From Balnearium lithotrophicum (GTDB taxonomy: Bacteria > Aquificota > Aquificia > Desulfurobacteriales > Desulfurobacteriaceae), in assembly GCF_900182585.1 (NCBI RefSeq), contig NZ_FXTM01000007.1, forward strand, positions 1-64,000: a stretch of DNA of 64,000 nt, given 5' to 3'. Below, one piece after another: positions 1 to 64,000 of the stretch. Positions within the stretch are counted from its first letter, which is position 1. Each line of letters starts with the position of its first letter. The notes below the pieces were generated by a model. That model was not told where the DNA came from and ran no database searches. It worked only from the letters and a program-made list of their open reading frames with translations. The position numbers were made by a program, and so were the translations under genes.

Positions 1-285
1 AGGTCTCCCAAGACCAATGCACATGTTGAAAGGTTCATACAGACGGTGGAGAAGGAACTGTGGATGATAGAAGGGACTGAGCCGACAGTTGATGAAATGA
101 ACAGGAAACTATTTAGGTATCTAAGCTTTTACAACTTCGTTAGGCCTCATCAAGGTCTTGGTTATAAGACTCCAGTAGAGAAGTTTGAGGAATATATTAA
201 AAAACTCCAGGGTGTCCACCATGTATTGAACGAGAACACCCCCTTGACAAGATTTGTAGGAAGTCTATATTTCCTCTTACGCTAA
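1..285 (+). CDS. Transposase, C-terminal fragment (DDE/rve integrase family)
   Basis: The reading frame is open from the first base of the window, so the N-terminal part lies outside. The visible part contains the NAHVERF segment, where DDE transposases of the IS3/IS481 type carry their last acidic residue, and the YNFVRPHQGLGYKTP block typical of the C-terminal end of the integrase core. After about residue 75 the similarity to transposases appears to stop. The last 15 or so codons coincide with a promoter-like sequence for the tRNA gene that begins 2 bp after the stop codon. The element therefore probably ends near position 238-243 and the ORF reads through into resident DNA. Whether the element is complete cannot be judged from this window. 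Confidence 0.8.
   Translation, partial: RSPKTNAHVERFIQTVEKELWMIEGTEPTVDEMNRKLFRYLSFYNFVRPHQGLGYKTPVEKFEEYIKKLQGVHHVLNENTPLTRFVGSLYFLLR
244..271 (+). promoter_or_regulatory. Sigma-70-type promoter for tRNA-Glu
   Basis: TTGACA at 244-249 is followed after 16 bp by TATATT at 266-271, about 16 bp before the first base of the tRNA. The promoter lies inside the 3' end of the transposase reading frame. Confidence 0.65.
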
Positions 286-287
286 GC

Positions 288-365
<78 letters not shown>

Positions 366-429
366 ATTTCAATTGTTGATTGGTCTTCATAATCCCCCCT
401 TTTCCCCCTCCCTCCCCTTTATGGAGAAA

Positions 430-457
430 GGGGCAGCTGAGGCTGCCCCCTCTTTTT
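430..457 (+). terminator. Rho-independent terminator after tRNA-Glu
   Basis: The stem GGGGCAGC (430-437) pairs with GCTGCCCC (442-449) around the loop TGAG, followed by a T-rich run at 451-457. Between the tRNA and this hairpin (366-429) there is only a C/T-rich stretch with no visible gene. Confidence 0.85.
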
Positions 458-494
458 ATTAAAATCTAAAAATAATGTAAACTTGAGGTGAAGA

Positions 495-986
495 GTGAAG
501 AGAGAGGACTTCGGTAACGTTTCCAAACTTGGAAAGCCAACCATTTATGAATTCGAATATAATCCACAGCTCCTTGAAAGGTTTCCAAACAAATTCCCTG
601 ACAGAGTATACTGGGTATCCTTTAACTGTCCTGAGTTTACCACTCTTTGCCCCATTACTGGACAGCCCGACTTTGCAACTATTTATATTCAGTACATTCC
701 TGATAAGTGGTTAGTTGAGAGTAAATCTTTAAAGCTCTATCTATTTTCCTTTAGAAACGCCAGGGGATTCCATGAGGATACGGTAAACAAGATAGCAGAC
801 GACCTTTTTGAACTTTTGGAGCCCTACTACATAGAGGTGTACGGTGAGTTCAATCCAAGAGGGGGTATATCTATAGACCCTTACGTTCAAAAGTTTAAAG
901 ACGTTGACTGGGTAAAGGAAATTGCTAAAGAGCGCTTTAAACTTCACAGAATAACTCCTCCAGAGATTAGGAGGAACCGTGGGTAG
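495..986 (+). CDS. queF: NADPH-dependent 7-cyano-7-deazaguanine reductase (preQ0 reductase)
   Basis: QueF reduces the nitrile of preQ0 to the amine of preQ1 in queuosine tRNA modification. At 163 residues this is the short, single-domain (YkvM) type. The signature is plain: LCPITGQPD places the thioimide-forming Cys at residue 52 and the general-acid Asp at residue 59, and VESKSLKLYLFSFRN (about 74-88) is the substrate/NADPH segment with Glu75. A GTG start at 495 is chosen because a GAGGTG ribosome-binding site lies just ahead of it. The stop overlaps the start of the next gene by 8 bp, so the two are probably co-transcribed. Identification is firm; in vivo role is inferred from the family. 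Confidence 0.95.
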   Translation: MKREDFGNVSKLGKPTIYEFEYNPQLLERFPNKFPDRVYWVSFNCPEFTTLCPITGQPDFATIYIQYIPDKWLVESKSLKLYLFSFRNARGFHEDTVNKIADDLFELLEPYYIEVYGEFNPRGGISIDPYVQKFKDVDWVKEIAKERFKLHRITPPEIRRNRG

Positions 987-1851
987 AGTCTTTGTAATTG
1001 GAGGAAGTAGCGCTTATTTGTTGGAAAAAGAGAACTTCGGGCGAATTATTGAAGTTAAGAGACTTGATACTCCGTACGGTATTTCGAACCCTATTTATAA
1101 AATTGAGCATCCGAACGGATTTATCTATCACTTCTTGTCAAGACACGGAGAGAAGGACTACGATACAACAGCACCATTTGTTAACTACAGGGCAAACATA
1201 TATGCTGCAAAGGAGATAGGTGCTGAAATTGTCGTTTCATGGTCAGGCCCTGGTTCTCTGAGGGAAGATTTTAAACCTGGGGATTTTGTGGTTCCAACGG
1301 ATGTTCTCGACTTTACAAAAAGTCGAAAATCAACATTCTTTGAAAATGGCGGACTTGGATTTGTAAGGCAAAGTCCTCTTTTTTGTCCTAACGTTAGAAA
1401 AGCCCTAATTAGTGTTCTTTCAAATTTAGAACTTCCATTTCATGAAATCGGTGTTTACGTCTGTACAGAGGGACCAAGACTTGAAACCAAAGCTGAAATA
1501 AAAATGTTTAAAAATTTAGGAGCAGACCTCGTAGGCATGACCCTCGTTCCTGAAGTCTTCCTTGCAAGGGAGTTAGAACTCTGCTACGGAGCTCTCTGCT
1601 ATGTTACAAATTATGCAGAGGGAATAAAGAACTATGAGTTTAAAGGGGGAGTCCTCTTTGAAGGGATGTTAAGAGAGGAGGAGAGGAAAAGGGTTGATTT
1701 AGCAGTGTCTCAATTTCCCATTATTGTTTTAAAAGTAGTTGAGGAGCTCCAAAAGTCCGATAGAAACTGCCCCTGTTCCCGTCTGATGGAAAGGTACAGG
1801 AGGAAAGGAAAAATAGGAAATAATTGGAAAGATTGGCTATTCAAGTTATAA
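979..1851 (+). CDS. 5'-methylthioadenosine / purine nucleoside phosphorylase family
   Basis: This 290-residue protein belongs to the PNP/MTA phosphorylase family, which releases a free purine from methylthioadenosine or a nucleoside using phosphate. Visible family features are the N-terminal IGGSS phosphate-loop region, the SRHGEK segment (about residue 55), YVCTEGPRLETKAEI (about 160-174) and GADLVGMTLVPEV (about 181-193), which holds the conserved Met of the sugar site. The GTG start at 979 follows the RBS-like GAGG (971-974) inside queF. The C-terminal tail carries a CPC motif and many basic residues (about 264-280) that I do not recognise in the catalytic core. MTA, inosine or adenosine as the true substrate cannot be decided from sequence alone. 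Confidence 0.88.
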   Translation: MGRVFVIGGSSAYLLEKENFGRIIEVKRLDTPYGISNPIYKIEHPNGFIYHFLSRHGEKDYDTTAPFVNYRANIYAAKEIGAEIVVSWSGPGSLREDFKPGDFVVPTDVLDFTKSRKSTFFENGGLGFVRQSPLFCPNVRKALISVLSNLELPFHEIGVYVCTEGPRLETKAEIKMFKNLGADLVGMTLVPEVFLARELELCYGALCYVTNYAEGIKNYEFKGGVLFEGMLREEERKRVDLAVSQFPIIVLKVVEELQKSDRNCPCSRLMERYRRKGKIGNNWKDWLFKL

Positions 1852-1857
1852 ATAAAA

Positions 1858-1875
1858 AGCCCGCAAGGGCGGGCT
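1858..1875. terminator. Bidirectional terminator between the phosphorylase gene and rplT
   Basis: AGCCCGC (1858-1864) pairs with GCGGGCT (1869-1875). On the minus strand the stem is followed by TTTTTATT, making it a good terminator for the thrS-infC-rpmI-rplT operon. On the plus strand the T-run is weaker. Confidence 0.8.
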
Positions 1876-1899
1876 CTGTTTTCAAGTCACAATTAAGGT

Positions 1900-2247
1900 T
1901 TAAAGGGCGGCTTTTGCCTTTTCAACAATTACTTTAAAGGCTTCTGGGTCCCTTACAGCAATGTCTGCAAGGATTTTTCTATCAAGTTCAATACCTGCTT
2001 TTTTGAGACCGTTAATAAACCTGCTGTAGTTAATTCCAAAGGGTCTAACTGCAGCATTGATACGGGCAATCCAGAGCCTTCTGAAGTCCCTCTTCCTTGT
2101 TCTTCTGTGTTGGTATGCGTAGAAGAGAGACTTCATTACAGCAATTTTCATAGTTCTGTAGAGCCTTGAACGGCCTCCAAAGTACCCTTTCGTTAACTTC
2201 TTCAGCTTTTTCCTTCTCTTTCTTCTTGGACTGTACTTTACTCTCAT
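1900..2247 (-). CDS. rplT: 50S ribosomal protein L20
   Basis: L20 is an early-assembly protein of the large ribosomal subunit that binds 23S rRNA; in other bacteria it also represses its own operon. The 115-residue protein has the expected very basic N-terminal extension ([20 protein letters not shown]) and the conserved globular part with [23 protein letters not shown] and LADIAVRDP. The ATG is preceded by AGGAGGAG. It is the last gene of thrS-infC-rpmI-rplT, a gene order conserved in many bacteria. A stem-loop lies directly upstream and is listed separately. Confidence 0.98.
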
Positions 2248-2268
2248 TCTACTCCTCCTTTTTGAGCT

Positions 2269-2298
2269 GCAGGCGCTCCTTCGGAGCTTAGAGCCTGC
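2269..2298 (-). promoter_or_regulatory. Bulged stem-loop between rpmI and rplT, candidate L20 autoregulatory site
   Basis: Read on the minus strand, GCAGGC pairs with GCCTGC (outer stem) and GCTCC pairs with GGAGC (inner stem, GAA loop). A one-sided TCTAA bulge separates the two helices. The structure lies 21 bp ahead of the rplT start and is not followed by a T-run, so it is not a terminator. L20 is known to bind two-helix structures with a one-sided bulge that imitate its 23S rRNA site. Confidence 0.45.
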
Positions 2299-2310
2299 TT
2301 AGCATCCGAT

Positions 2311-2508
2311 TTACATGTAGATTACAAGTTGTTTGTAGTTTGCTGCCTGTGCTCCTTCTAAGTACTTGGCCTTCCTTAACTTTCTTTTCCTCTTCCTGCT
2401 CTTTTTAGTAAGGATGTGGCTCTTTCCGGGAGACCAGTGCTTGATTTTTCCCGACGCAGTAACTTTAACCCTTTTAGCTGCAGACCTACGAGTTTTAATC
2501 TTAGGCAT
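2311..2508 (-). CDS. rpmI: 50S ribosomal protein L35
   Basis: This 65-residue basic protein of the large ribosomal subunit shows the typical L35 pattern: [20 protein letters not shown] at the start, then [16 protein letters not shown] and a short C-terminal tail. Length and position between infC and rplT match the conserved translation operon. An AGGAGG-like ribosome-binding site (GTAAAGGAGG) lies 5' of the ATG at 2508. Gaps to the neighbours are about 44 bp (infC side) and 63 bp (rplT side). Confidence 0.98.
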
Positions 2509-2552
2509 CCTTCAAGCCTCCTTTACTTTTTAAACGGAGTGGAATTATAGGC

Positions 2553-3074
2553 TCAATTCTTCTTGGGGGCAAGTATCATTATCATGTCCCTACCTTCCTT
2601 CTTTGGCTTTCTCTCCATCTCTGCAATATCCTTAACAGCATCGTATATCTTCAAAAGTTGGGCCTCTCCGAGGTCAACGTGTGCCTGTTCCCTTCCCCTA
2701 AACATAACAATTGCCTTAACCTTGTTTCCCTTCTCTAAAAACTTCCTCACCTGTTTAATTCTTACCTGCATATCGTGCTCATCTGTTCTCGGACGAATCT
2801 TTACCGTCTTAACTTCAATTGTTTTCTGCCTCTTCTTTGCTTCGTGCATCTTCTTCTGCATCTGGTACTTGTACTTTCCAAAGTCCATTATCCTGCAAAC
2901 TGGAGGATTGGCATTTGGTGAAACCTCCACAAGGTCAAGCCCTCTCTCTCTGGCCAAGTTTAGAGCTTCCCGCGTAGGCATTACCCCCAACTTTTGACCG
3001 TTTTCATCAATGACCAAAACTTCCCTTGCCCTTATTTTCTCGTTCACCCTTGTTTGTTCTAACTTTTTACTAAT
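2553..3074 (-). CDS. infC: Translation initiation factor IF-3, probable ATT start codon
   Basis: IF-3 binds the 30S subunit, keeps it apart from 50S and checks the start codon. The N-terminal domain (IRAREVLVIDENGQKLGV), the linker and the C-terminal domain ending in MIMILAPKK are all clear. The first conventional start is GTG at 3047, which has only a poor AAGG upstream and would cut the usual N-terminal arm. In frame, nine codons upstream, ATT at 3074-3072 stands 6 bases after the strong site GGAGGAGG (3088-3081). It gives an N-terminus continuing SKKLEQTR, as in other IF-3 proteins (173 residues). ATT is the known start of infC in E. coli, where IF-3 represses its own translation by rejecting non-standard starts. 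The gene begins 21 bp after thrS. Confidence 0.93.
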   Translation of the reverse strand: MSKKLEQTRVNEKIRAREVLVIDENGQKLGVMPTREALNLARERGLDLVEVSPNANPPVCRIMDFGKYKYQMQKKMHEAKKRQKTIEVKTVKIRPRTDEHDMQVRIKQVRKFLEKGNKVKAIVMFRGREQAHVDLGEAQLLKIYDAVKDIAEMERKPKKEGRDMIMILAPKKN

Positions 3075-3095
3075 GGCTAACCTCCTCCATATTGT

Positions 3096-5072
3096 TTATT
3101 TCTTTTCTCTAATTTCCCTTGTGATTTTATCTAAAAATTGGGCAATCTCCATACTTCCAAGCTCCCCTTCCCTCTTTGAACGGACAGAAACTGTCCCAGA
3201 ATCCTGCTCTTTCTGACCAACTATCAACATGTATGGAATCTTCATTGTTTCTGCCTTTCTAATCTTATAGCCGACCTTTGCACTCTCATCGTCAAGTTTT
3301 ACTCTGATTCCAGCCTCCTTTAACTTCCTGTAAACTTCATCGGCATAATCTAAGAATTTATCACTAACAGGAATGATTACCACCTGAGTAGGAGCTAACC
3401 ACGTTGGAAAGAGTCCAGCATAGTGCTCTATGAGAAGACCTATAAATCTCTCTATACTTCCCATTATGGCCCTGTGAACCATAACAGGTCTCTTCTTCTG
3501 TCCGTCCCTGTCAACGTAGGTCAAATCGAACCTTTCTGGGAGGTTAAAGTCAACCTGAATGGTAGGACCGTCCCACTTTCTACCGATTGCATCTAAAACC
3601 GCTATGTCAATCTTAGGCCCGTAAAAGGCTCCATCCCCTTCAACGATGTTATAGTCAAATCCCCTCTCCTTTAGTGCCTCTATCAGGGCGTTCGTTGCGT
3701 GTTCCCATGCTTCGTCACTTCCGATGTACTTTTCAGGCTTTGTTCCTATGTTGATTACGTAGTCAAGCTGGAATATCGATAGGAGCTCCATCACGTAGTC
3801 AAGAACTCCCTGAATCTCCTCCTTGAGCTGGTCCGGACGGCAGAATATGTGTCCATCGTCCTGAGTAAATCCCCTAACCCTTAACAGGCCATGAAGAGAC
3901 CCGCTCTTTTCGTACCTGTAAACCGTTCCAAACTCAAAGTACCTTATGGGTAAATCCCTGTAACTCCTAACCTGAGACTTGTAAATCAGAATGTGTCCGG
4001 GACAGTTCATCGGCTTAACGGCGTACCAGTTTGCCCTCTCTATCTCCTCACACGTGAGAGGAACTTCATCGTTTCCTAATCTCTCCTCTTCATCATGCTC
4101 AACAACGGGAACAAAGAACATGTTTTCCCTGTAGAAGTTGTAGTGTCCTGATGTCTTCCAGAGGTCGGCCTTCATTATGTGGGGAGTGTAGATACGCTGG
4201 TAACCCCTCTTTCTGTGCTCCTCCTCAACCCACCTTTCAATCTCCTGTCTGACAACTGAACCGTTTGGATGCCAGAATACAAGTCCCGGTCCGGCCTCCT
4301 CGTAGATTCCAAAGAGGTCAAGCTGCTTTCCAAGAATCCTGTGGTCCCTCTTTTTAGCCTCCTCCAACCTGTGAAGGTACTCGTCAAGGTCCTTCTTCTT
4401 CCAGAAGGCGGTTCCGTATATCCTCTGGAGCATCTTGTTCCTTGAATCCCCCCTCCAGTAAGCCCCAGCAACAGATAAAAGTTTAAATGCCTTTACAAGG
4501 CCAGAGTGTTCAACGTGGGGACCTTTGCAGAGGTCAAAGAAATCCTCTCCCAACCAGTAGATTGTTACTTCCTCATCCTCAGGTATCGATTCAAGAAGTT
4601 CCAACTTGTAGGGGTCATCCTTGAAGAGCTCCCTTGCCCTTTCCCTTGATACAACCTCCCTCCTGAAGGGCTCCTTTGACTGGACAATCTTCCTCATCTC
4701 CTCTTCTATCTTAGGTAAATCCTCTTCGGATATTGAGACGGGAAGGTCAAAGTCGTAGTAGAAACCCTCCTCTGTTGCAGGTCCTATTCCCAACTTAACG
4801 TTATCGTAGCCGTAGATTCTCTTAACGGCCTTTGCAAGGATGTGGGCAGCACTGTGTCTCAGAATTTGAAGGGATTCAGGGTCCTTTTGAGTTATTATTC
4901 TTATCCTCCCACTCTCCTTAATGGGAGTGTGGACATCTATTAACTCTCCATTGAAAAGGGCTCCAACGGCGTTTTTCTCTAAACTCTTTGAAATTCTCCC
5001 TGCTATCTCTTTAACGTTTGTTTCCCTATCAAACTCCAATTTACTTCCGTCGGGGAGCTCTATAACAATCAT
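3096..5072 (-). CDS. thrS: Threonyl-tRNA synthetase
   Basis: ThrRS charges tRNA-Thr and edits mis-charged serine. The 658-residue protein shows the full bacterial architecture. It has an N-terminal TGS domain (1-60, VIELPDGSKLEF) and an editing domain with HSAAHILAKAVKR (about 73-85), whose HxxxH contributes to the editing site. The class II catalytic core contains KPMNCPGHI (zinc Cys), RVRGFTQDDGHIF (motif 2 region) and HRAIMGSIERF (motif 3). A C-terminal anticodon-binding domain with VGYKIRKAE completes it. The ATG at 5072 is preceded by AGGAGAGG. It is the first gene of the thrS-infC-rpmI-rplT unit. No T-box leader is visible. Confidence 0.98.
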   Translation of the reverse strand: MIVIELPDGSKLEFDRETNVKEIAGRISKSLEKNAVGALFNGELIDVHTPIKESGRIRIITQKDPESLQILRHSAAHILAKAVKRIYGYDNVKLGIGPATEEGFYYDFDLPVSISEEDLPKIEEEMRKIVQSKEPFRREVVSRERARELFKDDPYKLELLESIPEDEEVTIYWLGEDFFDLCKGPHVEHSGLVKAFKLLSVAGAYWRGDSRNKMLQRIYGTAFWKKKDLDEYLHRLEEAKKRDHRILGKQLDLFGIYEEAGPGLVFWHPNGSVVRQEIERWVEEEHRKRGYQRIYTPHIMKADLWKTSGHYNFYRENMFFVPVVEHDEEERLGNDEVPLTCEEIERANWYAVKPMNCPGHILIYKSQVRSYRDLPIRYFEFGTVYRYEKSGSLHGLLRVRGFTQDDGHIFCRPDQLKEEIQGVLDYVMELLSIFQLDYVINIGTKPEKYIGSDEAWEHATNALIEALKERGFDYNIVEGDGAFYGPKIDIAVLDAIGRKWDGPTIQVDFNLPERFDLTYVDRDGQKKRPVMVHRAIMGSIERFIGLLIEHYAGLFPTWLAPTQVVIIPVSDKFLDYADEVYRKLKEAGIRVKLDDESAKVGYKIRKAETMKIPYMLIVGQKEQDSGTVSVRSKREGELGSMEIAQFLDKITREIREKK

Positions 5073-5110
5073 TGAAGCCTCTCCTAATAAAAATTTGAAT
5101 TGCTATTCTA

Positions 5111-7114
5111 CTACTTTTCCTTTTGCTGAAGTCCGTTTGTCAGTACAAAGTTCGTATTAATTTCCCTGTATGTTAAATTTCCTGAATCGTCTATGTAGTA
5201 CTTTCTCCTATCAGGAACGGTTCTTTCGTAAAGCAGAGTCCTCTCCGCAATATCCCTGAAAATCGGAACTGCAATTTTACTTGCCCAGAGCATGTTTTTA
5301 GGAACTTTTGGTTCCACTACCGTTACAACAAGAACGTACTTAGGATTTGTTGAAGGGAAAAAACCTGCAAATGTTGCATTTATTTTTGTCTTATCGTATC
5401 CGTGTATCTTGGGGTTGTACCTCAAAGCAGTTCCCGTCTTTCCTCCTACGTAGAAGTTTTCAAACTTTGTTTTTACCCCTGTTCCTCCTTCAACAACCAT
5501 TGTAAGAATTTTCCTCATTTCCTTAGAAACCTTCTCAGATATTACCCTCCTCTCAGGAACCGGTTTAAATATCTTTAATACTCTACCTTTATCATCAACA
5601 ACTGCTTTTAAGAAGTGGGGCTTGTAGTAGATTCCACCGTTAACAAGAGCAGAGTAAGCTGCGGCAAGCTGAAGCGTTGTAACCGATATGTTGTGTCCAA
5701 AAGTAAGTGTTGCAAAGTCAACATCCCTCCACTTTCTCCAGTCCCTTAAAATTCCCGGACTCTCTCCGGGGAGCTCCACCCCCGTTTTCTCACCAAATCC
5801 AAACCTTTTGTAGTAATCGTAGAGTTTCTTCTTACCTAAAAGCTGGCCGACCTGAATAATACCAACGTTATCGGAATACTCTATTATCTCCCAAGCCCTC
5901 AGCTTTACATCCCTTCCGTGAAATTCGTTGTGGAAAACTTTGTCTCCAACCTTAAAGTTTGCCGGACAGAAGAAAACCGTATCGGGAGTTATTAATCCCT
6001 CGTTCAGTGCCGCAGCTAATACGAGAGGTTTCATTACAGAACCGGGTTCGTAAGGAGCTACAGCGTAACGGGGAGTAAGGGGATAACTTTTTTTTGGTTT
6101 ATCGTAATCGTAGAAGGGCCAGGAGGCAGCAGCTAAGATTTCGCCACTTCTTACATCCATCAAAACTGCATTTATAAAGTCAGGATTCCACTTTTCTCCA
6201 TACTTAGAAATTATCTCTTCCACAATGTACTGTAGATTTCCATCTATTGTAAGCTCAACGTTCTTTCCCTTCTCCTTTGTAACAAATACCGTAGCCCTCT
6301 TCCCCAAGTAAACTTTTCCCCTGTAGTCTTTTTTTCCAGAAAGTTCAATGGGTTTTCCAACTATTAGTTTCTTCTTCTCTAAGTAGTATTCAAGTCCAGA
6401 TATTCCCTCTCCAAACGGACTTGTAATCCCCACAACTGTTGAACCAACGCTGTAGGGGTAGACCCTCTTATATTCCGTTGTAAAACCTAAGAGGTCTGGA
6501 TAGGGAACCTTAAAGGGATTTTCCTTAGACAGGAAAAAGTAAATTCTTAAAGCAAGTCTAACGGCCCTTGATGCCTCATCAATCGGAAGGGATAGGTTCT
6601 TTTTTAGCCAAATAAAGGATACTTTAACCCTACCTCTCTTGGTATTTACCGTAATGTATCCCTTTTTGTACGCTCTTTCTAAATCGGATTTCCTTATTTG
6701 TGAAAGGGGAGATAATAGCTTTAAGATTTTCTCAAGGGAAATTCCCTTCTTTTCTGCGTACACTTTTAACGTATCTCTATCCCTTAGAATTATTCTCTTA
6801 AAAAGTTCTCTATCCTTTATGTAGAGAGGTCTTACATAGAAGGAGACAACTTTTTGGCTTGCAGCTAAAATCGTTCCGTTTCTATCCAATATGTCTCCCC
6901 TGGGAGGGGATATCTTTATCCTTCCTTCAAACTGTTTGGAGACCTTGTTTATCCAGTAATCACCTTTAAAGTAGGAGAGCTCCAATATTCTGACCGAGTA
7001 GAGAAGAACCAACAGAAGGGAAAAGAACAAAAAATTGTTTAGCCTTTCATCCTTAAACGGTTTGAAAAATTTGTGTATCCTTTCAAAAAACTTTAGAATA
7101 GACCTAAATTTCAT
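5111..7114 (-). CDS. ftsI: Penicillin-binding protein 2/3-type septal transpeptidase
   Basis: This class B penicillin-binding protein cross-links peptidoglycan, most likely at the division septum. It has a short cytoplasmic N-terminus, one membrane segment (about 28-45), the pedestal domain beginning with the RGDILDRNG motif (about 72-80), and a transpeptidase domain. All three catalytic motifs are present: SVMK with Ser359 and Lys362, SDN at 414-416, and KTGT at 559-562. Length (667) suits FtsI/PBP3. An FtsL-like gene overlaps its start by 4 bp, as in division clusters, which favours FtsI over the elongation enzyme PBP2. No PASTA domain is seen. mraW and mur genes are not nearby. Confidence 0.9.
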   Translation of the reverse strand: MKFRSILKFFERIHKFFKPFKDERLNNFLFFSLLLVLLYSVRILELSYFKGDYWINKVSKQFEGRIKISPPRGDILDRNGTILAASQKVVSFYVRPLYIKDRELFKRIILRDRDTLKVYAEKKGISLEKILKLLSPLSQIRKSDLERAYKKGYITVNTKRGRVKVSFIWLKKNLSLPIDEASRAVRLALRIYFFLSKENPFKVPYPDLLGFTTEYKRVYPYSVGSTVVGITSPFGEGISGLEYYLEKKKLIVGKPIELSGKKDYRGKVYLGKRATVFVTKEKGKNVELTIDGNLQYIVEEIISKYGEKWNPDFINAVLMDVRSGEILAAASWPFYDYDKPKKSYPLTPRYAVAPYEPGSVMKPLVLAAALNEGLITPDTVFFCPANFKVGDKVFHNEFHGRDVKLRAWEIIEYSDNVGIIQVGQLLGKKKLYDYYKRFGFGEKTGVELPGESPGILRDWRKWRDVDFATLTFGHNISVTTLQLAAAYSALVNGGIYYKPHFLKAVVDDKGRVLKIFKPVPERRVISEKVSKEMRKILTMVVEGGTGVKTKFENFYVGGKTGTALRYNPKIHGYDKTKINATFAGFFPSTNPKYVLVVTVVEPKVPKNMLWASKIAVPIFRDIAERTLLYERTVPDRRKYYIDDSGNLTYREINTNFVLTNGLQQKEK

Positions 7115-7395
7115 CTAAGATACTTCACCTCATTTTCATGGAGCAATTTTAAATCCTTAGTTTCATTGTCAACCGATTTTGGCTTAACCAATCTGTAAAA
7201 CTCAATGTTCAACCTCTTGTTTTCGTTCTTCAAACGCCCAATTTCCCCAATTAATGAGGAAATTCTGGCCTCCGCCTTTGTACATTCGGACCTTATCTTT
7301 ACAACTTTGAAGGCAAGTATCAAGAAGACAGAGATTGATAAAAGAACAGTTAAAATGCAGAGCTTATCGAAAATTTCCCTTACGTATCTTTTCAT
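7111..7395 (-). CDS. FtsL-like cell division protein
   Basis: A small membrane protein of about 94 residues: a basic cytoplasmic start (MKRYVREIFDKL), one hydrophobic segment (about 13-32), then a heptad-like stretch (EARISSLIGEIGRLKNENKRLNIEFYRL) predicted to form a coiled coil. This is the layout of FtsL/FtsB septum proteins, and it sits directly before ftsI. The longer frame beginning at 7506 is rejected because its first 37 codons are the antisense of tRNA-Arg. The chosen ATG at 7395 has only a weak ribosome-binding site, so the exact start is not certain. FtsL sequences are poorly conserved; the name rests on size, topology and position. Confidence 0.7.
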   Translation of the reverse strand: MKRYVREIFDKLCILTVLLSISVFLILAFKVVKIRSECTKAEARISSLIGEIGRLKNENKRLNIEFYRLVKPKSVDNETKDLKLLHENEVKYLR

Positions 7396-7428
7396 ATTAA
7401 CCGACAGATATATATTTTCCACTAAACA

Positions 7429-7505
7429 GCGCCTGTAGCTCAGCTGGATAGAGCCCAGGACTCCGGATCCTGGCGTCGCGGGTTCGAATCCCGCCAGGCG
7501 CACCA
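7429..7505 (+). tRNA. tRNA-Arg (anticodon CCG)
   Basis: Acceptor stem GCGCCTG/CAGGCGC, D arm GCTC...GAGC, anticodon stem CAGGA/TCCTG with loop CTCCGGA (anticodon CCG at 7463-7465), T arm GCGGG-TTCGAAT-CCCGC, discriminator A and encoded CCA at 7503-7505. Its 3' end directly abuts the stop codon of purF on the other strand. A TATATT at 7411-7416 could be its -10 box and would lie just upstream of the ftsL-like start. Confidence 0.97.
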
Positions 7506-8894
7506 CTATTCCTTTTTAGCCTGCCTTACTACAGTTTCAGGAATATCAACGGGATAGTTACCATCAAAACAGGCAGTACAGTAGTCCTCCCAACTTCCTC
7601 CGGCAGCCTCTATCATACCCTCAATCGATAAATAACCCAACGAATCGGCCTCTATATATCGGCAAATTTCATCAACTGAGTGGGTTGAAGCTATTAACTG
7701 GTCCTTTGTCGGAGTATCTATTCCAAAGTAGCACGGCCATTTTGTTGGAGGTGAGCTTATCCTCATGTGAACCTCTTTAGCTCCGGCCTCCCTAATCATC
7801 CTAACAATTTTTCTGCTTGTGGTTCCCCTAACGATGGAATCATCAATTACAACAACCCTCTTTCCCTTTAGGAGCTCCGGAACGGGATTTAGTTTAACCT
7901 TAACTCCAATATCCCTCATCTTCTGCTGTGGTTTTATAAACGTTCTACCAACGTAGTGGTTCCTTATAAGACCAAGCTCAAATGGAATTCCACTCTCCTG
8001 AGAGTATCCTAAAGAAGGAACGACACCGGAATCTGGAACGGGTATAACTACATCTGCATCAACAGGGTGTTCCTTTGCCAGTTTCCTTCCAAAGGCTTTC
8101 CTTACCTCGTAAACGCTCCTTCCGAAGATTTTACTGTCCGGTCTTGCAAAGTAGACAAACTCAAAGATACACTGGGAGCGCTTGGCACTTTCAAATGCCG
8201 GTATCCTGTAAGACTTCATTTCACCGTTCTCTATAAGGACAACCTCTCCAGGCTCAACGTCCCTTATGTACTTAGCTCCTATTAGGTCAAATGCACAGGT
8301 CTCAGACGCAAAAACGGGACTTCCGTCAAGCTCTCCCATACACAGGGGACGGAATCCCCATGGGTCCCTAATCGCAATTAACTTTTTATTGGTCATGACA
8401 AGTAGTGAATAGGCACCCTTTAGTTTGGAGAGTGCGTCCATCAACCTTTCGAGGAATCTCCTCTTCTTTGACTTAACGATTAGATGAACAATAACCTCTG
8501 AATCGGTTGTTCCCCTAAAGATGGAGCCTTCATCCTCTAACTTTTCCCGGAGCTCCCAAGCGTTAACAAGGTTCCCGTTGTGAGCTATTGCCATCTGTCC
8601 CAACTTGTAGGAAACAACGATTGGCTGAACGTTGTCTGGGGAATCTGAGGCTCCGGATGTTGAGTATCTGTTGTGTCCTATCGCTACGTGCCCGGTTAAA
8701 CTGTTTAACCTTTCACTGTTAAAGACGGAAAAAACAAGGCCAAAATCCCTGTGGTAGTCTATTCTGTTTCCATCAGTTACTGCTATTCCCGCACTCTCCT
8801 GCCCTCTGTGTTGTAGTGCGTAAAGACCTAAATAGGTGTAGTAAGCAGCATTTGGATTGTTGTATATTCCGAAAATTCCACAGTACTCCTTCAT
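7506..8894 (-). CDS. purF: Amidophosphoribosyltransferase
   Basis: PurF makes 5-phosphoribosylamine from PRPP and glutamine, the first committed step of purine synthesis. After a short propeptide (MKEY) the catalytic N-terminal nucleophile is Cys5 in CGIFGIY; the glutaminase domain contains HNRYST and HNGNLVNA. The phosphoribosyltransferase part has the PRPP loop [14 protein letters not shown] (about residues 344-357). The cysteines in [17 protein letters not shown] and YCTACFDG match the B. subtilis type of enzyme, which carries a [4Fe-4S] cluster and is processed at its N-terminus. The gene is divergent from purC with an 83-bp intergenic region, so both may share regulation. Confidence 0.97.
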
Positions 8895-8977
8895 TTTTCC
8901 TCTCTAAAGAGCTTTATAGGGCAAGTAATTATACAACTACTATATAATTACTTTACAACTAACGTTCTGGAGGAACT
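8895..8977. promoter_or_regulatory. Divergent purF/purC promoter region
   Basis: TATAAT occurs on the plus strand at 8943-8948, 30 bp before purC. TATAAT occurs also on the minus strand at 8933-8928, with a TTGTAA-like -35 19 bp further upstream. The two promoters overlap back to back. The purC site ends with GGAGGAACT before its ATG. Confidence 0.5.
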
Positions 8978-9703
8978 ATGGAAAAGAGGGAAAAAATCTA
9001 CGAAGGAAAAGCAAAGGCTCTATACTCAACAGACAGTGAGAATCTTCTCATAGCCTACTTTAAGGATGACACTACAGCCTTTGATGGAGCAAAAAAGGAG
9101 GTTCTTGAGGATAAAGGTATTATAAACTGTGCCATCTCAACGGTTATTTTTGAGTACTTAGAGAAAAACGGAGTAAAGACCCACTTTGTTGAGAGACTGT
9201 CTCCAAGGGAAATGCTGGTGAAAAGGTGCGAGATAATTCCCGTTGAGGTTGTTGTTAGAAACGTTGCTGCAGGAAGCTTTTCTAAGAGATACGGAGTAAA
9301 GGAAGGAACTCCCCTGAAGGAACCTTTGGTTGAATACTTCTACAAAAACGACGAGCTTCACGACCCGATGGTCTGTCCTCACCACGTCTACCTCTTTGGT
9401 TGGGCAGACAGGGAAGAGCTTGGAGAAATGACTAAAACTGCTCTTAAAGTAAACGAGCTTTTGAGAAAGTTCTTTGACGAGATAGACATTCAGTTGGTTG
9501 ACTTTAAGTTGGAGTTTGGAAGGTGTAACGGTGAGATACTCCTTGCAGACGAGATAACCCCAGATTCGTGCAGGCTCTGGGATAAATCGTCAGGAGAGGT
9601 TTTAGACAAGGATAGGTTCAGGAAGGACATGGGAAAGGTAGTTGAAAGTTACAAGGAGGTTTACAGGAGAATAATGGACAGATACGAAAGGGTAGAGGAG
9701 TAG
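8978..9703 (+). CDS. purC: Phosphoribosylaminoimidazole-succinocarboxamide synthase
   Basis: PurC (SAICAR synthetase) ligates aspartate to CAIR using ATP in purine synthesis. The 241-residue length is standard for the bacterial monofunctional enzyme. Family motifs are evident: YEGKAKALY at the N-terminus (ATP-binding hairpin), VEVVVRNVAAGSF (about residues 87-99), and LVDFKLEFG followed by LLADEITPDSCRLWD in the C-terminal half. A GGAGG ribosome-binding site precedes the ATG. trpS begins 2 bp after its stop codon, so the two genes probably share a transcript although their pathways differ. Confidence 0.97.
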   Translation: MEKREKIYEGKAKALYSTDSENLLIAYFKDDTTAFDGAKKEVLEDKGIINCAISTVIFEYLEKNGVKTHFVERLSPREMLVKRCEIIPVEVVVRNVAAGSFSKRYGVKEGTPLKEPLVEYFYKNDELHDPMVCPHHVYLFGWADREELGEMTKTALKVNELLRKFFDEIDIQLVDFKLEFGRCNGEILLADEITPDSCRLWDKSSGEVLDKDRFRKDMGKVVESYKEVYRRIMDRYERVEE

Positions 9704-9705
9704 AT

Positions 9706-10770
9706 ATGAAAAGGGAGCTCCTTGTAAGCAACGTAGATAGGGAAATGAAGATTGCCCTTGAAAAGTACGAAGAGCCAAAGGATATAAGGAGAGTCCTTTC
9801 CGGTATGAGGCCAACGGGAAAGCTCCACCTTGGAAACTACTTCGGAGCTCTCAAAACGTGGGTGGAGCTCCAAGAGAAAGCAGAGAGCTTCTTCTTCATA
9901 GCTGACTGGCACGCAATAACTACATCCTACCATGACACAAGTGGACTCTCAGAGAACACCGTTGAGATGATGGCCGATTGGCTTGCATCGGGAATTGACC
10001 CAGAAAGGAGCACACTCTTTGTTCAATCCTGGGTAAAGGAGCACGCAGAGCTCCACCTCCTCCTTTCAATGATTACTCCCGTTAAGTGGCTCGAGAGGAA
10101 TCCTACGTACAAGGAGATGATGGAGAACTTAAAGGACAGGGAGCTTGCAACCTACGGATTTTTAGGCTACCCGGTTCTCCAGACTGCAGACATTGTACTC
10201 TACAAGGCCGATACCGTTCCAGTTGGAATTGACCAGATTCCACACATAGAGCTCTCAAGGGAAATAACGAGGAGGTTCAACAGGTTTTTTGGAGATATTT
10301 TCCCAGAGCCAAGGCCTTACCTGTCAGAAGCTCCAAAGCTTCCCGGACTTGACGGAAGGAAGATGAGTAAGTCTTACGGAAACTGCATCTACCTTTCAGA
10401 TTCTGAGGAAGAGGTAAACAAGAAGGTAATGTCTATGGTTACAGACCCTGCAAGGGTTAGAAAGACAGACCCCGGACACCCGGAGGTCTGCTCCGTCTTT
10501 GCCTACCACAAAATATTTACGCCAGAGGAGAGGGTTAAGGAGATAGAGGAGTCCTGCAGAAGGGGAGAAATTGGATGCGTTCAGTGTAAGAGGGAACTTG
10601 CTAAAAACCTCAATAACTTCTTAGAGCCTATAAGGAGCAAGAGGGCAGAGCTCCTTTCCAAAAGGGATGAACTGATAGGTATCTTCAGGGAAGGTTCAAG
10701 GAGAGCAAAGAAGGTTGCAGAGAAAACAATGGAAGAAGTTAGGAGAGCAATGAACTTCCTGGAAGGTTAA
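9706..10770 (+). CDS. trpS: Tryptophanyl-tRNA synthetase
   Basis: This class I synthetase charges tRNA-Trp. The signature TGKLHLGNYFGA (about 37-48) is the HIGH-type motif and GRKMSKSYGN (about 221-230) the KMSKS loop. The family normally begins close to VLSGMRPTG, so this form has roughly 28 extra N-terminal residues. ATG 9706 is kept because GAGGAG lies directly upstream and it follows purC by 2 bp; an internal ATG at 9745 is an alternative start. CVQCKRELA near residue 290 is a common C-terminal pattern of longer TrpRS proteins. Confidence 0.95.
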   Translation: MKRELLVSNVDREMKIALEKYEEPKDIRRVLSGMRPTGKLHLGNYFGALKTWVELQEKAESFFFIADWHAITTSYHDTSGLSENTVEMMADWLASGIDPERSTLFVQSWVKEHAELHLLLSMITPVKWLERNPTYKEMMENLKDRELATYGFLGYPVLQTADIVLYKADTVPVGIDQIPHIELSREITRRFNRFFGDIFPEPRPYLSEAPKLPGLDGRKMSKSYGNCIYLSDSEEEVNKKVMSMVTDPARVRKTDPGHPEVCSVFAYHKIFTPEERVKEIEESCRRGEIGCVQCKRELAKNLNNFLEPIRSKRAELLSKRDELIGIFREGSRRAKKVAEKTMEEVRRAMNFLEG

Positions 10771-10772
10771 GT

Positions 10773-10859
10773 GTGAATAAAAAGGTTAGAATGCAGATAG
10801 GAATTTTCCTGTTTCTCCTCTTTCTCCTCTTTCACTACATAGTTCACAGGCACTTTTGA
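10773..10859 (+). CDS. Possible 28-residue membrane microprotein
   Basis: A short open frame fills the gap between trpS and ribD exactly. GTG at 10773 follows GGAAGG (10761-10766), and TGA ends 1 bp before the ribD ATG. The predicted peptide has a basic start (VNKKVRMQ), a strongly hydrophobic run (IGIFLFLLFLLFHYIV) and a basic end (HRHF), the layout of a single-pass membrane peptide. It could be only a leader for translational coupling to ribD. I do not recognise a family. Confidence 0.4.
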   Translation: MNKKVRMQIGIFLFLLFLLFHYIVHRHF

Positions 10860-10860
10860 G

Positions 10861-11988
10861 ATGGATAGGATAACGTTAGAGGACATTAAATTTATGAACC
10901 TTGCCCTTAGGGAGGCCTACAGGGCCAAGGGAAAAACACTTCCCAACCCTGCAGTTGGTGCTGTAGTTGTAAAGGATGGAAGGGTTATTTCAACCGGCTA
11001 CCACAAAAGAGCAGGGCTTCCCCACGCTGAGGTTGTTGCATTGGAAAGGGCAGGAGATAGGGCAAGGGGAGCAAGAATCTACGTTACATTAGAACCCTGT
11101 AACCACTACGGAAGAACCCCTCCCTGCACAGAAAAAATCATAAGGTCTGGAGTAAAAGAGGTAGTTATAGGAGTCAGAGACCCTAACCCTGAAGCATCGG
11201 GGGGAGTTGAGAGATTAAAGGGAGCTGGAATAGAGGTTAAGGTCGGAGTCCTTAAGAAAAGGTGTTTAGAGTTAATAGACGATTTCACAGTTAACGTACT
11301 GAAAAACAGGGCATTTTTAAATCTAAAAATTGCGTCAACCTTAGATGGAAGGATTGCCGATAGGAACGGAAACTCAAAGTGGATAACTAACGAGGCTTCA
11401 AGGAGATACGTCCAGAGACTTAGAAGCTACCACAATGGAGTTATGGTAGGAATAGGAACTGTTCTAAAGGACAACCCTAAGCTTACGGTCAGGGATTTTC
11501 CCGTTGAGAGGCAGCCTTTTGCCGTAGTTGTTGACAGAGAGTTAAGGATTCCCACAAATTGCTACTTGGTCAAAGAGAGGGCAAAGGAACTAATAGTTGT
11601 AACCTCCCAAGAGTCCCTCTTGACCTACAAGGCTGGAATTTTAAAGGATTTAGGAGTGAGACTTCTTCCCGTTTTTGACCTCGGGGACAATCTTGACCTT
11701 AAGGAAGCTTTGGAGAAGCTCAAATCGGAAGTTGGAATCTATTCCGTTCTGTGTGAGGGAGGGTCAAGACTTGCATACTCTTTACTTTCAGAGAACTTAG
11801 TGGACAAGCTTACCCTCTTTTACTCTCCAAAGATTGTTGGAAATGAGGGAGTTCCAATGTTTGGAGGGAATGTCGGGGAGCTCCCTCAGGAGGAGAAGTT
11901 TAAACTAATAAGGAGTTCAAGATTTTACTCAGATACCCTATTGGTTTTTATAGATAGGGAACTCTATTATAAAGGATTGCAGACTTAA
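10861..11988 (+). CDS. ribD: Bifunctional diaminohydroxyphosphoribosylaminopyrimidine deaminase / 5-amino-6-(5-phosphoribosylamino)uracil reductase
   Basis: RibD carries out the second and third steps of riboflavin synthesis. The N-terminal cytidine-deaminase-like domain shows the zinc site HAEVVAL (about residue 58) and the PCNHYGRTPPCTE segment with its two cysteines (about 79-91). The C-terminal reductase domain begins near LKIASTLDGRIA (about 155-166) and contains CEGGSRLAYSLL. Length of 375 is normal. No FMN riboswitch is visible ahead of it, and no other rib gene is in the window. It follows the possible microprotein gene by 1 bp. Confidence 0.96.
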   Translation: MDRITLEDIKFMNLALREAYRAKGKTLPNPAVGAVVVKDGRVISTGYHKRAGLPHAEVVALERAGDRARGARIYVTLEPCNHYGRTPPCTEKIIRSGVKEVVIGVRDPNPEASGGVERLKGAGIEVKVGVLKKRCLELIDDFTVNVLKNRAFLNLKIASTLDGRIADRNGNSKWITNEASRRYVQRLRSYHNGVMVGIGTVLKDNPKLTVRDFPVERQPFAVVVDRELRIPTNCYLVKERAKELIVVTSQESLLTYKAGILKDLGVRLLPVFDLGDNLDLKEALEKLKSEVGIYSVLCEGGSRLAYSLLSENLVDKLTLFYSPKIVGNEGVPMFGGNVGELPQEEKFKLIRSSRFYSDTLLVFIDRELYYKGLQT

Positions 11989-12063
11989 CAAAAACTTTTA
12001 AAAATGAGGGTAAGGAAGAAATCTCAGCGTTTAAAAATAAAGAATGAACTTAGTGAGGTTAAT

Positions 12064-12561
12064 ATGCTGGGGCTTTTCTTTGTTGACAACAAGGGAAGTA
12101 GTTGGATTAATGAAATGAATGAAGTACTTTATGGACAAGAATGTAAAGGTAAACCAGTAGTTTTCTTTTGGTGGCATCAAAAGCCAAAAGGAACTGATAA
12201 AACCCTTACCTATCTCCAAAATGAGTTAAAAAAATTTGGATTTTTTCCTATATATGCTAAAACTCAGGATGGATGTTATATGTTTACAGCTGTCGATTTT
12301 ATTGTTAATCCACTAGAAAATTTTGAAAAAATAAAATCTAGTTGGGGTAAGAAGTATTGCCTTTATAAGTGGAGTTCTCAAGATGAAATTAAAAAGGATA
12401 TAGAATCAGAAATAGAAGAAAAACAGAAAAAAGATAAAACAGGAATAACTTCAATTCCAAAAGTTCTTTTTGTCATCTCCTGCGTTATTGAAATAGATTG
12501 TTCCAAGCAAGTTTTTCATCAAGAAAATATTCGTGCTAATTTAATTCCAATAGAACTCTAG
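12064..12561 (+). CDS. Uncharacterised A+T-rich protein
   Basis: I do not recognise this 165-residue protein. It is more A+T-rich than its neighbours, with many AAA, AAT, TTT and ATA codons, which suggests recent transfer. The frame is open from 12004, but ATG 12064 is preferred because GTGAGGT stands five bases upstream while the ATG at 12004 has no ribosome-binding site. The N-terminal half has a PVVFFWWHQKP segment; the middle has a charged helical stretch (EIKKDIESEIEEKQKKDK), and the end is hydrophobic (VLFVISCVIEIDC). No signal peptide or classic enzymatic motif is seen. It sits between ribD and gatB without an obvious functional link. Confidence 0.6.
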   Translation: MLGLFFVDNKGSSWINEMNEVLYGQECKGKPVVFFWWHQKPKGTDKTLTYLQNELKKFGFFPIYAKTQDGCYMFTAVDFIVNPLENFEKIKSSWGKKYCLYKWSSQDEIKKDIESEIEEKQKKDKTGITSIPKVLFVISCVIEIDCSKQVFHQENIRANLIPIEL

Positions 12562-12632
12562 TAACTTGTTGGAATAATAAACATTTAAAGTTTTTGTAAA
12601 ATCTCAGGAAAAATTTAGAGTGGAGAGGAAAG

Positions 12633-14090
12633 ATGGAATTTGAAGCTGTAATAGGTCTTGAGGTTCATGCCCAGCTTTTAACGGAAACTAAAATCTTCTG
12701 CAGCTGTAAGAATGAGTTTGGAGCTCCTCCCAACACAAACGTCTGTCCCGTTTGTCTTGGAATGCCCGGTTCACTTCCGGTTTTAAATAAGAGGGCTGTT
12801 GAGTACGCCGTTAAGGCTGCACTGGCACTGAACTGTAAGATAAACAGATACTCCGTTTTTGCCCGTAAGCACTACTTCTATCCCGACCTTCCAAAGGCCT
12901 ACCAGATTACCCAGTACGAACTCCCCTTCGCCGAAAACGGCTGGATAGAGATAGAGAAGGAGGACGGGACGAAGAAGAGGATAAGAATCAGAAGAATTCA
13001 CATGGAGGAGGATGCAGGAAAGACGATTCACGGTGAAGGGTTTGACGAAAACTCCTACGTTGACCTAAACAGGGCTGGAACTCCCCTCATCGAAATTGTT
13101 TCAGAGCCGGACATATCAACCCCGGAAGAGGCAAGGCTCTACATGCAGAAGCTCAGAGATATCCTCGTCTGGATTGGCGTTAACGATGGAAACTTAGAGG
13201 AAGGTTCACTAAGGTGTGATGCAAACGTTTCCATAAGGCCTAAAGGGAGTAAGGAGCTTGGAACGAGAACAGAGATTAAAAACGTAAACTCATTCAGGTT
13301 TATCCAAAAGGCCCTTGAGTACGAGATTGAAAGGCAGATAAAGGTCGTTAAGAGCGGAGGTGAGGTAGTCCAGGAGACGAGGCTCTTTGATTCCTCTAAG
13401 GGAGTTACAAAGACAATGAGGACCAAGGAGGAGGCCGAGGACTACAGGTACTTCCCAGAACCTGACCTACCTCCTCTCATAATTGATGATGAATGGCTCC
13501 AATCGATTAAAGAAAGCCTTCCAGAGCTCCCGGACCAGGTGAAGGAGAGATTTGTCTCAGAATTTGGAATAACACCTTACGATGCAAGTATCTTAGTGAG
13601 GGATAGGAACTTAGCTGAGTTCTTTGAAAAAGCAGCAAGAAGTTACAAGGGAGAAGCTAAGAAAGTGGCAAACCTTATAATCTCTGACTACTTAGGAATT
13701 CTCAACGAGGAGAAGCTATCAATAGATGAATCCCCCGTTAAGCCTGAGGACATTGCAGAGCTCCTAAATCTTGTCGATAAAGGAACTATCTCCCTTAGGG
13801 TTGCAAAGGAGGATGTCCTTCCTGAAATGGTGAAATCTGGAAAGAGTCCCTCTGCAATTGTTGAGGAGAAGGGGCTCGTTCAGATATCAGATGAATCTGC
13901 CCTTAAGGAGATAATTAAAAAGGTCGTTTCAAACAACGAAAAGGCCGTCAAACAGTACAGGGAAGGAAACGAAAAGCAGAAGCAGAAGGCAGTTAAGTTT
14001 CTGATTGGTCAGGTTATGAAGGAAACGAGGGGTAAAGCCAATCCTAAGTTACTAAACGAGCTAATTCCACAGGTTCTTGAGGAGGGTTAA
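12633..14090 (+). CDS. gatB: Aspartyl/glutamyl-tRNA(Asn/Gln) amidotransferase subunit B
   Basis: GatB is the tRNA-binding and kinase subunit of GatCAB, which converts Glu-tRNA-Gln or Asp-tRNA-Asn to the amidated form. The protein starts with the family signature FEAVIGLEVHAQLLTETKIFCSC; CKNEFGAPPN and VCPVCLGMPG supply the zinc-type cysteines. HMEEDAGKTIH and YVDLNRAGTPLIEIVSEPD follow, and the C-terminal YqeY-like tail domain ends with GKANPKLLNELIPQVL. Length of 485 is normal. GTGGAGAGGAAAG provides the ribosome-binding site. gatA and gatC are not in the window, so the complex is encoded at dispersed loci. Confidence 0.97.
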   Translation: MEFEAVIGLEVHAQLLTETKIFCSCKNEFGAPPNTNVCPVCLGMPGSLPVLNKRAVEYAVKAALALNCKINRYSVFARKHYFYPDLPKAYQITQYELPFAENGWIEIEKEDGTKKRIRIRRIHMEEDAGKTIHGEGFDENSYVDLNRAGTPLIEIVSEPDISTPEEARLYMQKLRDILVWIGVNDGNLEEGSLRCDANVSIRPKGSKELGTRTEIKNVNSFRFIQKALEYEIERQIKVVKSGGEVVQETRLFDSSKGVTKTMRTKEEAEDYRYFPEPDLPPLIIDDEWLQSIKESLPELPDQVKERFVSEFGITPYDASILVRDRNLAEFFEKAARSYKGEAKKVANLIISDYLGILNEEKLSIDESPVKPEDIAELLNLVDKGTISLRVAKEDVLPEMVKSGKSPSAIVEEKGLVQISDESALKEIIKKVVSNNEKAVKQYREGNEKQKQKAVKFLIGQVMKETRGKANPKLLNELIPQVLEEG

Positions 14091-14593
14091 TCGCCCTCCC
14101 CTCTTCCCTTTAGGTTCTGGAGTATAAACCTTTTTATTTCCGTTTTTCCCCTTTTAACAAGGCCGTTAAGTGTGTGGTAGTAAAGGAGGGAGAAGAGAGC
14201 TACGGCAATCCCCAAGGCTGTAGCCTCAAGGGCAAAGGCTATTCCCTTACTAACAGCAGAAATGTCAGATACCCCCTTTTCAGCCATCGTTTTGAAGGAG
14301 TCAATTATTCCAAGAACCGTTCCCAATAGACCCAAGAGAGGAGATGCAGTGATTGAGAACATTAAGATGCCCTTTCCCCTCTCGAGTTTTGAGGAGAAGT
14401 TCACGTAGAGGAGCTCCGCTCCTTCATCCTTTGTAACTTCCAACTCCTTCTTAATGAGCTTCTTTTCAGCAGGAAAGGTAAAGAAGAAGTAGAGCAACCT
14501 CTCTATAAAGACCGCCGTTGATAAAAAGAAGAGAAAGTAAAGCGTATAGAAAACCAATCTGTGAAAGAACTCTAAGTCCAACGTTACCTCCAA
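14087..14593 (-). CDS. exbB: MotA/TolQ/ExbB-family proton channel protein
   Basis: ExbB-type proteins form the proton channel that powers TonB (or TolA) from the inner membrane. This 168-residue protein has an N-terminal membrane segment (about 11-30) and the characteristic pair LFSITASPLLGLLGTVLGIIDSF and AFALEATALGIAVALFSLLYY (about 75-145), separated by a loop with ISAVSKGIA. The partners exbD and tonB start 42 bp away on the opposite strand, an unusual divergent arrangement. TolQ is the alternative, but the TonB partner favours ExbB. The 3' end overlaps the gatB stop by 4 bp. Confidence 0.88.
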   Translation of the reverse strand: MEVTLDLEFFHRLVFYTLYFLFFLSTAVFIERLLYFFFTFPAEKKLIKKELEVTKDEGAELLYVNFSSKLERGKGILMFSITASPLLGLLGTVLGIIDSFKTMAEKGVSDISAVSKGIAFALEATALGIAVALFSLLYYHTLNGLVKRGKTEIKRFILQNLKGRGEGD

Positions 14594-14635
14594 AACTTAA
14601 GTATAATAATTTTATACCAATCTCAAGGAGGAAGT
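14594..14635. promoter_or_regulatory. Divergent exbB/exbD-tonB promoter region
   Basis: Within 42 bp there is TATAAT on the plus strand (14602-14607) and a TATAAA on the minus strand (14616-14611), plus AAGGAGG (14626-14632) before exbD. The two transcripts must start almost face to face, so one bound regulator would affect both. I see no clear Fur-box palindrome here. Confidence 0.4.
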
Positions 14636-15064
14636 TTGTTTATTTTTAAGGAGAGTGATTGTGAGGAAAGACCTGAACTTATAGTTGTTCCCATGGTTGA
14701 CGTTATGCTGTTTCTCCTTGCATTTTTCGTTCTTATAGCGGGCAGCATTATTCCTGGACTTTCTATGAAGACAAATCCCCCTGAAACTGTTCAAAAAAGT
14801 AGTCTAAAGGTAAAGAGGAAGGTCGTTACGGTTGTTATTAGGAGGGACGGAACCATTTACTACGGAAAAGATAGGGTTGACTTTGATACACTTGTGAGGC
14901 TCTTTAAAAGTGTAAAGAAACAGACTCCAAATATCTCCCTTGTGGTAGATGCGGACAAGGGAGCTCCCGTTCAATCACTTGTAAATGTAATGGATGCCGC
15001 TCAGAAGGCCGGTATAAACTCTGTAGGACTTCTTGCAAAGGAAAAAAATGGAAACTCCCGTTAG
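14636..15064 (+). CDS. exbD: ExbD/TolR-family biopolymer transport protein
   Basis: ExbD has one N-terminal membrane helix with an essential Asp and a periplasmic domain; it couples proton flow through ExbB to TonB. Here VVPMVDVMLFLLAFFVLIAGSII (about 17-39) contains that Asp (in PMVDVMLFLL), and the periplasmic part ends with VVDADKGAPVQSLVNVMDAAQKAGI, a family hallmark. The start is TTG at 14636, supported by AAGGAGG four bases upstream. The end overlaps tonB by 17 bp when tonB starts at 15048. Confidence 0.9.
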   Translation: MFIFKESDCEERPELIVVPMVDVMLFLLAFFVLIAGSIIPGLSMKTNPPETVQKSSLKVKRKVVTVVIRRDGTIYYGKDRVDFDTLVRLFKSVKKQTPNISLVVDADKGAPVQSLVNVMDAAQKAGINSVGLLAKEKNGNSR

Positions 15065-15665
15065 GTTAGTTCTTTCGGTTCTAATTGCCCTAATTTTGGA
15101 ATTTCTCTTTTTTGAAGGAACGATTCTTGCACTGAAGGAGCCGAAGAGGGAGATTAAAAGGGTAATAAGAATAAGCTTGGTTAGGAAAACGGAGGAGATT
15201 CATAAGGTTAGAATCGAGAGGGAGAAAGGAGAGGATAAAGTTACAGAAACAAAGATGGAAAAGAACTTAAAAACCAATTTAGAGAGTAAAAGACCTGTCA
15301 GGAAGGTTCAAAAGAGGAGCTCCGTCGAAAAAAGGAAAAAAGGAGAAGGGCTTAAACCACTTCAGGGAAATCTCCCGGAGGACTACGTTGAGAGGGTAAA
15401 GGAGGCAATTGAGGAGCAGATTTTCTACCCCTTAGAGGCCATTCAAAATGGAATTGAGGGTGAGGTTGTTGTTCAATTTACACTAAACAGGAGCGGAAAG
15501 GCAGTTGAGTGTAAACCTCTCTCCGGCAATCCAATCCTGTCTCAGGCCACGTGTATCGCAATTAGAAACGCCAGATTCCCCAAAATTCCGGAAAACATAA
15601 CGAACGATAAAATCCAGTTCCAGCTCCAGATTAACTATAACCTTAAAAAGGCCGTTAACTATTAA
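15048..15665 (+). CDS. tonB: TonB-family energy transducer
   Basis: TonB spans the periplasm and transmits energy to outer-membrane transporters. The protein has an N-terminal membrane anchor (PVRLVLSVLIALILEFLFF), a long basic and acidic middle (about 45-105, Lys/Glu-rich rather than the usual Pro-rich spacer), and a C-terminal TonB domain with EGEVVVQFTLNRSGKAVECK and ATCIAIRNARFPKIP. ATG 15048 after AAAGGA is chosen over a TTG at 15033. It is translationally linked to exbD. The low proline content of the spacer is unusual for TonB but common in thermophile homologues, as far as I know. Confidence 0.88.
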   Translation: METPVRLVLSVLIALILEFLFFEGTILALKEPKREIKRVIRISLVRKTEEIHKVRIEREKGEDKVTETKMEKNLKTNLESKRPVRKVQKRSSVEKRKKGEGLKPLQGNLPEDYVERVKEAIEEQIFYPLEAIQNGIEGEVVVQFTLNRSGKAVECKPLSGNPILSQATCIAIRNARFPKIPENITNDKIQFQLQINYNLKKAVNY

Positions 15666-17104
15666 AGGTCAAAAACCTTTCCCGGATTCATAATGTTGTT
15701 GGGGTCGAGAGCTTTCTTAACCGCCTTCATCTTCTCAATGGCATCTCCGACTTCCAAGGGCAAGAATTCCTTCTTCATCCAGCCTATACCGTGCTCACCA
15801 GAAATTGAACCTTCAAGGCTTATGGTAAACTCAAAAACTTCCCTGACGGCCCTCTCAACCCTCTCCTGTTCGTGAGGTTCGTACATAAAGTTAACGTGTA
15901 TGTTTCCATCACCGGCGTGGCCGAAGTTTACAACCATGAGGTTGTACTTCTCAGCAATTTTGTAGACTCCCTTTATGAGCTCCGGAATTCTGCTCCTTGG
16001 AACTACAACGTCCTCGTTTATCTTCTTAGGCTTCAGCTGAACAATTGCCGGGGAGACAGACCTCCTTGCCATCCAGATTGCTTCCCTTTCACCCTCATCA
16101 GACGCCGTCCTTATCTCAGTAGCTCCTGCTTTTTTGCAGACGTTTACCGCCCTGTTTATGAGTTCGTCAACAACGGCTTCGTAACCGTCAACCTCTATTA
16201 CCAAAAGCCCTTCAGCATAGGTAGGAAGACCTATCTTTGCAAAATTCTCAACTGCAACTATTGAATTTTTATCTAAAAACTCACAGGCTGTGGGTATAAC
16301 CTTTGCCTTAAACATATCTGCAACAGCCTGAGCTGCCTGTTCAACCTTTGGAAAAATGGCCATTGCAGTCCTAACGGCTTCGGGCTTTGGAATTAGCTTC
16401 AGGTAGGCTTTTGTTATAAAGGCTAAAGTTCCTTCAGAGCCCACTATTAGGTCCTTTAAGTTGTACCCTGCAACTGACTTAACGGCTTTTGAGCCAAGCT
16501 TTGAAACAGTTCCATCGGGAAAAACCACCTCTAACTGCATAACGTAATCCTTGGTTACGCCGTACTTAACACACCTTGGACCACCGGCGTTTTCGGCAAT
16601 GTTTCCACCAATCGTTGAGTATTTGTAGCTTGAGGGGTCTGGAGGGTAGAAGAGACCTATTTTTTCAACCTCCTTCTGGAAGTCGTAGGTAACAATCCCT
16701 GCTTCAACTAAAGCTCCTAAGTTATCCTCGTCTATCTCTAAAATCCTGTTCATCTTCTCTGTGGAAACAACGATTCCTCCCTCTAAAGGGGCAGCTCCAC
16801 CTGTGAGGCCAGAACCAGCTCCCCTAGGATAAACGGGAACCTTATTTTCATTTGCATAGGTCAAAATCTTAACAACGTCATTAACAGACTCCGGAAAGAC
16901 AACAGCATCAGGAACGCCCTTGTAACCTGTAGGGGTTCCGTCGTAGGCGTAGGATAACCTCCACATTTCAGAGGTTCTAACCTTCTCCTTTCCCAATAAC
17001 TTCTCCAATTCCCTTCCAATATTTTTTGAAACAACTGCCAAGGTTTCCTCCGACTCAGTTTCTATTAAATATTTGCACCTGAAAATTAATTTCAATCTTT
17101 CCAA
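15662..17104 (-). CDS. glcD: FAD-linked D-2-hydroxyacid dehydrogenase (glycolate oxidase subunit GlcD-like)
   Basis: A flavoprotein of the GlcD/D-lactate dehydrogenase family (FAD_binding_4 plus FAD-oxidase_C domains). The FAD-binding half shows PDAVVFPESVNDVV and VYPRGAGSGLTGGAAPLEGGIV (about 93-114), and the C-terminal half ends with NFGHAGDGNIHVNF, SGEHGIGWMKK and LDPNNIMNPGKVF, all family markers. Glycolate and D-lactate cannot be told apart by sequence here. The annotated start overlaps trkH by 13 bp and gives a longer N-terminus than usual, so the real start may be further in. The partner subunits GlcE and GlcF are not adjacent, and the link with K+ transport genes is unexplained. Confidence 0.9.
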   Translation of the reverse strand: MERLKLIFRCKYLIETESEETLAVVSKNIGRELEKLLGKEKVRTSEMWRLSYAYDGTPTGYKGVPDAVVFPESVNDVVKILTYANENKVPVYPRGAGSGLTGGAAPLEGGIVVSTEKMNRILEIDEDNLGALVEAGIVTYDFQKEVEKIGLFYPPDPSSYKYSTIGGNIAENAGGPRCVKYGVTKDYVMQLEVVFPDGTVSKLGSKAVKSVAGYNLKDLIVGSEGTLAFITKAYLKLIPKPEAVRTAMAIFPKVEQAAQAVADMFKAKVIPTACEFLDKNSIVAVENFAKIGLPTYAEGLLVIEVDGYEAVVDELINRAVNVCKKAGATEIRTASDEGEREAIWMARRSVSPAIVQLKPKKINEDVVVPRSRIPELIKGVYKIAEKYNLMVVNFGHAGDGNIHVNFMYEPHEQERVERAVREVFEFTISLEGSISGEHGIGWMKKEFLPLEVGDAIEKMKAVKKALDPNNIMNPGKVFDL

Positions 17105-18540
17105 AAGTAAGGAATAAAAACTGCAAGGATTGGAAATACCTCTAATCTTCCCAAAAGCATTTCGACCGATAGAAGGAGCTTGTCAAAACTGGAGAAGAAG
17201 GCAAAGTTTCCGGCAGGTCCAACTTTCCCAAGTCCCGGCCCTAAGCTTGTTATACAGGCAATTGATGCGGAAAAAGAGGTTATAAGGTCGTAGCCGGAAA
17301 GAGAAATTATCAGACCAAAGAGTACTGTTAGTGAAAAGTAGATGGAGACAAAAGCCCAGATGGCGTTTAGAGTGGATATTTCCAGTGGCTTTCCTCCTAA
17401 ATTTACTCTGTAAATGAGCCTTGGATGGACCGTTTTTTTGAGCTCCCCATAGGCAGTTTTACCTAAAACTAAGAATCTAAACTGCTTAATTCCTCCTGCT
17501 GTTGAACCCGAGGAAGCTCCTATGAGGGAAAGAATCATGATGAGTGCAAGGAGAACGGGAGGCCAGTTTGAATAGTCCGTGGATGCAAAGCCCGTTGTAG
17601 AAATTGCAGTTGAAACCTGGAAGAAAGCATACCTTAAGGCCTGAAGCAGGGAACTGTAGTACCCTTCAGAGTAGAGAACCGCTGTAAAGAAGAAAGTCAT
17701 TATTAAAGCTATTATAAACAAGGACTTTACCTCAGGATAGGAAAAGAAGTACCTAATACTCCTCTTTTTGAAAGCCCTGTAGTATAAGGCTAAGTTTGAG
17801 GCTCCAAGTAACATAAACACTGCAATTATCGTTTCAACGAGTGGAGAATGGAATGCCCCGACACTTGCATTCTTTGTAGAGAACCCTCCCGTTGCAACCG
17901 TTCCAAATGTATGGGTAACTGCCTCATATAGGTTCATTCCGGCCAGTTTTAAAAGTACTACCTCTGCAACTGTTAAAAAGGAGTAGGCAATCAGTATTGC
18001 CTTTGCCACCTCCTTAACCTTTGGAAGTATTTTCTCCTCTACCGCCTTTGACGACTCAAACCTGATAAGCTGTGCTCCCCCAGCCCCAATCGCCGGGAGA
18101 ATAGAGAGTGAGAAGACGACAAATCCCAATCCCCCAATCCAGTGGGTGGTTGAACGCCAAAGTAGAACGCTCTTTGGTAAAGCCTCAATGTTTGTGAGAA
18201 TGGATGCTCCAGTCGTTGTAAATCCTGAAACCGATTCAAAGTAGGCATCAGGAAATGACTTAATTGCTCCTGTTTCCATGTAACACATTGCAGAGAGAGC
18301 CGGAAAGAGGAACCAGACAAGAACGACAATTAGAATTGCCTCTTTAACAGAAATATCGTTCTTTGGTATTTTGATTTGAAAAGCTAAGAAGTAGAGAGCT
18401 CCCATAAAAACCAAAGGAAAGAGAAAGTACTCTGTTAGGCCATCTTGGTAGAGGAATGAGTAAAGTGCAGGAACCAAAAAGGAGAATGAGAGAAAGAAGA
18501 GGAGGGTCACAACCTGTTTAAAAACTACACTTAGCCTCAA
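17092..18540 (-). CDS. trkH: Trk-type potassium uptake membrane protein
   Basis: TrkH forms the K+-conducting membrane part of the Trk system. The 482-residue protein is very hydrophobic, with about ten membrane segments and repeated pore loops of the SKT superfamily: SGFTTTGAS (about 105-113), FGTVATGGFSTKN (about 212-224), STAISTTGFAST (about 311-322) and ACITSLGPGLGKVGP (near 432). Each carries the selectivity glycine. The upstream gene is its regulator trkA, 3 bp away, so the two are clearly one operon. The 3' end overlaps glcD. Confidence 0.95.
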   Translation of the reverse strand: MRLSVVFKQVVTLLFFLSFSFLVPALYSFLYQDGLTEYFLFPLVFMGALYFLAFQIKIPKNDISVKEAILIVVLVWFLFPALSAMCYMETGAIKSFPDAYFESVSGFTTTGASILTNIEALPKSVLLWRSTTHWIGGLGFVVFSLSILPAIGAGGAQLIRFESSKAVEEKILPKVKEVAKAILIAYSFLTVAEVVLLKLAGMNLYEAVTHTFGTVATGGFSTKNASVGAFHSPLVETIIAVFMLLGASNLALYYRAFKKRSIRYFFSYPEVKSLFIIALIMTFFFTAVLYSEGYYSSLLQALRYAFFQVSTAISTTGFASTDYSNWPPVLLALIMILSLIGASSGSTAGGIKQFRFLVLGKTAYGELKKTVHPRLIYRVNLGGKPLEISTLNAIWAFVSIYFSLTVLFGLIISLSGYDLITSFSASIACITSLGPGLGKVGPAGNFAFFSSFDKLLLSVEMLLGRLEVFPILAVFIPYFWKD

Positions 18541-18543
18541 TTC

Positions 18544-19824
18544 CTACCTCTTTTTTATACATATCAGGACGTCTCCCTTGTGAAGAAGGGTATTTCCCCT
18601 CGCAACCTCTGTTCCATTCCTTCCCTTTACGGCCACAACCAAATTACAGAGCTCCGCATCCTTCAACTGCCTTCCATCGTTCTTATCTGAAACCTCCATC
18701 TCTATTACTTCTAAATCCTTGGAGAGTTCAAAAATTTCCAAGAACTTCTTCCTGCTGAGCATTCTGTAGACCTTTGAAGCTAACAGTTTCCTAGGAACTA
18801 TTGGAACATCAATTCCGATTGAGTTAACAATTCCCTCGTACTCGGGATGGAAAATCAGAGAACAGGCTTTTTTAGCTCCAAGCTGTTTTGACAGGATGGA
18901 GGATAGGATGTTTGCCTCCTCATCGTCTGTTATTGCTATAACAAGATCTGCCTTATCTATTCCCTCCTCTTTTAGTAGTTCAACATCGGAGATTTCCCCA
19001 TGGAATACGTCAACCTTAGAAAACTTACCTGCGACCTCCTCGCACCTTTCAAACTCTGGGGAGATGAACTTCACCTTCAGCTGTAGGTTTACAAGCTGAG
19101 AAAGGAGCTCCTCAGTAAACTTTGAATAGCCTAAGATAAAAACTAATTTGACAGGTTCGTACTTTATACCTAAAGCCTCTGCAAGTTTGTCTCCGTCCTC
19201 TTCCTTAACTGCAACGTAGATAACGTCTCCGGGGTAGAGGAAGTTCTCTCCGGAGGGAATTATCGTTTCCCCTTCCCTCTCAACTGCAACTATTGTAAAG
19301 GGGATGTTCCTCCTTATTTTGGAGAGCTCCATAATCTGCTTTCCTGAGAGGGAACTCTCAACGTCAAGTTTGAGCTTAAAGATTATCAGTCCTTCACCCT
19401 CAAGCCTTATTGCATCAATGGCAAAGGGATACTTTATCTGGTTTATAACGGCCTGAACGGTTTCTGATAGGATGTTGACAACCTCTGAGCCTAAAAACTC
19501 CTTTACAGGTGGAGAGGAAAATGCCTTGTTGCTGACCCTTAAAACGACCTTCTCCTTCTTTAAGAGAGCCCTTACCAACGTCGTTATTGCCACGTTTTTC
19601 TCATCGCTCTCTGTAACTACAACAAAGAGGTCTGAATCCTTAACCTGCTTTAAACAGTTAACCTCGGTTGCATCGCAGTTAACTGTTAAAACGTCCAAAC
19701 TGTGGGAAATGGCCTCAAGCTTTGCACTGTCCATATCAACGACTATTACCTCAAACCCCTCCTTGCTGAGCTTCTTTGCAAGGTAACTTCCTACAACTCC
19801 TGCTCCAACAATACAGACCTTCAA
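18544..19824 (-). CDS. trkA: Trk potassium uptake regulatory protein, NAD(H)/nucleotide-binding
   Basis: TrkA is the cytoplasmic ring protein that gates TrkH. It contains two RCK repeats. The first starts with the Rossmann motif VGAGVVGSYLAKKL (about 6-19) followed by VIVVDMD; the second begins near VFILGYSKFTEELL (about 230-243), where the glycine motif is degenerate. RCK_C domains follow each repeat (about 140-220 and 365-426). The start is TTG at 19824, only 14 bp from the divergent murJ ATG. That leaves almost no room for promoters, so each must start inside the other gene. Confidence 0.93.
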   Translation of the reverse strand: MKVCIVGAGVVGSYLAKKLSKEGFEVIVVDMDSAKLEAISHSLDVLTVNCDATEVNCLKQVKDSDLFVVVTESDEKNVAITTLVRALLKKEKVVLRVSNKAFSSPPVKEFLGSEVVNILSETVQAVINQIKYPFAIDAIRLEGEGLIIFKLKLDVESSLSGKQIMELSKIRRNIPFTIVAVEREGETIIPSGENFLYPGDVIYVAVKEEDGDKLAEALGIKYEPVKLVFILGYSKFTEELLSQLVNLQLKVKFISPEFERCEEVAGKFSKVDVFHGEISDVELLKEEGIDKADLVIAITDDEEANILSSILSKQLGAKKACSLIFHPEYEGIVNSIGIDVPIVPRKLLASKVYRMLSRKKFLEIFELSKDLEVIEMEVSDKNDGRQLKDAELCNLVVAVKGRNGTEVARGNTLLHKGDVLICIKKR

Positions 19825-19838
19825 ATATAATTCCCCCT

Positions 19839-21350
19839 ATGAAAAAGTCACTCTTAAAATCTGCGGGAATTGTATCACTATCAATATTTGGAAGTAGAAT
19901 CTTAGGACTTGTAAGGGACATAGTAATTGCATCCCTCTTTGGGGCCGGCAGCTTAACCGATACGTTCTTTGTGGCATTTAGAATTCCCAATTTACTCAGA
20001 AGAATTTTCGCAGAAGGGGCATTTAGCTCTGCGTTCGTTCCGGCCTTTTCAAAGAAGCTCAACTTTTCAGTTGAGGAGGCCAAACTCTTTGCAGGTCAGT
20101 TCTTTTCTATTCTCCTAACCTCCCTGACGTTAACCTTAATTTTTGGCGAGATTTTTTCTCCCCTTATTGTTAAGCTCATAGCTCCGGGTTTTGTAGGAGA
20201 GAGGTTGGTCTATGCGGTGAGACTTTTGAGGGAGATGTTTCCCTACATTTTCCTCGTCAGCTTGGTTGCCTTCTACGGGGGAATCTTAAACAGTTTAGAA
20301 CACTTCTTTGCTCCTGCATTTTCAACAGCCCTTTTCAACCTTTCGTTAATAATCTTTGGAATTACATTAGGAAGGAGTCTCTCTGTTGAATCCCTGGCTA
20401 TAGGGGTTGTTTTTGGTGGAGCTCTCCAGGTTCTCCTTCAAGTCTACTTTTTAAGGAAGAAGGACTTCTTTGTTAAGCCTATCTTTTCAACTCAAATCTC
20501 TGAGGATGTTAGGAGAACGTTAAAGAACACTATTCCCGGGATTTTCAGCTTTGCCGTGAGGCAGGTCTCAATGCTCATAGATACCGTTATAGCCTCCTTT
20601 TTGAAGGCAGGTGCAATTTCATACCTATACTATGCAAACAGATTTGTTCAACTGCCCCTTGGAATGTTTGCAATAGGTCTCTCTCAGGTTTTACTTCCAA
20701 GGCTCTCTAAGAGAAGTGGAGGGGAATTTAGGGAGGAGCTTAAAACGGGAATTCTCCTCTGCTCTGCAGTAATTGTTCCCTCTGCCGTCGGCTTAATGTT
20801 TTTGGGAAAGGCAATCGTTGACCTTGTTTACAACCACGGAGCATTTAACGATGAGAACTTAAACGGAACCTACTACGTCCTTTTGGGTTACTCCTCAGGC
20901 CTTTTCTTCTTTTCACTTGAAAAGATAATAACAAATGCTTATTACTCCTTAGAGGAGTTTAAGCTCCCTGTAAAAGTGGCCGGCTACACCCTCACGTTTA
21001 ACCTGATTGTAGACCTATTTTTCTGTTTTGTTTTAAAGCTTGGAGCTCCCGGTTTGGCCCTCGGAACGAGCTTAACCTCACTTTTAAACGTTCTAACACT
21101 CATCTATTTCTTCCGTAAACTCTTTAAAATTGACCTATACAGAACCGTTTTTAGAAGTGGATTAAGGTACCTACTTCTCTCTATTCCCGTCGGAATAGCT
21201 GCCTTTTTAGGAAACTCTATTTACTTTCTCCAAAATTCACTTATTTTAAAAGTCTCTGTTCTCTTCCTTACAGTGGTAAGTGCTGCTGCTGTTTACTTCT
21301 TGACCCTTTTTATTATGAAGGATGAAATAGTCAAGGTTTTGGAGGAATAG
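19839..21350 (+). CDS. murJ: Lipid II flippase
   Basis: MurJ (MviN) flips lipid II across the inner membrane for peptidoglycan synthesis. The protein of about 503 residues is hydrophobic throughout, with around 14 membrane segments. It starts with SIFGSRILGLVRDIVIASLFGAG and contains DTFFVAFRIPNLLRRIFAEGAFSSAFVPAF, the strongest MviN signature. ATG 19839 is chosen since the family normally starts just before this region. No Shine-Dalgarno site is visible, and the open frame continues upstream to a TTG at 19776 inside trkA. lgt starts directly after its stop. Confidence 0.95.
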   Translation: MKKSLLKSAGIVSLSIFGSRILGLVRDIVIASLFGAGSLTDTFFVAFRIPNLLRRIFAEGAFSSAFVPAFSKKLNFSVEEAKLFAGQFFSILLTSLTLTLIFGEIFSPLIVKLIAPGFVGERLVYAVRLLREMFPYIFLVSLVAFYGGILNSLEHFFAPAFSTALFNLSLIIFGITLGRSLSVESLAIGVVFGGALQVLLQVYFLRKKDFFVKPIFSTQISEDVRRTLKNTIPGIFSFAVRQVSMLIDTVIASFLKAGAISYLYYANRFVQLPLGMFAIGLSQVLLPRLSKRSGGEFREELKTGILLCSAVIVPSAVGLMFLGKAIVDLVYNHGAFNDENLNGTYYVLLGYSSGLFFFSLEKIITNAYYSLEEFKLPVKVAGYTLTFNLIVDLFFCFVLKLGAPGLALGTSLTSLLNVLTLIYFFRKLFKIDLYRTVFRSGLRYLLLSIPVGIAAFLGNSIYFLQNSLILKVSVLFLTVVSAAAVYFLTLFIMKDEIVKVLEE

Positions 21351-22103
21351 ATGCATCCGATACTCTTCAAAATAGGACCCATCACGATTTACACCTACGG
21401 GGTTATGGTAGCCTTAGGAATTTTCTTTGGTTCCTGGATTCTCCTAAAGCTTTCAGACAGGGAAGGTATTCCAAGGGAGGATGTTGTTGATACTGCCTTT
21501 TGGTCTGTTGTTTCAGGATTCTTAGGGGCCCGACTCTTCTTCTTTATATACAACCCGGAGTACCTTCACCCCTGGTACAGAATACTATTTATATGGCAGG
21601 GTGGGCTTGTCTGGTACGGCGGAGTTCTCTTTGGAGCTCTAACGGCCATCTACTTCATCTACAAGAGGAAAATTCCCGTCTGGAAGTTTGCCGATGTCGT
21701 TTCAATTGCCCTATCCGTCGGCTTGGGATTTGGGAGAATTGGCTGCACAATGGCAGGATGCTGTTACGGTAAGGTGTGCCACGCTCCCTTTGCAATTGTC
21801 TTTAGAGACCCTCATTCTGCAGCTCCTCTCAACGTTCCCCTCTGGCCGACTGAACCTGTTTCAGCTGCTGCAAACTTCCTCATTGCCGGCATTCTCTACC
21901 TGATATACAGGAGGAGGAGATTTCCAGGGGAGGTTTTTGGCTTCTACCTAATCTTCTACGGAATTTTCAGATTTCTCATAGAGTTTGTCAGGGCAACTCC
22001 TAAGGAGATATTGGGGACGTTCAGTAACAACCAAATCATTAGTATTATAATGGTCACTGCAGGAATTCTGATTCTCATTTACAGGAAAAAGGAGGAAACA
22101 TAA
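21351..22103 (+). CDS. lgt: Prolipoprotein diacylglyceryl transferase
   Basis: Lgt attaches diacylglycerol to the lipobox cysteine of prelipoproteins, the first step in lipoprotein maturation. At 250 residues with about seven membrane segments it shows the family motifs: FKIGPITIYTYGVMVALG at the start, GARLFFFIYN (about 63-72), then WYGGVLFGAL and GRIGCTMAGCCYG (about 128-140, the Lgt signature). RFLIEFVRATP is in the last third. It has several visible clients in this window (RlpA, the Cys-rich lipoprotein, the lipase-like protein). It abuts murJ and shares one base with the ilvE start. Confidence 0.96.
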   Translation: MHPILFKIGPITIYTYGVMVALGIFFGSWILLKLSDREGIPREDVVDTAFWSVVSGFLGARLFFFIYNPEYLHPWYRILFIWQGGLVWYGGVLFGALTAIYFIYKRKIPVWKFADVVSIALSVGLGFGRIGCTMAGCCYGKVCHAPFAIVFRDPHSAAPLNVPLWPTEPVSAAANFLIAGILYLIYRRRRFPGEVFGFYLIFYGIFRFLIEFVRATPKEILGTFSNNQIISIIMVTAGILILIYRKKEET

Positions 22104-23017
22104 TGTCAAGGTATGCTTACTTTGAGGGAAAGTTTGTTCCCATTGAAGAGGCAAACATAAATATACAGACAAACTCATTCCACTACGGAACTGCCGTTTT
22201 TGAGGGAATAAGGGCTTACTGGAACGAGGAGAAAAATCAGCTCTTTGGTCTGTTCTTTAAGGAGCACTACGAGAGGATGCTTTTAAACTGCAAGATTCTA
22301 AACCTTCAGGTTGAAAAGAGTCCTGAGGAGTTGGTGGAAATAACCGTAGAGCTCCTAAGGAAGTGCAACCACAGGGAGGATACGTACATAAGACCTATAG
22401 CCTACTTTTCAGACCTCAAAATCTCTCCAAAGCTCATAGGATACAGGACTGAGCTTGCCATCTATACCGTTCCACTTGGAAACTACTTGGACCTGTCGAG
22501 GGGACTGAAGGCAAAAACATCAAGCTGGCACAGGATTAACGACACGATGATTCCGGCAAGGTGTAAAGTTGCAGGAGCCTACGTTAACAGTGCCTTTGCA
22601 AAGACAGAGGCACTCCTCAACGGATACGATGAGGCCATAATGCTTAATCCCGACGGAACGGTAGCAGAGGGGAGTGGGGAGAACGTTTTCATTGTTAGAA
22701 ACGGAAGGTTAATAACTACTCCTTCATCATCAAACATTTTAGAGGGAATAACGAGAAATGCAGTAATTGAGATTGCAAAGAGTGAATTGGGAATTGAGGT
22801 TGAGGAGAGGCCGATTTTGAGGAGTGAACTCTACGTTGCAGACGAGGCATTCTACACGGGAACTGCAGCACAGGTTGCTCCGATTGTCCAGATTGACCAC
22901 GTGACGATTGGAAACGGGGAGATTGGGAAGGTTACAAAGGAGCTCCAGAGGGTTTACTTTTCAATCGTTAAAGGAGAGAATGAAAGGTACTCTCACTGGT
23001 TAACTCCTGTTTATTAA
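22103..23017 (+). CDS. ilvE: Branched-chain amino acid aminotransferase
   Basis: A fold-type IV PLP enzyme that transaminates Val, Leu and Ile. YFEGKFVPIEEANI starts the protein, followed by NSFHYGTAVFEGIRAY (about 28-43). The PLP lysine lies in NSAFAKTEALLNGYDEAIMLNPDG (Lys about 168), and GSGENVFIVRNG and EGITRNAVIEIAK are class signatures. The length of 304 fits. D-amino acid transaminase and 4-amino-4-deoxychorismate lyase share the fold, but the YxxGxR-type N-terminal pattern and overall match fit IlvE. The start codon overlaps the lgt stop (TAATG). Confidence 0.93.
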   Translation: MSRYAYFEGKFVPIEEANINIQTNSFHYGTAVFEGIRAYWNEEKNQLFGLFFKEHYERMLLNCKILNLQVEKSPEELVEITVELLRKCNHREDTYIRPIAYFSDLKISPKLIGYRTELAIYTVPLGNYLDLSRGLKAKTSSWHRINDTMIPARCKVAGAYVNSAFAKTEALLNGYDEAIMLNPDGTVAEGSGENVFIVRNGRLITTPSSSNILEGITRNAVIEIAKSELGIEVEERPILRSELYVADEAFYTGTAAQVAPIVQIDHVTIGNGEIGKVTKELQRVYFSIVKGENERYSHWLTPVY

Positions 23018-23025
23018 GGTTTAGG

Positions 23026-24453
23026 ATGAGGATTTACATAGAGGTTCCTAAAGGTAAAACCCTCTATCAGATTCTAAGGGAAAAGGGATTTATGAGGTCC
23101 GCCTACTGTGGCGGACGGGGAATATGTGGAAAGTGTACAGTTAAAATCGGCGGTAAGGATGAGGTCTCCTGTTTAGTCTGGGGACCCTTTAAGGGTGAGG
23201 TTGAGTTAGATGAGGAGAGGTTAGTTTCAACCGGAGAGAATCTTCCGGACATTGAGGTTGATGAGGATAAAGGGGGATTTGGTCTTGCTGTTGACCTTGG
23301 AACTACTGGAGTTGAGGGAGCTCTCTTTGACCTATCAACCGGTAAGTTTCTGAGGAGCCTAAAAACCCTGAACTTTCAATCGGCATTTGGGGCCGATGTA
23401 GTTACGAGAGTTGAGCTTTCTAAGGAGAACTATGAAAAGGAGAGGGAGCTCCTTTTAGAAACCCTCTCCTTCCTAATCAAGGAGTTTAACACTCCAATAT
23501 CTGAAGCTGTTGTAGTTTCCAACCCTGTTATGCAGCACTTTTTGTTGGGAGCTCCAGTTTCTGGATTTGAGAGGTATCCCTTTAAATTAGAAATTGAGGA
23601 TGAGGTCTACATCAGTGGTAAAGAGTTAGGTTTGGGTGATTTTGAAATCTACGTCCCTCCTCCATTAAAGAACTTTATAGGCTCCGATTTCCTTTCAAAC
23701 CTCTTGGTTTTGATCCAGGATTACTCTTCCTTTGGCGTTGCAGACCTTGGAACAAACGCAGAGATGGGAATCTGGAAGGAGGAGGAGGGAGTAGCTGCTT
23801 CAGTTCCTGCAGGACCAGCCTTTGAGGGAGTGGGACTCTTTTCGGGAATGAGGGCAGTAGAGGGGGCAATCTACAAGGTTTTCTTTGACGGGAGGGAATT
23901 TAGGTTCCTAACAATAGGAAATTCAAAACCTCAGGGGATATGTGCGAGCGGATACTTTGACCTGGTCTATCTCCTTAAGAGTTTTAGGGTCTTAACCGGT
24001 GAGGGAACGTTCAAGGAGGAAGGGACTCCTCCACTCATAAGGGAAAGGATGAGGGAGATAAACGGAGAAAGGGCTTTCGTTCTGTACGAGGATGAGGAAA
24101 CTGAAATAGCTCTAACCCAGAGCGATGTTAGAAAGTTTCTCCTTGCAAAGGGCGCAGTTTACGGTGGATTAAAGACACTTTCTGAGAGTTTCGGAAAACC
24201 GGAAAAGTTCTTCCTATCCGGAGCTTTTGGAAGCCACATAGACAGAAGGAGCGTGAGGGGATTAAAATTGATTCCTGAGGGGTTTCCTGAGCCTAAAGCC
24301 GCCGGAAATTTGGCATTGAGGGGGGGCTCGCTATTACTTGGAAGCTCTAAGTACAGGGATAAATTAAAGGAGATAAAGGAGAGAGTGGAACCAATAGAGC
24401 TTGCAACGAACAAAACCTTCGAAAAGGCTTACATAGAGGGAATGGAGATTTGA
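23026..24453 (+). CDS. 2Fe-2S / ASKHA-domain protein resembling reductive activator of corrinoid proteins (RACo-like)
   Basis: The N-terminal 60 residues form a plant-type [2Fe-2S] ferredoxin domain with the ligand pattern CGGRGICGKC (about 28-37) and a fourth Cys in VSCLVWG (about 49). The rest (about 85-450) is an ASKHA ATPase-like domain: GLAVDLGTTGVEGAL (phosphate 1), ADLGTNAEMGIW (phosphate 2), and FFLSGAFGSHID near the end. This is the architecture of RACo/RamA proteins, which use ATP to reactivate corrinoid methyltransferase partners. At 475 residues it is shorter than the usual 600 or more and lacks a visible linker domain. No corrinoid protein gene is nearby. It follows ilvE by 8 bp and overlaps the next gene. 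Confidence 0.8.
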   Translation: MRIYIEVPKGKTLYQILREKGFMRSAYCGGRGICGKCTVKIGGKDEVSCLVWGPFKGEVELDEERLVSTGENLPDIEVDEDKGGFGLAVDLGTTGVEGALFDLSTGKFLRSLKTLNFQSAFGADVVTRVELSKENYEKERELLLETLSFLIKEFNTPISEAVVVSNPVMQHFLLGAPVSGFERYPFKLEIEDEVYISGKELGLGDFEIYVPPPLKNFIGSDFLSNLLVLIQDYSSFGVADLGTNAEMGIWKEEEGVAASVPAGPAFEGVGLFSGMRAVEGAIYKVFFDGREFRFLTIGNSKPQGICASGYFDLVYLLKSFRVLTGEGTFKEEGTPPLIRERMREINGERAFVLYEDEETEIALTQSDVRKFLLAKGAVYGGLKTLSESFGKPEKFFLSGAFGSHIDRRSVRGLKLIPEGFPEPKAAGNLALRGGSLLLGSSKYRDKLKEIKERVEPIELATNKTFEKAYIEGMEI

Positions 24454-24704
24454 GGGAGTTAATAAAGGGAAGAAACTTGGTTTATAGGGTTAACCCTAAG
24501 GACATTGCCTTTATAAACGCCATCTTTGAGTGGTACCACGAGATTGCAACTGTTAGGACGAGAGACCCGAAGGAAGGACTCATAGAACTCTGGATAGCCC
24601 CAGACTTTTTTGATGAGGCAATGAAGGCGGTTGATTACCTGAAGAACTTTGTTGAAAAAATGGAATTTGTTAGAGAGGTAGGAGATGACTGGTGGAGAGA
24701 ATAG
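24450..24704 (+). CDS. DUF4911-like small protein
   Basis: An 84-residue protein of unknown function, probably DUF4911. It has a VYRVNPKDIAFINAIFEWYHEIATVRT pattern followed by a short strand-rich middle (LIELWIAP) and a helical end. It has no signal peptide, no membrane segment and no metal motif. The start is TTG at 24450, overlapping the stop of the RACo-like gene, and its end overlaps gspG by 20 bp. In other bacteria of which I am aware, DUF4911 genes also sit in mixed housekeeping operons, so the neighbours give little functional information. Confidence 0.65.
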   Translation: MRELIKGRNLVYRVNPKDIAFINAIFEWYHEIATVRTRDPKEGLIELWIAPDFFDEAMKAVDYLKNFVEKMEFVREVGDDWWRE

Positions 24705-25098
24705 GAGAAGAGGTTTTACCCTCTTAGAACTGATGATTGTAATCGTTATCTTGGGCCTGATAGCCGGCCTTGTAGGATTAAAAATCATAAGGAGGGGTGA
24801 GGAGGCAAAGGCAACGTTAACCCAGGTTCAAATGAAAAACATTGAGGAGGCCCTAAAACTTTACAAACTCCACAACTCAATCTATCCGACAACCGAACAG
24901 GGGCTTGAGGCCTTAGTTGAAAAACCTGAAACAGAACCAGTTCCTAAAAACTGGAAGGGACCTTACATTGAAAAGGTTCCAACGGATGCATGGGGAAACA
25001 AATTTATCTACATATCTGACGGAAAACACTACACCCTTATCTCCCCCGGTCCCGATGGAGAGGAGGGAACGGAGGACGATATAAAGGTCAGCAACTGA
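24685..25098 (+). CDS. gspG: Type II secretion system major pseudopilin
   Basis: The type III prepilin signal is clear: a short basic leader (MTGGENRRRG), cleavage before Phe11, then FTLLELMIVIVILGLIAGLVG with Glu5 of the mature protein. After the N-terminal helix, YPTTEQGLEALVEKP, WKGPYIEKVPTDAWGNKFIY and SPGPDGEEGTEDD match the calcium-binding C-terminal region of GspG. Length of 137 is normal. No other gsp gene is in the window, so the gene is separated from the rest of the secretion or pilus system. It overlaps DUF4911 by 20 bp and shares one base with rlmB. Confidence 0.93.
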   Translation: MTGGENRRRGFTLLELMIVIVILGLIAGLVGLKIIRRGEEAKATLTQVQMKNIEEALKLYKLHNSIYPTTEQGLEALVEKPETEPVPKNWKGPYIEKVPTDAWGNKFIYISDGKHYTLISPGPDGEEGTEDDIKVSN

Positions 25099-25820
25099 TG
25101 GTAATTTACGGAGTAAACCCGGTAGCTGAGGCGATAAGGGCAGGTTATCCGATTTTAAAAATATACGTAGATGAAAACTTTAAGGACAGGGAAAGGGTTC
25201 TTCCCTTAGCAAGGAAGAGTGGAATTAAAGTTCTCAAAACCAATAAGAGAAAGCTTAAGGAAATCTCAAAGACGGAAAAGCACCAGGGAATAGTTGCCGT
25301 CGTCTCTCCCGTAGAGCCAAGGGAATTTGAGGAGCTCTTAGAGCTGACCATTAGTGAAAACGGATACCTGATTTTCTTGGACAGGATTGAAGACCCTCAC
25401 AACTTAGGGGCAATCTTCAGGTCTGCAGACGCCTTTAGGGCTACAGGAATAGTAATACCGAAGGACAGGAGTGCAACGATAACCGATACCGTGGTAAAGG
25501 CCTCAACGGGAGCTCTCTTCTACGTTCCCTTCTCCGTTGTAAACAGCTTTTCCCATGCACTAAAGAAGTTTAAAGAGGCCGGAGGCTGGCTGATAGGCCT
25601 TGAAAAGGGAGGAAAGCCTTTAAGTAAATTTAACTTTCCTTTTCCCTTAGGTTTGGTTGTCGGCTCTGAGGGGAAAGGAATATCGAAAACGACGTTAAAA
25701 TTAGTGGATGAAGTTGTTGAGATTGAAATGGGCGGCCACGTAAACTCCCTCAACGTTTCAAACGCAACCGCTATTGCCCTCTACAGAGTATTCTTGCAGA
25801 GGTTTATTTTAAAAACTTAA
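25098..25820 (+). CDS. rlmB: 23S rRNA (guanosine-2'-O-)-methyltransferase, SpoU/TrmH family
   Basis: A SPOUT-class RNA 2'-O-ribose methyltransferase. The N-terminal substrate-binding domain starts with IYGVNPVAEAIRAG and includes KHQGIVAVV (about 78-86). The catalytic domain shows the three SpoU motifs: LDRIEDPHNLGAIFRSADAF (about 95-114), GLVVGSEGKGI (about 188-198) and GGHVNSLNVSNATAIALY (about 213-230), which form the trefoil knot and SAM site. RlmB (G2251 of 23S rRNA) is the most likely identity; TrmH-like proteins with other targets share these motifs. The 240-residue length fits RlmB. Confidence 0.9.
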   Translation: MVIYGVNPVAEAIRAGYPILKIYVDENFKDRERVLPLARKSGIKVLKTNKRKLKEISKTEKHQGIVAVVSPVEPREFEELLELTISENGYLIFLDRIEDPHNLGAIFRSADAFRATGIVIPKDRSATITDTVVKASTGALFYVPFSVVNSFSHALKKFKEAGGWLIGLEKGGKPLSKFNFPFPLGLVVGSEGKGISKTTLKLVDEVVEIEMGGHVNSLNVSNATAIALYRVFLQRFILKT

Positions 25821-25862
25821 AGATTAAATTATTTCCTTACCAAACAGAGAATCGGAGGAGAG

Positions 25863-26261
25863 ATGGAAGAGTTAAAGGGTAAGTTGGTCTTTATTCAGTT
25901 AGGAGGAGGAGAGGCCTCAGTTCCAACATCAGGAGTTTTAGGGATTGTTGAGGAGATAACACCTGAGGCTGTTAAGTTGAAGGAAGCCGGAGTTTTTGCC
26001 CTTCTTCCGACAACAAAGGGAGCTCAGGCAACAATAATGCCGTTGGACCCAACTGCAAACGAGCCCGTAGAGGCTTACCTCTTAAAGTCCCAGATTGCTG
26101 CAATCGTTCCCGTTGGAGACAGGTCAAGGTTAAAGGAGTTTCATCAGCAGTTTAAAGCAGCTGCAGCCGGAATAGAGCTCCCATCCTCTGGAGCAATAGA
26201 CATTTCAAAACTTAAGGAATTCACTAAAGGAGGAAACAAGGGAGGGCTCTCCATAACTTAA
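25863..26261 (+). CDS. Uncharacterised 132-residue protein
   Basis: I do not recognise a family. The protein is soluble and strand-rich at the start (KLVFIQLGGGEASVPTSGVLGIVEEITPEAVKL), which resembles a small beta-barrel. A helix rich in Ala and Gln follows (EFHQQFKAAAAGIEL), and the C-terminus is Lys/Gly-rich. There is no signal peptide or Cys. CGGAGGAGAG gives a strong ribosome-binding site. It is followed after 15 bp by the NtrB-like kinase gene. The ordered composition and good start signal argue for a real gene. Confidence 0.7.
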   Translation: MEELKGKLVFIQLGGGEASVPTSGVLGIVEEITPEAVKLKEAGVFALLPTTKGAQATIMPLDPTANEPVEAYLLKSQIAAIVPVGDRSRLKEFHQQFKAAAAGIELPSSGAIDISKLKEFTKGGNKGGLSIT

Positions 26262-26276
26262 GGGGGAGCTCTCCTT

Positions 26277-27287
26277 TTGGAGCTGACCTTGAACCTATCC
26301 TACGAGGACATCCTCTTTTCCATTCCGTTTCCCTGTGCCGTTTTAAACTCAAATGGAGAAATTTTAACGGTAAATCAAAAGTTTGAAAGCCTTACAAATA
26401 AATCGGTGAAGTTTTTAAAGGGAAGGAAAATCTCTCAATTTTTAAGTTGTCAAAATATTGAGGATGCCCTAAGAAGGTCCCTCAGGGAAAACATGGAAAT
26501 ACACGGATTGGATTGTGGAGACTTTGTCGTTTTCATATCACCTCTCTTCAAATCCTCCCAGACGGTAGGAGCCCTCCTCATAGCAAAACCAAAATTGGAA
26601 TCTCCCTTTGAGAAGGATATTTCCCTATTTTTAAAGGGACTCTCCCACGAAATAAAAAATCCGTTAAGTGGAATAAACGGAGCTGCAAGACTTCTTCTAA
26701 AATTAAAGTCTTACGATGAAGAGCTCGTTCAGGTTATTGTTTCTGAGATAAAGAGAATAGAAGGTTTACTTAAAAACATTCTTAAAAGTTTTGACTTTTC
26801 GCACTTAAACGTAAAGAAGGAAAACCTAAACAAGATTGTTAAGGAGACCTTTTCACCTTTACAGCACAGGTGTAGAGAAATTGGTATTAATTATTCCCTC
26901 TTCTTTGACCCCTCACTTCCGGAGATTCCCGTTGACTCAGAAAAACTTAAACAGGCCCTTTTCAATCTAATGAAGAACAGCATTGAAGCATTAGAAAAAA
27001 GTGAAAGGAAGGAGCTTAAAATAGAAACCGGTTATGCGATAAGGCCTTCTGATTTTGCTTATATTAAAATAACTGATTCTGGAATTGGAATGGATGAGGA
27101 AACTCTGAAGCGGTTTGGAATTCCATTTTTTACGACGAAGGAAAAGGGTACAGGTATAGGTTCCTTCATAGCAAAGGAGATTGTAAAGGGGCACGGGGGT
27201 GAAATATTAGTTGAGAGCTCCCCAAAAAGGGGAACAACCATAACAATTTTAATTCCAATGAAGAGGAAGGGTTGGCAAGAATATTAG
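26277..27287 (+). CDS. NtrB-like sensor histidine kinase
   Basis: A cytoplasmic two-component kinase of 336 residues without membrane segments. An N-terminal PAS-like sensor domain (about 8-105, FPCAVLNSNGEILTVNQKFESLT) is followed by the H-box LSHEIKNPLSGINGAARLL with the phosphorylated His at 124, an N-box (NLMKNSIEALEKS), and G-boxes (DSGIGMDEET, TKEKGTGIG) of the ATPase domain. This is the NtrB (GlnL) layout. The start is TTG at 26277 after GGGGGAG. The gene overlaps the next one, encoding an NtrC-type regulator, by 16 bp, so the two are a cognate pair. The signal sensed is unknown; no glnA or glnB gene is adjacent. Confidence 0.9.
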   Translation: MELTLNLSYEDILFSIPFPCAVLNSNGEILTVNQKFESLTNKSVKFLKGRKISQFLSCQNIEDALRRSLRENMEIHGLDCGDFVVFISPLFKSSQTVGALLIAKPKLESPFEKDISLFLKGLSHEIKNPLSGINGAARLLLKLKSYDEELVQVIVSEIKRIEGLLKNILKSFDFSHLNVKKENLNKIVKETFSPLQHRCREIGINYSLFFDPSLPEIPVDSEKLKQALFNLMKNSIEALEKSERKELKIETGYAIRPSDFAYIKITDSGIGMDEETLKRFGIPFFTTKEKGTGIGSFIAKEIVKGHGGEILVESSPKRGTTITILIPMKRKGWQEY

Positions 27288-28627
27288 TAGTGGATGATGA
27301 AAAGAGCATAAGGCTTGTTCTTAAAAAGTACCTACAATCTAAGGGGCATGAGGTATTAGAGGCAAAAAATGGAGTAGAGGCTGTTGAGATAGCAAAGGAA
27401 AATCCTCTCGATCTTGTTTTCCTAGACCTTAAAATGCCGGAAAAGGGGGGATTTGAAACGTTAGAGGAGTTAAAGTCAATTCCTACCGTTATTCTAACTG
27501 CCTACGGGAACATAGACTACACAGTAAAGGCAATAGACCTCGGAGCTTCAGACTACATAACAAAGCCGTTTTCTTTTGAAGAGATAGATAGGGTAATTGA
27601 GAAGTTAATTCCAAGTCACGAAGGTAAGAGTGATTTTCCCGAAGAGACAACGGGAATTGTTGGAAGAAGTAAGAGGATGCAGGAGATTTTCAAAACTATT
27701 GCAAAGGTTGCAAAGAGCTCCATAACGGTTCTCATAACGGGAGAGAGTGGAACTGGAAAGGAGGTTATAGCAAGGGCAATTCACAATTACTCCAACAGAA
27801 AGAATAAACCCTTCGTTGCAGTTAACTGTGCAGCACTTCCAGAGAATCTCCTTGAGGCGGAGCTCTTTGGTTACGAAAAGGGAGCATTTACCGGAGCGGT
27901 TTCTTCAAAAAGGGGGCTCTTTGAACAGGCCGATGGAGGAACGCTCTTTTTAGATGAAATTGGAGAACTCCCCCTCCACCTCCAATCAAAACTTTTGAGG
28001 GTTCTTCAGGAAAAGGAGATAAGACCCATTGGAAGTTCTAAGAGCAAGAGAGTGGACGTAAGGATAGTAGCCGCAACAAACAGGAACTTAGAGGAGGAGG
28101 TTAAAAAAGGAAACTTCAGGGAGGACCTCTTTTTCAGGCTTAACATAGTTAGGATAGAAATTCCTCCCCTAAGGGAGAGAAGGGAGGATATTATTCCGCT
28201 TGCTTACTTCTTTATAAACAAGTTTTCAAAAGAATTTAAGTTAGAACCTAAAGAGCTTTCAAGCGATGCAGTAGACTTCCTCCTCTCCTACGACTTTCCA
28301 GGAAACGTTCGTGAGCTTGAAAATATGGTTTTGAGGGCAATGGTTCTCTCATCCTCTCCCGTCCTTACACCTCAGGACTTTAATTTGAGGAGAGGGGAGA
28401 GGGTCAATTTGGAAAGTATAATAAGCGACTTTGTTGGAAAGGTCTTTTCGATAGAGCAGAAGGAGGAAAACAACCTTTACGAAATAGTAATAAAAAGCAC
28501 CGAAAGGGTTTTGATAAGGGAAGTTCTAAAGAGGTGCAACTTTAATCAGGTAAAGGCTTCCAAAATATTGGGAATCCACAGAAATACACTGAGAAGAAAG
28601 ATTAGGGAATTGAAAATAGAGCTTTGA
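27272..28627 (+). CDS. NtrC-family sigma-54-dependent response regulator
   Basis: Three domains are clear. The receiver domain (1-115) has the acidic pocket VDDE and phospho-acceptor Asp52 in FLDLKMPEKGG. The sigma-54 AAA+ domain (about 130-365) has Walker A GESGTGKE at 157-164, the sigma-54 contact loop GAFTGA at 204-209 and Walker B LFLDEIGEL. A Fis-type helix-turn-helix closes the protein (NQVKASKILGIHRNTLRRKIREL). It activates promoters read by RpoN once phosphorylated by the overlapping kinase. TTG at 27272 is the start. The best candidates for targets lie outside the window; I see no convincing -24/-12 site just downstream. Confidence 0.93.
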   Translation: MARILVVDDEKSIRLVLKKYLQSKGHEVLEAKNGVEAVEIAKENPLDLVFLDLKMPEKGGFETLEELKSIPTVILTAYGNIDYTVKAIDLGASDYITKPFSFEEIDRVIEKLIPSHEGKSDFPEETTGIVGRSKRMQEIFKTIAKVAKSSITVLITGESGTGKEVIARAIHNYSNRKNKPFVAVNCAALPENLLEAELFGYEKGAFTGAVSSKRGLFEQADGGTLFLDEIGELPLHLQSKLLRVLQEKEIRPIGSSKSKRVDVRIVAATNRNLEEEVKKGNFREDLFFRLNIVRIEIPPLRERREDIIPLAYFFINKFSKEFKLEPKELSSDAVDFLLSYDFPGNVRELENMVLRAMVLSSSPVLTPQDFNLRRGERVNLESIISDFVGKVFSIEQKEENNLYEIVIKSTERVLIREVLKRCNFNQVKASKILGIHRNTLRRKIRELKIEL

Positions 28628-28723
28628 CAAAAATCAATTCAATTATACGTATCTTGGAATATTTTAACCATTAGTATAAATTTAAGATTACGAAGTGTAG
28701 ATTTTAAGAAAGCAGGTTATACA

Positions 28724-28981
28724 ATGAAATTGACAAATGGTAATAGTTCAAAAAATCAAGTAATTCTTACCCAGGATGGTTCTCCCTTCATCCCTCAGTA
28801 CCCTTCTGGAATAAACTACGCCAAGTGTACAGGCTGTGGCGAGTGCGTTGAGATATGTCCTCAGAACTGTATAGAACTGATTGAACTTAATGACAGGAAA
28901 GTTGCTTCAATAACAAAGATTGAGCTCTGCATAGGGGATGGATTCTGTAAGATTGTCTGTCCTGAGGATGCCTTCCTCTGA
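28724..28981 (+). CDS. Small ferredoxin, FdxB-like, with a CxxDxxC second cluster motif
   Basis: An 85-residue iron-sulfur protein. The pattern VILTQDGSPFIPQY followed by a cluster motif resembles nif-associated ferredoxin III (FdxB). Cluster 1 has a complete 4Fe-4S set: Cys35, 38, 41 and 45 (CTGCGECVEICP). Cluster 2 reads CIGDGFCKIVCP, with Cys69, Asp72, Cys75 and Cys79: Asp replaces the second ligand. CxxDxxC is known from Pyrococcus furiosus ferredoxin, where Asp coordinates the cluster iron. No nif genes are in the window, so a role in nitrogen fixation is only a possibility. The 97 bp upstream are A+T-rich. Confidence 0.85.
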   Translation: MKLTNGNSSKNQVILTQDGSPFIPQYPSGINYAKCTGCGECVEICPQNCIELIELNDRKVASITKIELCIGDGFCKIVCPEDAFL

Positions 28982-28990
28982 GGGATTGGT

Positions 28991-29007
28991 TGCTCCGGTT
29001 CGGAGCA
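28991..29007 (+). promoter_or_regulatory. Hairpin covering the ribosome-binding site of the second ferredoxin gene
   Basis: TGCTCCG (28991-28997) and CGGAGCA (29001-29007) form a perfect 7-bp stem with a GTT loop. The GGAG at 29002-29005, the only good ribosome-binding site for the GTG at 29012, is inside the stem. No T-run follows, so it is not a terminator. Confidence 0.5.
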
Positions 29008-29011
29008 GGAA

Positions 29012-29326
29012 GTGGAGGTTAACGAAGAGGAGCTCCTGTCTGACGAAAACGGTAACTACGCCTATTTAACGTTTGGAGGTTACCTATACACACCTAAGTA
29101 TCTAAAGGACATAGACCACCTAAAGTGCCAGAACTGCGAGAGGTGTTTGGAGCTCTGTGAAACGAGGGGAATAGATGAAAATGGAAATATTATTCCGGAG
29201 TTTCCTGAAATATGTTCGGGATGTGGCCACTGTGGAAACGTATGTCCTGCACAGAGTATAGAGGCCAAACCTATTCCCCTCAAGGAGATGATAGAGAGGG
29301 TAAGGAAAAGGAGAAATACTCGCTAA
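29012..29326 (+). CDS. 2[4Fe-4S] ferredoxin, FdxB-like
   Basis: A second ferredoxin of 104 residues, paralogous to the preceding one: YAYLTFGGYLYTPKY corresponds to the same N-terminal pattern. Both cluster motifs are complete here: Cys39, 42, 45, 49 and Cys68, 71, 74, 78. The spacing between the clusters (DENGNIIPEF) is longer than in clostridial ferredoxins and fits the FdxB type. The C-terminus is basic (MIERVRKRRN). Start GTG 29012 is supported by GGAG six bases upstream, which lies in a hairpin. Its stop overlaps the stop of the convergent gene by 4 bp. Confidence 0.88.
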   Translation: MEVNEEELLSDENGNYAYLTFGGYLYTPKYLKDIDHLKCQNCERCLELCETRGIDENGNIIPEFPEICSGCGHCGNVCPAQSIEAKPIPLKEMIERVRKRRNTR

Positions 29327-30186
29327 GAGCAGGTTTTAACTTTTATTCCCCAGTTATCAATTATCTCCATTAAGTTCGGTTTTTCTTTAAGAATTTCCTT
29401 AATTTCCCTCAAATTGATAGGATTTTTAGGCCTCAGCTCTACTTTTAGACAGACCGGATTATCAATAAAGTTCTCTAAGGGCTTACCGATTCTGAGGTAA
29501 ATATCCCGATTTCTAAAGTTGCTCCTTATCATTGTCTTTATCTCACTTTTTGCCCTGTCTTCACTTATTCCCTCTTCTTGAGCAGTATATTTGAGAAATT
29601 TCTCAAATATCCCTCTGTTTCTGATAGTCATAGATAAGTAGTCCAATTTCCCCCTGTTTAAAAGGGAGCGATAGGTTGTCCTTCCCTCAAAAATTCTCTC
29701 CATCAGGGGATAACTTAAACTACTGAGCTTTACTTTAAATTTAAAATCTCCTAAACCTTCCAACTTTGAGGTTAAATATCCAAACAGGCTGTCTTCAGAG
29801 AAGGAATACCCCCCTGCAAGGTTAAAATCCACTTTATTCCCTAAAATCGAGTCAACAAAGGGAAAGTCGAGGGAGAACACGCCATTCTTTACGTAGAAAA
29901 AGAACTCGGGAGGAAATTTCTTCTCTCTAAAGGTTGCGGGGAGGTCTATGAATAATTGTCCCAAATAGACGTAAAAGAGGGAGCCCTTTACTGTAAAGTC
30001 TGTGAGAACCAAATCGTTAGTTGCCAACTTATACTTAATGTTTGAGTAAAAGACGGCATAGGGAACTTTTGAAAGTCTCCTATCCAACTTTTCCTTTATT
30101 TTTGCCGTTGCAAATGTTTCAAGAGCAAAGTACGATGAAATAAGAGCTCCGATAAGGAGAAAAAAAAGGATTAGAGCTCTCCTCAT
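29323..30186 (-). CDS. Uncharacterised membrane-anchored periplasmic protein
   Basis: The 287-residue protein starts with a signal anchor (RRALILFFLLIGALISSYFALETFA). A long strand-rich region of the AsmA or DUF945 style follows: ten or more short hydrophobic/polar alternating segments such as KLATNDLVLTDFTVKGSLFYVYLGQL and FNLAGGYSFSEDSLFGYLTSKLEGLG. This suggests a beta-sheet envelope protein facing the periplasm. I cannot assign a function. The start directly abuts the hemE stop, so it is probably co-transcribed with the AhbD-like gene and hemE, but a role in heme metabolism is not indicated by sequence. Confidence 0.65.
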   Translation of the reverse strand: MRRALILFFLLIGALISSYFALETFATAKIKEKLDRRLSKVPYAVFYSNIKYKLATNDLVLTDFTVKGSLFYVYLGQLFIDLPATFREKKFPPEFFFYVKNGVFSLDFPFVDSILGNKVDFNLAGGYSFSEDSLFGYLTSKLEGLGDFKFKVKLSSLSYPLMERIFEGRTTYRSLLNRGKLDYLSMTIRNRGIFEKFLKYTAQEEGISEDRAKSEIKTMIRSNFRNRDIYLRIGKPLENFIDNPVCLKVELRPKNPINLREIKEILKEKPNLMEIIDNWGIKVKTCS

Positions 30187-31233
30187 CTAACTCCTCAGTT
30201 CCCTACTTATCCTGTGGACAGTTTCAACTAAAAACCTGGCCTTCTTAGGGTCTGTTTGAGGTAGGATGCCATGTCCCAAGTTGAATATGTGTCCTCTTGC
30301 CTTTAGTCCTTCCTTTAGGATTTTCCTGACCTTTTCCTCTATCAAACTTTCGTCTGCAAAGAGTGCTACAGGGTCCAAGTTGCCCTGAATAGACTTGTTG
30401 ATTCTATCAAGGGCAAACGGTATCTCTGTTTTCCAGTCCAAGCCTATAACGTCCACGTTGAGTCTGTTGTTAACCTCTAAAAGGTGTGAGGAGTTTACTC
30501 CAAAGTGGATAATTGGAGTTTCAGGGTGGCGTTTCTTTAACTCGTTAACGATTTTCTCTGTGTACGGAAAAACGTACTTTTCATAATCTTCCCTTGATAA
30601 AACCCCCATCCAGGAGTCAAAAATCTGAACGAGGTCTACTCCTGCCTTAATCTGAGAGGATAGGTACTCCGTTACAGTTTCTGTGAGCTTTGTCATGAGT
30701 AGGTCCCAGAGCTCTATCTTGTTCCACATCGCTGACTTTGCAGCTATGTAGTTTTTGGAGCTCCCTCCCTCCAAAATGTAGCTTGCAAGTGTAAATGGAG
30801 CTCCCGAAAAGCCTATGAGAGGTCTATCTGTAAGTTTCTTTTTTATCAACTGGATTGTTTCAAGAACGTAAGGGAGTTCCTTTTCAGGTTCTGGAACTTT
30901 TAGCCTTTCAACATCCTCTACTGTTTCGACTTTTGGCTCAAGGACAGGGCCTCTTCCTTCAACAAATCTAACGTCTATTCCCATCTTCTCAATGGGAACT
31001 AAGATGTCAGAAAAGAGAATTGCCGCATCAACTCCTATTTCCTCTATCGGAATAAGAGTAACTTCGGCGGCCAGCTCTGGATTTCTACACAAGTCCATAA
31101 AGCTCCCGGCTTTTTCCCTTATTCTCCTGTACCTCTCTGAATACCTCCCAGCCTGTCTCATTATCCAAACGGGGGTATAATCCGTTTTCTCTCCCCTTGC
31201 AGCCTTCAAAATCGGATGTTCTTTAAGGGACAT
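30187..31233 (-). CDS. hemE: Uroporphyrinogen III decarboxylase
   Basis: HemE removes four carboxyl groups from uroporphyrinogen III to give coproporphyrinogen III. The 348-residue protein carries the signature PVWIMRQAGRY (about 22-32) with the conserved Arg, FSDILVPIEKMG (about 92-103) with the catalytic Asp, GFSGAPFTLASYILEGG (about 144-160), QIFDSWMGVLS and FNLGHGILPQTDP near the C-terminus. Its start shares a base with the stop of the AhbD-like gene (TAATG), indicating translational coupling. The next gene begins immediately after its stop. Confidence 0.97.
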   Translation of the reverse strand: MSLKEHPILKAARGEKTDYTPVWIMRQAGRYSERYRRIREKAGSFMDLCRNPELAAEVTLIPIEEIGVDAAILFSDILVPIEKMGIDVRFVEGRGPVLEPKVETVEDVERLKVPEPEKELPYVLETIQLIKKKLTDRPLIGFSGAPFTLASYILEGGSSKNYIAAKSAMWNKIELWDLLMTKLTETVTEYLSSQIKAGVDLVQIFDSWMGVLSREDYEKYVFPYTEKIVNELKKRHPETPIIHFGVNSSHLLEVNNRLNVDVIGLDWKTEIPFALDRINKSIQGNLDPVALFADESLIEEKVRKILKEGLKARGHIFNLGHGILPQTDPKKARFLVETVHRISRELRS

Positions 31234-32369
31234 TAAATTCCTCCACTCTCTTTTTTAGAAAGGTCTAAACCAGGAGACTTAAGACCAATTCTCATTTTTA
31301 CAGGTACGTAGTTGCAGATAGGGTCCTCCTGCATGTAGTCTCCGTACTTCCAGTAAGCTCTAACCCTGCATCCGTTACATATCTTCACGTATTCACAAAC
31401 ACCACACCTTCCCTTGAACTCCTCAATTTTTCTCATGTCCTGCATTATTTTGGACTCAAACCAGGCTTTATGGAAGGGAACGTCAAATACGTTTACGTCG
31501 GATTCTGGAAAGTAACTGCAGGGTCTTAGCCAGCCGTGGCAGTCAATGTAGGCTATCGACTGACCTGCAACGCATCCCTTTCCTCCACCTGTACCGAAAA
31601 CTAAATTTCTCCTCTTTAAGTCAAGTCCATCCCTTTTTGCATTCTGATAGAAAATCCTGTAGTAGTGAGGAGCACATGTAGGACGGACGAGAATTGTGTT
31701 ATCCCCCTTTAGGATTAACTCCTTCTCAAGTTCGTAGTGCCAGTTTAACCAGTATTCAGCTTCTTTATCGTTTAAGAGCTCCGCATTTGCCTCCTCACCC
31801 CTTCCAACGGGGAGAACTATAAACATGTACCAGGCCTTAGCTCCAAGCTCCCTTGCCTTTTTGTAGACGTTTGGAATGTCAAAGGCGTTTCTCTTAGTAA
31901 ATGAGGAGTTTATTAAAAACGGAATTCCGTGCTTTCTAAAGAGCTCAGTAGCCCTAACTACACCTTCAAAGGCTCCAGGCTGCTTTCTAAAGTCGTCGTG
32001 AATTTCAGGAGTTGAGCCGTCCAACGATAGGGAAACCATCCTTATTCCAACTTCCTTCATCCTTCTGCAGACTTCATCGTCAACCAACGTTCCGTTGGTT
32101 GCTATACACATCCTAAATCCAAGTTTCGTTCCGTACTCAGCAAGTTCCCAGATGTCCTCCCTGAGAAGTGGCTCCCCTCCCGTTAAGACAACGGTTGGTT
32201 TAGAGAGCTTTGATATATCGTCAAGGAGCCGTTTACCGTCCTCCGTTGAAAAGTCTCCCTGCTCAGACTCAATCGTTGACGAGGAGCGGCAGTGGATACA
32301 CTGCAAGTTACACCTCCTCGTTATTTCCCAGGCAATCCATTTTGGTAGAAATTCCTCCTTAACAGCCAT
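31233..32369 (-). CDS. ahbD: Radical SAM/SPASM protein, AhbD-like (heme b synthase family)
   Basis: The radical SAM cluster motif is CNLQCIHC (about 20-27), with TGGEPLLR (SAM-binding). The C-terminal SPASM-type region contains [26 protein letters not shown], then [14 protein letters not shown] and PICNYVP for auxiliary clusters. [16 protein letters not shown] matches the AhbD subgroup, which decarboxylates Fe-coproporphyrin III to heme b in archaea and sulfate reducers; NirJ proteins are close relatives. Overlap with hemE supports a tetrapyrrole role. Since hemE makes coproporphyrinogen, the pathway here could join HemE products to AhbD, but the steps between are not visible. Confidence 0.78.
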
Positions 32370-32433
32370 AAAACAGCTCCTTTAAAAGGTCTTCTGATGC
32401 AAATTATAGAGGAATAGTAAAAATTTCAAGAAA

Positions 32434-33522
32434 CTAATCCTCTTTAACGAGAGCCTCTATTTTCTTTTCCTGTTCTGCTGCTGTAAGGGCGTCTATCATC
32501 TGGTCTAAGTCACCGTCCAAGAACTCCTGAAGGTTGTAAAGGGTTAACTTTATTCTGTGGTCTGTAACCCTTCCTTCGGGGAAGTTGTAGGTCCTTATCT
32601 TCTCACTTCTATCACCACTTCCAACCTGAGAACGCCTTGCAGAGTCAAGTTTTTCCTTCTGCTCCCTCTCGTAGAGCTCCTTAAGCCTTGCCCTCAGAAT
32701 TTTCATTGCCTTTATTCTGTTCTGAATCTGAGAGCGTTCGTTTGAGCATGTTACAACGATTCCCGTTGGAATGTGAGTTATTCTAACTGCAGAGTCTGTT
32801 GTATTGACGTGCTGTCCACCTGCTCCTGATGAACGGTAGGTGTCTATCTTTAAGTCCTTCTCGTTTATTTCAATGTCGACCTCTTCTGCCTCGGGAAGAA
32901 TTGCAACAGTTGCGGTTGAAGTGTGAATTCTTCCCCCCGATTCAGTAACAGGTATTCTCTGAACCCTGTGAACTCCCGATTCAAACTTTAGCCTTGAGTA
33001 TGCCCCCTTTCCTGAAATCATCGCAATAACTTCCTTGATACCACCGAGTCCAGTCTCGTTCAGTGATAGAATCTCAACCTTCCACCCTTTTCTCTCGGCG
33101 TACCTTGAGTACATCCTAAAGAGGTCCTGAGCAAAGAGAGCTGCCTCCTCTCCACCTGCCCCAGCCCTTATCTCCAAAATGACGTTCTTCTCATCGTTAG
33201 GGTCCTTAGGAATGAGGAGCTTCTTTAACTCCTCCTCCAACTTTTCAACCTTGTCCTCCAACTCCTTCTTTTCCTCTTTTGCAAGTTCGACTAACTCCTC
33301 ATCCTCCTCAGAATCAATAACTTCAATTGCCTCCTCTATTCCTCTCTTTGCGTTTTTGTACTCCATGTAGGTTTCGTATATCGGCTGAAGCTCCTTGTGC
33401 TCCTTTGCAAGGGTCTGAAATTTCTTCTGGTCGGAAATAATTTCTGGGTTACTGAGGTTCTTTTCAATCTCCTGGAACTTCTTTACTATATTTTCAAGTC
33501 TTGTCTCAATTGCCTTTTCCAT
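32434..33522 (-). CDS. prfA: Peptide chain release factor 1
   Basis: RF1 releases the nascent chain at UAA and UAG codons. The GGQ motif is in [22 protein letters not shown] (about 225-246). The stop-codon tripeptide PxT of RF1 appears as PVT within [16 protein letters not shown], in place of SPF in RF2. [17 protein letters not shown] completes the signature. Length of 362 is standard, and there is no programmed frameshift as in RF2. The N-terminal domain is a coiled coil (about 1-100). hemK/prmC does not follow it here. Confidence 0.97.
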
Positions 33523-33603
33523 ACTCTACTCCGGATAAAGTTTTCAAAATAAAAGAATAGCCTATAAAATTAAGGTTGCAATACAGAAAAGTCTGGAGGA
33601 ACT

Positions 33604-34197
33604 GTGAAAAAATTAATCCTGACCCTATCTGTTTTCCTCTTTTCGTGCGGAGGTCCTAAGTTTAACGTGGCTTACAAGTACGTTCCCCCAGAGGACAACA
33701 AAAACTGTTTAAATAGGTGTAGGGAAGAGTACAATAAATGTAACCTTAACTGTAAGAAGGAGTACCAGAACTGTCTTGACGATGCAAGGAAGAGGGCAGA
33801 GGAGATATACAAGAAGGAATTGGAAAACTACAGTAAGGAGCTCTCTGCCTACAATGAGGCTTACACGACCTACCAGAGAGACCTTTTAGAGTGGAACAGG
33901 AACTACAGGAAGCTCTACAAGGACTACCTCTTTTTCAAAGAGGAGTGTAAAAAGCACAAGCACGACTACTACATCTGTGACAGGAAGTACCAGTTGGAGG
34001 AAGCCCTTGATACGCTCAACAGAACAAAGCCAAATCCTCCGGAAAAACCCAAAAAGCCGAATTTTTCTGAAATTCTCTCGGAGCTCTCATCTTCCTGCAG
34101 TATGGACTGTGGATGTGGCGAGAAGTACAGGGTCTGCTTTACATCCTGTGGCGGTAAGGTTATTCCCTACAAGTACTGTGTGAAGAACTGCAAGTAG
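33604..34197 (+). CDS. Cys-rich lipoprotein with central coiled coil
   Basis: Not a family I recognise. A lipoprotein signal is clear: KKLILTLSVFLFSC, with Cys15 as the acylated residue. The mature protein has fourteen further cysteines in two groups: CLNRCREEYNKCNLNC..C (about 36-57) and SCSMDCGCGEKYRVCFTSCGGK plus KYCVKNC near the C-terminus. Two more cysteines lie in the middle. Between the groups is a long charged, Tyr-rich helix (about 60-130), a likely coiled coil, and a PNPPEKPKKPN linker. The even number of cysteines suggests disulfide-stabilised caps at both ends. GTG at 33604 follows GGAGG. It may be a surface or periplasmic structural lipoprotein. Confidence 0.75.
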   Translation: MKKLILTLSVFLFSCGGPKFNVAYKYVPPEDNKNCLNRCREEYNKCNLNCKKEYQNCLDDARKRAEEIYKKELENYSKELSAYNEAYTTYQRDLLEWNRNYRKLYKDYLFFKEECKKHKHDYYICDRKYQLEEALDTLNRTKPNPPEKPKKPNFSEILSELSSSCSMDCGCGEKYRVCFTSCGGKVIPYKYCVKNCK

Positions 34198-34207
34198 GAG
34201 GAGCTCT

Positions 34208-34594
34208 ATGGAGATAAAAACACACAGGAAAATCGACCAGGAAATTTCTGGAAAGCCCGTTGAGATAGCCCCGGGATATGCAAAGGTTGTTTTAGAGACA
34301 AAACCGTTCATGGCAGCAGATGAGAAGGGACTTGTCCACGGAGGGTTTATATTCTCTGCTGCAGACTACGCCGCTATGCTCTCTGTGAACCACCCAAACG
34401 TTGTCTTAGGTTTTGCAGAGGTCTCATTTTTAAAGCCTGTGAGGGTTGGAGATACGGTTGAGTTTGTTGCAGAGGGAAAGGGAAAGGAGAAAAAGAGAGT
34501 TGTTGAAGTTGTAGGATACAGGAATGGAGAAGAGGTCTTCAAGGGAAGGTTTACCTGCTTCACACCTTCAAAACACGTCCTTGAACGTAAGTAA
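34208..34594 (+). CDS. Hotdog-fold acyl-CoA thioesterase-like protein
   Basis: The 128-residue protein fits the PaaI/4HBT hotdog family: FMAADEKGLVHGGFIFSAADYAAMLSVN (about 34-61) contains the HGG of the active-site helix, with a following strand region LGFAEVSFLKPVRVGDTVEFVAEGKGKEKKRVVEVVGY. These enzymes hydrolyse acyl-CoA or related thioesters; the substrate is unknown. FlK-like fluoroacetyl-CoA thioesterases are similar in size. GGAGGAG before the ATG is a good ribosome-binding site. The gene lies 10 bp after the Cys-rich lipoprotein and its end overlaps the next frame by 71 bp. Confidence 0.8.
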   Translation: MEIKTHRKIDQEISGKPVEIAPGYAKVVLETKPFMAADEKGLVHGGFIFSAADYAAMLSVNHPNVVLGFAEVSFLKPVRVGDTVEFVAEGKGKEKKRVVEVVGYRNGEEVFKGRFTCFTPSKHVLERK

Positions 34595-35495
34595 AGAAAT
34601 TTTAAACGAGGCAGAAAAGGAAGGAAGTGCAAGGGAGTTTTTCTTCTCCCTTGTTTCCCAGCTTTTAAACTTAAAAAGAAGCGAGATAAAAAAACTCAAC
34701 CACGAGGAATTAATAAAAAAAATTGTTAAGGAAAATGGACTTGAGAAGTTCTTCTTTCCTTCAAAGTCTAAAAATATCTACTCGGCACTCAGAAAGGCAT
34801 TTAGGCAGAAAAGGACTTTTGAAGTTGAAACTGAGTGGAACAGGAAGCTCAAAAACTGGAGGGAGGAGTTTGAGGAGAAGTTACACGTGGCTTCAACAAA
34901 ATACCTCATGAATGTGAAAAGTTGGGAGCTCCTCAAGGAGCTCTACAATGAAGGCTGGATACTTCCCTCTTACGTTGTCAATTTTTGTTTAAATAGAGAT
35001 TTCATGGAATTTATCTCAGAGATTTCAGAGAATGCAGATTTCTTAAAGGCAAGGGTAGAGAACTGGATTAAACTTTCCCCCTTTAAGAGACGGGAGAAAA
35101 TAGTAAGGGACATTGTAAAGTCCTACGAGCTGAACTGTTTGGAACTTGGAATATATGCCCTCTTTCCGCTATCTGAGGGAGTCGTCTGGGATACGTTCGT
35201 TAAGGAAAACACTCTTGAAGCCGATATTGAACAGTTAATAAGGAAGAGAAACCGTAAGTTTGTAACAATTCAGTACGCCGTTAAGCTGTTGGTGGAGAGA
35301 ATTTTTCAGGAGGAAAAAATACCCGAGTTTTTAGATTGGATTCCCTTTGTTGACTACAGGGATGGTATTTTAAACAGGCATACAATCCAGCACGGAGTTG
35401 CAGTTAACTTTGGAACAAAGGAAAACTTCATAAAACTTTTCCTGTTTGTTGACTTTTTGGCAGAAATTATCGGCTACCTGTTAAATAAAAATTAA
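34524..35495 (+). CDS. Uncharacterised protein with HEPN-like RX4H motif
   Basis: No firm family match. The 323-residue protein is largely helical and charged, with no signal peptide or membrane segment. The C-terminal part reads GILNRHTIQHGVAVNFGTKENFIKLFLFVDFLAEII. RHTIQH (Arg285 to His290) is the RX4H pattern of HEPN domains, and NRHxIxHG followed by a hydrophobic helix ending in a D is a pattern I associate with several toxin- and defence-linked HEPN-type proteins. ATG 34524 lies seven bases after AGGA, giving an uncommonly long 71-bp overlap with the thioesterase gene. The conserved part starts about residue 23, so a later TTG (34581) is possible. Confidence 0.6.
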   Translation: MEKRSSREGLPASHLQNTSLNVSKEILNEAEKEGSAREFFFSLVSQLLNLKRSEIKKLNHEELIKKIVKENGLEKFFFPSKSKNIYSALRKAFRQKRTFEVETEWNRKLKNWREEFEEKLHVASTKYLMNVKSWELLKELYNEGWILPSYVVNFCLNRDFMEFISEISENADFLKARVENWIKLSPFKRREKIVRDIVKSYELNCLELGIYALFPLSEGVVWDTFVKENTLEADIEQLIRKRNRKFVTIQYAVKLLVERIFQEEKIPEFLDWIPFVDYRDGILNRHTIQHGVAVNFGTKENFIKLFLFVDFLAEIIGYLLNKN

Positions 35496-35548
35496 ATTTC
35501 CTAAAATAAGGACACATCAAATTTTTGAGGGTTTTCAAGGAGGATTCA

Positions 35549-36661
35549 ATGTTCTCTCTTCCTGAACACATAAAAAAGGTCCACGTCTACGAACCGGGAA
35601 AGCCAGAAGAGGAACTCAAGAGGGAGTTAGGTTTAAGGGAAATTGTCAAATTAGCCTCAAACGAAAATCCCTTAGGTCCTTCTCCCTCTGCGGTTAGGGC
35701 AATAATCGAAGACCTTAAAAACCTAAATAGGTACCCCGACGGAAACTCCTACTACTTGAAGGAAAAGCTTTCAAAACACTTAGGAGTGAAGAGGGAGAAC
35801 ATATTTTTAGGTTTAGGGTCAAACGAGGCCTTGGACATCGTTTCAAGGGCTTACTTAAGGCCGGGACTCAATGCCGTTTACAGTGAAAAGTCCTTTGCCG
35901 TTTACCCGATAGTCGTTCAGCTTTCAGGAGCCGAACACAAGGTGGTAAAGATGAGGGACAACTACTACATTGACCTTAAGGCACACCTCGATGCCATCGA
36001 TGAAAATACGGCAGTTGTTTTTCTTGCAAATCCCAACAACCCTACGGGAACGGCATTCTCCAAAAAGGAGTTTGAGGCCTTTTTAAGGGACTTTCCAGAC
36101 GATGTTTTATTAGTTTTAGATGAGGCCTACTACGAGTATGCCGTTGGAGCCGGCTTTGAAATAGAGAATGGAGTGGATTACATATACGAGAAGAACGTTT
36201 TGGTAACGAGGACCTTCTCAAAGATTTACGGACTTGCAGGTTTAAGGTTGGGCTATGCAGTTGGAAGGGAGGAGATAATTGCCGACATGAATAGAATAAG
36301 ACAGCCCTTCAACGTTACCCGTCCTGCTCAGGTAGGTGGAGCCGCAGCCCTTGACGATAGAATGTTTATAAAGCACTCACAGGTTGTAAATGAGGAGGGT
36401 AAGAAGTACCTCTACAACGAGTTTGAAAAGTTAGGTCTTGAGTACGTTCCAACCTATGCCAACTTTATCCTTGTGAAGGTCGGATTTCCAAGCAGGGAAG
36501 TTTTCAACAGGCTTTTGAGGAAGGGGGTTATTGTAAGGGCAATGGACGGTTACGGTTTTAACGACCACATAAGAGTAACTGTTGGAACGATGAGGGAAAA
36601 TATATTTTTTATTAATAAACTAAAGGAAGTTCTTGAGGAACTGAAGGACGAACTATCATGA
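35549..36661 (+). CDS. hisC: Histidinol-phosphate aminotransferase
   Basis: HisC transaminates imidazole acetol phosphate with glutamate in histidine synthesis. The sequence is a class I/II PLP aminotransferase: KLASNENPLGPSPSA (about 30-44), NLNRYPDGNSYYLK, LGLGSNEALDI, FLANPNNPTGTAFSK (about 157-171) and DEAYYEYA. The PLP lysine lies in RTFSKIYGLAGLRLGY (Lys about 222). ATG 35549 is preferred over an upstream in-frame TTG because AAGGAGG lies six bases before it (370 residues). No other his gene is nearby. The stop overlaps the next start (ATGA). Confidence 0.94.
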   Translation: MFSLPEHIKKVHVYEPGKPEEELKRELGLREIVKLASNENPLGPSPSAVRAIIEDLKNLNRYPDGNSYYLKEKLSKHLGVKRENIFLGLGSNEALDIVSRAYLRPGLNAVYSEKSFAVYPIVVQLSGAEHKVVKMRDNYYIDLKAHLDAIDENTAVVFLANPNNPTGTAFSKKEFEAFLRDFPDDVLLVLDEAYYEYAVGAGFEIENGVDYIYEKNVLVTRTFSKIYGLAGLRLGYAVGREEIIADMNRIRQPFNVTRPAQVGGAAALDDRMFIKHSQVVNEEGKKYLYNEFEKLGLEYVPTYANFILVKVGFPSREVFNRLLRKGVIVRAMDGYGFNDHIRVTVGTMRENIFFINKLKEVLEELKDELS

Positions 36662-36954
36662 GAAAACTACTATTGTTGGTAGCTTTTCCTCTTCTACTCT
36701 CTCCCTTTGGATGTTCGTGTAAGTGGCAGACAAAGGTTGAGAAGCAGGTTCTAAAGGTTACAGGGGGAAGGTTTACAGTCAAGGTTTACGACGGGGGGAG
36801 GTTGGTTGCCCAGTACAAAGGAAAGGGATACGTTTGGTTTGAGGAGACGAAAAACGAAAAGAGACACACCGGTGTTGTGACGTTTAAGGATGAGAACGGT
36901 CACATTGTAAGGGTTGGAGCCTTTGGAGGAGTTGTTATAGTAGAGTACGAGTAG
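36658..36954 (+). CDS. Small lipoprotein of unknown function
   Basis: A 98-residue protein with a lipoprotein signal: RKLLLLVAFPLLLSPFGC, lipidated Cys19, followed by SCKWQTKVEK. The mature part of about 80 residues is strand-rich with a repeated YxGGxLVxxYxGxGYVWFEE style, likely a small beta-sandwich. I recognise no family. The ATG lies in the TGA of hisC (ATGA overlap), and the sbcD-like gene follows after 8 bp, so it is part of this operon. Function unknown. Confidence 0.7.
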   Translation: MRKLLLLVAFPLLLSPFGCSCKWQTKVEKQVLKVTGGRFTVKVYDGGRLVAQYKGKGYVWFEETKNEKRHTGVVTFKDENGHIVRVGAFGGVVIVEYE

Positions 36955-36962
36955 GAGGAGGA

Positions 36963-38117
36963 TTGAAAGTAGCTCACATATCCGACAGCCACTTAGGTTA
37001 CCTTCAGTACAGGTTGGTTGATAGGAGAAACGACTTCCTTAAGGCTTTTAAGCAGGCCGTTGAAAGGGCCATAGATGAGAGAGTTGACCTCATAATTCAC
37101 ACCGGAGACCTGTTTGAAACGTTTCACCCCGACGTATCAACAATCTCTGAGGCAATTTCTGTCTTTAAAGAAATAAAGGATACAGGTATTCCCGTTTTTG
37201 CAATTACAGGAAACCACGACAGGGTTCTGAGAAGAGGTTACTCTCCTCCTCATAGAATATTGAAGGACCTTGATTTAATTACCCTTATTGACCCTATTGG
37301 AAGCCTTGAGTATAACGGTGTTTTTATTGCAGGAATGAGGTACTTCCCGAGAACATATATGAAGAGTATTAAGGAAAGATTCTTTTCGGAGTTCTCCGAA
37401 AAAGCTCAAAAATCCGACTTTTCAATCTTTATGTTCCACCAGGGTTTAGACCAGTACCTCTACTACGACTATGCTTACGAGCTCAACATCTCTGACCTTC
37501 CAGATGGGTTTGACTACTACGCTGGAGGCCACGTTCACTCCTTTATAAGAACAGAGTTTAGGGGAGGAGTTCTTTCTTACGCCGGTTCAACGGAGTTTCG
37601 CTCAAAGAGGGAAGTTAAGGGTGGAAGGAGGGGATTCAACATATTTAACTTGGAAACTAAAGAGCTCCAGAGGGTAGAACTTTCAAATTTGAGGGAGTTT
37701 TTCGTAGTTGAAACTGACGAAGAGAGAGCTCCAAACGACCTCAAAGAGCTATTAGAGAAGGTAAAGTCCTGCAGTGAAAAGCCGGTTGTTTTGATTGACT
37801 ACACGTACGAAAAGTTAGATATCTACTCGTTGGATAGTCTAATAAGGGAAATAAAGAGAAACTCACTCTATTTGAGGGTTTCGGAGAACAAAAAGATAAG
37901 AGAGAGTTCCTACGTTCCGGTGGATACGAGTAAATCCTACAGCGAAATTTACGAGGAGTTTATGAAGGAAAAGGGAGCTCCCGAAGAGGTTTTAGCTTTA
38001 GGAAAGCAGATAGTTGAAGGTAACGTAGAGGATGTTCCCCAAATTGTAGAGGGCTTTTTGAAGGAGTTTTTAGGAGAAACGTTTAATGAATTTAAAAAGT
38101 TTTCTGAGACCAAGTAG
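36963..38117 (+). CDS. sbcD: DNA repair exonuclease of the SbcD/Mre11 family
   Basis: A calcineurin-like metallophosphoesterase that acts on DNA ends. The metal-binding motifs are in order: HISDSHLGY (about 5-13), IIHTGDLFE (about 44-52), AITGNHDR (about 80-87), FMFHQG (about 157-162) and YYAGGHVHS (about 182-190). The C-terminal region with VPVDTSKSYSEIYEEFM fits the Mre11/SbcD DNA-binding and coupling domain. Length of 384 is normal. The ATPase partner SbcC/Rad50 is usually next to it but is missing here. The start is TTG at 36963 after GGAGGAG. comF overlaps its end by 32 bp. Confidence 0.9.
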   Translation: MKVAHISDSHLGYLQYRLVDRRNDFLKAFKQAVERAIDERVDLIIHTGDLFETFHPDVSTISEAISVFKEIKDTGIPVFAITGNHDRVLRRGYSPPHRILKDLDLITLIDPIGSLEYNGVFIAGMRYFPRTYMKSIKERFFSEFSEKAQKSDFSIFMFHQGLDQYLYYDYAYELNISDLPDGFDYYAGGHVHSFIRTEFRGGVLSYAGSTEFRSKREVKGGRRGFNIFNLETKELQRVELSNLREFFVVETDEERAPNDLKELLEKVKSCSEKPVVLIDYTYEKLDIYSLDSLIREIKRNSLYLRVSENKKIRESSYVPVDTSKSYSEIYEEFMKEKGAPEEVLALGKQIVEGNVEDVPQIVEGFLKEFLGETFNEFKKFSETK

Positions 38118-38826
38118 CATTTTAGACCTCCTCTTCCCCTCTTTCTGCTCCGTCTGTGGTTCCTTCTTGATAGGTGAACATAAGTTTGTTTCGTGCTTAC
38201 CCTGCTGGAAAGAGAATTTTAAAGTATACGAAGGAGAAAAGTGCATCAACTGTGGATTTCCCCTTGAATTTCTACCGGGGGTAAACGGCCTGTGTAGAAG
38301 GTGTCTTGAGAGAAGAAGGGAATTTTACTTTGACGGCGTTGAATTTTTTACACTCTACTCTGGTCTTCCTGAGGTTGCACTAAAGGAGCTAAAGTTTTCA
38401 AAGGTTAGACCGATTGCCTACGAAGTCGGTAGGGAAATTTCAGAGGATTTACTGGAGAAAATAGAAAAGTGGAAAGTGGATACAGTTATTCCTGTTCCCA
38501 TTGGAAGTGGGAGATTAAGAGAAAGAGGATTCAATCAGACCGAGGAAATTCTAAAGGGAGCTAAAGTTGAATTTAAAATAGCAGTGGAAAAGGAATTTGA
38601 AACAAGGAGGCAGTCGGAGCTCTCAAAAGAGGAGAGGATTGAGAATGTTAAAGGACTTTTTAGGGTTAGGAAAAATTTGAAGAGAGAAGTTTTCGCAAAG
38701 AGGGTTCTTGTATTTGACGACGTATTTACAACAGGCTCAACGGTTAACGAAATTTCAAAGGTCTTGAAGGAGAGCGGAGCTCTGTCAGTTTTCGTCTATA
38801 CCGTATGCTATACACCTCTTCACTGA
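38086..38826 (+). CDS. comF: ComF-family phosphoribosyltransferase-like protein
   Basis: Zinc-finger plus PRTase-like protein of the ComF/GntX family. N-terminal cysteine pairs CSVCGSF (about 21-27), CLPCW, CINCG and CRRCLE (about 69-74) form a zinc ribbon; the C-terminal part has the PRPP loop VLVFDDVFTTGSTVNE (about 209-224) and VIPVPIGSGRLRERGFNQ. In naturally competent bacteria ComF is needed to bring DNA into the cytoplasm or to pass it to recombination proteins. The long overlap with sbcD (32 bp) links it to DNA-end processing. Its presence with gspG hints at, but does not prove, natural competence. Confidence 0.88.
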   Translation: MNLKSFLRPSSILDLLFPSFCSVCGSFLIGEHKFVSCLPCWKENFKVYEGEKCINCGFPLEFLPGVNGLCRRCLERRREFYFDGVEFFTLYSGLPEVALKELKFSKVRPIAYEVGREISEDLLEKIEKWKVDTVIPVPIGSGRLRERGFNQTEEILKGAKVEFKIAVEKEFETRRQSELSKEERIENVKGLFRVRKNLKREVFAKRVLVFDDVFTTGSTVNEISKVLKESGALSVFVYTVCYTPLH

Positions 38827-39770
38827 TAGTAGATGCAGGCAACTTTACGGTTTTTGATTTCCTTCAGTTCAACCTTATAGTTTAAACACTCGTTTTTCCT
38901 TTTGTAGCACCTTGGGTAAAAAGGACATCCTTTATTTATCGATAATTCCTCAACATTTGGATAAGTTCTTTTACTTCCCGGAACCGACGAGAGCAGGAGC
39001 TCTGTATAGGGATGTTTAGGGTCCTCAAGAACATCCTCTGTTCTTCCCTCCTCCAAGATGTAGCCCTTGTACATAACAGCAACCCTATCACTTACTGCCT
39101 TAACAACCGGAATTGAGTGAGTTATGAACAGGTATGCCATACCGAGCTCCCTCTGGAGCTCCAAAAAGAGGTTCACAACCTGAGCCTGAACGGAAACATC
39201 AAGAGCAGACGTCGGCTCGTCTGCTACGATAACTTCAGGATTTAGAGCAACAGCCCTTGCAATGGCTACCCTCTGTTTTTGCCCTCCTGAAAGCTGGTGA
39301 GGATACTTATCGAGAGTTTCTGAGTTAAGCCCTACCCTTTCAAGGAGCTCTAAAGCCTTTTCCCTTAGGTCCCTCTTCTTGGTCAATATTTTATTTATCT
39401 TCAAACCCTCTGTAACAATTTCCCAGATTCTCATTCTCGGGTTGAGTGAGCTCTGAGGATTCTGAAAAACTGCCTGAACGTTGACCCTGTAATTTTTATA
39501 TTCCTTTCCCTTTAAGGTTGATATGTCCTTCCCCTTGAAAAGGACTCTTCCTTCTGTTGGGTTCTCTATGTCAAGGAGAACCTTCCCTAACGTTGATTTT
39601 CCGCTTCCGCTCTCCCCTATAAGTCCTAATGTCTCTCCCTTTCTTATCTCTACAGAAATGCCGTTGAGAGCTCCAAACCACTCTTTAACTTTTCCGAAAA
39701 AATCCCTCTTTACGGGATAGAGCTTAAAGACGTTTTCCGCCCTTAAAACTTCAGTAGGAGTGCTCTTCAT
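38820..39770 (-). CDS. dppF: Oligopeptide/dipeptide ABC transporter ATP-binding protein
   Basis: ATPase subunit of a DppF/OppF-type importer. Walker [10 protein letters not shown] (about 53-61), the Q-loop ([11 protein letters not shown]), signature [14 protein letters not shown] (about 159-172) and Walker [13 protein letters not shown] (about 179-190) are complete. The C-terminal extension [14 protein letters not shown] is the oligopeptide-transporter domain, in which cysteines may bind a metal or iron-sulfur cluster. The permease, binding-protein and DppD genes are not in the window, so the gene is detached from its partners. It overlaps panB by 20 bp. Confidence 0.9.
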
Positions 39771-40548
39771 CTGGAAACTTTCCTTCCTTAACTTCCTCTA
39801 TAAACTTTCTGACAGCGGATTTAGCTTCCCTTCCAAGTTCTGCGTACCTCTTAACAAACTTCGGTTTGAACTCCTCAAACAGACCTACAAGGTCGTGAAA
39901 GACCAAAACCTGACCGTTACAGTACCTCCCCGCTCCAATTCCTATAGTAGGAATGGAGAGGCTTTCCGTTATCTCCCTTGCAAGTTCCGAAGGAACCTTT
40001 TCAAGGACAACTGCAAATGCTCCTGCCTCCTCAACAGCCCTTGCATCTTCTAAGAGCTTTTTCCTCTCTTCCTCAGTTTTTCCCCTCAGCTTGTAACCCC
40101 CGTAAACATTTACACTCTGAGGTTGGAGTCCAATGTGACCTACAACAGGAATTCCGGCATTAACAAGAGCTCTAATCGTTTCAGCGATTTCAACTCCTCC
40201 CTCTATTTTTACCGCATCACATCCAGTTTCCTTAAGGGCTCTCCCGGCATTTAAAACAGCATCCCTCGTTCCGGTCTGGTAGGAAAGGAAAGGCATGTCG
40301 AATATGACGAGAGCTCTTCTCCTTCCCCTTACAACAGCCTTTGTATGGTGAATCATCTCCTCCATCGTTACAGGGATTGTTGAGGAATACCCCAAGACAA
40401 CCATTCCTAAGGAATCACCTACTAAGATTCCATCAACTCCTGCCTCATCAACAATCCTTGCTGTTAAGAAGTCGTAAGCAGTTAGAACTGTTATTTTTTC
40501 CCCTTTCCTTTTTTTCTCTAAAAACTTGGCAGTAGTTATTCTTTCCAT
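39751..40548 (-). CDS. panB: 3-methyl-2-oxobutanoate hydroxymethyltransferase
   Basis: PanB (ketopantoate hydroxymethyltransferase) adds a C1 unit to alpha-ketoisovalerate in pantothenate and CoA synthesis. The TIM-barrel protein shows [13 protein letters not shown] (about 20-32), [16 protein letters not shown] (about 39-54, metal-binding Asp), [28 protein letters not shown] (about 137-152) and [21 protein letters not shown]. Length of 265 is typical. Ketoisovalerate also lies on the valine pathway, where ilvE acts. Start overlaps the rsgA end region with a 1-bp gap. Confidence 0.96.
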
Positions 40549-40549
40549 A

Positions 40550-41446
40550 TCAATCTCCAGAACAGTTTCTTACCTCAGAAAGCCATGGAACAAAGGCCTT
40601 AATTATTTTGAGGTAACTCTTGTACCTTTCACAAGGTATTTCTCCTCTAATAACTGCCTCCCTCACTTCACATCCCTCCTCCTCTAAGTGGAGGCAGTCT
40701 GAAAACTTGCACTCGTACCTTAAAAACTCAGGGAAGTGAAGCCTTACCTCTTCCCTATCCATAAAGTTTAAAGCCTCAACTCTTGAAAATCCTGGAGCAT
40801 CGCCTATAAAACCCCCTTCAAAGGGAATGAGTCTAACCTCCCTCGTTGTGTGTTTTCCCCTTTCGGTCTTTGAACTAACCTCTCCAACTTTTAAGTCCTC
40901 TCCCGTTAGCTCTCTGACTAAGGAGCTCTTTCCTACACCAGATGCTCCTGCAAATATAGAGACAACACCCTTAAGCTCCTCTCTCAGTTCTTCTATTCCC
41001 TCTCCACTTTCAGAGCTTGTTGGAATTACCCTGTAGCCTGCACTTCTGTAAATATCAACCCATTTGTCCAGCTCTTTAATCTCTTCTTCATTGAGTAAAT
41101 CAACCTTGTTGAAGACAACTACAGGATTAACCCCGAGGTAATCGTAAACAACAAGGAGATTATCGAGTAAGTAGTTTTGAAAAGGTGGATTTTTTATAGT
41201 TGAAACAATGACAACCTTATCAACGTTGGCTATAGGAGGTCTAATCAGTAGATTTTTTCTGTCCTTTATCCCTTCAATCGCAAAAGTTTCGTTGTCAACA
41301 ATTCTTCCTTCAACAACATCTCCTGCAAATATTTTATCCCTCTTTCTAACTTTCCCTAATGGAACTCCCCTGTAATGTTTACCTTCCTCCGGAACAAATA
41401 CCGTTATCTTCTGTCCTGCCCTTTCTACTACAATTCCCTCTGACAT
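40550..41446 (-). CDS. rsgA: Ribosome small subunit-dependent GTPase
   Basis: RsgA is a circularly permuted GTPase that helps mature the 30S subunit. The order of motifs is permuted as expected: an OB-fold N-terminus, then G4 VFNKVDLL and G5, followed by G1 [18 protein letters not shown]2 and G3 DAPGFS. A C-terminal zinc finger with [20 protein letters not shown] closes it, with the C-x-CxH-x-C pattern. ATG at 41446 is chosen since GGAGG lies just upstream, seven codons inside the longest frame (298 residues). The upstream region shares a 48-bp divergent promoter segment with the cupin gene. Confidence 0.95.
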
Positions 41447-41494
41447 GTTTCCTCCAATATTTTTCAATAACTAATTATAGAACGAAGAGATAAA

Positions 41495-41785
41495 ATGGTT
41501 GAGAAAACGGGAGTAACGGACAGGGAAAGGGTTTTTGAGGAGCTCCAAAAGGAAGGATACGAAAATCTGTACGTTTGGAGTGGCCCTCCGGGAATCTATT
41601 ATAACTGGCACATTCACCCCTTTGATGAGGTAAGGTGGATTCTTGAAGGAGAAATAACTATCGGGACAAGAGAAGAGGTATTTCACTTAAAGCCGGGAGA
41701 TAAACTGAGAGTTCCTGCAGGAACGGAACATTGGGCAGAAGTAGGTGATAAAGGAGTTACCTACGTTTGCGGAACAAAAAGATAG
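41495..41785 (+). CDS. Small cupin-domain protein
   Basis: A single cupin domain of 96 residues. Motif 1 appears as WHIHPFDEVRWILEGEITIGTREE (about 38-61) with the metal-binding His, His and Glu; motif 2 is KPGDKLRVPAGTEHWAEV (about 66-83) with a further His. It could be a dioxygenase, isomerase or sugar-binding protein; the ligand is unknown. The start is ATG 41495 after AAGAGA. It is the last gene before the CRISPR leader. It is not related to known cas genes. Confidence 0.75.
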   Translation: MVEKTGVTDRERVFEELQKEGYENLYVWSGPPGIYYNWHIHPFDEVRWILEGEITIGTREEVFHLKPGDKLRVPAGTEHWAEVGDKGVTYVCGTKR

Positions 41786-41971
41786 CTGCAGCGAATCGAA
41801 ATTTTAATGCAAATACTTGAAAACCTTGTAAGACAATTGATTAAGTTGATTTTTTTTGGAGATTTCAAAATTGTAACTGCCAGTTTGCTGCAAAAAACTA
41901 CCTCTTCAGAACATGTTATAATTGATAAAGTAATTGAAATTCTTTGACTTTGAAGAATATGGATTTTGAGG
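41786..41971 (+). promoter_or_regulatory. Probable CRISPR leader
   Basis: A 186-bp A+T-rich stretch between the cupin stop and the first repeat has no open frame that looks coding. It carries TATAAT at 41917-41922, about 50 bp ahead of the first repeat, in the direction of the array. The perfect repeats are on this side and the decayed repeat at the far end, which identifies this side as the leader. Confidence 0.6.
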
Positions 41972-42647
41972 GTTTTATTTGAACGTAGTGGGATATAAAG
42001 AATTTTTAGGCTTTAATTCCATTCTTCCCTGCCTTAGTTTTATTTGAACGTAGTGGGATATAAAGATCAGAAAAGCAACAAGAGCAAAAAACATTACAAC
42101 AGGTTTTATTTGAACGTAGTGGGATATAAAGTTTGAAGTTGTTTTGGAAGTTCTTGATGAAAGCTAGTTTTATTTGAACGTAGTGGGATATAAAGGTTTC
42201 TCCAGTCCTTGATTGCACCCATTATGTTCAGGTTTTATTTGAACGTAGTGGGATATAAAGTTCAGAAGATAGAAAAGGAAGGGCAGGAGTACAGAAGTTT
42301 TATTTGAACGTAGTGGGATATAAAGTCGTGAGGTTTTCAGGGTGAAGGTTTTGGAAAAGGTGTTTTATTTGAACGTAGTGGGATATAAAGACGCTTGGGT
42401 CTGCAGGAATTGGCGTTAGTGATAGTTTTATTTGAACGTAGTGGGATATAAAGTTGAGAAAGTTCTTTGAGTATTTCATCCTTGACCTGGTTTTATTTGA
42501 ACGTAGTGGGATATAAAGCCAGATACTTCAGTAACTGTTACGATTGATGGAACGTTTTATTTGAACGTAGTGGGATATAAAGTGCTAAGGAAGATTTAGG
42601 CTACGCGAGGGGCTTTTTGTTTTATCTGAACGTAGTGGAACTGAAAA
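41972..42647 (+). CRISPR. CRISPR array with 11 repeats and 10 spacers, no cas genes nearby
   Basis: The 29-bp repeat starts GTTTTATTTGAACGTAG and ends TGGGATATAAAG. Ten copies are identical: starts at 41972, 42037, 42103, 42167, 42232, 42297, 42362, 42425, 42490 and 42554. The eleventh at 42619-42647 is decayed: it has ATCTG instead of ATTTG and ends GGAACTGAAAA. Spacers are 34 to 37 bp. The decayed copy marks the old, leader-distal end. All spacers differ from one another. The last repeat's right half resembles the GGAATTGAAAC-type ends of type I-B and III repeats. No cas gene lies within the window, so processing must rely on genes elsewhere. An open frame across the array on the minus strand (42006-42218) is an artefact of the repeats. 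Confidence 0.97.
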
Positions 42648-42793
42648 TTCTTTAAGTCATTCTATTCCAAGTTCCTTTCAAGACAACTCCTTTTCCTGTA
42701 AATAGGGACAGGGATATTTAAAATTGAAGGATGTTCAAGAATTTATTTTCAGAATTAAACTGCCCTCCTTGAGGAGGGCAGGACTTTAATTAG
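42648..42793. other. Region between the CRISPR array and the aldolase gene
   Basis: A+T-rich, with no coding frame that I would accept. It contains the hairpin listed next and no further repeat copies. Confidence 0.5.
42760..42781. terminator. Terminator downstream of the aldolase gene
   Basis: CTGCCCTCC (42760-42768) pairs with GGAGGGCAG (42773-42781) around TTGA. T-rich sequence follows on the minus strand (TTTAATTCTG) and, less clearly, on the plus strand, so it can stop the aldolase transcript and perhaps the CRISPR transcript. Confidence 0.7.
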
Positions 42794-44170
42794 TTATTCA
42801 GGCTTTTTCTTGTTTATTTTTACGGGCTTAATGTACTTGTCAACTACATCTTTTGTATTAAAGACGTTAAGCTGCTCAAATAGGAAGTTAAACTTGTTCT
42901 TCAAAGCCTCCATCATTGGAGCTTTTACACTCTCTGGCAAGTCCCAAAACTCTTTCTTAAACTTACCAAAAGCCTTTTTCCTTGTTTTATAGATAAACTG
43001 CTGTTCTGTCCATCCTTCCTTCCACTCGTTTTTTAGCTCTGTTTTCAACCAGTTGTAGATTTCTTCCTTAAAGTCCTCCGGTAAATAATCGTAGATTATG
43101 TTTTGAAAACCGGTTGCAAGGTGAATTTCAGCAGTTTTCACCTCTGGAAACTTGTGGAAGAGCTCATCCGGAAGTGTAGAAGCTCCATGCTGAACTGCGC
43201 CAGCCATTGAGTATTTCTTTCTTGCTACCTCTCCGATTCTCTCTAAAACAGAAAAGTCCAACTTCACTTCCGCAACTCTACCATCTGGAAGGGGAATTCC
43301 TCCGTGCTCAGTTCCTGTCTGAACGGAAATTTTGCTTATGTGAGGAATGTTCTCACCGTACTTTTTGAGTTCCTCTAAGTATCCTTCCATGAATGCCTCA
43401 AACTCCTCAGGAGTTGAGTTTTTACCTCCGATATGGCCTATTTCTCCTCCAACGGAAACCGTAACTCCTTCAGGTTCTATTTCCCTTATGAAGGCCGTCA
43501 TTTTTGCAGTGTTTATGTAGTTGTGGAACTGCTGTTCCTTCAACGTTGGTTTGCTGTAGTCAACTAACGTTGATGGGTCTATGTCTATGTTGTAGAAATC
43601 CGCTTCTATAGCTTCCTTTGTTAGTTTCTTTATATTTTCAAGTTCATTTTCAGGGTTCTCCGAATACTTTTTCGCGTTAAACTGGAAGTGGTCTCCCTGA
43701 ATAAAGACCGGACCTCGGAATCCTTCTTTTATTGCTGCTGCTAATACACAGGCAGTATACTCTGCAGGTCTTTGGTCTGTATAGCCTATTTCTGACTTAG
43801 CAATCTCAAGAATAAACGCCCCAACTTCCTTTTCCACTGCAGTTTTAAAAATCTGTCTCATGACGTCGTAAGTCATTCCTCTTATGTTCATTGCAGGAAC
43901 GGTAAACCAGAACGGGAGTTCCTCCTTTGCCATTCCCTTTGTGTAAAGGTCGTGGATTGAGGAGGGAACTATTCCAAGGTCTAAGGCAATGGCTCTTATC
44001 AGCCAACGGGAGAGTTCTTTTTCCCTGTCTCCTCCAAAAACGGCAGTGTAGATAAGGTTATCAATAACCTCTCTTATCTTTTCCTCATCTTTAACAGAAA
44101 CACTGTCCTCCTTGATTTCTACCGTTCCATCAACAGTATTTAAAATTTCCTCGTAAGAGAGCTTTCTCAT
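42794..44170 (-). CDS. Class II fructose-bisphosphate/tagatose-bisphosphate aldolase family, long form
   Basis: A zinc-dependent class II aldolase homologue of about 458 residues, well over the usual 280 to 350. The core motifs are visible: FIQGDHFQF (about 160, with the catalytic Asp and zinc His), VSVGGEIGHIGGKN (about 245-258), GTEHGGIPL, and MAGAVQHGAST (about 323-333, second zinc His). N-terminal (about 1-80) and C-terminal (about 390-458, ending FNTKDVVDKYIKPVKINKK) extensions have no match I recognise. ATG at 44170 fits a GGAGGGA site; the ATG at 44182 would overlap that site. In an autotroph it would serve gluconeogenesis, but substrate is inferred. Confidence 0.82.
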   Translation of the reverse strand: MRKLSYEEILNTVDGTVEIKEDSVSVKDEEKIREVIDNLIYTAVFGGDREKELSRWLIRAIALDLGIVPSSIHDLYTKGMAKEELPFWFTVPAMNIRGMTYDVMRQIFKTAVEKEVGAFILEIAKSEIGYTDQRPAEYTACVLAAAIKEGFRGPVFIQGDHFQFNAKKYSENPENELENIKKLTKEAIEADFYNIDIDPSTLVDYSKPTLKEQQFHNYINTAKMTAFIREIEPEGVTVSVGGEIGHIGGKNSTPEEFEAFMEGYLEELKKYGENIPHISKISVQTGTEHGGIPLPDGRVAEVKLDFSVLERIGEVARKKYSMAGAVQHGASTLPDELFHKFPEVKTAEIHLATGFQNIIYDYLPEDFKEEIYNWLKTELKNEWKEGWTEQQFIYKTRKKAFGKFKKEFWDLPESVKAPMMEALKNKFNFLFEQLNVFNTKDVVDKYIKPVKINKKKPE

Positions 44171-44225
44171 TCTTCCCTCCATCGGTTTTTGTTAGGAAAT
44201 TTTATCAGTTAAAATTTAAATTGCC

Positions 44226-44948
44226 ATGAAGAGAGTTTCTTTTTTAGTTTTTCTCCTTCTTGCATTGAACCTTTTTAGTTGTGGGGAGAGAAGGGGGATT
44301 GTTGTATATCCAACATACAAACACCACTATAGAAGCTGCAAGTATACGTACAGAGTTAAAGGAAAAACTTACTGCGTAAGGAGGAGTTCTAAAGGATTCG
44401 TCCAGATAGGTATAGCCTCGTGGTACGGACCGGGATTTCACGGAAGCAGAACGGCAAGTGGTGAAATATACAACATGTACAAGTTAACGGCAGCCCATAA
44501 AACCCTTCCGTTAGGAACGTACGTAAAGGTAATAAACCTTGAAAACGGAAGGAGCGTAGTAGTAAAGGTCAACGATAGGGGTCCCTTTGTCAGAGGAAGG
44601 ATAATCGACCTTTCCTATGCTGCAGCTAAAAAACTCGGAATGTTAAAGAAGGGAACTGCGAAAGTTAAGATAATTGCCCTTGGAAAGAGGGTAGACCACA
44701 AATTTGAACCTGAAAACTATGAAGTTGGAAGGTTTTACGTTCAAATTGGTGCATTTAAGAATAAGTTTTACGCCTACAGGTTCAGATGGACAGTTTCAAG
44801 AAAACATAGAGTTAAGGTAAGAGTAGTAAAATTGAAAGGTTACTACAGGGTCTTAGCAGGACCTGTTAGTACTTACTCTAAAGCTTTAAGCTTGAAGAAG
44901 AGACTTAGAAAGGAGGGATTAAAGGGGTCTTTCATTATCAACCTATAG
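44226..44948 (+). CDS. rlpA: RlpA-like lipoprotein with SPOR domain
   Basis: RlpA is an outer-membrane lipoprotein that, in some bacteria, cleaves septal glycan strands lacking peptides. The signal is MKRVSFLVFLLLALNLFSC with lipid Cys19. The double-psi beta-barrel shows GIASWYGPGFHGSRTASGEIYNMYKLTAAHKTLPLGTYVKV and VNDRGPFVRGRIIDLSYAAAKKLGM (about 60-140), including the catalytic-type Asp. A C-terminal SPOR domain (about 165-240, FYVQIGAFKNK, YYRVLAGPV) binds denuded peptidoglycan. No ribosome-binding site precedes the ATG, so it may be translated from a leaderless or weak message. Divergent from the aldolase gene. Confidence 0.93.
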   Translation: MKRVSFLVFLLLALNLFSCGERRGIVVYPTYKHHYRSCKYTYRVKGKTYCVRRSSKGFVQIGIASWYGPGFHGSRTASGEIYNMYKLTAAHKTLPLGTYVKVINLENGRSVVVKVNDRGPFVRGRIIDLSYAAAKKLGMLKKGTAKVKIIALGKRVDHKFEPENYEVGRFYVQIGAFKNKFYAYRFRWTVSRKHRVKVRVVKLKGYYRVLAGPVSTYSKALSLKKRLRKEGLKGSFIINL

Positions 44949-44957
44949 GGGGAGAAA

Positions 44958-46925
44958 ATGAAAAAACTTTTAGCCTTAATTTCTGTATTGGGTATTCTCT
45001 CTTCCTGCGGGGGGAGTCTACAGAGTAGTTCTGGAGCTCCCGATAAAATAAACTATCAGACTACAGACAGGAGTTACCTCGTGTTTGACCCGTTTTCAGG
45101 TAAATCAAACCAACCTTTAGGAATTCCTTTTCCAAACGATATCCTTTGGTCTCAGGGGAGCAGAGCTCCAAGCTACGTTTCCTTTGATACCTCGTCAATA
45201 ACAGACCCGGCTAAAAAGGTTTTGTTTGAGGCTATTAACAAACTTCAGATTCAAGGACTGAGTCCCAATACACCCATATTCATTCCGCTCTCCTCAGAAA
45301 CTCCAATTGATTTAAATACGCTGAATAATAGATATCTCCTTGTAGATTTGACAGTTTTGGGAGAGCTTCAGCAGAATCCCTCACTTGCAGGCAGTTTAGT
45401 CCAGTCAGACAGGCTCTACGTAAGGCAGGAGGGAAGATATCTGAAATTTTACCCCGTTAAGCCATTAGAGGCGGGGCATAAGTACCTATTCATTCTTTTA
45501 GACGGAATTAAGGACATACAAGGAAAAACTGTTTTATCACCTCAGATTTACAACGAGATTGAAGGGAAAACTCCCCTTTCAGATGAAAAGCTTGAAGCTC
45601 TAAGGCAGAGTTATCAGTACCTCTACGACAACATTTTCCCTGCCGTTTCAAACCTTATAAACGTTGAACTGAATAGGAATACCGTTCTTGAATCCTTTAC
45701 ATTCACTACAGCCAACAAAACACTCTCCGTTTCCGATATTTCAGTAATGAACAAGTTCCTGAGTGGTGAAATTAACGAACTTAAAATTACTGGTCTTCCG
45801 TACTCGTCCATAGAGAAAGACTATAGAACCTTTGACAGTGAGGATGTTAATAAATCTCCTCTGTACGGAGTGCTCAAAATAGTTCTATCAAACAATCAGC
45901 TCTTAGCACAACTTAGGAACTACAACCTCTTCCCAGCCTTTGATATAACAAAATTGGGAGAACTTTTTGAAAAGGTACAACAAAACGAACAGTTTGACAT
46001 AAAGGACTACGTTAAGTTTATTCCTGTATTTTTTGGAAACAGGGACAGCTACAACGGAACTGTCTACATATTCCAGCACGGACTTGGGAGCAGTAAAGAA
46101 CGTGCAGAAAATCTCTTAACTGATATTAATTTACCTGTTGTTGCAATTGACCTTCCATTTCACGGAGACTACACAAAGCTAACGGAAAACAGCAGTTTTG
46201 AGTGTGGAGAGGGTAAGTGCTACTTAACGGGAAATGTTGCAAGGAACAGACTCAACGTCTATCAGTCTGTTTTTAACCTTAGGCTTTTGGAGCTCCTTTT
46301 AAGAAATGGTGTTTACGATATAGACGGTGATGGAAGTTCTGATAAGGTTAGCCACGTTTACTTTTTAGGTGTTTCAATGGGAGCAATTACAGGTTCAATC
46401 TACTCCCACTTTGGAAGTCCTGAAAAGGTTGTTCTTAATGTGGGAGGAGGTAATTACGTGTCAATAATAGATGCTGCAGAAAACGAACTTATAGAGGGAC
46501 TTCTCAAATCTACGGGAGTTGAGAAAAATACAAACGGTTATGCAGTCCTACTCGGAGTATTCCAGATGATTCTTGACCCTGCAGACCCTGTTTACTTAGG
46601 AATCGACAACGGAACAAATGTAATTCTCCAAAATGCCTGCTGCGATACCGTTGTTCCTTTCATTTCGAACAGAGCTCTATCGGAAAGGGTCGGATTTAGT
46701 CAATTTACAAGACTATCAACCGATGGAGATTTCCAGAACCCTCCATCCTCTCCTAATTGGTACATATTTGGAGACAGTGAAAACTGGGTTCACCACGGCT
46801 TTTTGATTCATACAAATCTTGAAAGTTACCCTGAAGTTCAGGGACACACAACCTTAGAATACGTTGAAAGAGCTGAAAAGGCTGCGAGAAGACAGATTGA
46901 GTCATTCTTCAATGGAGGACAGTAA
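44958..46925 (+). CDS. Surface lipoprotein with alpha/beta-hydrolase domain (VolA/virulence-lipase-like)
   Basis: A 655-residue lipoprotein: MKKLLALISVLGILSSC gives lipid Cys17. The N-terminal half contains a domain with DPFSGKSNQPLGIPFPNDILW and GHKYLFILLDGIKDIQG, a pattern known from VolA-like bacterial virulence-factor lipases. The second half is an alpha/beta hydrolase: IFQHGLGSSKERAENL (oxyanion region), FLGVSMGAITGSIYSHFG with the nucleophile Ser (about 475), a candidate Asp/His pair including NWVHHGFLIH near the end. Esterase or phospholipase activity is likely, substrate unknown. A NACCDT motif is present. It is translated 9 bp after rlpA and overlaps the NifX-like gene (TAATG). Confidence 0.8.
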   Translation: MKKLLALISVLGILSSCGGSLQSSSGAPDKINYQTTDRSYLVFDPFSGKSNQPLGIPFPNDILWSQGSRAPSYVSFDTSSITDPAKKVLFEAINKLQIQGLSPNTPIFIPLSSETPIDLNTLNNRYLLVDLTVLGELQQNPSLAGSLVQSDRLYVRQEGRYLKFYPVKPLEAGHKYLFILLDGIKDIQGKTVLSPQIYNEIEGKTPLSDEKLEALRQSYQYLYDNIFPAVSNLINVELNRNTVLESFTFTTANKTLSVSDISVMNKFLSGEINELKITGLPYSSIEKDYRTFDSEDVNKSPLYGVLKIVLSNNQLLAQLRNYNLFPAFDITKLGELFEKVQQNEQFDIKDYVKFIPVFFGNRDSYNGTVYIFQHGLGSSKERAENLLTDINLPVVAIDLPFHGDYTKLTENSSFECGEGKCYLTGNVARNRLNVYQSVFNLRLLELLLRNGVYDIDGDGSSDKVSHVYFLGVSMGAITGSIYSHFGSPEKVVLNVGGGNYVSIIDAAENELIEGLLKSTGVEKNTNGYAVLLGVFQMILDPADPVYLGIDNGTNVILQNACCDTVVPFISNRALSERVGFSQFTRLSTDGDFQNPPSSPNWYIFGDSENWVHHGFLIHTNLESYPEVQGHTTLEYVERAEKAARRQIESFFNGGQ

Positions 46926-47278
46926 TGAAAATTGCCATTCCTGTAGATGAAAACAAACATCCTCTAAATGTCTTTGGTCCTGCACCTTACTTTTTAATTT
47001 TTAACACAGAGACTAATGAGAGTTACTTAATTAAAAATGTCTACTCCTGTGGGGGGTGTTCAAGTGGATGCGAGGAAGGAAAGAATGCTGCCGATTTACT
47101 CAAGGAAAACGATGTGGATGTCCTCCTGATAGGGGAGATTTCCCGTCCTCCTCTACTTAAACTACTCTCAAAGGGAATTACTGTTTACAGGCTGCCTAAG
47201 GGAATTGAGAATATTGACAAAGCAATTCAAAGTCTTAAGGAAGGTAAGACCGAGATAGTTTATTTAAGTTCAGTTTAA
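46925..47278 (+). CDS. Dinitrogenase iron-molybdenum cofactor biosynthesis domain protein (NifX/NifB-C family)
   Basis: A 117-residue single-domain protein of the NifX/NafY/NifB-C-terminal family: MKIAIPVDENKHPLNVFGPAPYFLIFNTET at the start, CGGCSSGCEEGKNAADLLKENDVDVLLIGEIS in the middle, and GITVYRLPKGIENIDKAIQSLKEG at the end. Members bind iron-molybdenum cofactor precursors in nitrogen fixers, but many small stand-alone forms occur in organisms without nif genes and have no known function. The Cys-Gly-rich CGGCSSGC segment could bind metal. There are no nif genes in the window. It overlaps the lipase stop codon. Confidence 0.82.
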   Translation: MKIAIPVDENKHPLNVFGPAPYFLIFNTETNESYLIKNVYSCGGCSSGCEEGKNAADLLKENDVDVLLIGEISRPPLLKLLSKGITVYRLPKGIENIDKAIQSLKEGKTEIVYLSSV

Positions 47279-47281
47279 GAA

Positions 47282-47298
47282 GGGGGCACAAAGCCCCC
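47282..47298. terminator. Hairpin between convergent genes
   Basis: GGGGGC (47282-47287) pairs with GCCCCC (47293-47298) around ACAAA, between the NifX-like gene and the convergent acs gene. T-runs are poor on both sides, so termination strength is uncertain. Confidence 0.5.
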
Positions 47299-47302
47299 CC
47301 GA

Positions 47303-49198
47303 TTAGTCTTCAAGTGTGGAGAGATCCCCTGGATCCATTCCAAGCTCTTTGGCCTTGAGAACACGCCTCATAATTTTTCCACTTCTTGTCTTTGGAAGCT
47401 TGTCAACAAACTCAATCTCTGAAGGAACTGCGAGAGCTCCAAGTTCCATTTTAACGTGGTACTTAAGGTCATTCACAAGTTTGTCGGAGGCAGCATAGCC
47501 CTCCTTAAGAATTACAAACGCCTTAATCGTCTCTCCCTTAACAGGGTCCGGCTTTCCAATTACTGCAGCTTCTGCAACGGCAGGGTGTGAAACGAGGGCG
47601 GATTCAACCTCCATCGTTCCAATTCTATGACCGGATACGTTGATAACGTCGTCTGCCCTTCCAAGAATCATTATGTATCCGTCAGCGTCCTTAACTGCAA
47701 CGTCCCCCGCAGTGTAGCAGTTTGGAATTGTGTTCCAGTACTGTTCGTACCTCTCTGGATTCTTCCAGATTGTCCTCATCATTGAAGGCCATGGGAACTT
47801 AACAACCAAGAATCCACCTTTATCCGTCTCAACGGGATTTCCTTCCCTATCAACAACATCTGCGATTACTCCAGGAACGGGCTTTCCTGCCTTACCAGGC
47901 TTCATAGGAAGTCCGTCAATAGTTGTAATCATAACTGCACCTGTCTCTGTCTGCCACCAGGTATCAACAATTGGACACTTCTCCTTGCCGATTACCCTGT
48001 AGTACCAGAGCCAAGCCTCAGGGTTTATAGGCTCACCAACAGAACCTAAAAGCCTTAATGATGACAGGTCGTACTTATTGGGCCACTCCTCTCCGGCCCT
48101 CATGAACATTCTAATTGCAGTTGGTGCAGTGTAGAAGATGTTTACTCCGTACTTTTCAATGATTCTCCACCAGCGGCCAAAGTCTGGATAGTTTGGAGCT
48201 CCCTCAGCTATAACCTGTGTCGCTCCTGCTACTAACGGACCGTAAACTATGTAGCTGTGTCCTGTAATCCATCCCGGGTCAGCTGTACACCAGAAGATAT
48301 CGTCCTCTTTCAAGTCAAAGACGGTCTTCATTGAGTAGTAGGTACCTACCATGTATCCACCAGTTGTGTGGAGAACTCCCTTTGGCTTACCTGTAGAACC
48401 GGAAGTGTAGAGTATAAAGAGAGGGTCTTCAGCGTCCATTACTTCAGGCTCGCAGTAGTCCATGTGACCGTCAATAAACTCATAGAAGTCAATTTCCTTT
48501 TCCCCAATCAGGTCAACCTTTGGTTCAAGTCTCCTTAGAACAACAACCTTCTCAACGTAGGGTAGGTCCATAATGGCTTCGTCAACTATTCTCTTTAGGG
48601 GAATGGCCCTTCCCCTTCTGATTGTTACGTCGGCAGTAATTACAAGTTTTGCTTCAGCATCCTCAATCCTGTGCCTTAAGGCAGGAACGCTGAATCCCGC
48701 GTAAACAACGGAGTGGATTGCCCCAATGCGGGCACAGGCAAGCATTGCTGCAACCTGTTCAACAACGAGGGGCATGTAGATAACAACCCTGTCTCCCTTC
48801 TTTATTCTGGCTGCTTTAAGTGCATTTGCAAGTTTGTTGACTAACTTGTAGAGCTCCCCGTAGGTAACAACCTTTTCGTTACCTAACTCATCCTCCCAGA
48901 AGAAGGCAACCTTGTTTCTCTTTCCGTTCTTAACGTGCCTGTCCAGTGCGTTTACAGTAATGTTTGTTTTACCGCCTACAAACCACTTTGCATAGGGGTA
49001 GTTCCACTCAAGAACCTTTTCCCACTTTTTGTACCAGAAGAGTTCCTCTGCAACACTTGCCCAGAAAGCTTCTGGGTCTTCTTTAAACCTGTTGTACTCG
49101 GCCTCATAGTCCTTAACGTTGGCCCTCTCTACAAACTCCTTCGGTGGGTAGATTACATTTTCTTTCTTCAGCAGGTGGTCAAGTTTTTCCTCAGCCAT
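47303..49198 (-). CDS. acs: Acetyl-CoA synthetase (AMP-forming)
   Basis: Acs activates acetate to acetyl-CoA via acetyl-AMP. At 631 residues it has the full ANL-family motifs: [22 protein letters not shown] (P-loop, about 261-282), WWQTETGA (about 416-423), [33 protein letters not shown], and the acetylatable [13 protein letters not shown] with Lys near residue 612. The gene is last in a porin-satP-acs cluster, so the cell can take up and use external acetate. An AGGATAGG sequence precedes the ATG. Confidence 0.97.
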
Positions 49199-49222
49199 CC
49201 TATCCTCCTTATTTTTTAATTT

Positions 49223-49765
49223 TTAAGATTGCATGCTCTCCTGTAGAACTGTTTTAAATCCAACGTACATTGCTGAAGCACCGCAGAGAATTCCCTCCCA
49301 TCCGGCAACTGTTTTAATAATAGCAGAGCCTGTAGCATCTCCAAGTGCTAAGAGGAAAAAGAGAATCCAGAGAGTTACAAATACAAACTGGATGTCAAAA
49401 CTGTGTTTTGTCTTAAAGAGGACAATCCAAAGTAGGAATGTGAAGATTCCCCACATTACGAGGTAGGCGACAATTGCTCCTTTCGTTGGTCCTGCCCACC
49501 ATCCCCACTTTGACATTAAGAGAAGGGCTACAAGTGTTTCCCAGAAGAGACCGTACGAGGAGAACGCCAGAGCTCCGAAAGTGTTTCCTTTCTTAAACTC
49601 CATTATTCCCGCAATAATCTGGGCAAGCCCTCCGTAGAAGATTCCCATTGCAAGAATCATAGTTCCCAGTCCTATTAGACCGGCGTTGTGAAGGTTCAGC
49701 AGAACAGTTGTCATACCAAATCCAAAGAGTCCCAACGGAGCTGGGTTTGCAATCCTTCCCTCCAT
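49223..49765 (-). CDS. satP: Acetate uptake transporter, SatP/AceTr (GPR1/FUN34/YaaH) family
   Basis: A 180-residue inner-membrane protein with six membrane segments. The N-terminal signature NPAPLGLFGFGMTTVLLNLHNAG (about 7-29) is the diagnostic NPAPLGL motif of the acetate/succinate transporter family. These proteins form hexameric channels that pass acetate. The downstream acs gene, 24 bp away, provides activation of the imported acetate, which supports the substrate call. ATG follows AAGGGGGTG. Ammonium export has been suggested for some family members but fits the context less well. Confidence 0.93.
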   Translation of the reverse strand: MEGRIANPAPLGLFGFGMTTVLLNLHNAGLIGLGTMILAMGIFYGGLAQIIAGIMEFKKGNTFGALAFSSYGLFWETLVALLLMSKWGWWAGPTKGAIVAYLVMWGIFTFLLWIVLFKTKHSFDIQFVFVTLWILFFLLALGDATGSAIIKTVAGWEGILCGASAMYVGFKTVLQESMQS

Positions 49766-49789
49766 TTCAACACCCCCTTAAAGATTTAT

Positions 49790-51064
49790 TTACCAAAGGT
49801 ATATTGCTGAGGCCATTAACCTCTCACCGTGTTCAACGTTACCCTCGTAGAGGGTTTCCTGATGGTCCCACTCAAGACCAAAGGTTACATTAGGAGCAAA
49901 CTTGTATAGAACGTTTCCAAAAGCCCTCCAGTTCTTCTCGTAACTTCCTGCCTTCTTGGCATCGCTATCATCAGGGTCGTCCATACCCGTTCCAACGTTA
50001 AAGGATACTTTTTCAAAGGGTTTGAGGCTTAACTGAACAAATCCTCCCTTCGTCTCTAACTCCTCAACGTCCGTCCCATCAAGGTAGTGTGGTTTGGTAA
50101 AGACTAAAAAGTCCCTCTTTGTTAATCCCTGTCCTACGTATGCTTCTCCTTTTATTCCCATCGGGAAGAAGAGGTTAAATGGAATGTTCCACTCGGCAGC
50201 TATTAAGTAATCATCTACGTTATCCTTGTACCAAACATCAGTTTTGCCGTCGTTGTTAGTATCTTTTCCTATTTCATCACTTCCGTGTCTGTAAGCACCT
50301 CCCAATGCTAAGTAGAGAGGTTTTCCTGTTCCAAAAATGTCTCCCCTGTAGAAGACTTTAGCTCCTACCCAAGGCATTCTCATTCCAACTTTGTCCGTTG
50401 TTGCAGAGCTCTTCCAGGCCGTTCCCAAAATACCGAATCCGTTTTCAAACGTCTGGGTTACTGTAACCTGAGGAACTCTATCCCATAGGTTACCTGAACC
50501 GCCCATGCTCAAAAAGTCAAGGGTTGAGGCCATTTGAGATGCTATAGGGATGTAATCCTGACCAATCCTGATGTTTGTTCCTTGACCGTTGTTCAGGTTA
50601 ATGTAGGAAAGCCTTATTCTGAATCCTCCGTTGTCATTTCCACTTCCGCCGAGTCCGTAGAAGTCTCCTTCAACCCTTCCGGTTAAATCCCAACCGTTGA
50701 TGTTTCCACCGTTGATGATAAATCCGATTCTCGTGTCCTTCATGTTAAACGTTGTTCTGTCCTGTCTGTATCCACTTCCTTTTTTGAGGTAGGTTATAAA
50801 GGCATCCGTCCCCATGTTGTGGGTGTCGTAGATGGCATCCATTTTTATTTTTCCGTAGATTTTGATACTACTCTTTAAACCTGTCACAGACTTTGCCCCT
50901 ACCCCCTTTTGAGATTCGAGCTCTTGAAGTCTCTCCTGGAGCTTTGCCATCTGTTCCTGGAGTTTTTGGATTTGAGACTTGAGAGCTTCCACCTCATCCT
51001 GGGCAAAGGAAGGAGATACAGAAATGGCCGATACAATGAAAGCTGTGGTAAGTGCTCTTCTCAT
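49790..51064 (-). CDS. Outer-membrane porin with N-terminal coiled coil
   Basis: The signal peptide is MRRALTTAFIVSAISVSPSFAQ (cleavage near 21). A coiled coil follows (DEVEALKSQIQKLQEQMAKLQERLQELES, about 23-51), which probably spans toward the peptidoglycan. The remaining 370 residues alternate aromatic and polar positions as in a beta-barrel (IRLSYINLNNGQGTNIRIGQDYIP, WAGAKVFYRG-type strands) and end with Trp in YLW. Related porins serve phosphate, acetate or other small anions; here the adjacent SatP and Acs make acetate entry the most likely function. The operon promoter has TATAAT on the minus strand at 51154-51149. Confidence 0.85.
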   Translation of the reverse strand: MRRALTTAFIVSAISVSPSFAQDEVEALKSQIQKLQEQMAKLQERLQELESQKGVGAKSVTGLKSSIKIYGKIKMDAIYDTHNMGTDAFITYLKKGSGYRQDRTTFNMKDTRIGFIINGGNINGWDLTGRVEGDFYGLGGSGNDNGGFRIRLSYINLNNGQGTNIRIGQDYIPIASQMASTLDFLSMGGSGNLWDRVPQVTVTQTFENGFGILGTAWKSSATTDKVGMRMPWVGAKVFYRGDIFGTGKPLYLALGGAYRHGSDEIGKDTNNDGKTDVWYKDNVDDYLIAAEWNIPFNLFFPMGIKGEAYVGQGLTKRDFLVFTKPHYLDGTDVEELETKGGFVQLSLKPFEKVSFNVGTGMDDPDDSDAKKAGSYEKNWRAFGNVLYKFAPNVTFGLEWDHQETLYEGNVEHGERLMASAIYLW

Positions 51065-51115
51065 ACCTCCTCCTAAGAAGTTGTTTTTTTCTGAAACAGT
51101 GTGTTGCTATAATTG

Positions 51116-51139
51116 TAACAAAATTTTAAAATTTTGTTA
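51116..51139. repeat. 24-bp perfect A+T-rich palindrome in the porin/regulator intergenic region
   Basis: TAACAAAATTTT is followed directly by its exact reverse complement. It starts 77 bp before the regulator gene and lies just downstream of the predicted start of the porin transcript. It may be an operator for a dimeric regulator or an mRNA hairpin. Confidence 0.6.
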
Positions 51140-51148
51140 TAAGATAGG

Positions 51149-51177
51149 ATTATAAATTTATGTTAAATGAATGCAAA
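51149..51177 (-). promoter_or_regulatory. Predicted promoter of the porin-satP-acs operon
   Basis: On the minus strand TTTGCA (51177-51172) and TATAAT (51154-51149) are separated by 17 bp. Transcription would start near 51142, about 78 bp ahead of the porin ATG. A plus-strand TATAAT at 51108-51113 could serve the regulator gene. Confidence 0.55.
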
Positions 51178-51203
51178 AAACATGTTAAAAAGATGTAAAA
51201 AGG
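51160..51203. promoter_or_regulatory. Four 11-bp direct repeats, candidate PhoB/OmpR-type operator
   Basis: The units ATGTTAAATGA (51160), ATGCAAAAAAC (51171), ATGTTAAAAAG (51182) and ATGTAAAAAGG (51193) begin exactly 11 bp apart. Direct repeats of 11 bp are the binding pattern of PhoB and related winged-helix response regulators. The block overlaps the -35 of the porin promoter and ends 6 bp before the regulator start codon. Confidence 0.65.
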
Positions 51204-51209
51204 GAAAAA

Positions 51210-51863
51210 ATGAGGGTACTTCTTGTAGAGGACGATAGGAGCTTAGCTGAAGAGGTAAAAAGGGTTTTTGAGGATTATGGAATAGATGTAACTTTAGGAA
51301 CGAGCAGGGACGATATATTCGGTAAAAATGGCTACTCGTTTTTGATATTTGACCTTGCCCTATTAGGAACAAAAGGACTTGAAATCTGCCGTCAAATAAA
51401 GGAGGAAAAGGGAATTCCTATTATTGTTTTAAGCTCCATGTGTGATGTAAATACAAAGGTAAAGTGGTTTGAGACGGGAGCAGACGATTTTGTTGTCAAG
51501 CCCTTCAGTACGAGGGAGCTCTTTGCCAGAACTCTTGCCATTTATAGAAGGTACAAGGACAAACTAAAAAACAGTTTGGAATTTGAGGGAATTGTCCTAA
51601 AACTCAAGGAGGGGAAAATAATTGTAGATGGAAAGAGTGCTCCGCTGACAAAGATAGAACTTGAAATTCTTCGACTTTTAATGAAATATCCCGAGGAGGT
51701 TTTAACCAAGGAATTCCTCCTTGAAAAGGTCTGGGGAAGGAAGAAGTGGAACCCGAGAAGTCTCGATGTTTACATATACAGACTAAGAAAGAAGTTGGGA
51801 GAGAAAGGAAAACACATAAAAACCCTTACAAACGTCGGTTACATACTAACAAGAAACGTTTAA
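51210..51863 (+). CDS. OmpR/PhoB-family response regulator (orphan)
   Basis: The receiver domain (1-115) has LLVEDD, phospho-acceptor Asp48 in FLIFDLALL, and Lys97 in VVKPF; the usual Pro after the Asp motif (LPxxxG) is replaced, giving ALLGTKG. The C-terminal winged-helix DNA-binding domain (about 123-217) reads [31 protein letters not shown] and [27 protein letters not shown]. No histidine kinase is adjacent. AGGGAAAAA precedes the ATG, partly inside an 11-bp repeat array. It is divergent from the porin-satP-acs cluster, its likely target. Gene end overlaps uvrB by 4 bp (convergent). Confidence 0.92.
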
Positions 51864-53848
51864 GCTGGAAGGAGGAGTTTTCTGAGTTCCTTTATTCTGT
51901 CCCTAATTTCCGCTGCCCTTTCAAACTCCCAGTTCTTTGCAGCCTCCTTCATTTCCCTTTCAAGTCTCGCTATCTCCTCTAAAAGTTCCGACTCGTTTCT
52001 CGGAACTCTTTCTACTCCCTTCTTCCTTAGCTTTTGAAAAACTGTTACTCCTGCATCTTCAAGAATTGATGAATCAATTTTCCTCTCTGCACTCTTTGGG
52101 ACAATTCCGTGTTTTCTGTTAAACTCCTCCTGAATTCTCCTTCTCCTCTCAGTTTCCTCAATGGCCCTTCTCATTGAGGGAGTAATTCTATCTGCAAAGA
52201 GAATTACCTTTCCGTTAACGTTCCTTGCTGCCCTTCCCATTGTTTGAATAAGGGAGGTTGTTGACCTTAAGAATCCCTCCTTGTCTCCATCAAGAACGGC
52301 AACCAAAGAGACTTCAGGTAGGTCCAATCCCTCCCTTAAAAGGTTTACACCCACTAAAACGTCAAACTCTCCGGTTCGGAGCTCCCTTATTATTTCAACC
52401 CTTTCAACTGAATCAATCTCGGAGTGAAGGTACTTTGCCCTTATTCCCTTCTCAATCAGGTAGTTTGTCAGCTCTTCGGCACTCCTCTTTGTTAGAGTTG
52501 TTACTAAGACCCTTTCATCTCTCTTAATTCTCTCCCTTATTTCAGAAATCAGGTAATCTATCTGTCCTTCGGTTGGTTTAACTTCAACTTCTGGGTCTAA
52601 AAGACCTGTAGGTCTTATTATCTGCTCAACAACCCTATCCGAAACGGAGAGTTCAAACTCTCCCGGGGTTGCCGAAACGAAAATCGCCTGTGGAACCCTC
52701 TCCAAAAACTCCTCAAAGTTTAAAGGTCTGTTGTCGTAGGCTGAGGGAAGTCTGAAACCGTGCTCTATTAGGTTAAACTTCCTTGCCCTGTCTCCTCTCC
52801 ACATTGCCTTTATCTGTGGAACAGTTACGTGGGATTCGTCAATTATCACTAAGAAGTCTTCCGGAAAGTAGTCAAGGAGGGTAAATGGAGGCTCTCCGGG
52901 CTTCCTTCCGTCCAAGTGTCTTGAGTAGTTCTCAATTCCCTTGCAGTGGCCTATTTCTAAAAGGAGCTCCATGTCGTACCTTGTTCTCTGTTCAATTCTC
53001 CTTGCCTCAAGCTCCTTTCCCTGACTCAGGAAATAGTTAACTCTTTCCTCAAGCTCTTTCTCTATAGACCTAACTGCTTCAAGAATTCTTGAGTAGGGAG
53101 TTGCATAGTGGGAAGCCGGATAGACGGTGTACGAGTTAAACTCTCTCAAGACTTTCTGGTTGAAGTAGTCCAACATAACGATTGAATCAACTTCATCTCC
53201 AAAGAGCTCTATCCTTATAAAGTGGTCCTCCTGGTCTGCAGGGTATATATCTATAACGTCTCCCCTGACCTTAAAAATTCCCGGTCTTACGTCGTACTCA
53301 CTCCTTTCGTAGCCGAGTGTAACCAACTTCCTTATGACTTCGTCCCTCTCTATCTCCTCGCCTCTTTCAAACCTTAATGAGAGATTTCTGTAGTGTTCTG
53401 GAGAACCTAAACCGTATATACACGAAACAGAGGAAACAACAATTGTATCGGGACGGGTAAGGAGAGAAACCGTTGCAGAGTGTCGCATCCTGTCAATTAC
53501 AGGGTTTATCGAGCAGTCCTTCTCAATGTATACGTCCCTACTTGGAATGTAGGCTTCAGGCTGGTAGTAGTCGTAGTAGCTTATGAAGTATTCAATAGCA
53601 TTGTTTGGAAAGAAGTTCTTCAGTTCGTGGTAGAGCTGTGCAGCAAGGACTTTGTTGTGGGAAATAACCAGTGTAGGCTTTTGAACTCTCTCAATAACCT
53701 TTGCTATTGTGAATGTTTTACCGCTTCCAGTTATTCCTAAAAGGGTCTGAAATCTGAGTCCCTTCTCTATACCCTCTGAGAGTTCTCTAATTGCCTTAGG
53801 CTGGTCACCTTTAGGCTCAAAAGGGGAGACTACTTTAAACCTTCTCAA
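51860..53848 (-). CDS. uvrB: Excinuclease ABC subunit B
   Basis: UvrB is the helicase-like damage-verifying subunit of nucleotide excision repair. Walker A is in [12 protein letters not shown]; the beta-hairpin segment [12 protein letters not shown], the helicase motif DESH ([13 protein letters not shown]) and [26 protein letters not shown] are all present. The C-terminal UVR domain for UvrC contact ends in [19 protein letters not shown] at 53848 is taken as start (662 residues, normal for UvrB) rather than the far upstream codon at 53935, which would run into the divergent TPR gene. SD support is modest (AGGA). Confidence 0.93.
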
Positions 53849-53906
53849 GCTTCCTATCCTATAATTAGGTTTTCCGATTAATTTAGACCCTGTTTGGAGA
53901 TTTGGA

Positions 53907-56606
53907 ATGTTGAGGAGAGCTCTCCTGATTGCCACTTTAACCCTTTCAACAGCCCTTGCTTCAGACCTTAATCTTGGAGTGAAGCTCTACAGTGATGGAA
54001 TGTACTCATTGGCTGCAAAAACCTTTAGCGAGAACTTAGATTCCCTGAACGATAAAAATTTCAAAAAGTACTACAGATACATTTACCTATCATTTTTAAA
54101 ATCACAGGATTACAAGGACTTAAAAAGGTTTCTTTCATTCTGGGAAAGGAACTTTCCGGAGTTTTCAAAGGGAGAGCTCCTTGCTCTCAAGTTTATCCTT
54201 TCACTAAAAAAGGGAGTTCCTGTTGAGAAAGCATTTCCAGAGAAGGATTTACTATCAATGTCCATAGATAATAAGGTTTCATTCTTTAAAGTCCTCTCTA
54301 AATCAGACCTACCCTCTAACGCTATCTATTTCATCTTGTTAAGGTCTGGAAGGAACCTTGAACTGAAGGGAGCCCTCAGGGACAGCGGATTTTTGGAGAG
54401 AGCTCTGAAAAGAGCAAGTAAGGAAAACGACTACAAGCTCATAGATTTGATATTTGACACCTACGGGAGATGGTTTAAGGGTAAGGAAGAGGGAGTTCAG
54501 TACGTCAGGTACCTTGAGAGAAAGAGGAGGTTTTCGGAGGCCTTAGTTGAAGCTCAAAAACTCTACAAGAAGTACCCCGGCGATAGAACAAGGTTGGAGC
54601 TTGCCAGAGCTTACTACCTCAACAAAAAGTACAGTGAGGCAGCTAAACTATTAAAGAATCCCAAAAGTACAGAGGAAAAGTACCTCCTTGCCTGGACCCT
54701 TTACAGGTTAGGAAAAGTAGGTGAGATTCCAAAGGTAATAGGACTGAACATTTCCAAACCTAAAGTCCCTGAGAAATTAAAAGCTCTCTTAGACTTCTAC
54801 TCGGCAGAGTTCGACCTTGATACTTTGAAGAAGTTCTATCCGGAGCTCTACACAAAAGCTCTCATTTTTTCCTTTTCCGATGAAATTCCTGAAGTCGGCT
54901 CAAGTGATGACTTAGGATACATCTACTACGAAAGGGGACTCTACAAAAGCTCAGAGGAAGAGTTAAAGAGGGCAGTTCAGAGTCCATCAAATGACCTTTC
55001 AACTGCAAGAACCTTGTACCTACTGGGAAAAATAGGAACGATAAACAGTGATGTAGGAAGTGTTGTCTATAGCCAACTGATGGGAAGTTTCCAGAATACT
55101 CCCTACTACAGGGCTTCCCTCTTAGATGCGGCTAAGGTTTACCTCATTTCTGGAAGCCCAAACGTCTCAATTAAGCTCCTCGAGTATGCCTACAAGGAGG
55201 AGGGAATTAGAACTCCAGAACTCCTCAAACTCTTAGGAATCTCGTACTTTAACGTTGGAAACTATAAAAGGGCAAAGGAGTTTCTAAAAAGGGTTCCTGA
55301 CGGTGATACTCTAACGCTTTTAGCTATCTGCCAGTACAAGTTGGGAAGTAAAAAGGAAGCCTACAGAACACTAAAGAAGGAAATTAAGAAGTACTCCATT
55401 TTTCCCGAGGTAAACGGTGGAAGATTAATTTACCTATCCAAAGTATTAGGAAAGGAGAGAGAACTTACAAAGCTTCCACTTATTTCCCCACTGACAAAAA
55501 CTATGGCTGCATTTGTATCTAAGAACATAAACTATGCTGAAAAGATATTTAACACCCTTCCCCACAGGGAAAAAACAGCACTTGCTCTCTATCTAACAGA
55601 AAGTTACGAGAAGAAAAAACCCCAAAAGAGCATCTTTTATTTAACCTACCTGTTCAATACAGCTTCAAATGAGGAGTTAGAGAGGTTTTCAAAACAGTAC
55701 ATGAACTATCTTTCGTACAGGAGTAAAAACTTTGAGGCGCTAATTTTCAACGACCCCTACTTTATAGCTTACAACCCGGAAAACGTTGGAGCCGATGCTC
55801 TGACTCTCATATCTAAGGCGAGGGATTACGAAAGCAACGGAGAATATGGAAAGGCCTACGGTATCTTAAAGCTAACTTTAGAAAAGGTAAATTCCCCTAA
55901 GCTAAAAGAACAGATAGCCGAAAGGTTGGTTGAAATAGACCTTAAGCAGAAAAACTACAGGAGAGCTCTGAAGGACATTTCTCTCATTCAGGACTCTGAT
56001 GTAAAAAACTACCTGCTGTTCAGGACCTACCTCTCCCAAGGGAAACTAATAGATGCATACACCGCAGCCCAGAGCGTAAAGGATATAACAAAAATTCCCG
56101 AAAAAGAGAGGGGATACTTCTTAGGAAAGCTTGCTCACTACTACAAGTTGACCGGAAACAAGAATAGAGCTTTAGAAATTTCAAGGGAACTCACCAAATA
56201 CTTAAGCAGCGTTAACTACGATGATTTAGTTAGCTTGGGGATACTGGCACAGGAAAGTGGAGACCTTGAACTTGCCGAAAAGCTAATAGGAGAAGCTGTT
56301 AAAAGAGCAAAGAAGAGGGAGGAAAGAGCAGAATCTCTCTTCTGGAGGGCATCAATTGAAGCTCAAAGGGGGAACGTTGACGGAGCTCTCATAGACTACA
56401 TGAAGATAGCTTACGAGATAAAGGCTGAACCTTGGAGTTCAACTGCTCTCTACAGGGCTGCTCAACTTTTAGAGAAAAAGGGAGATTACAGACAGGCAGC
56501 AAGACTCTACAAGAGGGTCTCTGAGATGAAGAAGGGAACAAAGGAGGGAAAAGAGGCAGAGGAAAGGTTAAAATCTCTCCTGAAAAGATTGAAGAAGGAG
56601 GAGTAA
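53907..56606 (+). CDS. Large TPR-repeat envelope protein
   Basis: An 899-residue protein with signal peptide [17 protein letters not shown] and a periplasmic helical body of many TPR-like repeats. Examples are [64 protein letters not shown] and [23 protein letters not shown]. No enzymatic motif is seen. It may be an envelope scaffold, perhaps of the BamD/YbgF kind, or part of a secretion or polysaccharide system. ATG at 53907 follows TTTGGAGATTTGGA. It shares a single base with the DUF507 gene. Confidence 0.75.
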
Positions 56607-57184
56607 TGGCTAAAAAGCACAGGTTCTTAAAGATTCTGGCAGACAGAATTGCAGATAATCTCCTTAGGGATGAAATCGTTATAGCTGATAATCCTGAGGA
56701 ATTTAGGGAGAAAATCTACCAGATTCTCTACGATGACTATAGAACTGAGAAGGAGCTTGAGGAGGAAGCTGAAAAAATTATTCAGGAAAACAGCGATGAG
56801 GTTTTCTACAGGGGCGTTTCACTCCACAAGGCAAGAAAACTTATAAAGGAGAAGTTGGCAAAGGAGAGGGGAATACCTGTTGTAGGGAGTCCTCTTTCAA
56901 GGGACAAAGCAAACTATTTGGCGGGAAAAATCCTAAAGTTAATTCTCACTGATGATACGCTGGACTACACAGAGGAGAGAGGAGTTATAAGAGGGATTAT
57001 TGTTAAATCCTTTGAGGAAGTTTCTAAATTGAGGAAAGAGATTGACCAGAGGGTTAGGGAGAAAATAGCTTCCCACTCAAGGCCAATCTACGAAGGAACT
57101 CCTGAGTGGTATGCTCTGTACAACAGGTACTACAACGAGGAACTCATAGAGAGGGGATTGCTTGAACCGGAAGAGGAGATGTAA
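56606..57184 (+). CDS. Tandem DUF507-domain protein
   Basis: A soluble 192-residue protein. The C-terminal half, SRDKANYLAGKILKLILTDDTLDYTEERGVIRGIIVKSFEEVSKLRKEIDQRVREKI, is a DUF507 domain, followed by the conserved GTPEWYALYNRYYNEEL. The first half (RFLKILADRIADNLLRDEIVIADNPEEFREKIYQIL) repeats the same helix pattern more weakly, suggesting a fused or duplicated pair. DUF507 is widespread in Aquificota, Deltaproteobacteria and related phyla and has no known function. The gene is between a TPR protein and an FtsB-like protein. Confidence 0.8.
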   Translation: MAKKHRFLKILADRIADNLLRDEIVIADNPEEFREKIYQILYDDYRTEKELEEEAEKIIQENSDEVFYRGVSLHKARKLIKEKLAKERGIPVVGSPLSRDKANYLAGKILKLILTDDTLDYTEERGVIRGIIVKSFEEVSKLRKEIDQRVREKIASHSRPIYEGTPEWYALYNRYYNEELIERGLLEPEEEM

Positions 57185-57458
57185 GTTTATCTATCTAATT
57201 ATCTTCTGGTCCCTCGCCTTCCCTTGGTTCTTCTACAGCTACTTTTTTGGTAAGAACTCTGTTTCGAAATTGAAAGAGCTTCGGGAAACAGAGGCTAAAC
57301 TGGAAAAGGAACGAAATTTCTGGAAACTCCAGAATGAAATTTTGGAAGAGAAAATAAACCAGATTGAAGCAAACAAAAGGTTCTACTACGAAAAACTTGC
57401 AAGAGAGATGTTTTTAAAGGGAAAGGATAACGAAGAGGTGATACTCTTTGTTAAGTAG
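57162..57458 (+). CDS. FtsB/DivIC-like septum protein
   Basis: A 98-residue single-pass membrane protein: basic start (NRKRRCKF), one membrane helix (IYLIIFWSLAFPWFFYSYFFG), then a coiled coil (KELRETEAKLEKERNFWKLQNEILEEKINQIEANKRFYYEKLAREMF). The ending KLAREMFLKGKDNEEVILFV matches septum formation initiators, which end in an ARE-LGm-kpgE pattern. With the FtsL-like and FtsI genes in this window it would complete the FtsQLB-type complex. Start TTG at 57162 is supported by GAGGGG. The gene overlaps the DUF507 gene by 23 bp. Confidence 0.82.
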   Translation: MNRKRRCKFIYLIIFWSLAFPWFFYSYFFGKNSVSKLKELRETEAKLEKERNFWKLQNEILEEKINQIEANKRFYYEKLAREMFLKGKDNEEVILFVK

Positions 57459-57912
57459 AATACGAGATTACTTTAAAGCTTACGGTTACTGGAAGGAACC
57501 TTTCTTAAATTTTGAATTTTTAGGTAGAATAGATGTAAAATTGGTTCATGAAACATTTTTTCTGAAGGATTATGAGATAAATTCCTCCTACTATCTCTTA
57601 GGAAAAAATGTAAGGGACAAAATCGAAGCAAAGAAAGTATTTAAAAACTTAACTAAATCCTGGAAAAATTTTTTAAGTCTGCCCAACGACCACTACTTGA
57701 CCTGTATTGTTGTTCTGTTTAACTCAAAAGAGGAGTTTCCAATTGATAACTTCTATGAGGAGAAGTTTCTCCTGTTAGGGATAAGAGGGAAAATCGTACT
57801 TGTTGGAGGAATTCAGAGAGAGAATACCTTAATCTTTCCCAAGAAGATAAAAAGTAGGGAGGCAAGGGAGTTTTTAAACGCCCTCAAAGCCTCCATAGAA
57901 TTAAGTTCTTAA
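57448..57912 (+). CDS. Uncharacterised 154-residue protein
   Basis: I recognise no family. The protein is soluble, rich in Lys, Phe and Tyr, with LSRIRDYFKAYGYWKEPFLNFEF at the N-terminus and a Rossmann-like piece LLGIRGKIVLVGGIQR. There is no signal peptide. TTG at 57448 overlaps the end of the FtsB-like gene by 11 bp, and the stop overlaps that of the convergent nucleotide-sugar dehydrogenase by 29 bp. Its role is not deducible here. Confidence 0.6.
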   Translation: MLSRIRDYFKAYGYWKEPFLNFEFLGRIDVKLVHETFFLKDYEINSSYYLLGKNVRDKIEAKKVFKNLTKSWKNFLSLPNDHYLTCIVVLFNSKEEFPIDNFYEEKFLLLGIRGKIVLVGGIQRENTLIFPKKIKSREAREFLNALKASIELSS

Positions 57913-59197
57913 ATTCCTCCCTGTCATAAATACCCTTGACGTCCAAAACAATGGGTCTTGATTTTGATATTGATTCAAAAAACTCTGGTTTTAGTCCCTT
58001 AAACTGGTCGTGTTTAACTGCAACTATAACGGCATCGTAGGGAGCTCCCTCCTGCGGGCTCCCTATCAGTTCTATTCCGTACTCCCTCTTAACCTCTTCC
58101 GGGTAGGCATAGGGGTCGTAAATAAAAGGCTGAACTCCGTACGAGAGGAGTTCATTGTATATGTCAACAATCCTCGTATTTCTAACATCCCTTATATTTT
58201 CCTTAAATGTAATACCTAAAATCAAAACCTTTGAGTCTAAAATTTGCTTTCCTTCCTTTATCATGAGCTTAACGGCATTTTCAGCAACAAACTTTCCCAT
58301 TGAGTCGTTAATTCTTCTACCTGCCAGTATTACCTCGGGATGGTAGCCAATCTCCTGAGCTTTAAACGTTAAGTAGTAAGGGTCAACGCCAATACAGTGG
58401 CCTCCTACAAGTCCCGGTTCAAACTTGAGAAAGTTCCACTTTGTTCCCGCTGCCTCAAGGACGTCCCTAGTGTCTATTCCCATCCTGTGGAAAATGAGAG
58501 CCAACTCGTTCATTAAAGCTATGTTTAAGTCCCTCTGTGTGTTCTCTATTACCTTTGCAGCTTCGGCGGTTTTTATGTTGGGAGCTCTGTGGACACCGGC
58601 CTCAATTACAGAGCCGTAGATTTTCTCAAGGAGCTCTGCCGTTTCAGGGGTATCTCCTGAAACGACCTTCACTATCTTATCTATGGTGTGCTTTTTATCT
58701 CCAGGATTGACCCTCTCAGGAGAGTAACCAACAAAAAAGTCCTCCTTCCACTTAAGGCCACTCTCCTTTTCCAAAATTGGAACACAGATTTCCTCGGTAA
58801 CTCCTGGATAAACTGTCGACTCATAAACAACAACAGTTTTAGGTTTCATGTACCTTCCAACCGTCCTGGTTGCCGACTTCACAGGTCTCAAATCGGGAAT
58901 TTTATGGACATCAATGGGGGTTGGAACAGTAACAATTATCAAACTACAGTCCGAAATTTTCTCAGGATTTGTTGTGTAATCAACTTTAGAGTTTTTAAGC
59001 TCCTCTTCAGATATCTCTCCCGTTCTATCGTAGTTTCTCTGGAGTTCTGAAACCCTCTCTTCGTCTATGTCAAAACCTACAACATTAAATCTCTTCCCCA
59101 AAAGGACGGCAAGAGGAAGACCTACATAACCAAGACCAACAATGCATATCCTTTCCTTTCCTTCCAAAAACTCTTTAAAGTTTGGAACCTTAGCCAT
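57884..59197 (-). CDS. Nucleotide-sugar dehydrogenase (UDP-GlcNAc/GalNAc 6-dehydrogenase, WbpA/TviB type)
   Basis: An NAD-dependent UDP-sugar dehydrogenase that oxidises C6 of a hexosamine in two steps. The NAD-binding motif ICIVGLGYVGLPLAVLLGK begins near residue 17; TVPTPIDVHKIPDL and VYESTVYPGVTEEICVPILE follow. The active-site Cys lies in GLVGGHCIGVDPYYL (about residue 268), a form characteristic of WbpA/WbpO/TviB enzymes. KVLILGITFKENIRDVRNT and FIYDPYAYPEEVKREYG complete the C-terminal domain. It provides an activated uronic acid for surface glycans. It overlaps the upstream glycosyltransferase by 8 bp. Confidence 0.9.
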   Translation of the reverse strand: MAKVPNFKEFLEGKERICIVGLGYVGLPLAVLLGKRFNVVGFDIDEERVSELQRNYDRTGEISEEELKNSKVDYTTNPEKISDCSLIIVTVPTPIDVHKIPDLRPVKSATRTVGRYMKPKTVVVYESTVYPGVTEEICVPILEKESGLKWKEDFFVGYSPERVNPGDKKHTIDKIVKVVSGDTPETAELLEKIYGSVIEAGVHRAPNIKTAEAAKVIENTQRDLNIALMNELALIFHRMGIDTRDVLEAAGTKWNFLKFEPGLVGGHCIGVDPYYLTFKAQEIGYHPEVILAGRRINDSMGKFVAENAVKLMIKEGKQILDSKVLILGITFKENIRDVRNTRIVDIYNELLSYGVQPFIYDPYAYPEEVKREYGIELIGSPQEGAPYDAVIVAVKHDQFKGLKPEFFESISKSRPIVLDVKGIYDREEFKNLILWRL

Positions 59198-60269
59198 TTA
59201 GTATCTCCCTGTACAGTTTTAACGTTTCCTCTGTAACCCTTTTTATATCAAATTTCTCTGCAGTTTTCCTTGCTTCCTCCTTTAGTTTTTCATTTTTTAA
59301 GTTTTCAACAGCTTTTAAAAGACCTCCGTAGAGAGAATCAACACTTCTCGGCTCAACCGCTATTCCGTTTTCCATGTGTTTTAAATAACTCCTTATACCC
59401 CCAACGTGAGAGGCAACAACGACTTTTCTCATAGCCATAGCCTGAAGGAGGGAACCGGCTATTCCTTCGTTTATAGAGGGGAAGACGAAAATATCTGTGA
59501 TTCTGAGAATATCGGGTACATCACTTCTAAATCCTAAGGGAATAACAAACTTCTCCAGTTCAAATTCTTTTATCAGAGAAAAACACCCTTCACTTTTCGT
59601 ATCCCTGCCGACTAAGAGTAAATAGGCATTTTTATACCTTTCTCTAAATCTCTTAAATGCGGGAATTAAGATGTGATGTCCCTTTACCTCAGAAAAATTT
59701 CCTACGTTTGTTAAGACCAAGGAGTTTTTAGGAATTCCAAACTCTTTTCTATCCAGTTTCCCTTCCAATTCAGGATTGAACCTTTCGAGTTCAACACCTG
59801 ATGGAATGTAGTAGAGCTTTTTCCTTAGTAGTTTTACCTTTTTTAACGTTTCGTAAATTTTAGGAGATACGGAAACGATTGCATCTGTTCTTATGTTGTA
59901 CTTAGATATGAGAGAAAACTTTGAAATTGGATAGGGAACCCTTCTTGTGTAAATAAGTTTAGGTCTCTTTCTTAAGAAAAAGGTTGATAACCAAACAAAC
60001 CAGTGAGCCTTTGAGATGTGTGTATTAACAATGTCGTACTGGGAAACTATTTTTGAGAGCTCCCTTGCTTCTCTAATACTGAACTTCTTAGTATTCGGAA
60101 AGTAACGGACATCGATTCCCTCTTTCCTTGCTCTTCTCTCTAACTCCGTTCCCCTAAAACAGAGAATATCAGTTTTAACTTCGAGTCTGCTCATGTACTT
60201 AGCAAGGAGTAAACACTGTTCAGTTCCACCGCTCCAACCTCTTGCAGTGGTAGCCTGTAAAATTTTCAT
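59190..60269 (-). CDS. Glycosyltransferase, GT4 family
   Basis: A 359-residue GT-B-fold glycosyltransferase. The N-terminal half has the TARGWSGGTEQCLLLAKYM pattern; the C-terminal half contains TNVGNFSEVKGHHILIPAFKRF, YLLLVGR, FVIPLGFRSDVPDIL and the EX7E-like FPSINEGIAGSLLQAMAMRKVVVASHVGGI (about 260-290), the GT4 active-site region. The sugar donor and acceptor are unknown. It lies with a nucleotide-sugar dehydrogenase, so it probably builds LPS or capsule. The gene starts 41 bp from the divergent kinase-like gene. Confidence 0.9.
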   Translation of the reverse strand: MKILQATTARGWSGGTEQCLLLAKYMSRLEVKTDILCFRGTELERRARKEGIDVRYFPNTKKFSIREARELSKIVSQYDIVNTHISKAHWFVWLSTFFLRKRPKLIYTRRVPYPISKFSLISKYNIRTDAIVSVSPKIYETLKKVKLLRKKLYYIPSGVELERFNPELEGKLDRKEFGIPKNSLVLTNVGNFSEVKGHHILIPAFKRFRERYKNAYLLLVGRDTKSEGCFSLIKEFELEKFVIPLGFRSDVPDILRITDIFVFPSINEGIAGSLLQAMAMRKVVVASHVGGIRSYLKHMENGIAVEPRSVDSLYGGLLKAVENLKNEKLKEEARKTAEKFDIKRVTEETLKLYREILNG

Positions 60270-60310
60270 AAAAACTCCTTATTGATTTGTAGAGTATAAT
60301 TTAGGATTGA

Positions 60311-60958
60311 ATGAATGTTAAAAAATTATACAGCTCAAAGAGAACTAAGGGATACATTATAGGAGATGAAAAAAGATACTTTCTTAAAGTATTTTACGGT
60401 CATTCGTTTAATGTCTATTTGAAATCAATAAAAACTATCTATAACAGAAGTCGACCGGAGAATGAGTTTTTCTTCTCTAAATTTTTAAATAAAAAAGACA
60501 TAAAAACGATTGATGTTTTGAGATACAAATCGAAAACTTTTCTGAAATTTCTAAAGTTGGATGTTGGTTACACAATAAGCAATTACGAAAATATCATTCC
60601 ATTAGATAAATTAAAAAATGATGCCAATTTTTCAAGACTCATTTTGGAAAGTGTTTGTCTATCTGCAAAACTCCATAACCTATCTGTAAGACATGGTGAT
60701 TTATCAGTCTCCAACTTCGGTTTTAACGGCAGAGAAATAATATTAATAGATTTAGAAACAATGAGTTTTACTTTTTCTGTATACCAAACAGCAAAGGAGT
60801 TTGCAGACTACCTCTATGATATTTGGAAAAATAGGCCGGACTTAGATTTAACAGAAATCCTTAAAGTTTATATATCACAAATTAACCTCTCAGACCGAAA
60901 GAGGGAAAAATTCAGAAAATTTGCTTTAGGGAAGCTTAAAAAGTGGGGAATCTTATGA
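60311..60958 (+). CDS. LPS-kinase-like protein (Kdo/WaaP-type)
   Basis: A 215-residue protein with protein-kinase-like motifs. RHGDLSVSNFGFNGREIILIDLETM (about 135-159) holds the catalytic loop HGDxxxxN and the metal-binding D of the DLE motif. Upstream KRYFLKVFYG and LESVCLSAKLHNLSV match the ATP-binding and alpha-C areas of lipid A-Kdo kinases (KdkA, WaaP). It would phosphorylate a sugar of the LPS inner core. The gene is clearly more A+T-rich than its neighbours. It overlaps the heptosyltransferase start (ATGA). Confidence 0.75.
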   Translation: MNVKKLYSSKRTKGYIIGDEKRYFLKVFYGHSFNVYLKSIKTIYNRSRPENEFFFSKFLNKKDIKTIDVLRYKSKTFLKFLKLDVGYTISNYENIIPLDKLKNDANFSRLILESVCLSAKLHNLSVRHGDLSVSNFGFNGREIILIDLETMSFTFSVYQTAKEFADYLYDIWKNRPDLDLTEILKVYISQINLSDRKREKFRKFALGKLKKWGIL

Positions 60959-61857
60959 AGAGAGTATTAATAATTCAGATAAGACAGTTGGGAGATATTC
61001 TGTTATCAACGCCGCTGTGCAGAGCTCTTAGGGAAAATCTTTCAAGTGTTGAGGTTCACTTTCTAACATCAGAAATTGGCAAGAGTATCGTTCTTGGAAA
61101 CCCCTACATAGACGAGATACTAACGTTAAGTGAAGGGATAGTTGGAGAAGTTAGAGCTGTTTTAACTACATTAAGAAACAGGTACGATGCAGTAATAGAC
61201 GTTCAAAGAACAGGTAGGTCAAGGAGAATCACGCTGTTCTCCCTTTCTTCAAGGAGAATTGCCTTTAAGAAAAAAAACTTTGAAATTGGATACAACGTAC
61301 CTATTGAATGGGAAAACAGAGGATACACTGCTTGGGAAAGAATCAAACTCCTTGAGGGATTGGGAGTAAAGGTCAGAAACTATCAGGATTACCTACCAGA
61401 GTTTTACAACTTTAAGCCAGTAAAAAGTTTAAAACTCGACAAGTATGCAGTAATAGTTCCGACTGCGAGAAAGAGAGAAAAAATGTGGGAAGTTAAAAAT
61501 TTCCAAGAAATTATCTCCTTTATTCATAGAGAATTGGGTATTAAAACAGTTCTTCTCTACGGAAAAGGTGAGGAGGAGGAGAAAAAAAAATACAAGAACC
61601 TTCAGGGAACTATAATTCCAGAGAGAGCTCTCTCCATAGGTGAATCTGCATCTGTTATTAAGGGAGCTCTCTTCTTTATAGGACTTAACTCTTTCGCCTC
61701 CCACCTCTCAATTTCGGTTGGGACAAAGACCATTATCATAGACAAAAAACACTCAGGCTGGTTTCCTCCAATTCCCTTAGTAAAAGAAGTTTACGGAGAT
61801 GGAAAATTTCCCAATGTAGACAGTGTTAAAAAGGCCATCTTGGAACTAATGGGATAG
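60955..61857 (+). CDS. Glycosyltransferase family 9 (heptosyltransferase-like)
   Basis: A GT9 enzyme of 300 residues. The N-terminal RVLIIQIRQLGDILLSTPLCRALREN is typical of heptosyltransferases; EVHFLTSEIGKSIV and DAVIDVQRTGRSRRI follow. The C-terminal domain has IVPTARKREKMWEVKNFQEII and the donor site FIGLNSFASHLSISVGTKTIIIDKKHSGWFPP. It should add heptose or a related sugar to the LPS inner core. ATG at 60955 overlaps the kinase stop. The convergent msbA gene overlaps its end by 12 bp. Confidence 0.9.
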   Translation: MKRVLIIQIRQLGDILLSTPLCRALRENLSSVEVHFLTSEIGKSIVLGNPYIDEILTLSEGIVGEVRAVLTTLRNRYDAVIDVQRTGRSRRITLFSLSSRRIAFKKKNFEIGYNVPIEWENRGYTAWERIKLLEGLGVKVRNYQDYLPEFYNFKPVKSLKLDKYAVIVPTARKREKMWEVKNFQEIISFIHRELGIKTVLLYGKGEEEEKKKYKNLQGTIIPERALSIGESASVIKGALFFIGLNSFASHLSISVGTKTIIIDKKHSGWFPPIPLVKEVYGDGKFPNVDSVKKAILELMG

Positions 61858-63576
61858 AAACTGCATATCGACCAACTTCTTATAGTCAGGGAGTTTAGAG
61901 TAGAGTTCTTTATGCTTTCCCCTTGCCAGGATTTTCCCGTTTTTTATAAATATTATTTCGTCACTGTCTAATATTGTTGAGAGCCTGTGGGCTATTGTTA
62001 TCAAAATTTTGTCCTTGAACATTTCATCAATTGCCCTTTGAATTGCCTTTTCAGTTTCAGAATCAAGAGCACTTGTAGCCTCATCCAAGATTAAAACGTC
62101 TGGACTTTTTAAAACCGCCCTTGCAATTGCTATTCTCTGTCTCTGCCCTCCAGAAAAGAGAACTCCCCCTTCACCAATTAGGGTATCATAACCTTCTGGG
62201 AGTGAGATAATATCGTTGTGTATGTTTGCTACTTTAGCTGCTTCGACAATCTCTTCAAGTGTTGCATCTGGTTTTCCTATTGCTATGTTTTCCCTTACAG
62301 TTCCCCTAAAGAGAATAATCTCCTGTGAAACCATTCCTATTCTCTTCCTGTAAGGGACTAACTTCAATCTCTTAAGCTCTACCCCATTAACCTCAATCCT
62401 TCCTTCTGTTGGGTCGTAGAACCTTGGAATCAGACTTGCAAGTGTTGACTTTCCACTGCCGGAACGTCCCACAATGGCGTACTTCTTTCCCTTTTCAAAC
62501 AGGCAAGAGATATTTTCTAAAACTCTCTTTTCAGAATTTGGATACCTAAAGGAAACTGATTTAAACTCAATCCTTTCTACATCTCCCTTAATTTCTAAAT
62601 CTCCATCTTTAAGCTCATACTCACTGGAAAGAGAAAGAACGGACCTTATTCTTTTGGCCACAGTTATGGACTGCTGAATTCTATTGTAGTTCTGCCCCAA
62701 CTTCCTTATTGGCTCGTAGGCCATTATTAAAGCTATAATGAAGGAGAAGAAAGCCCCTGCTGTCGTTTCTCCAGCTAAAACCCTTTTACCTCCGTAGAAA
62801 ATTAAAAATCCAACGATGAGAGCTCCGGTCAGTTCAACTATAGGAGGGTATATTGCTTCCGTTCTCTTTATCTTCATAAACTCTTTTATGTACCTATCGT
62901 TATCCCTCTTGAAAGACTCCGAAAGTTTTTTTTCCAAGCTAAAGAGCTTTATCTCCCTTATGTTCTTTACGGCCTCAAAAAGATGCTCTGTAACAACTAT
63001 TAGTTTATCCTGCATCCTATCTGTGTACTTCTTTATTCTCTTTCCTATTCTTGAAATAACGTATCCAATTAAAGGAAGTCCCAAAAAGCCCAAAACCGCT
63101 AACTGAAAGTCCTGATAGAAAACAACTCCTACAAGACCTATAGCTGTAAGAGTGTTTCTAAAGAACGTGGCAATCTGCCTCGTCGTAAAGTCCTGAAGGA
63201 GCGATGTATCGTTGAGTATTCTTGAAATAAAAGAACCTGGAGGTTCCTTTAGAAATACTTCAAGTGGTAAGGATATTACCTTCTCGTAGAGCTCCTCCCT
63301 CAAAAAGGCTATAACCTTTTGTCCTATATAGGACATACTGTAGTAGTTAACAAAAAAGACTACCCCTTTAAGGAAGACGAGAAAAATCAGAATTAGCGGA
63401 ATTACACTTATCATTCTCTCATTTTTTTCAACAAAAACAGAGTTAACAACAACCTTAACGAAGTAGGCCAAATACGAAGTTATAAGGGCATTTAGAATAA
63501 GGGTAATAACGGCAATACCTACAAGAAACTTCATAGGTTTTAAGTAGCGAAAAATCCATAATGGAAATTCCTTCAC
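61846..63576 (-). CDS. msbA: Lipid A export ABC transporter, fused permease/ATPase
   Basis: A 576-residue half-transporter. The N-terminal 320 residues form six membrane segments of the ABC exporter domain; the C-terminal ATPase shows Walker [14 protein letters not shown]-loop GMVSQEIILF, signature LFSGGQRQRIAIARAVL and Walker B VLILDEATSALDSET. This is the MsbA architecture: it flips lipid A-core across the inner membrane. Neighbouring LPS genes support this; a drug exporter is the alternative. The start is GTG at 63576, following GGGAGAAAAG, 9 bp after the upstream gene's stop. Confidence 0.9.
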   Translation of the reverse strand: MKEFPLWIFRYLKPMKFLVGIAVITLILNALITSYLAYFVKVVVNSVFVEKNERMISVIPLILIFLVFLKGVVFFVNYYSMSYIGQKVIAFLREELYEKVISLPLEVFLKEPPGSFISRILNDTSLLQDFTTRQIATFFRNTLTAIGLVGVVFYQDFQLAVLGFLGLPLIGYVISRIGKRIKKYTDRMQDKLIVVTEHLFEAVKNIREIKLFSLEKKLSESFKRDNDRYIKEFMKIKRTEAIYPPIVELTGALIVGFLIFYGGKRVLAGETTAGAFFSFIIALIMAYEPIRKLGQNYNRIQQSITVAKRIRSVLSLSSEYELKDGDLEIKGDVERIEFKSVSFRYPNSEKRVLENISCLFEKGKKYAIVGRSGSGKSTLASLIPRFYDPTEGRIEVNGVELKRLKLVPYRKRIGMVSQEIILFRGTVRENIAIGKPDATLEEIVEAAKVANIHNDIISLPEGYDTLIGEGGVLFSGGQRQRIAIARAVLKSPDVLILDEATSALDSETEKAIQRAIDEMFKDKILITIAHRLSTILDSDEIIFIKNGKILARGKHKELYSKLPDYKKLVDMQFLSH

Positions 63577-63585
63577 CTTTTCTCC

Positions 63586-64000
63586 CTACAGAGAGTAAAG
63601 TAAGCTACGAGTTCTAAACCAAAACATACCCTTTTTGTTACCAACTGCAAGTCTCTTTATTCTGCAATAGTTACCTCTATTAAATCCCCTCTCTGTTGTA
63701 AAACAAAACTCGTAACCTAAACTCCTGGCAACTTTAACTGCTCTTTCACTGTAAATTCCCCAGGGCCATGCGAGAGCTTTTACCTTTTTCCCAAGTTTCT
63801 CCTCTAAAATTCCTTTAGAAAGCCTTAACTCCTCTTCAGACTTTCCTTTTTCTGAAACTAAAATACTTGTAAGTTCAGTTCCCTCCTTTACCCTTTTCCT
63901 CTCATCCTCCGGTAGAGAAAATATCCTCCAGTCCTTACCCTCTTTATAAGGCTTTCCTTTTCCTAAAACTGCTCTGTGGGTAAGTCCGTGCGACTCTACA
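63586..64000 (-). CDS. Polysaccharide deacetylase family protein, 3' part (5' end outside the window)
   Basis: This minus-strand open frame continues past the window edge, so only the last 137 codons are seen. VESHGLTHRAVLG matches NodB motif 2 (SHGLTH, metal-binding His pair) of PgaB/polysaccharide deacetylases. LAWPWGIYSERAVKVARSLGYEFCFTTERGFNRG is the conserved core with the active-site aromatic, and RIKRLAVGN fits the C-terminal end. Stop TAG is at 63588-63586. The gene lies 9 bp upstream of msbA, so it belongs to the same transcript and should remove an acetyl group from a surface sugar or lipid-A-type GlcNAc. Confidence 0.85.
   Translation of the reverse strand, partial: VESHGLTHRAVLGKGKPYKEGKDWRIFSLPEDERKRVKEGTELTSILVSEKGKSEEELRLSKGILEEKLGKKVKALAWPWGIYSERAVKVARSLGYEFCFTTERGFNRGNYCRIKRLAVGNKKGMFWFRTRSLLYSL

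Follow-up and report, generated by a model that had tools for sequence, protein, structure and literature searches.

The infC gene of Balnearium lithotrophicum, which encodes translation initiation factor IF-3, very probably starts at an ATT codon (position 3074, minus strand) behind a near-perfect Shine-Dalgarno (SD) sequence, and IF-3 most likely limits its own synthesis through this AUU. Coordinates throughout are those of the window, by which we mean the whole 64,000-nucleotide stretch that was analysed. The position of the start at ATT, and with it the rejection of a GTG at 3047, is strongly supported by the sequences of relatives.

The infC locus and its candidate starts

The genes lie in the order thrS-infC-rpmI-rplT on the minus strand, and the infC product is IF-3 (TIGR00168, 227.7 bits against a cut-off of 60). 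The features of the locus are as follows.

3096..5072, minus: thrS, upstream of infC (TIGR00418, 735 bits)
2553-3095, minus: infC reading frame from stop to stop, open throughout
3080..3088, minus: infC Shine-Dalgarno sequence GGAGGAGGT, with AGGAGGT at 3086-3080 matching the anti-SD
3072..3074, minus: infC start codon ATT; ATT/ATC/ATA in 19/19 family members and the sole candidate with a ribosome-binding site
2553..3074, minus: infC coding sequence from ATT, 173 aa plus stop (TIGR00168, 7e-68), start codon from relatives
3045..3047, minus: GTG, read as an internal Val codon and not a start; GTA/GTT/ATA in 16/19 family members, no SD
2311..2508, minus: rpmI (L35), downstream of infC (TIGR00001)
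1900..2247, minus: rplT (L20), downstream of infC (TIGR01032)

At the start of the window (1-285, plus strand) lies an ORF that runs off its edge and looks, by eye, like the C-terminal portion of a transposase from an insertion sequence.

The stretch from thrS to the IF-3 core reads AACAATATGGAGGAGGTTAGCCATTAGTAAAAAGTTAGAACAAACAAGGGTGAACGAG; the minus strand around the infC start is ...AAATAAACAATATGGAGGAGGTTAGCCATTAGTAAAAAGTTAGAACAAACAAGGGTGAACGAG... The thrS stop TAA (3098-3096) is also the in-frame upstream stop for infC and is separated from the ATT by 21 bases. Past this stop the IF-3 frame offers only ATT 3074, GTG 3047 and an ATA 15 codons upstream of the GTG, the last of which was rejected for its near-zero site (-1.1 kcal/mol). 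An out-of-frame mini-ORF across the infC start, ATGGAGGAGGTTAGCCATTAG, was likewise dropped, its ATG being missing in other members of the genus.

The 16S rRNA of the same genome ends in ...GGATCACCTCCTTTT, of which ATCACCTCCTTT is the pairing part. The motif GGAGGAGG (3088-3081) is followed by a six-base spacer (3080-3075) and then by ATT (3074-3072), and its duplex with the organism's own anti-SD, at -12.9 kcal/mol, ranks as a strong SD, compared with -0.6 kcal/mol for GTG 3047. Only 6 of the 2492 ATT triplets on both strands of the window, a count that includes the infC ATT by construction, have an equally strong site at a spacing of 4-10. Across 41 long ORFs in the window, the best canonical site has a median strength of -8.1, with the 5th percentile at -11.8; by this measure the infC SD stands out as unusually strong for this part of the genome. 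Masking of the SD by RNA structure was considered and rejected, since the start region is predicted to fold weakly (z -1.6), with the SD in a single-stranded part.

Conservation of the start within the family

We found infC in 121 of 136 genomes of the same phylum and read 95 of these, 19 of which belong to the window's own family (here f1). At the position of the window's ATT these 19 carry ATT (9), ATC (6) or ATA (4) and no other codon, and each has a strong SD upstream, with duplex energies between -11.5 and -13.6 kcal/mol and, on the duplex measure, a spacing of 4-5 bases. For one genome (L024) a CTG chosen by the automatic caller 30 codons upstream was set aside by hand for the aligned ATT. 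Isoleucine codons alone are no proof of a start, because an internal isoleucine would give the same pattern. What argues for a start is that many relatives lack a canonical alternative (in 12 of the 19, the frame from the upstream stop to the tenth codon of the IF-3 core contains neither ATG nor GTG nor TTG), together with the SD, the in-frame stops just upstream (with a single codon between stop and start codon in L036 and L047) and the CTG found at the same place in another family (see below). The S-K-K-x-x-x-T-R segment that follows is preserved as protein through synonymous codon changes (Ser 18/19, Lys 18/19, Lys 19/19, Thr 17/19, Arg 19/19); upstream of the start, the SD excepted, codons vary and include in-frame stops. 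Judged from this alignment, protein conservation in the family begins at the ATT codon.

A gene finder restricted to ATG, GTG and TTG would instead call a 164-residue IF-3 from GTG 3047, which is the only canonical start that the frame offers after the upstream stop and before the IF-3 core, and the point at which the Pfam domain begins. We regard translation from this codon as highly improbable. It is GTG in only 3 of the 19 family members, and across the phylum the position is occupied by Val or Ile codons of all kinds. It has no SD, and a start here would explain neither the conservation of the SKK...TR segment nor the strong SD ahead of the ATT. An earlier note on this DNA, made without relatives, had proposed the ATT start in the IF-3 frame with GGAGGAGG six bases ahead of it, had called the GTG site poor, and had pointed out that a GTG start would drop nine residues of a conserved arm. 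Its coordinates are right and the duplex energies agree with it; the N-terminal alignment that it proposed as a check bears out both the codon, as ATT, ATC or ATA, and the SD, and the segment between the start codon and the GTG, whose lack of conservation it had named as contrary evidence, is conserved in the f1 relatives.

Start codons in other families of the phylum

In a second family (f4) infC starts at ATT (30) or ATC (3) in 33/33 genomes, and 31 of these lack a canonical alternative altogether. In a third (f5, L051-L057) the codon nine positions ahead of the one that aligns with the window's GTG is CTG in 7/7 genomes, behind a strong SD and with Ser as the next residue, like the window; infC in this family appears to start at CTG, which is unusual for the gene. 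No ATG, GTG or TTG was found as the infC start in any of the 59 genomes of f1, f4 and f5. With related families on ATT/ATC and on CTG, the common trait is the class of codon and not isoleucine.

The discriminated start seems to have been lost in a further large family (f3; L058-L077, L085-L095 and others), where all 35 genomes start infC at ATG (25) or TTG (10); in three f3 loci for which longer flanks were read, thrS is absent from the position directly upstream. The sister family in the window's order (f2) is represented by a single genome (L050) and has infC at ATG. Together this one genome and the large f3 indicate that the discriminated start is dispensable. The IF-3 tree needs only two changes between the two start classes. 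On balance we favour, with some reserve, a history in which the phylum's infC start codon moved through ATT, ATC, ATA and, in one family, CTG, and another family switched to ATG or TTG.

The class of start does not depend on gene order, as five f4 loci with a gene other than thrS upstream retain ATT. In L008, L010, L015, L021 and L032 of f4 the stop TAG of the upstream frame lies two bases before the infC ATT, which suggests that infC there may be translationally coupled to the upstream ORF. In place of thrS these loci have a long, conserved ORF that looks by eye like L-aspartate oxidase (nadB).

Comparison with other phyla and with known infC systems

We also surveyed 80 named genomes from many phyla, an unbalanced sample composed mostly of Rhodobacteraceae and Bacillaceae. 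A clear non-canonical infC start was called in 73 of the 80 (ATA 32, ATT 20, ATC 18 and CTG 3, the CTG starts being calls of the automatic caller alone) by a rule that made three non-canonical calls among the window's 52 long ORFs, two of them judged false. In those three ORFs the non-canonical site was clearly better than any canonical one, and infC was the strongest; purF and rlpA were judged false positives after reading the sequence, each having a plausible ordinary ATG start. None of the 80 was clearly canonical, and the seven ambiguous genomes include three cyanobacteria with an ATG nearby but no SD. This suggests that bacteria usually start infC at a discriminated codon, which makes the lineages that lost such a start the informative cases.

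AUU is the infC start in E. coli and B. subtilis (PMC1805508; for B. subtilis also PMC6097659), Streptomyces infC starts at ATC and is misannotated in most species (PMC5472188), and in S. aureus ribosome profiling (Ribo-Ret) places the start at AUA (PMC13009471). The codons of the last two differ from the window's but are likewise discriminated by IF-3, and both also occur in f1. Our search of the literature on infC starts in Aquifex found none. The E. coli locus shares with the window the thrS-infC-rpmI-rplT order, the ATT codon and a strong SD at similar spacing (TTGGAGGAATAAGGT-ATT in our control), which makes the earlier note's analogy apt, although the E. coli IF-3 N-terminus KGGKRVQTARPNR is unlike that of the window; E. 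coli IF-3 represses its own synthesis, as IF-3 here may do. Many of the surveyed Bacillota (e.g. L111, L113, L114) resemble the window at the codon level, in that infC likewise opens ATT-AGT/AGC-AAA (start-Ser-Lys). Unlike B. subtilis infC, which has an L20-interacting RNA leader (PMC6097659), the window matched neither such a leader nor any other Rfam element at gathering score between 1500 and 6000.

Does IF-3 limit its own synthesis?

In the mechanism that we propose, the near-perfect SD would bring the 30S subunit to the infC start, where ATT 3074 would be read by initiator fMet-tRNA to give an IF-3 of 173 residues with Met-Ser-Lys-Lys at its N-terminus. Because AUU and the CAU anticodon mismatch at the third base, this complex would be open to destabilization by IF-3, so that it would be rejected when free IF-3 is abundant and accepted when it is scarce. 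IF-3 acts against codons other than AUG, GUG and UUG, that is, those without a 3' G, and also against an over-long SD (PMC4611024); in E. coli, going by the title of Butler 1987 as cited in PMC5472188, infC autocontrol is lost once AUU is replaced by AUG. That IF-3 discriminates against AUU is established in E. coli and assumed for this organism, and most likely IF-3 limits its own synthesis in this lineage as well.

Alternatively, the ATT could be the start and merely keep IF-3 synthesis low, in a lineage without IF-3 feedback. Non-canonical starts in S. aureus do cut reporter output to about 10% of AUG (PMC13009471). We nevertheless consider this unlikely: the codon has drifted among ATT, ATC, ATA and CTG across the 59 genomes of f1, f4 and f5 and never to ATG, GTG or TTG, which fits selection for an IF-3-discriminated codon, and low expression would be reached more easily through a weak SD, yet the infC SD is near-perfect, an arrangement with which simple attenuation is still compatible. 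Feedback through AUU is therefore the reading that we prefer.

Significance

The window's infC is an ordinary case of a known arrangement, a start at an IF-3-discriminated codon that is shared with E. coli, B. subtilis and many other bacteria, and it brings no new mechanism. The earlier note had seen in it conservation of the mechanism in a deep-branching thermophile; this is true of the start arrangement, but is to be expected given that in the sampled phyla infC usually starts at a non-canonical codon. Its view that automated annotation would miss such a start holds for Streptomyces, whereas the E. coli record places infC at ATT. What the finding does is correct a gene start: an essential gene in this lineage is given its true start, which makes the product nine residues longer than a call limited to canonical codons would, and the E. 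coli-type infC start-codon arrangement is extended to this phylum. The more interesting part is the family with CTG and the family with ATG or TTG. Provided that both the CTG start and the loss are genuine, they would amount to a natural experiment that asks whether IF-3 feedback can be dispensed with, and what takes its place.

Follow-up and report, generated by a model that had tools for sequence, protein, structure and literature searches.

Direct repeats spaced about 11 bp apart are a hallmark of the sites bound by response regulators (RRs) of the OmpR/PhoB family (PMC4832192). The PhoB boxes of E. coli read CTGTCAT(A/T)4CTGTCAT, and the PhoP sites of E. coli and Salmonella read TGTTTA-N5-TGTTTA (PMC4832192). 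The ArcA sites of E. coli consist of two to five repeats with an 11-bp centre-to-centre distance, located before TCA-cycle genes, nuo and acs-yjcH-actP (Park et al. 2013, PMC3798270). The window analyzed here, meaning the whole stretch of DNA at its full length of 64 kb, carries an array of this kind between an RR gene and genes for acetate uptake, and the premise of its preliminary description, that relatives of PhoB and OmpR bind 11-bp direct repeats, agrees with these reports (PMC4832192, PMC3798270). An OmpR/PhoB operator is recognized by at least two direct repeats about 11 bp apart, and four are present at this locus.

The candidate operator lies on the plus strand at 51160-51203, its four 11-bp direct repeats starting at 51160 (ATGTTAAATGA), 51171 (ATGCAAAAAAC), 51182 (ATGTTAAAAAG) and 51193 (ATGTAAAAAGG), exactly at the positions and spacing first described. 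The unit is TGTWAAANNNN, or TTTWACA-N4 when read on the minus strand, and Tandem Repeats Finder picked up the array as 11- and 22-bp periods. The observed array has a single mismatch to four TGTWAA at 11-bp spacing, and the 145-bp intergenic region, shuffled 20,000 times with its dinucleotides preserved, never produced such an array with at most one mismatch. When self-similarity was scored free of any pattern, the lag-11 value was matched by 1 of 5,000 shuffles; with any lag of 8-15 bp allowed it was matched by 48 of 3,000, so that the array of this one genome is by itself only moderately convincing, suggestive and not proof. Its own overlapping registers aside, it is the sole four-unit array with three or fewer mismatches in the 64-kb window.

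Conservation was followed in 22 genomes of the Desulfurobacteriaceae, which are thermophilic vent bacteria, nine with a close ortholog of the adjacent regulator (the acetate RR) and 13 without. These orthologs share 66-76% identity with the window protein, other RRs reach at most about 50%, and a contig scan with the RR protein returned only two orthologs and distant receivers. A three- to four-unit array phased at 11 bp is found directly before the RR start in all nine RR genomes, and its last unit, TGTAAA, is invariant across them; the spacing, on whose persistence in close relatives the preliminary description had staked its reading, is kept in nine of nine. Over the 60 bp upstream of the RR start in these genomes, self-identity is 0.52 at lag 11 and 0.51 at lag 22, against 0.22-0.41 at the other lags from 4 to 25. 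As cross-genome conservation settles what single-sequence statistics could not, the four-repeat array between the regulator and the acetate genes is confirmed as real. In two close relatives (G005 and G001) only three units are clear and the fourth has decayed, which weighs against the explanation preferred below. That the array ends right in front of the regulator's start codon was also stated correctly: 7-16 bp separate the beginning of the final TGTAAA from the RR start, and this unit overlaps the ribosome-binding region.

The acetate RR is a 217-aa OmpR/PhoB-family protein (51210-51863, plus strand) with no neighboring kinase. Its receiver (Pfam PF00072, 65.6 bits) and winged-helix Trans_reg_C domain (PF00486, 74.2 bits) both score above cut-off; RegX3, DrrD and MtrA are its closest relatives in the PDB, and its AlphaFold model (mean pLDDT 79.8, the last 14 residues being poor) matches KdpE, DrrB and VanR. 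Identity with PhoB itself was rejected, the protein scoring 144.1 bits against the TIGR02154 equivalog cut-off of 296.2. The phosphorylation pocket (E7, D8, D9, D48, S76 and K97) is invariant in the nine orthologs. In the receiver, the Pro of the DxxLP motif after D48 is replaced and several loop residues are lost, a second point that weighs against the preferred explanation. The statement that a kinase is absent holds for the neighborhood, as no kinase gene lies next to the RR in the window or in either of the two relatives with neighboring ORFs listed, but not for the genome, where a conserved orphan PAS-type histidine kinase (G000:C5) is encoded elsewhere and occurs in 21 of the 22 family genomes.

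Divergent from the array, on the minus strand, the operon begins with an outer-membrane porin gene (49790-51064; a weak DcaP match of 29.1 bits, cut-off 27), followed by satP (49223-49765), which encodes an acetate uptake transporter of the GPR1/FUN34/yaaH type (NCBIfam AceTr_1 NF038013, 230.6 bits, cut-off 50), and acs (47303-49198), which encodes an AMP-forming acetate–CoA ligase (TIGR02188, 905 bits, cut-off 725). The order porin-satP-acs is found in G000, G001, G013, G019 and G021; the operon is satP-acs in G014, and the contig of G005 ends inside the porin gene. G015 and G017 lack satP, and there a DUF485-like protein, an ActP-type cation/acetate symporter (764.5 bits, NF006903 cut-off 750), a CBS/cyclic-nucleotide protein and an exonuclease are encoded upstream of acs, as is a porin. 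The regulator, the array and acs have been retained in these two genera while the transporter was exchanged for a non-homologous one with the same substrate. Porin, satP or actP genes diverge from the array in all nine RR genomes, and no porin or satP ortholog occurs in the 13 genomes that lack the acetate RR; satP occurs in six of the 22 genomes and acs in 20, with or without the RR.

The gene on the other side of the regulator, uvrB (51860-53935, minus strand), adjoins acs in relatives without the module and marks the insertion point of the RR-array-porin-satP block, which sits exactly between uvrB and acs in the RR genomes. In four genomes without the RR (G002, G003, G007 and G018), acs comes directly after uvrB and no array was found. 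The acetate module appears to have been inserted between the two genes (L037-L044 compared with L136-L139), and its history of gain and loss could date active acetate uptake. Acetate assimilation in T. ammonificans, which is G018, is only passive, with no symporter (PMC12743299).

Candidate promoters can be placed on both strands around the array. For the RR gene, GTAACA-17-TATAAG (51115-51143, plus strand) is proposed from its consensus match and conservation, matches of the form GTAACA or TTAACA-17-TATACA-like (TNNAACA-17-TATACA/TATAAA) being retained in eight of the nine RR genomes. For the porin operon, TTAACA of the proximal unit (51166-51161) and TATAAC (51141-51136), separated by 19 nt, form a candidate promoter (51136-51166, minus strand); TATAAG or TATAAC is retained 19 nt from the proximal TTAACA in seven of the nine. 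The porin promoter noted earlier, TTTGCA-17-TATAAT (51149-51177, minus strand), is present, gives the best consensus match and shares its geometry with the family's nuoA arrays, but no other genome keeps its -10 well, the ortholog hexamers at that position having decayed to TCTAAT, CCTAAT, TCAAAT and ACGAAT; the precise porin promoter and its -10 are uncertain. Given the plus-strand candidate promoter, the array would fall within the transcribed leader of the RR gene. As the RR and porin -10 elements overlap, the divergent promoters should exclude each other, and because the array would lie downstream of the conserved candidate RR promoter, autorepression is the likeliest sense in which the regulator could control itself.

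A 22-bp perfect palindrome, AACAAAATTTTAAAATTTTGTT (51117-51138), overlaps both candidate promoters; it is palindromic in this genome only, its left half being conserved. Weaker 11-bp-phased units of opposite orientation (TTTTAAAA, TGTTAAAA, TGGCAACA and TGTAAAA) are seen at L043:8557-8595 (minus strand) and at 51065-51138 of the window, where they overlap the RR promoter -35 and the porin leader; this set is strongest in G015. The block TGTTGC..TTGTAACAAAATTTTAAAA was considered as a second, opposite array and not adopted, as the -35 region of the RR promoter explains it better, with a weak site being possible.

Arrays of the same class are present across the family, where they also stand in front of most CO2-fixation genes, as determined by genome-wide pattern searches. 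A search for three units of TGTWAA-N5 with at most one mismatch gave about 104 matches in the family compared to 3 for the reversed pattern, and when the gaps were left free at 2-8 bases (49 combinations), 56 of 69 exact three-unit matches had 11/11-bp spacing, the reversed control giving 1. Among 136 genomes of the phylum, exact matches are concentrated in two families of the order, Desulfurobacteriaceae and its sister (G134, G135), and the other Aquificota families gave single matches at control level only. The genome of another family (G088:C101) contains argF with an array nearly identical to that of G134:C58, probably an assembly contamination.

The search for further arrays that had been suggested thus yielded about 84 in the family, and about 80 of these 84 distinct sites precede genes of carbon or electron metabolism: nuo (19), sucC (15), acn (11, often shared with divergent rtcB), aclB (7, and two more with short flanks), the acetate RR (7 at this threshold), frdA (6), nfnA/gltB (6), idh (2), mdh (2), actP-like genes (2) and acs (1). 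Each gene has its arrays at a nearly constant distance and orientation, with sucC arrays at 33-35 bp on the same strand in 15 of 15 cases, aclB arrays at 58-59 bp (69 in one) on the same strand, and nuoA and acn arrays on the opposite strand at about 32-49 bp and 41-65 bp, respectively. In same-strand arrays the last unit, TGTTAAAAT or TGTAAAAT, may double as an extended -10, and in nuoA arrays a distance of 17 bp separates the penultimate unit, TTTACA, from a TAATAT-like -10.

Two observations concern genus g3. An operon of a universal-stress-protein gene and an ActP-like symporter gene (G010, G011; L111, L112) has a four-unit array 17 bp upstream, so in this genus the array regulon may include acetate-type transport although the acetate RR is absent. 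Separately, the gene for a C10-type PhoB-like RR (G009:C2:88381; G010:C18:10066; G011:C1:568417; G012:C62:2641) is closely preceded by three TGTTAAG-like repeats spaced 11/12 bp, which form a candidate autoregulatory site for a different RR.

The array at 51160-51203 is probably an operator for an RR of the OmpR/PhoB type, most simply the adjacent one, which would activate acetate uptake and damp its own gene. RR dimers bound in tandem would fill the four TTTAACA-like units along a single helical face, and the bound units, being beside or over the weak -35 of the porin-satP-acs promoter, would recruit RNA polymerase and thereby switch on acetate entry and activation. Since the leader of the RR transcript and its ribosome-binding region would likewise lie under the bound units, binding should damp the RR gene; the acetate RR would act as an activator with negative autoregulation at mutually exclusive divergent promoters. 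The conditional parts of this account, which is built on genome comparison, are the binder, the direction of control and the signal; what is observed is the conserved array, the acetate genes inherited along with it, the exchange of transporter, and the sister arrays with their targets. The original proposal of one regulator for acetate uptake and itself is borne out in that array and uptake genes occur together in nine of nine genomes, and has to be modified in that "itself" likely means autorepression and the array class is family-wide.

Because arrays of this class also occur away from acetate genes, another conserved orphan RR may bind this one too. This C17 RR (G000:C17:40017-40685) is likewise of the OmpR/PhoB type, is found in 20 of the 22 family genomes with no adjacent kinase, and scores 243.0 bits against the PhoB equivalog TIGR02154, below the cut-off of 296.2. 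In its recognition helix and wing the acetate RR is almost the same as the C17 RR (RTVDVYISRLRKKLG-KGKYLKTL) and unlike the C10 RR, and in a tree the acetate RRs make up a single well-supported clade, which joins the C17 RRs (support 97/97) and leaves the C10 RRs outside. The C17 RR is present in every acetate RR genome except G005, so either regulator could bind the acetate array, and cross-binding between the two is likely.

The strongest rival, a possible but clearly less probable one, holds that the C17 RR binds the acetate array and that the neighboring acetate RR does not, or not mainly, and acts elsewhere or through hetero-regulation. Besides the wide occurrence of the C17 RR and its nearly identical recognition helix, this rival can account for the TGTWAA-type arrays in genomes without the acetate RR, for an array that precedes a C17-type RR gene by about 45 bp in the sister family (G134), and for genus g3, which lacks the acetate RR and has the four-unit array at the actP-like operon and a three-unit array at one acs. 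No array was found upstream of the C17 RR gene within Desulfurobacteriaceae, where the gene closely follows cdd. The rival is at odds with the confinement of acetate-type arrays to the side of the acetate RR, at its start codon as in autoregulated sites, and with the composition of these arrays, whose CGTTAAA third unit and G/C in the spacers differ from the A/T-rich arrays of the reductive TCA (rTCA) cycle; G005 has an acetate array and no detected C17 RR, a weak argument in a genome 87% complete. Given the shared helix, the common clade and the G134 array, the C17 RR is favored for the metabolic arrays, of which it is likely the global regulator, and the acetate RR for its own array. The acetate RR would be a divergent paralog of the C17-type RR, the latter probably binding the rTCA, nuo and nfn arrays, and the acetate circuit would be a specialized branch of a lineage-wide carbon/redox regulon.

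It is unlikely that the array serves the RR gene only, in autoregulation, with the divergent acetate operon as a passive neighbor. The last unit is indeed 7-16 bp from the RR start, compared to 76-97 bp between the array and the start of porin or satP, yet the neighbors are always acetate uptake genes, even where the transporter is non-homologous, and porin and satP orthologs were not found without the RR and array among the 22 genomes. Still less probable is a set of constrained, overlapping divergent sigma-70 promoters and a ribosome-binding site in AT-rich DNA, with the repeats being incidental. The intergenic GC of 23%, the coincidence of the hexamers TTTACA/TTAACA with units, the G residues before the last unit that can serve as a Shine-Dalgarno sequence and the any-lag result given above would all suit such an arrangement; it leaves unexplained the lag-11 and lag-22 peaks in nine genomes, the genome-wide dominance of 11/11 spacing with a reversed control near zero, and the arrays before nuo and acn genes in T. 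ammonificans (G018), the GC content of which is 52%. Least probable of all, a leader-RNA element of the RR messenger under TRAP- or CsrA-type control would suit an array in the 5' leader that overlaps the ribosome-binding region, should the upstream plus-strand promoter be right, and is rejected because the units occur before other genes on either strand, 17-100 bp from the start codon, in other orientations and positions, as DNA sites.

The sister arrays can be set beside expression data from D. thermolithotrophum. In strain BSA-T (G008), arrays are located before sucC (sucCD-oor), between both frdA genes, and before acn, nuoA and nfnA, with acn-idh-acl forming one operon. At low H2, strain HR11 has increased levels of both Frd, Suc, Ogor, Acl, Idh and Acn and decreased NuoGFE, with Mdh, Fum I and II and Por unchanged (PMC12724263); mdh, fum and por are without arrays in this species. 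The array-bearing rTCA operons are the responsive ones at low H2, with expression taken from HR11 and arrays read in BSA-T. The Nuo changes concern nuoGFE, which is sited in another operon than the arrayed nuoA, and at the search threshold no array was found at the Hyd and Ech hydrogenase operons, which are the most responsive, or at acs. As acs is increased 7.8-fold at low H2 (PMC12724263) though it is without an array, it must also be under other control, which weighs against the preferred explanation of the acetate array. The BSA-T genome (L223, L224) also carries a 370-384-aa ORF (LNTTRRCPPMKQLKRFKG...) in three or more near-identical copies, probably a mobile element.

A broader model, offered tentatively and with somewhat less than an even chance of being right, is an ArcA-like regulon of the Desulfurobacteriales in which the C17 RR, perhaps with the C5 kinase, acts on 11-bp TGTWAA arrays and tunes rTCA, nuo and nfn genes to H2/redox state, and in which a duplicated RR took the operator code to acetate uptake, creating a switch between autotrophy and mixotrophy. 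Control of the rTCA cycle in CO2-fixing autotrophs is largely obscure, and the arrays provide a testable DNA element at those operons; with a shortlist of two candidate regulators and one candidate kinase, H2 control in such autotrophs becomes directly testable. A natural experiment is offered by the acetate module, which nine genomes have gained and T. ammonificans lacks. No description of the arrays was found in the searched literature, most subscription journals being outside its coverage, and the same searched literature held no description of a lineage-wide array regulon over the rTCA cycle with a duplicated acetate regulator.

In comparing the locus to known systems, PhoB and PhoP share tandem direct repeats about one helical turn apart, which in their case are bound head-to-tail by winged-helix RR dimers (PMC4832192). 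Their targets are phosphate or Mg genes, whereas those seen here are acetate uptake and rTCA genes, and, relative to the porin gene, TGT is read on the other strand than in E. coli PhoB boxes, which weighs against the preferred explanation. HP1043 (HsrA) of H. pylori is likewise an orphan OmpR-family RR, binding TTTAAG-N5-TTTAAG repeats 11 bp apart (PMC5253667). The HP1043 receiver is not phosphorylatable, whereas the acetate RR retains the acidic pocket, the phospho-acceptor Asp and the Lys. CrbR is a LuxR/NarL-type RR with a symporter-linked hybrid kinase. The acetate RR differs from it in having a Trans_reg_C output domain of the OmpR/PhoB type and no adjoining kinase. What it would share with CrbS/CrbR (MxtR/ErdR) of Vibrio and Pseudomonas is the devotion of an RR to acetate activation genes (PMC5436829, PMC5715377).

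The closest likeness in target genes and site architecture is to ArcA, as 11-bp direct-repeat sites are found before TCA, nuo and acetate genes here too. The array regulon would work like that of ArcA, and orthology to ArcA is not supported: in the tree ArcA falls with OmpR, apart from the acetate/C17 group, with long branches and with approximate E. coli sequences. Such approximate sequences of E. coli PhoB, ArcA and OmpR were the references in the tree and in the comparison of recognition helices. ArcA mostly represses oxidative carbon metabolism under the hybrid kinase ArcB, whereas the targets here belong to the reductive TCA cycle of an obligate H2-oxidizing autotroph lineage and the candidate RRs have no neighboring kinase. 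Taken alone, the array is one more example of a known sort of operator; its family-wide setting points to an undescribed circuit for the control of carbon metabolism.
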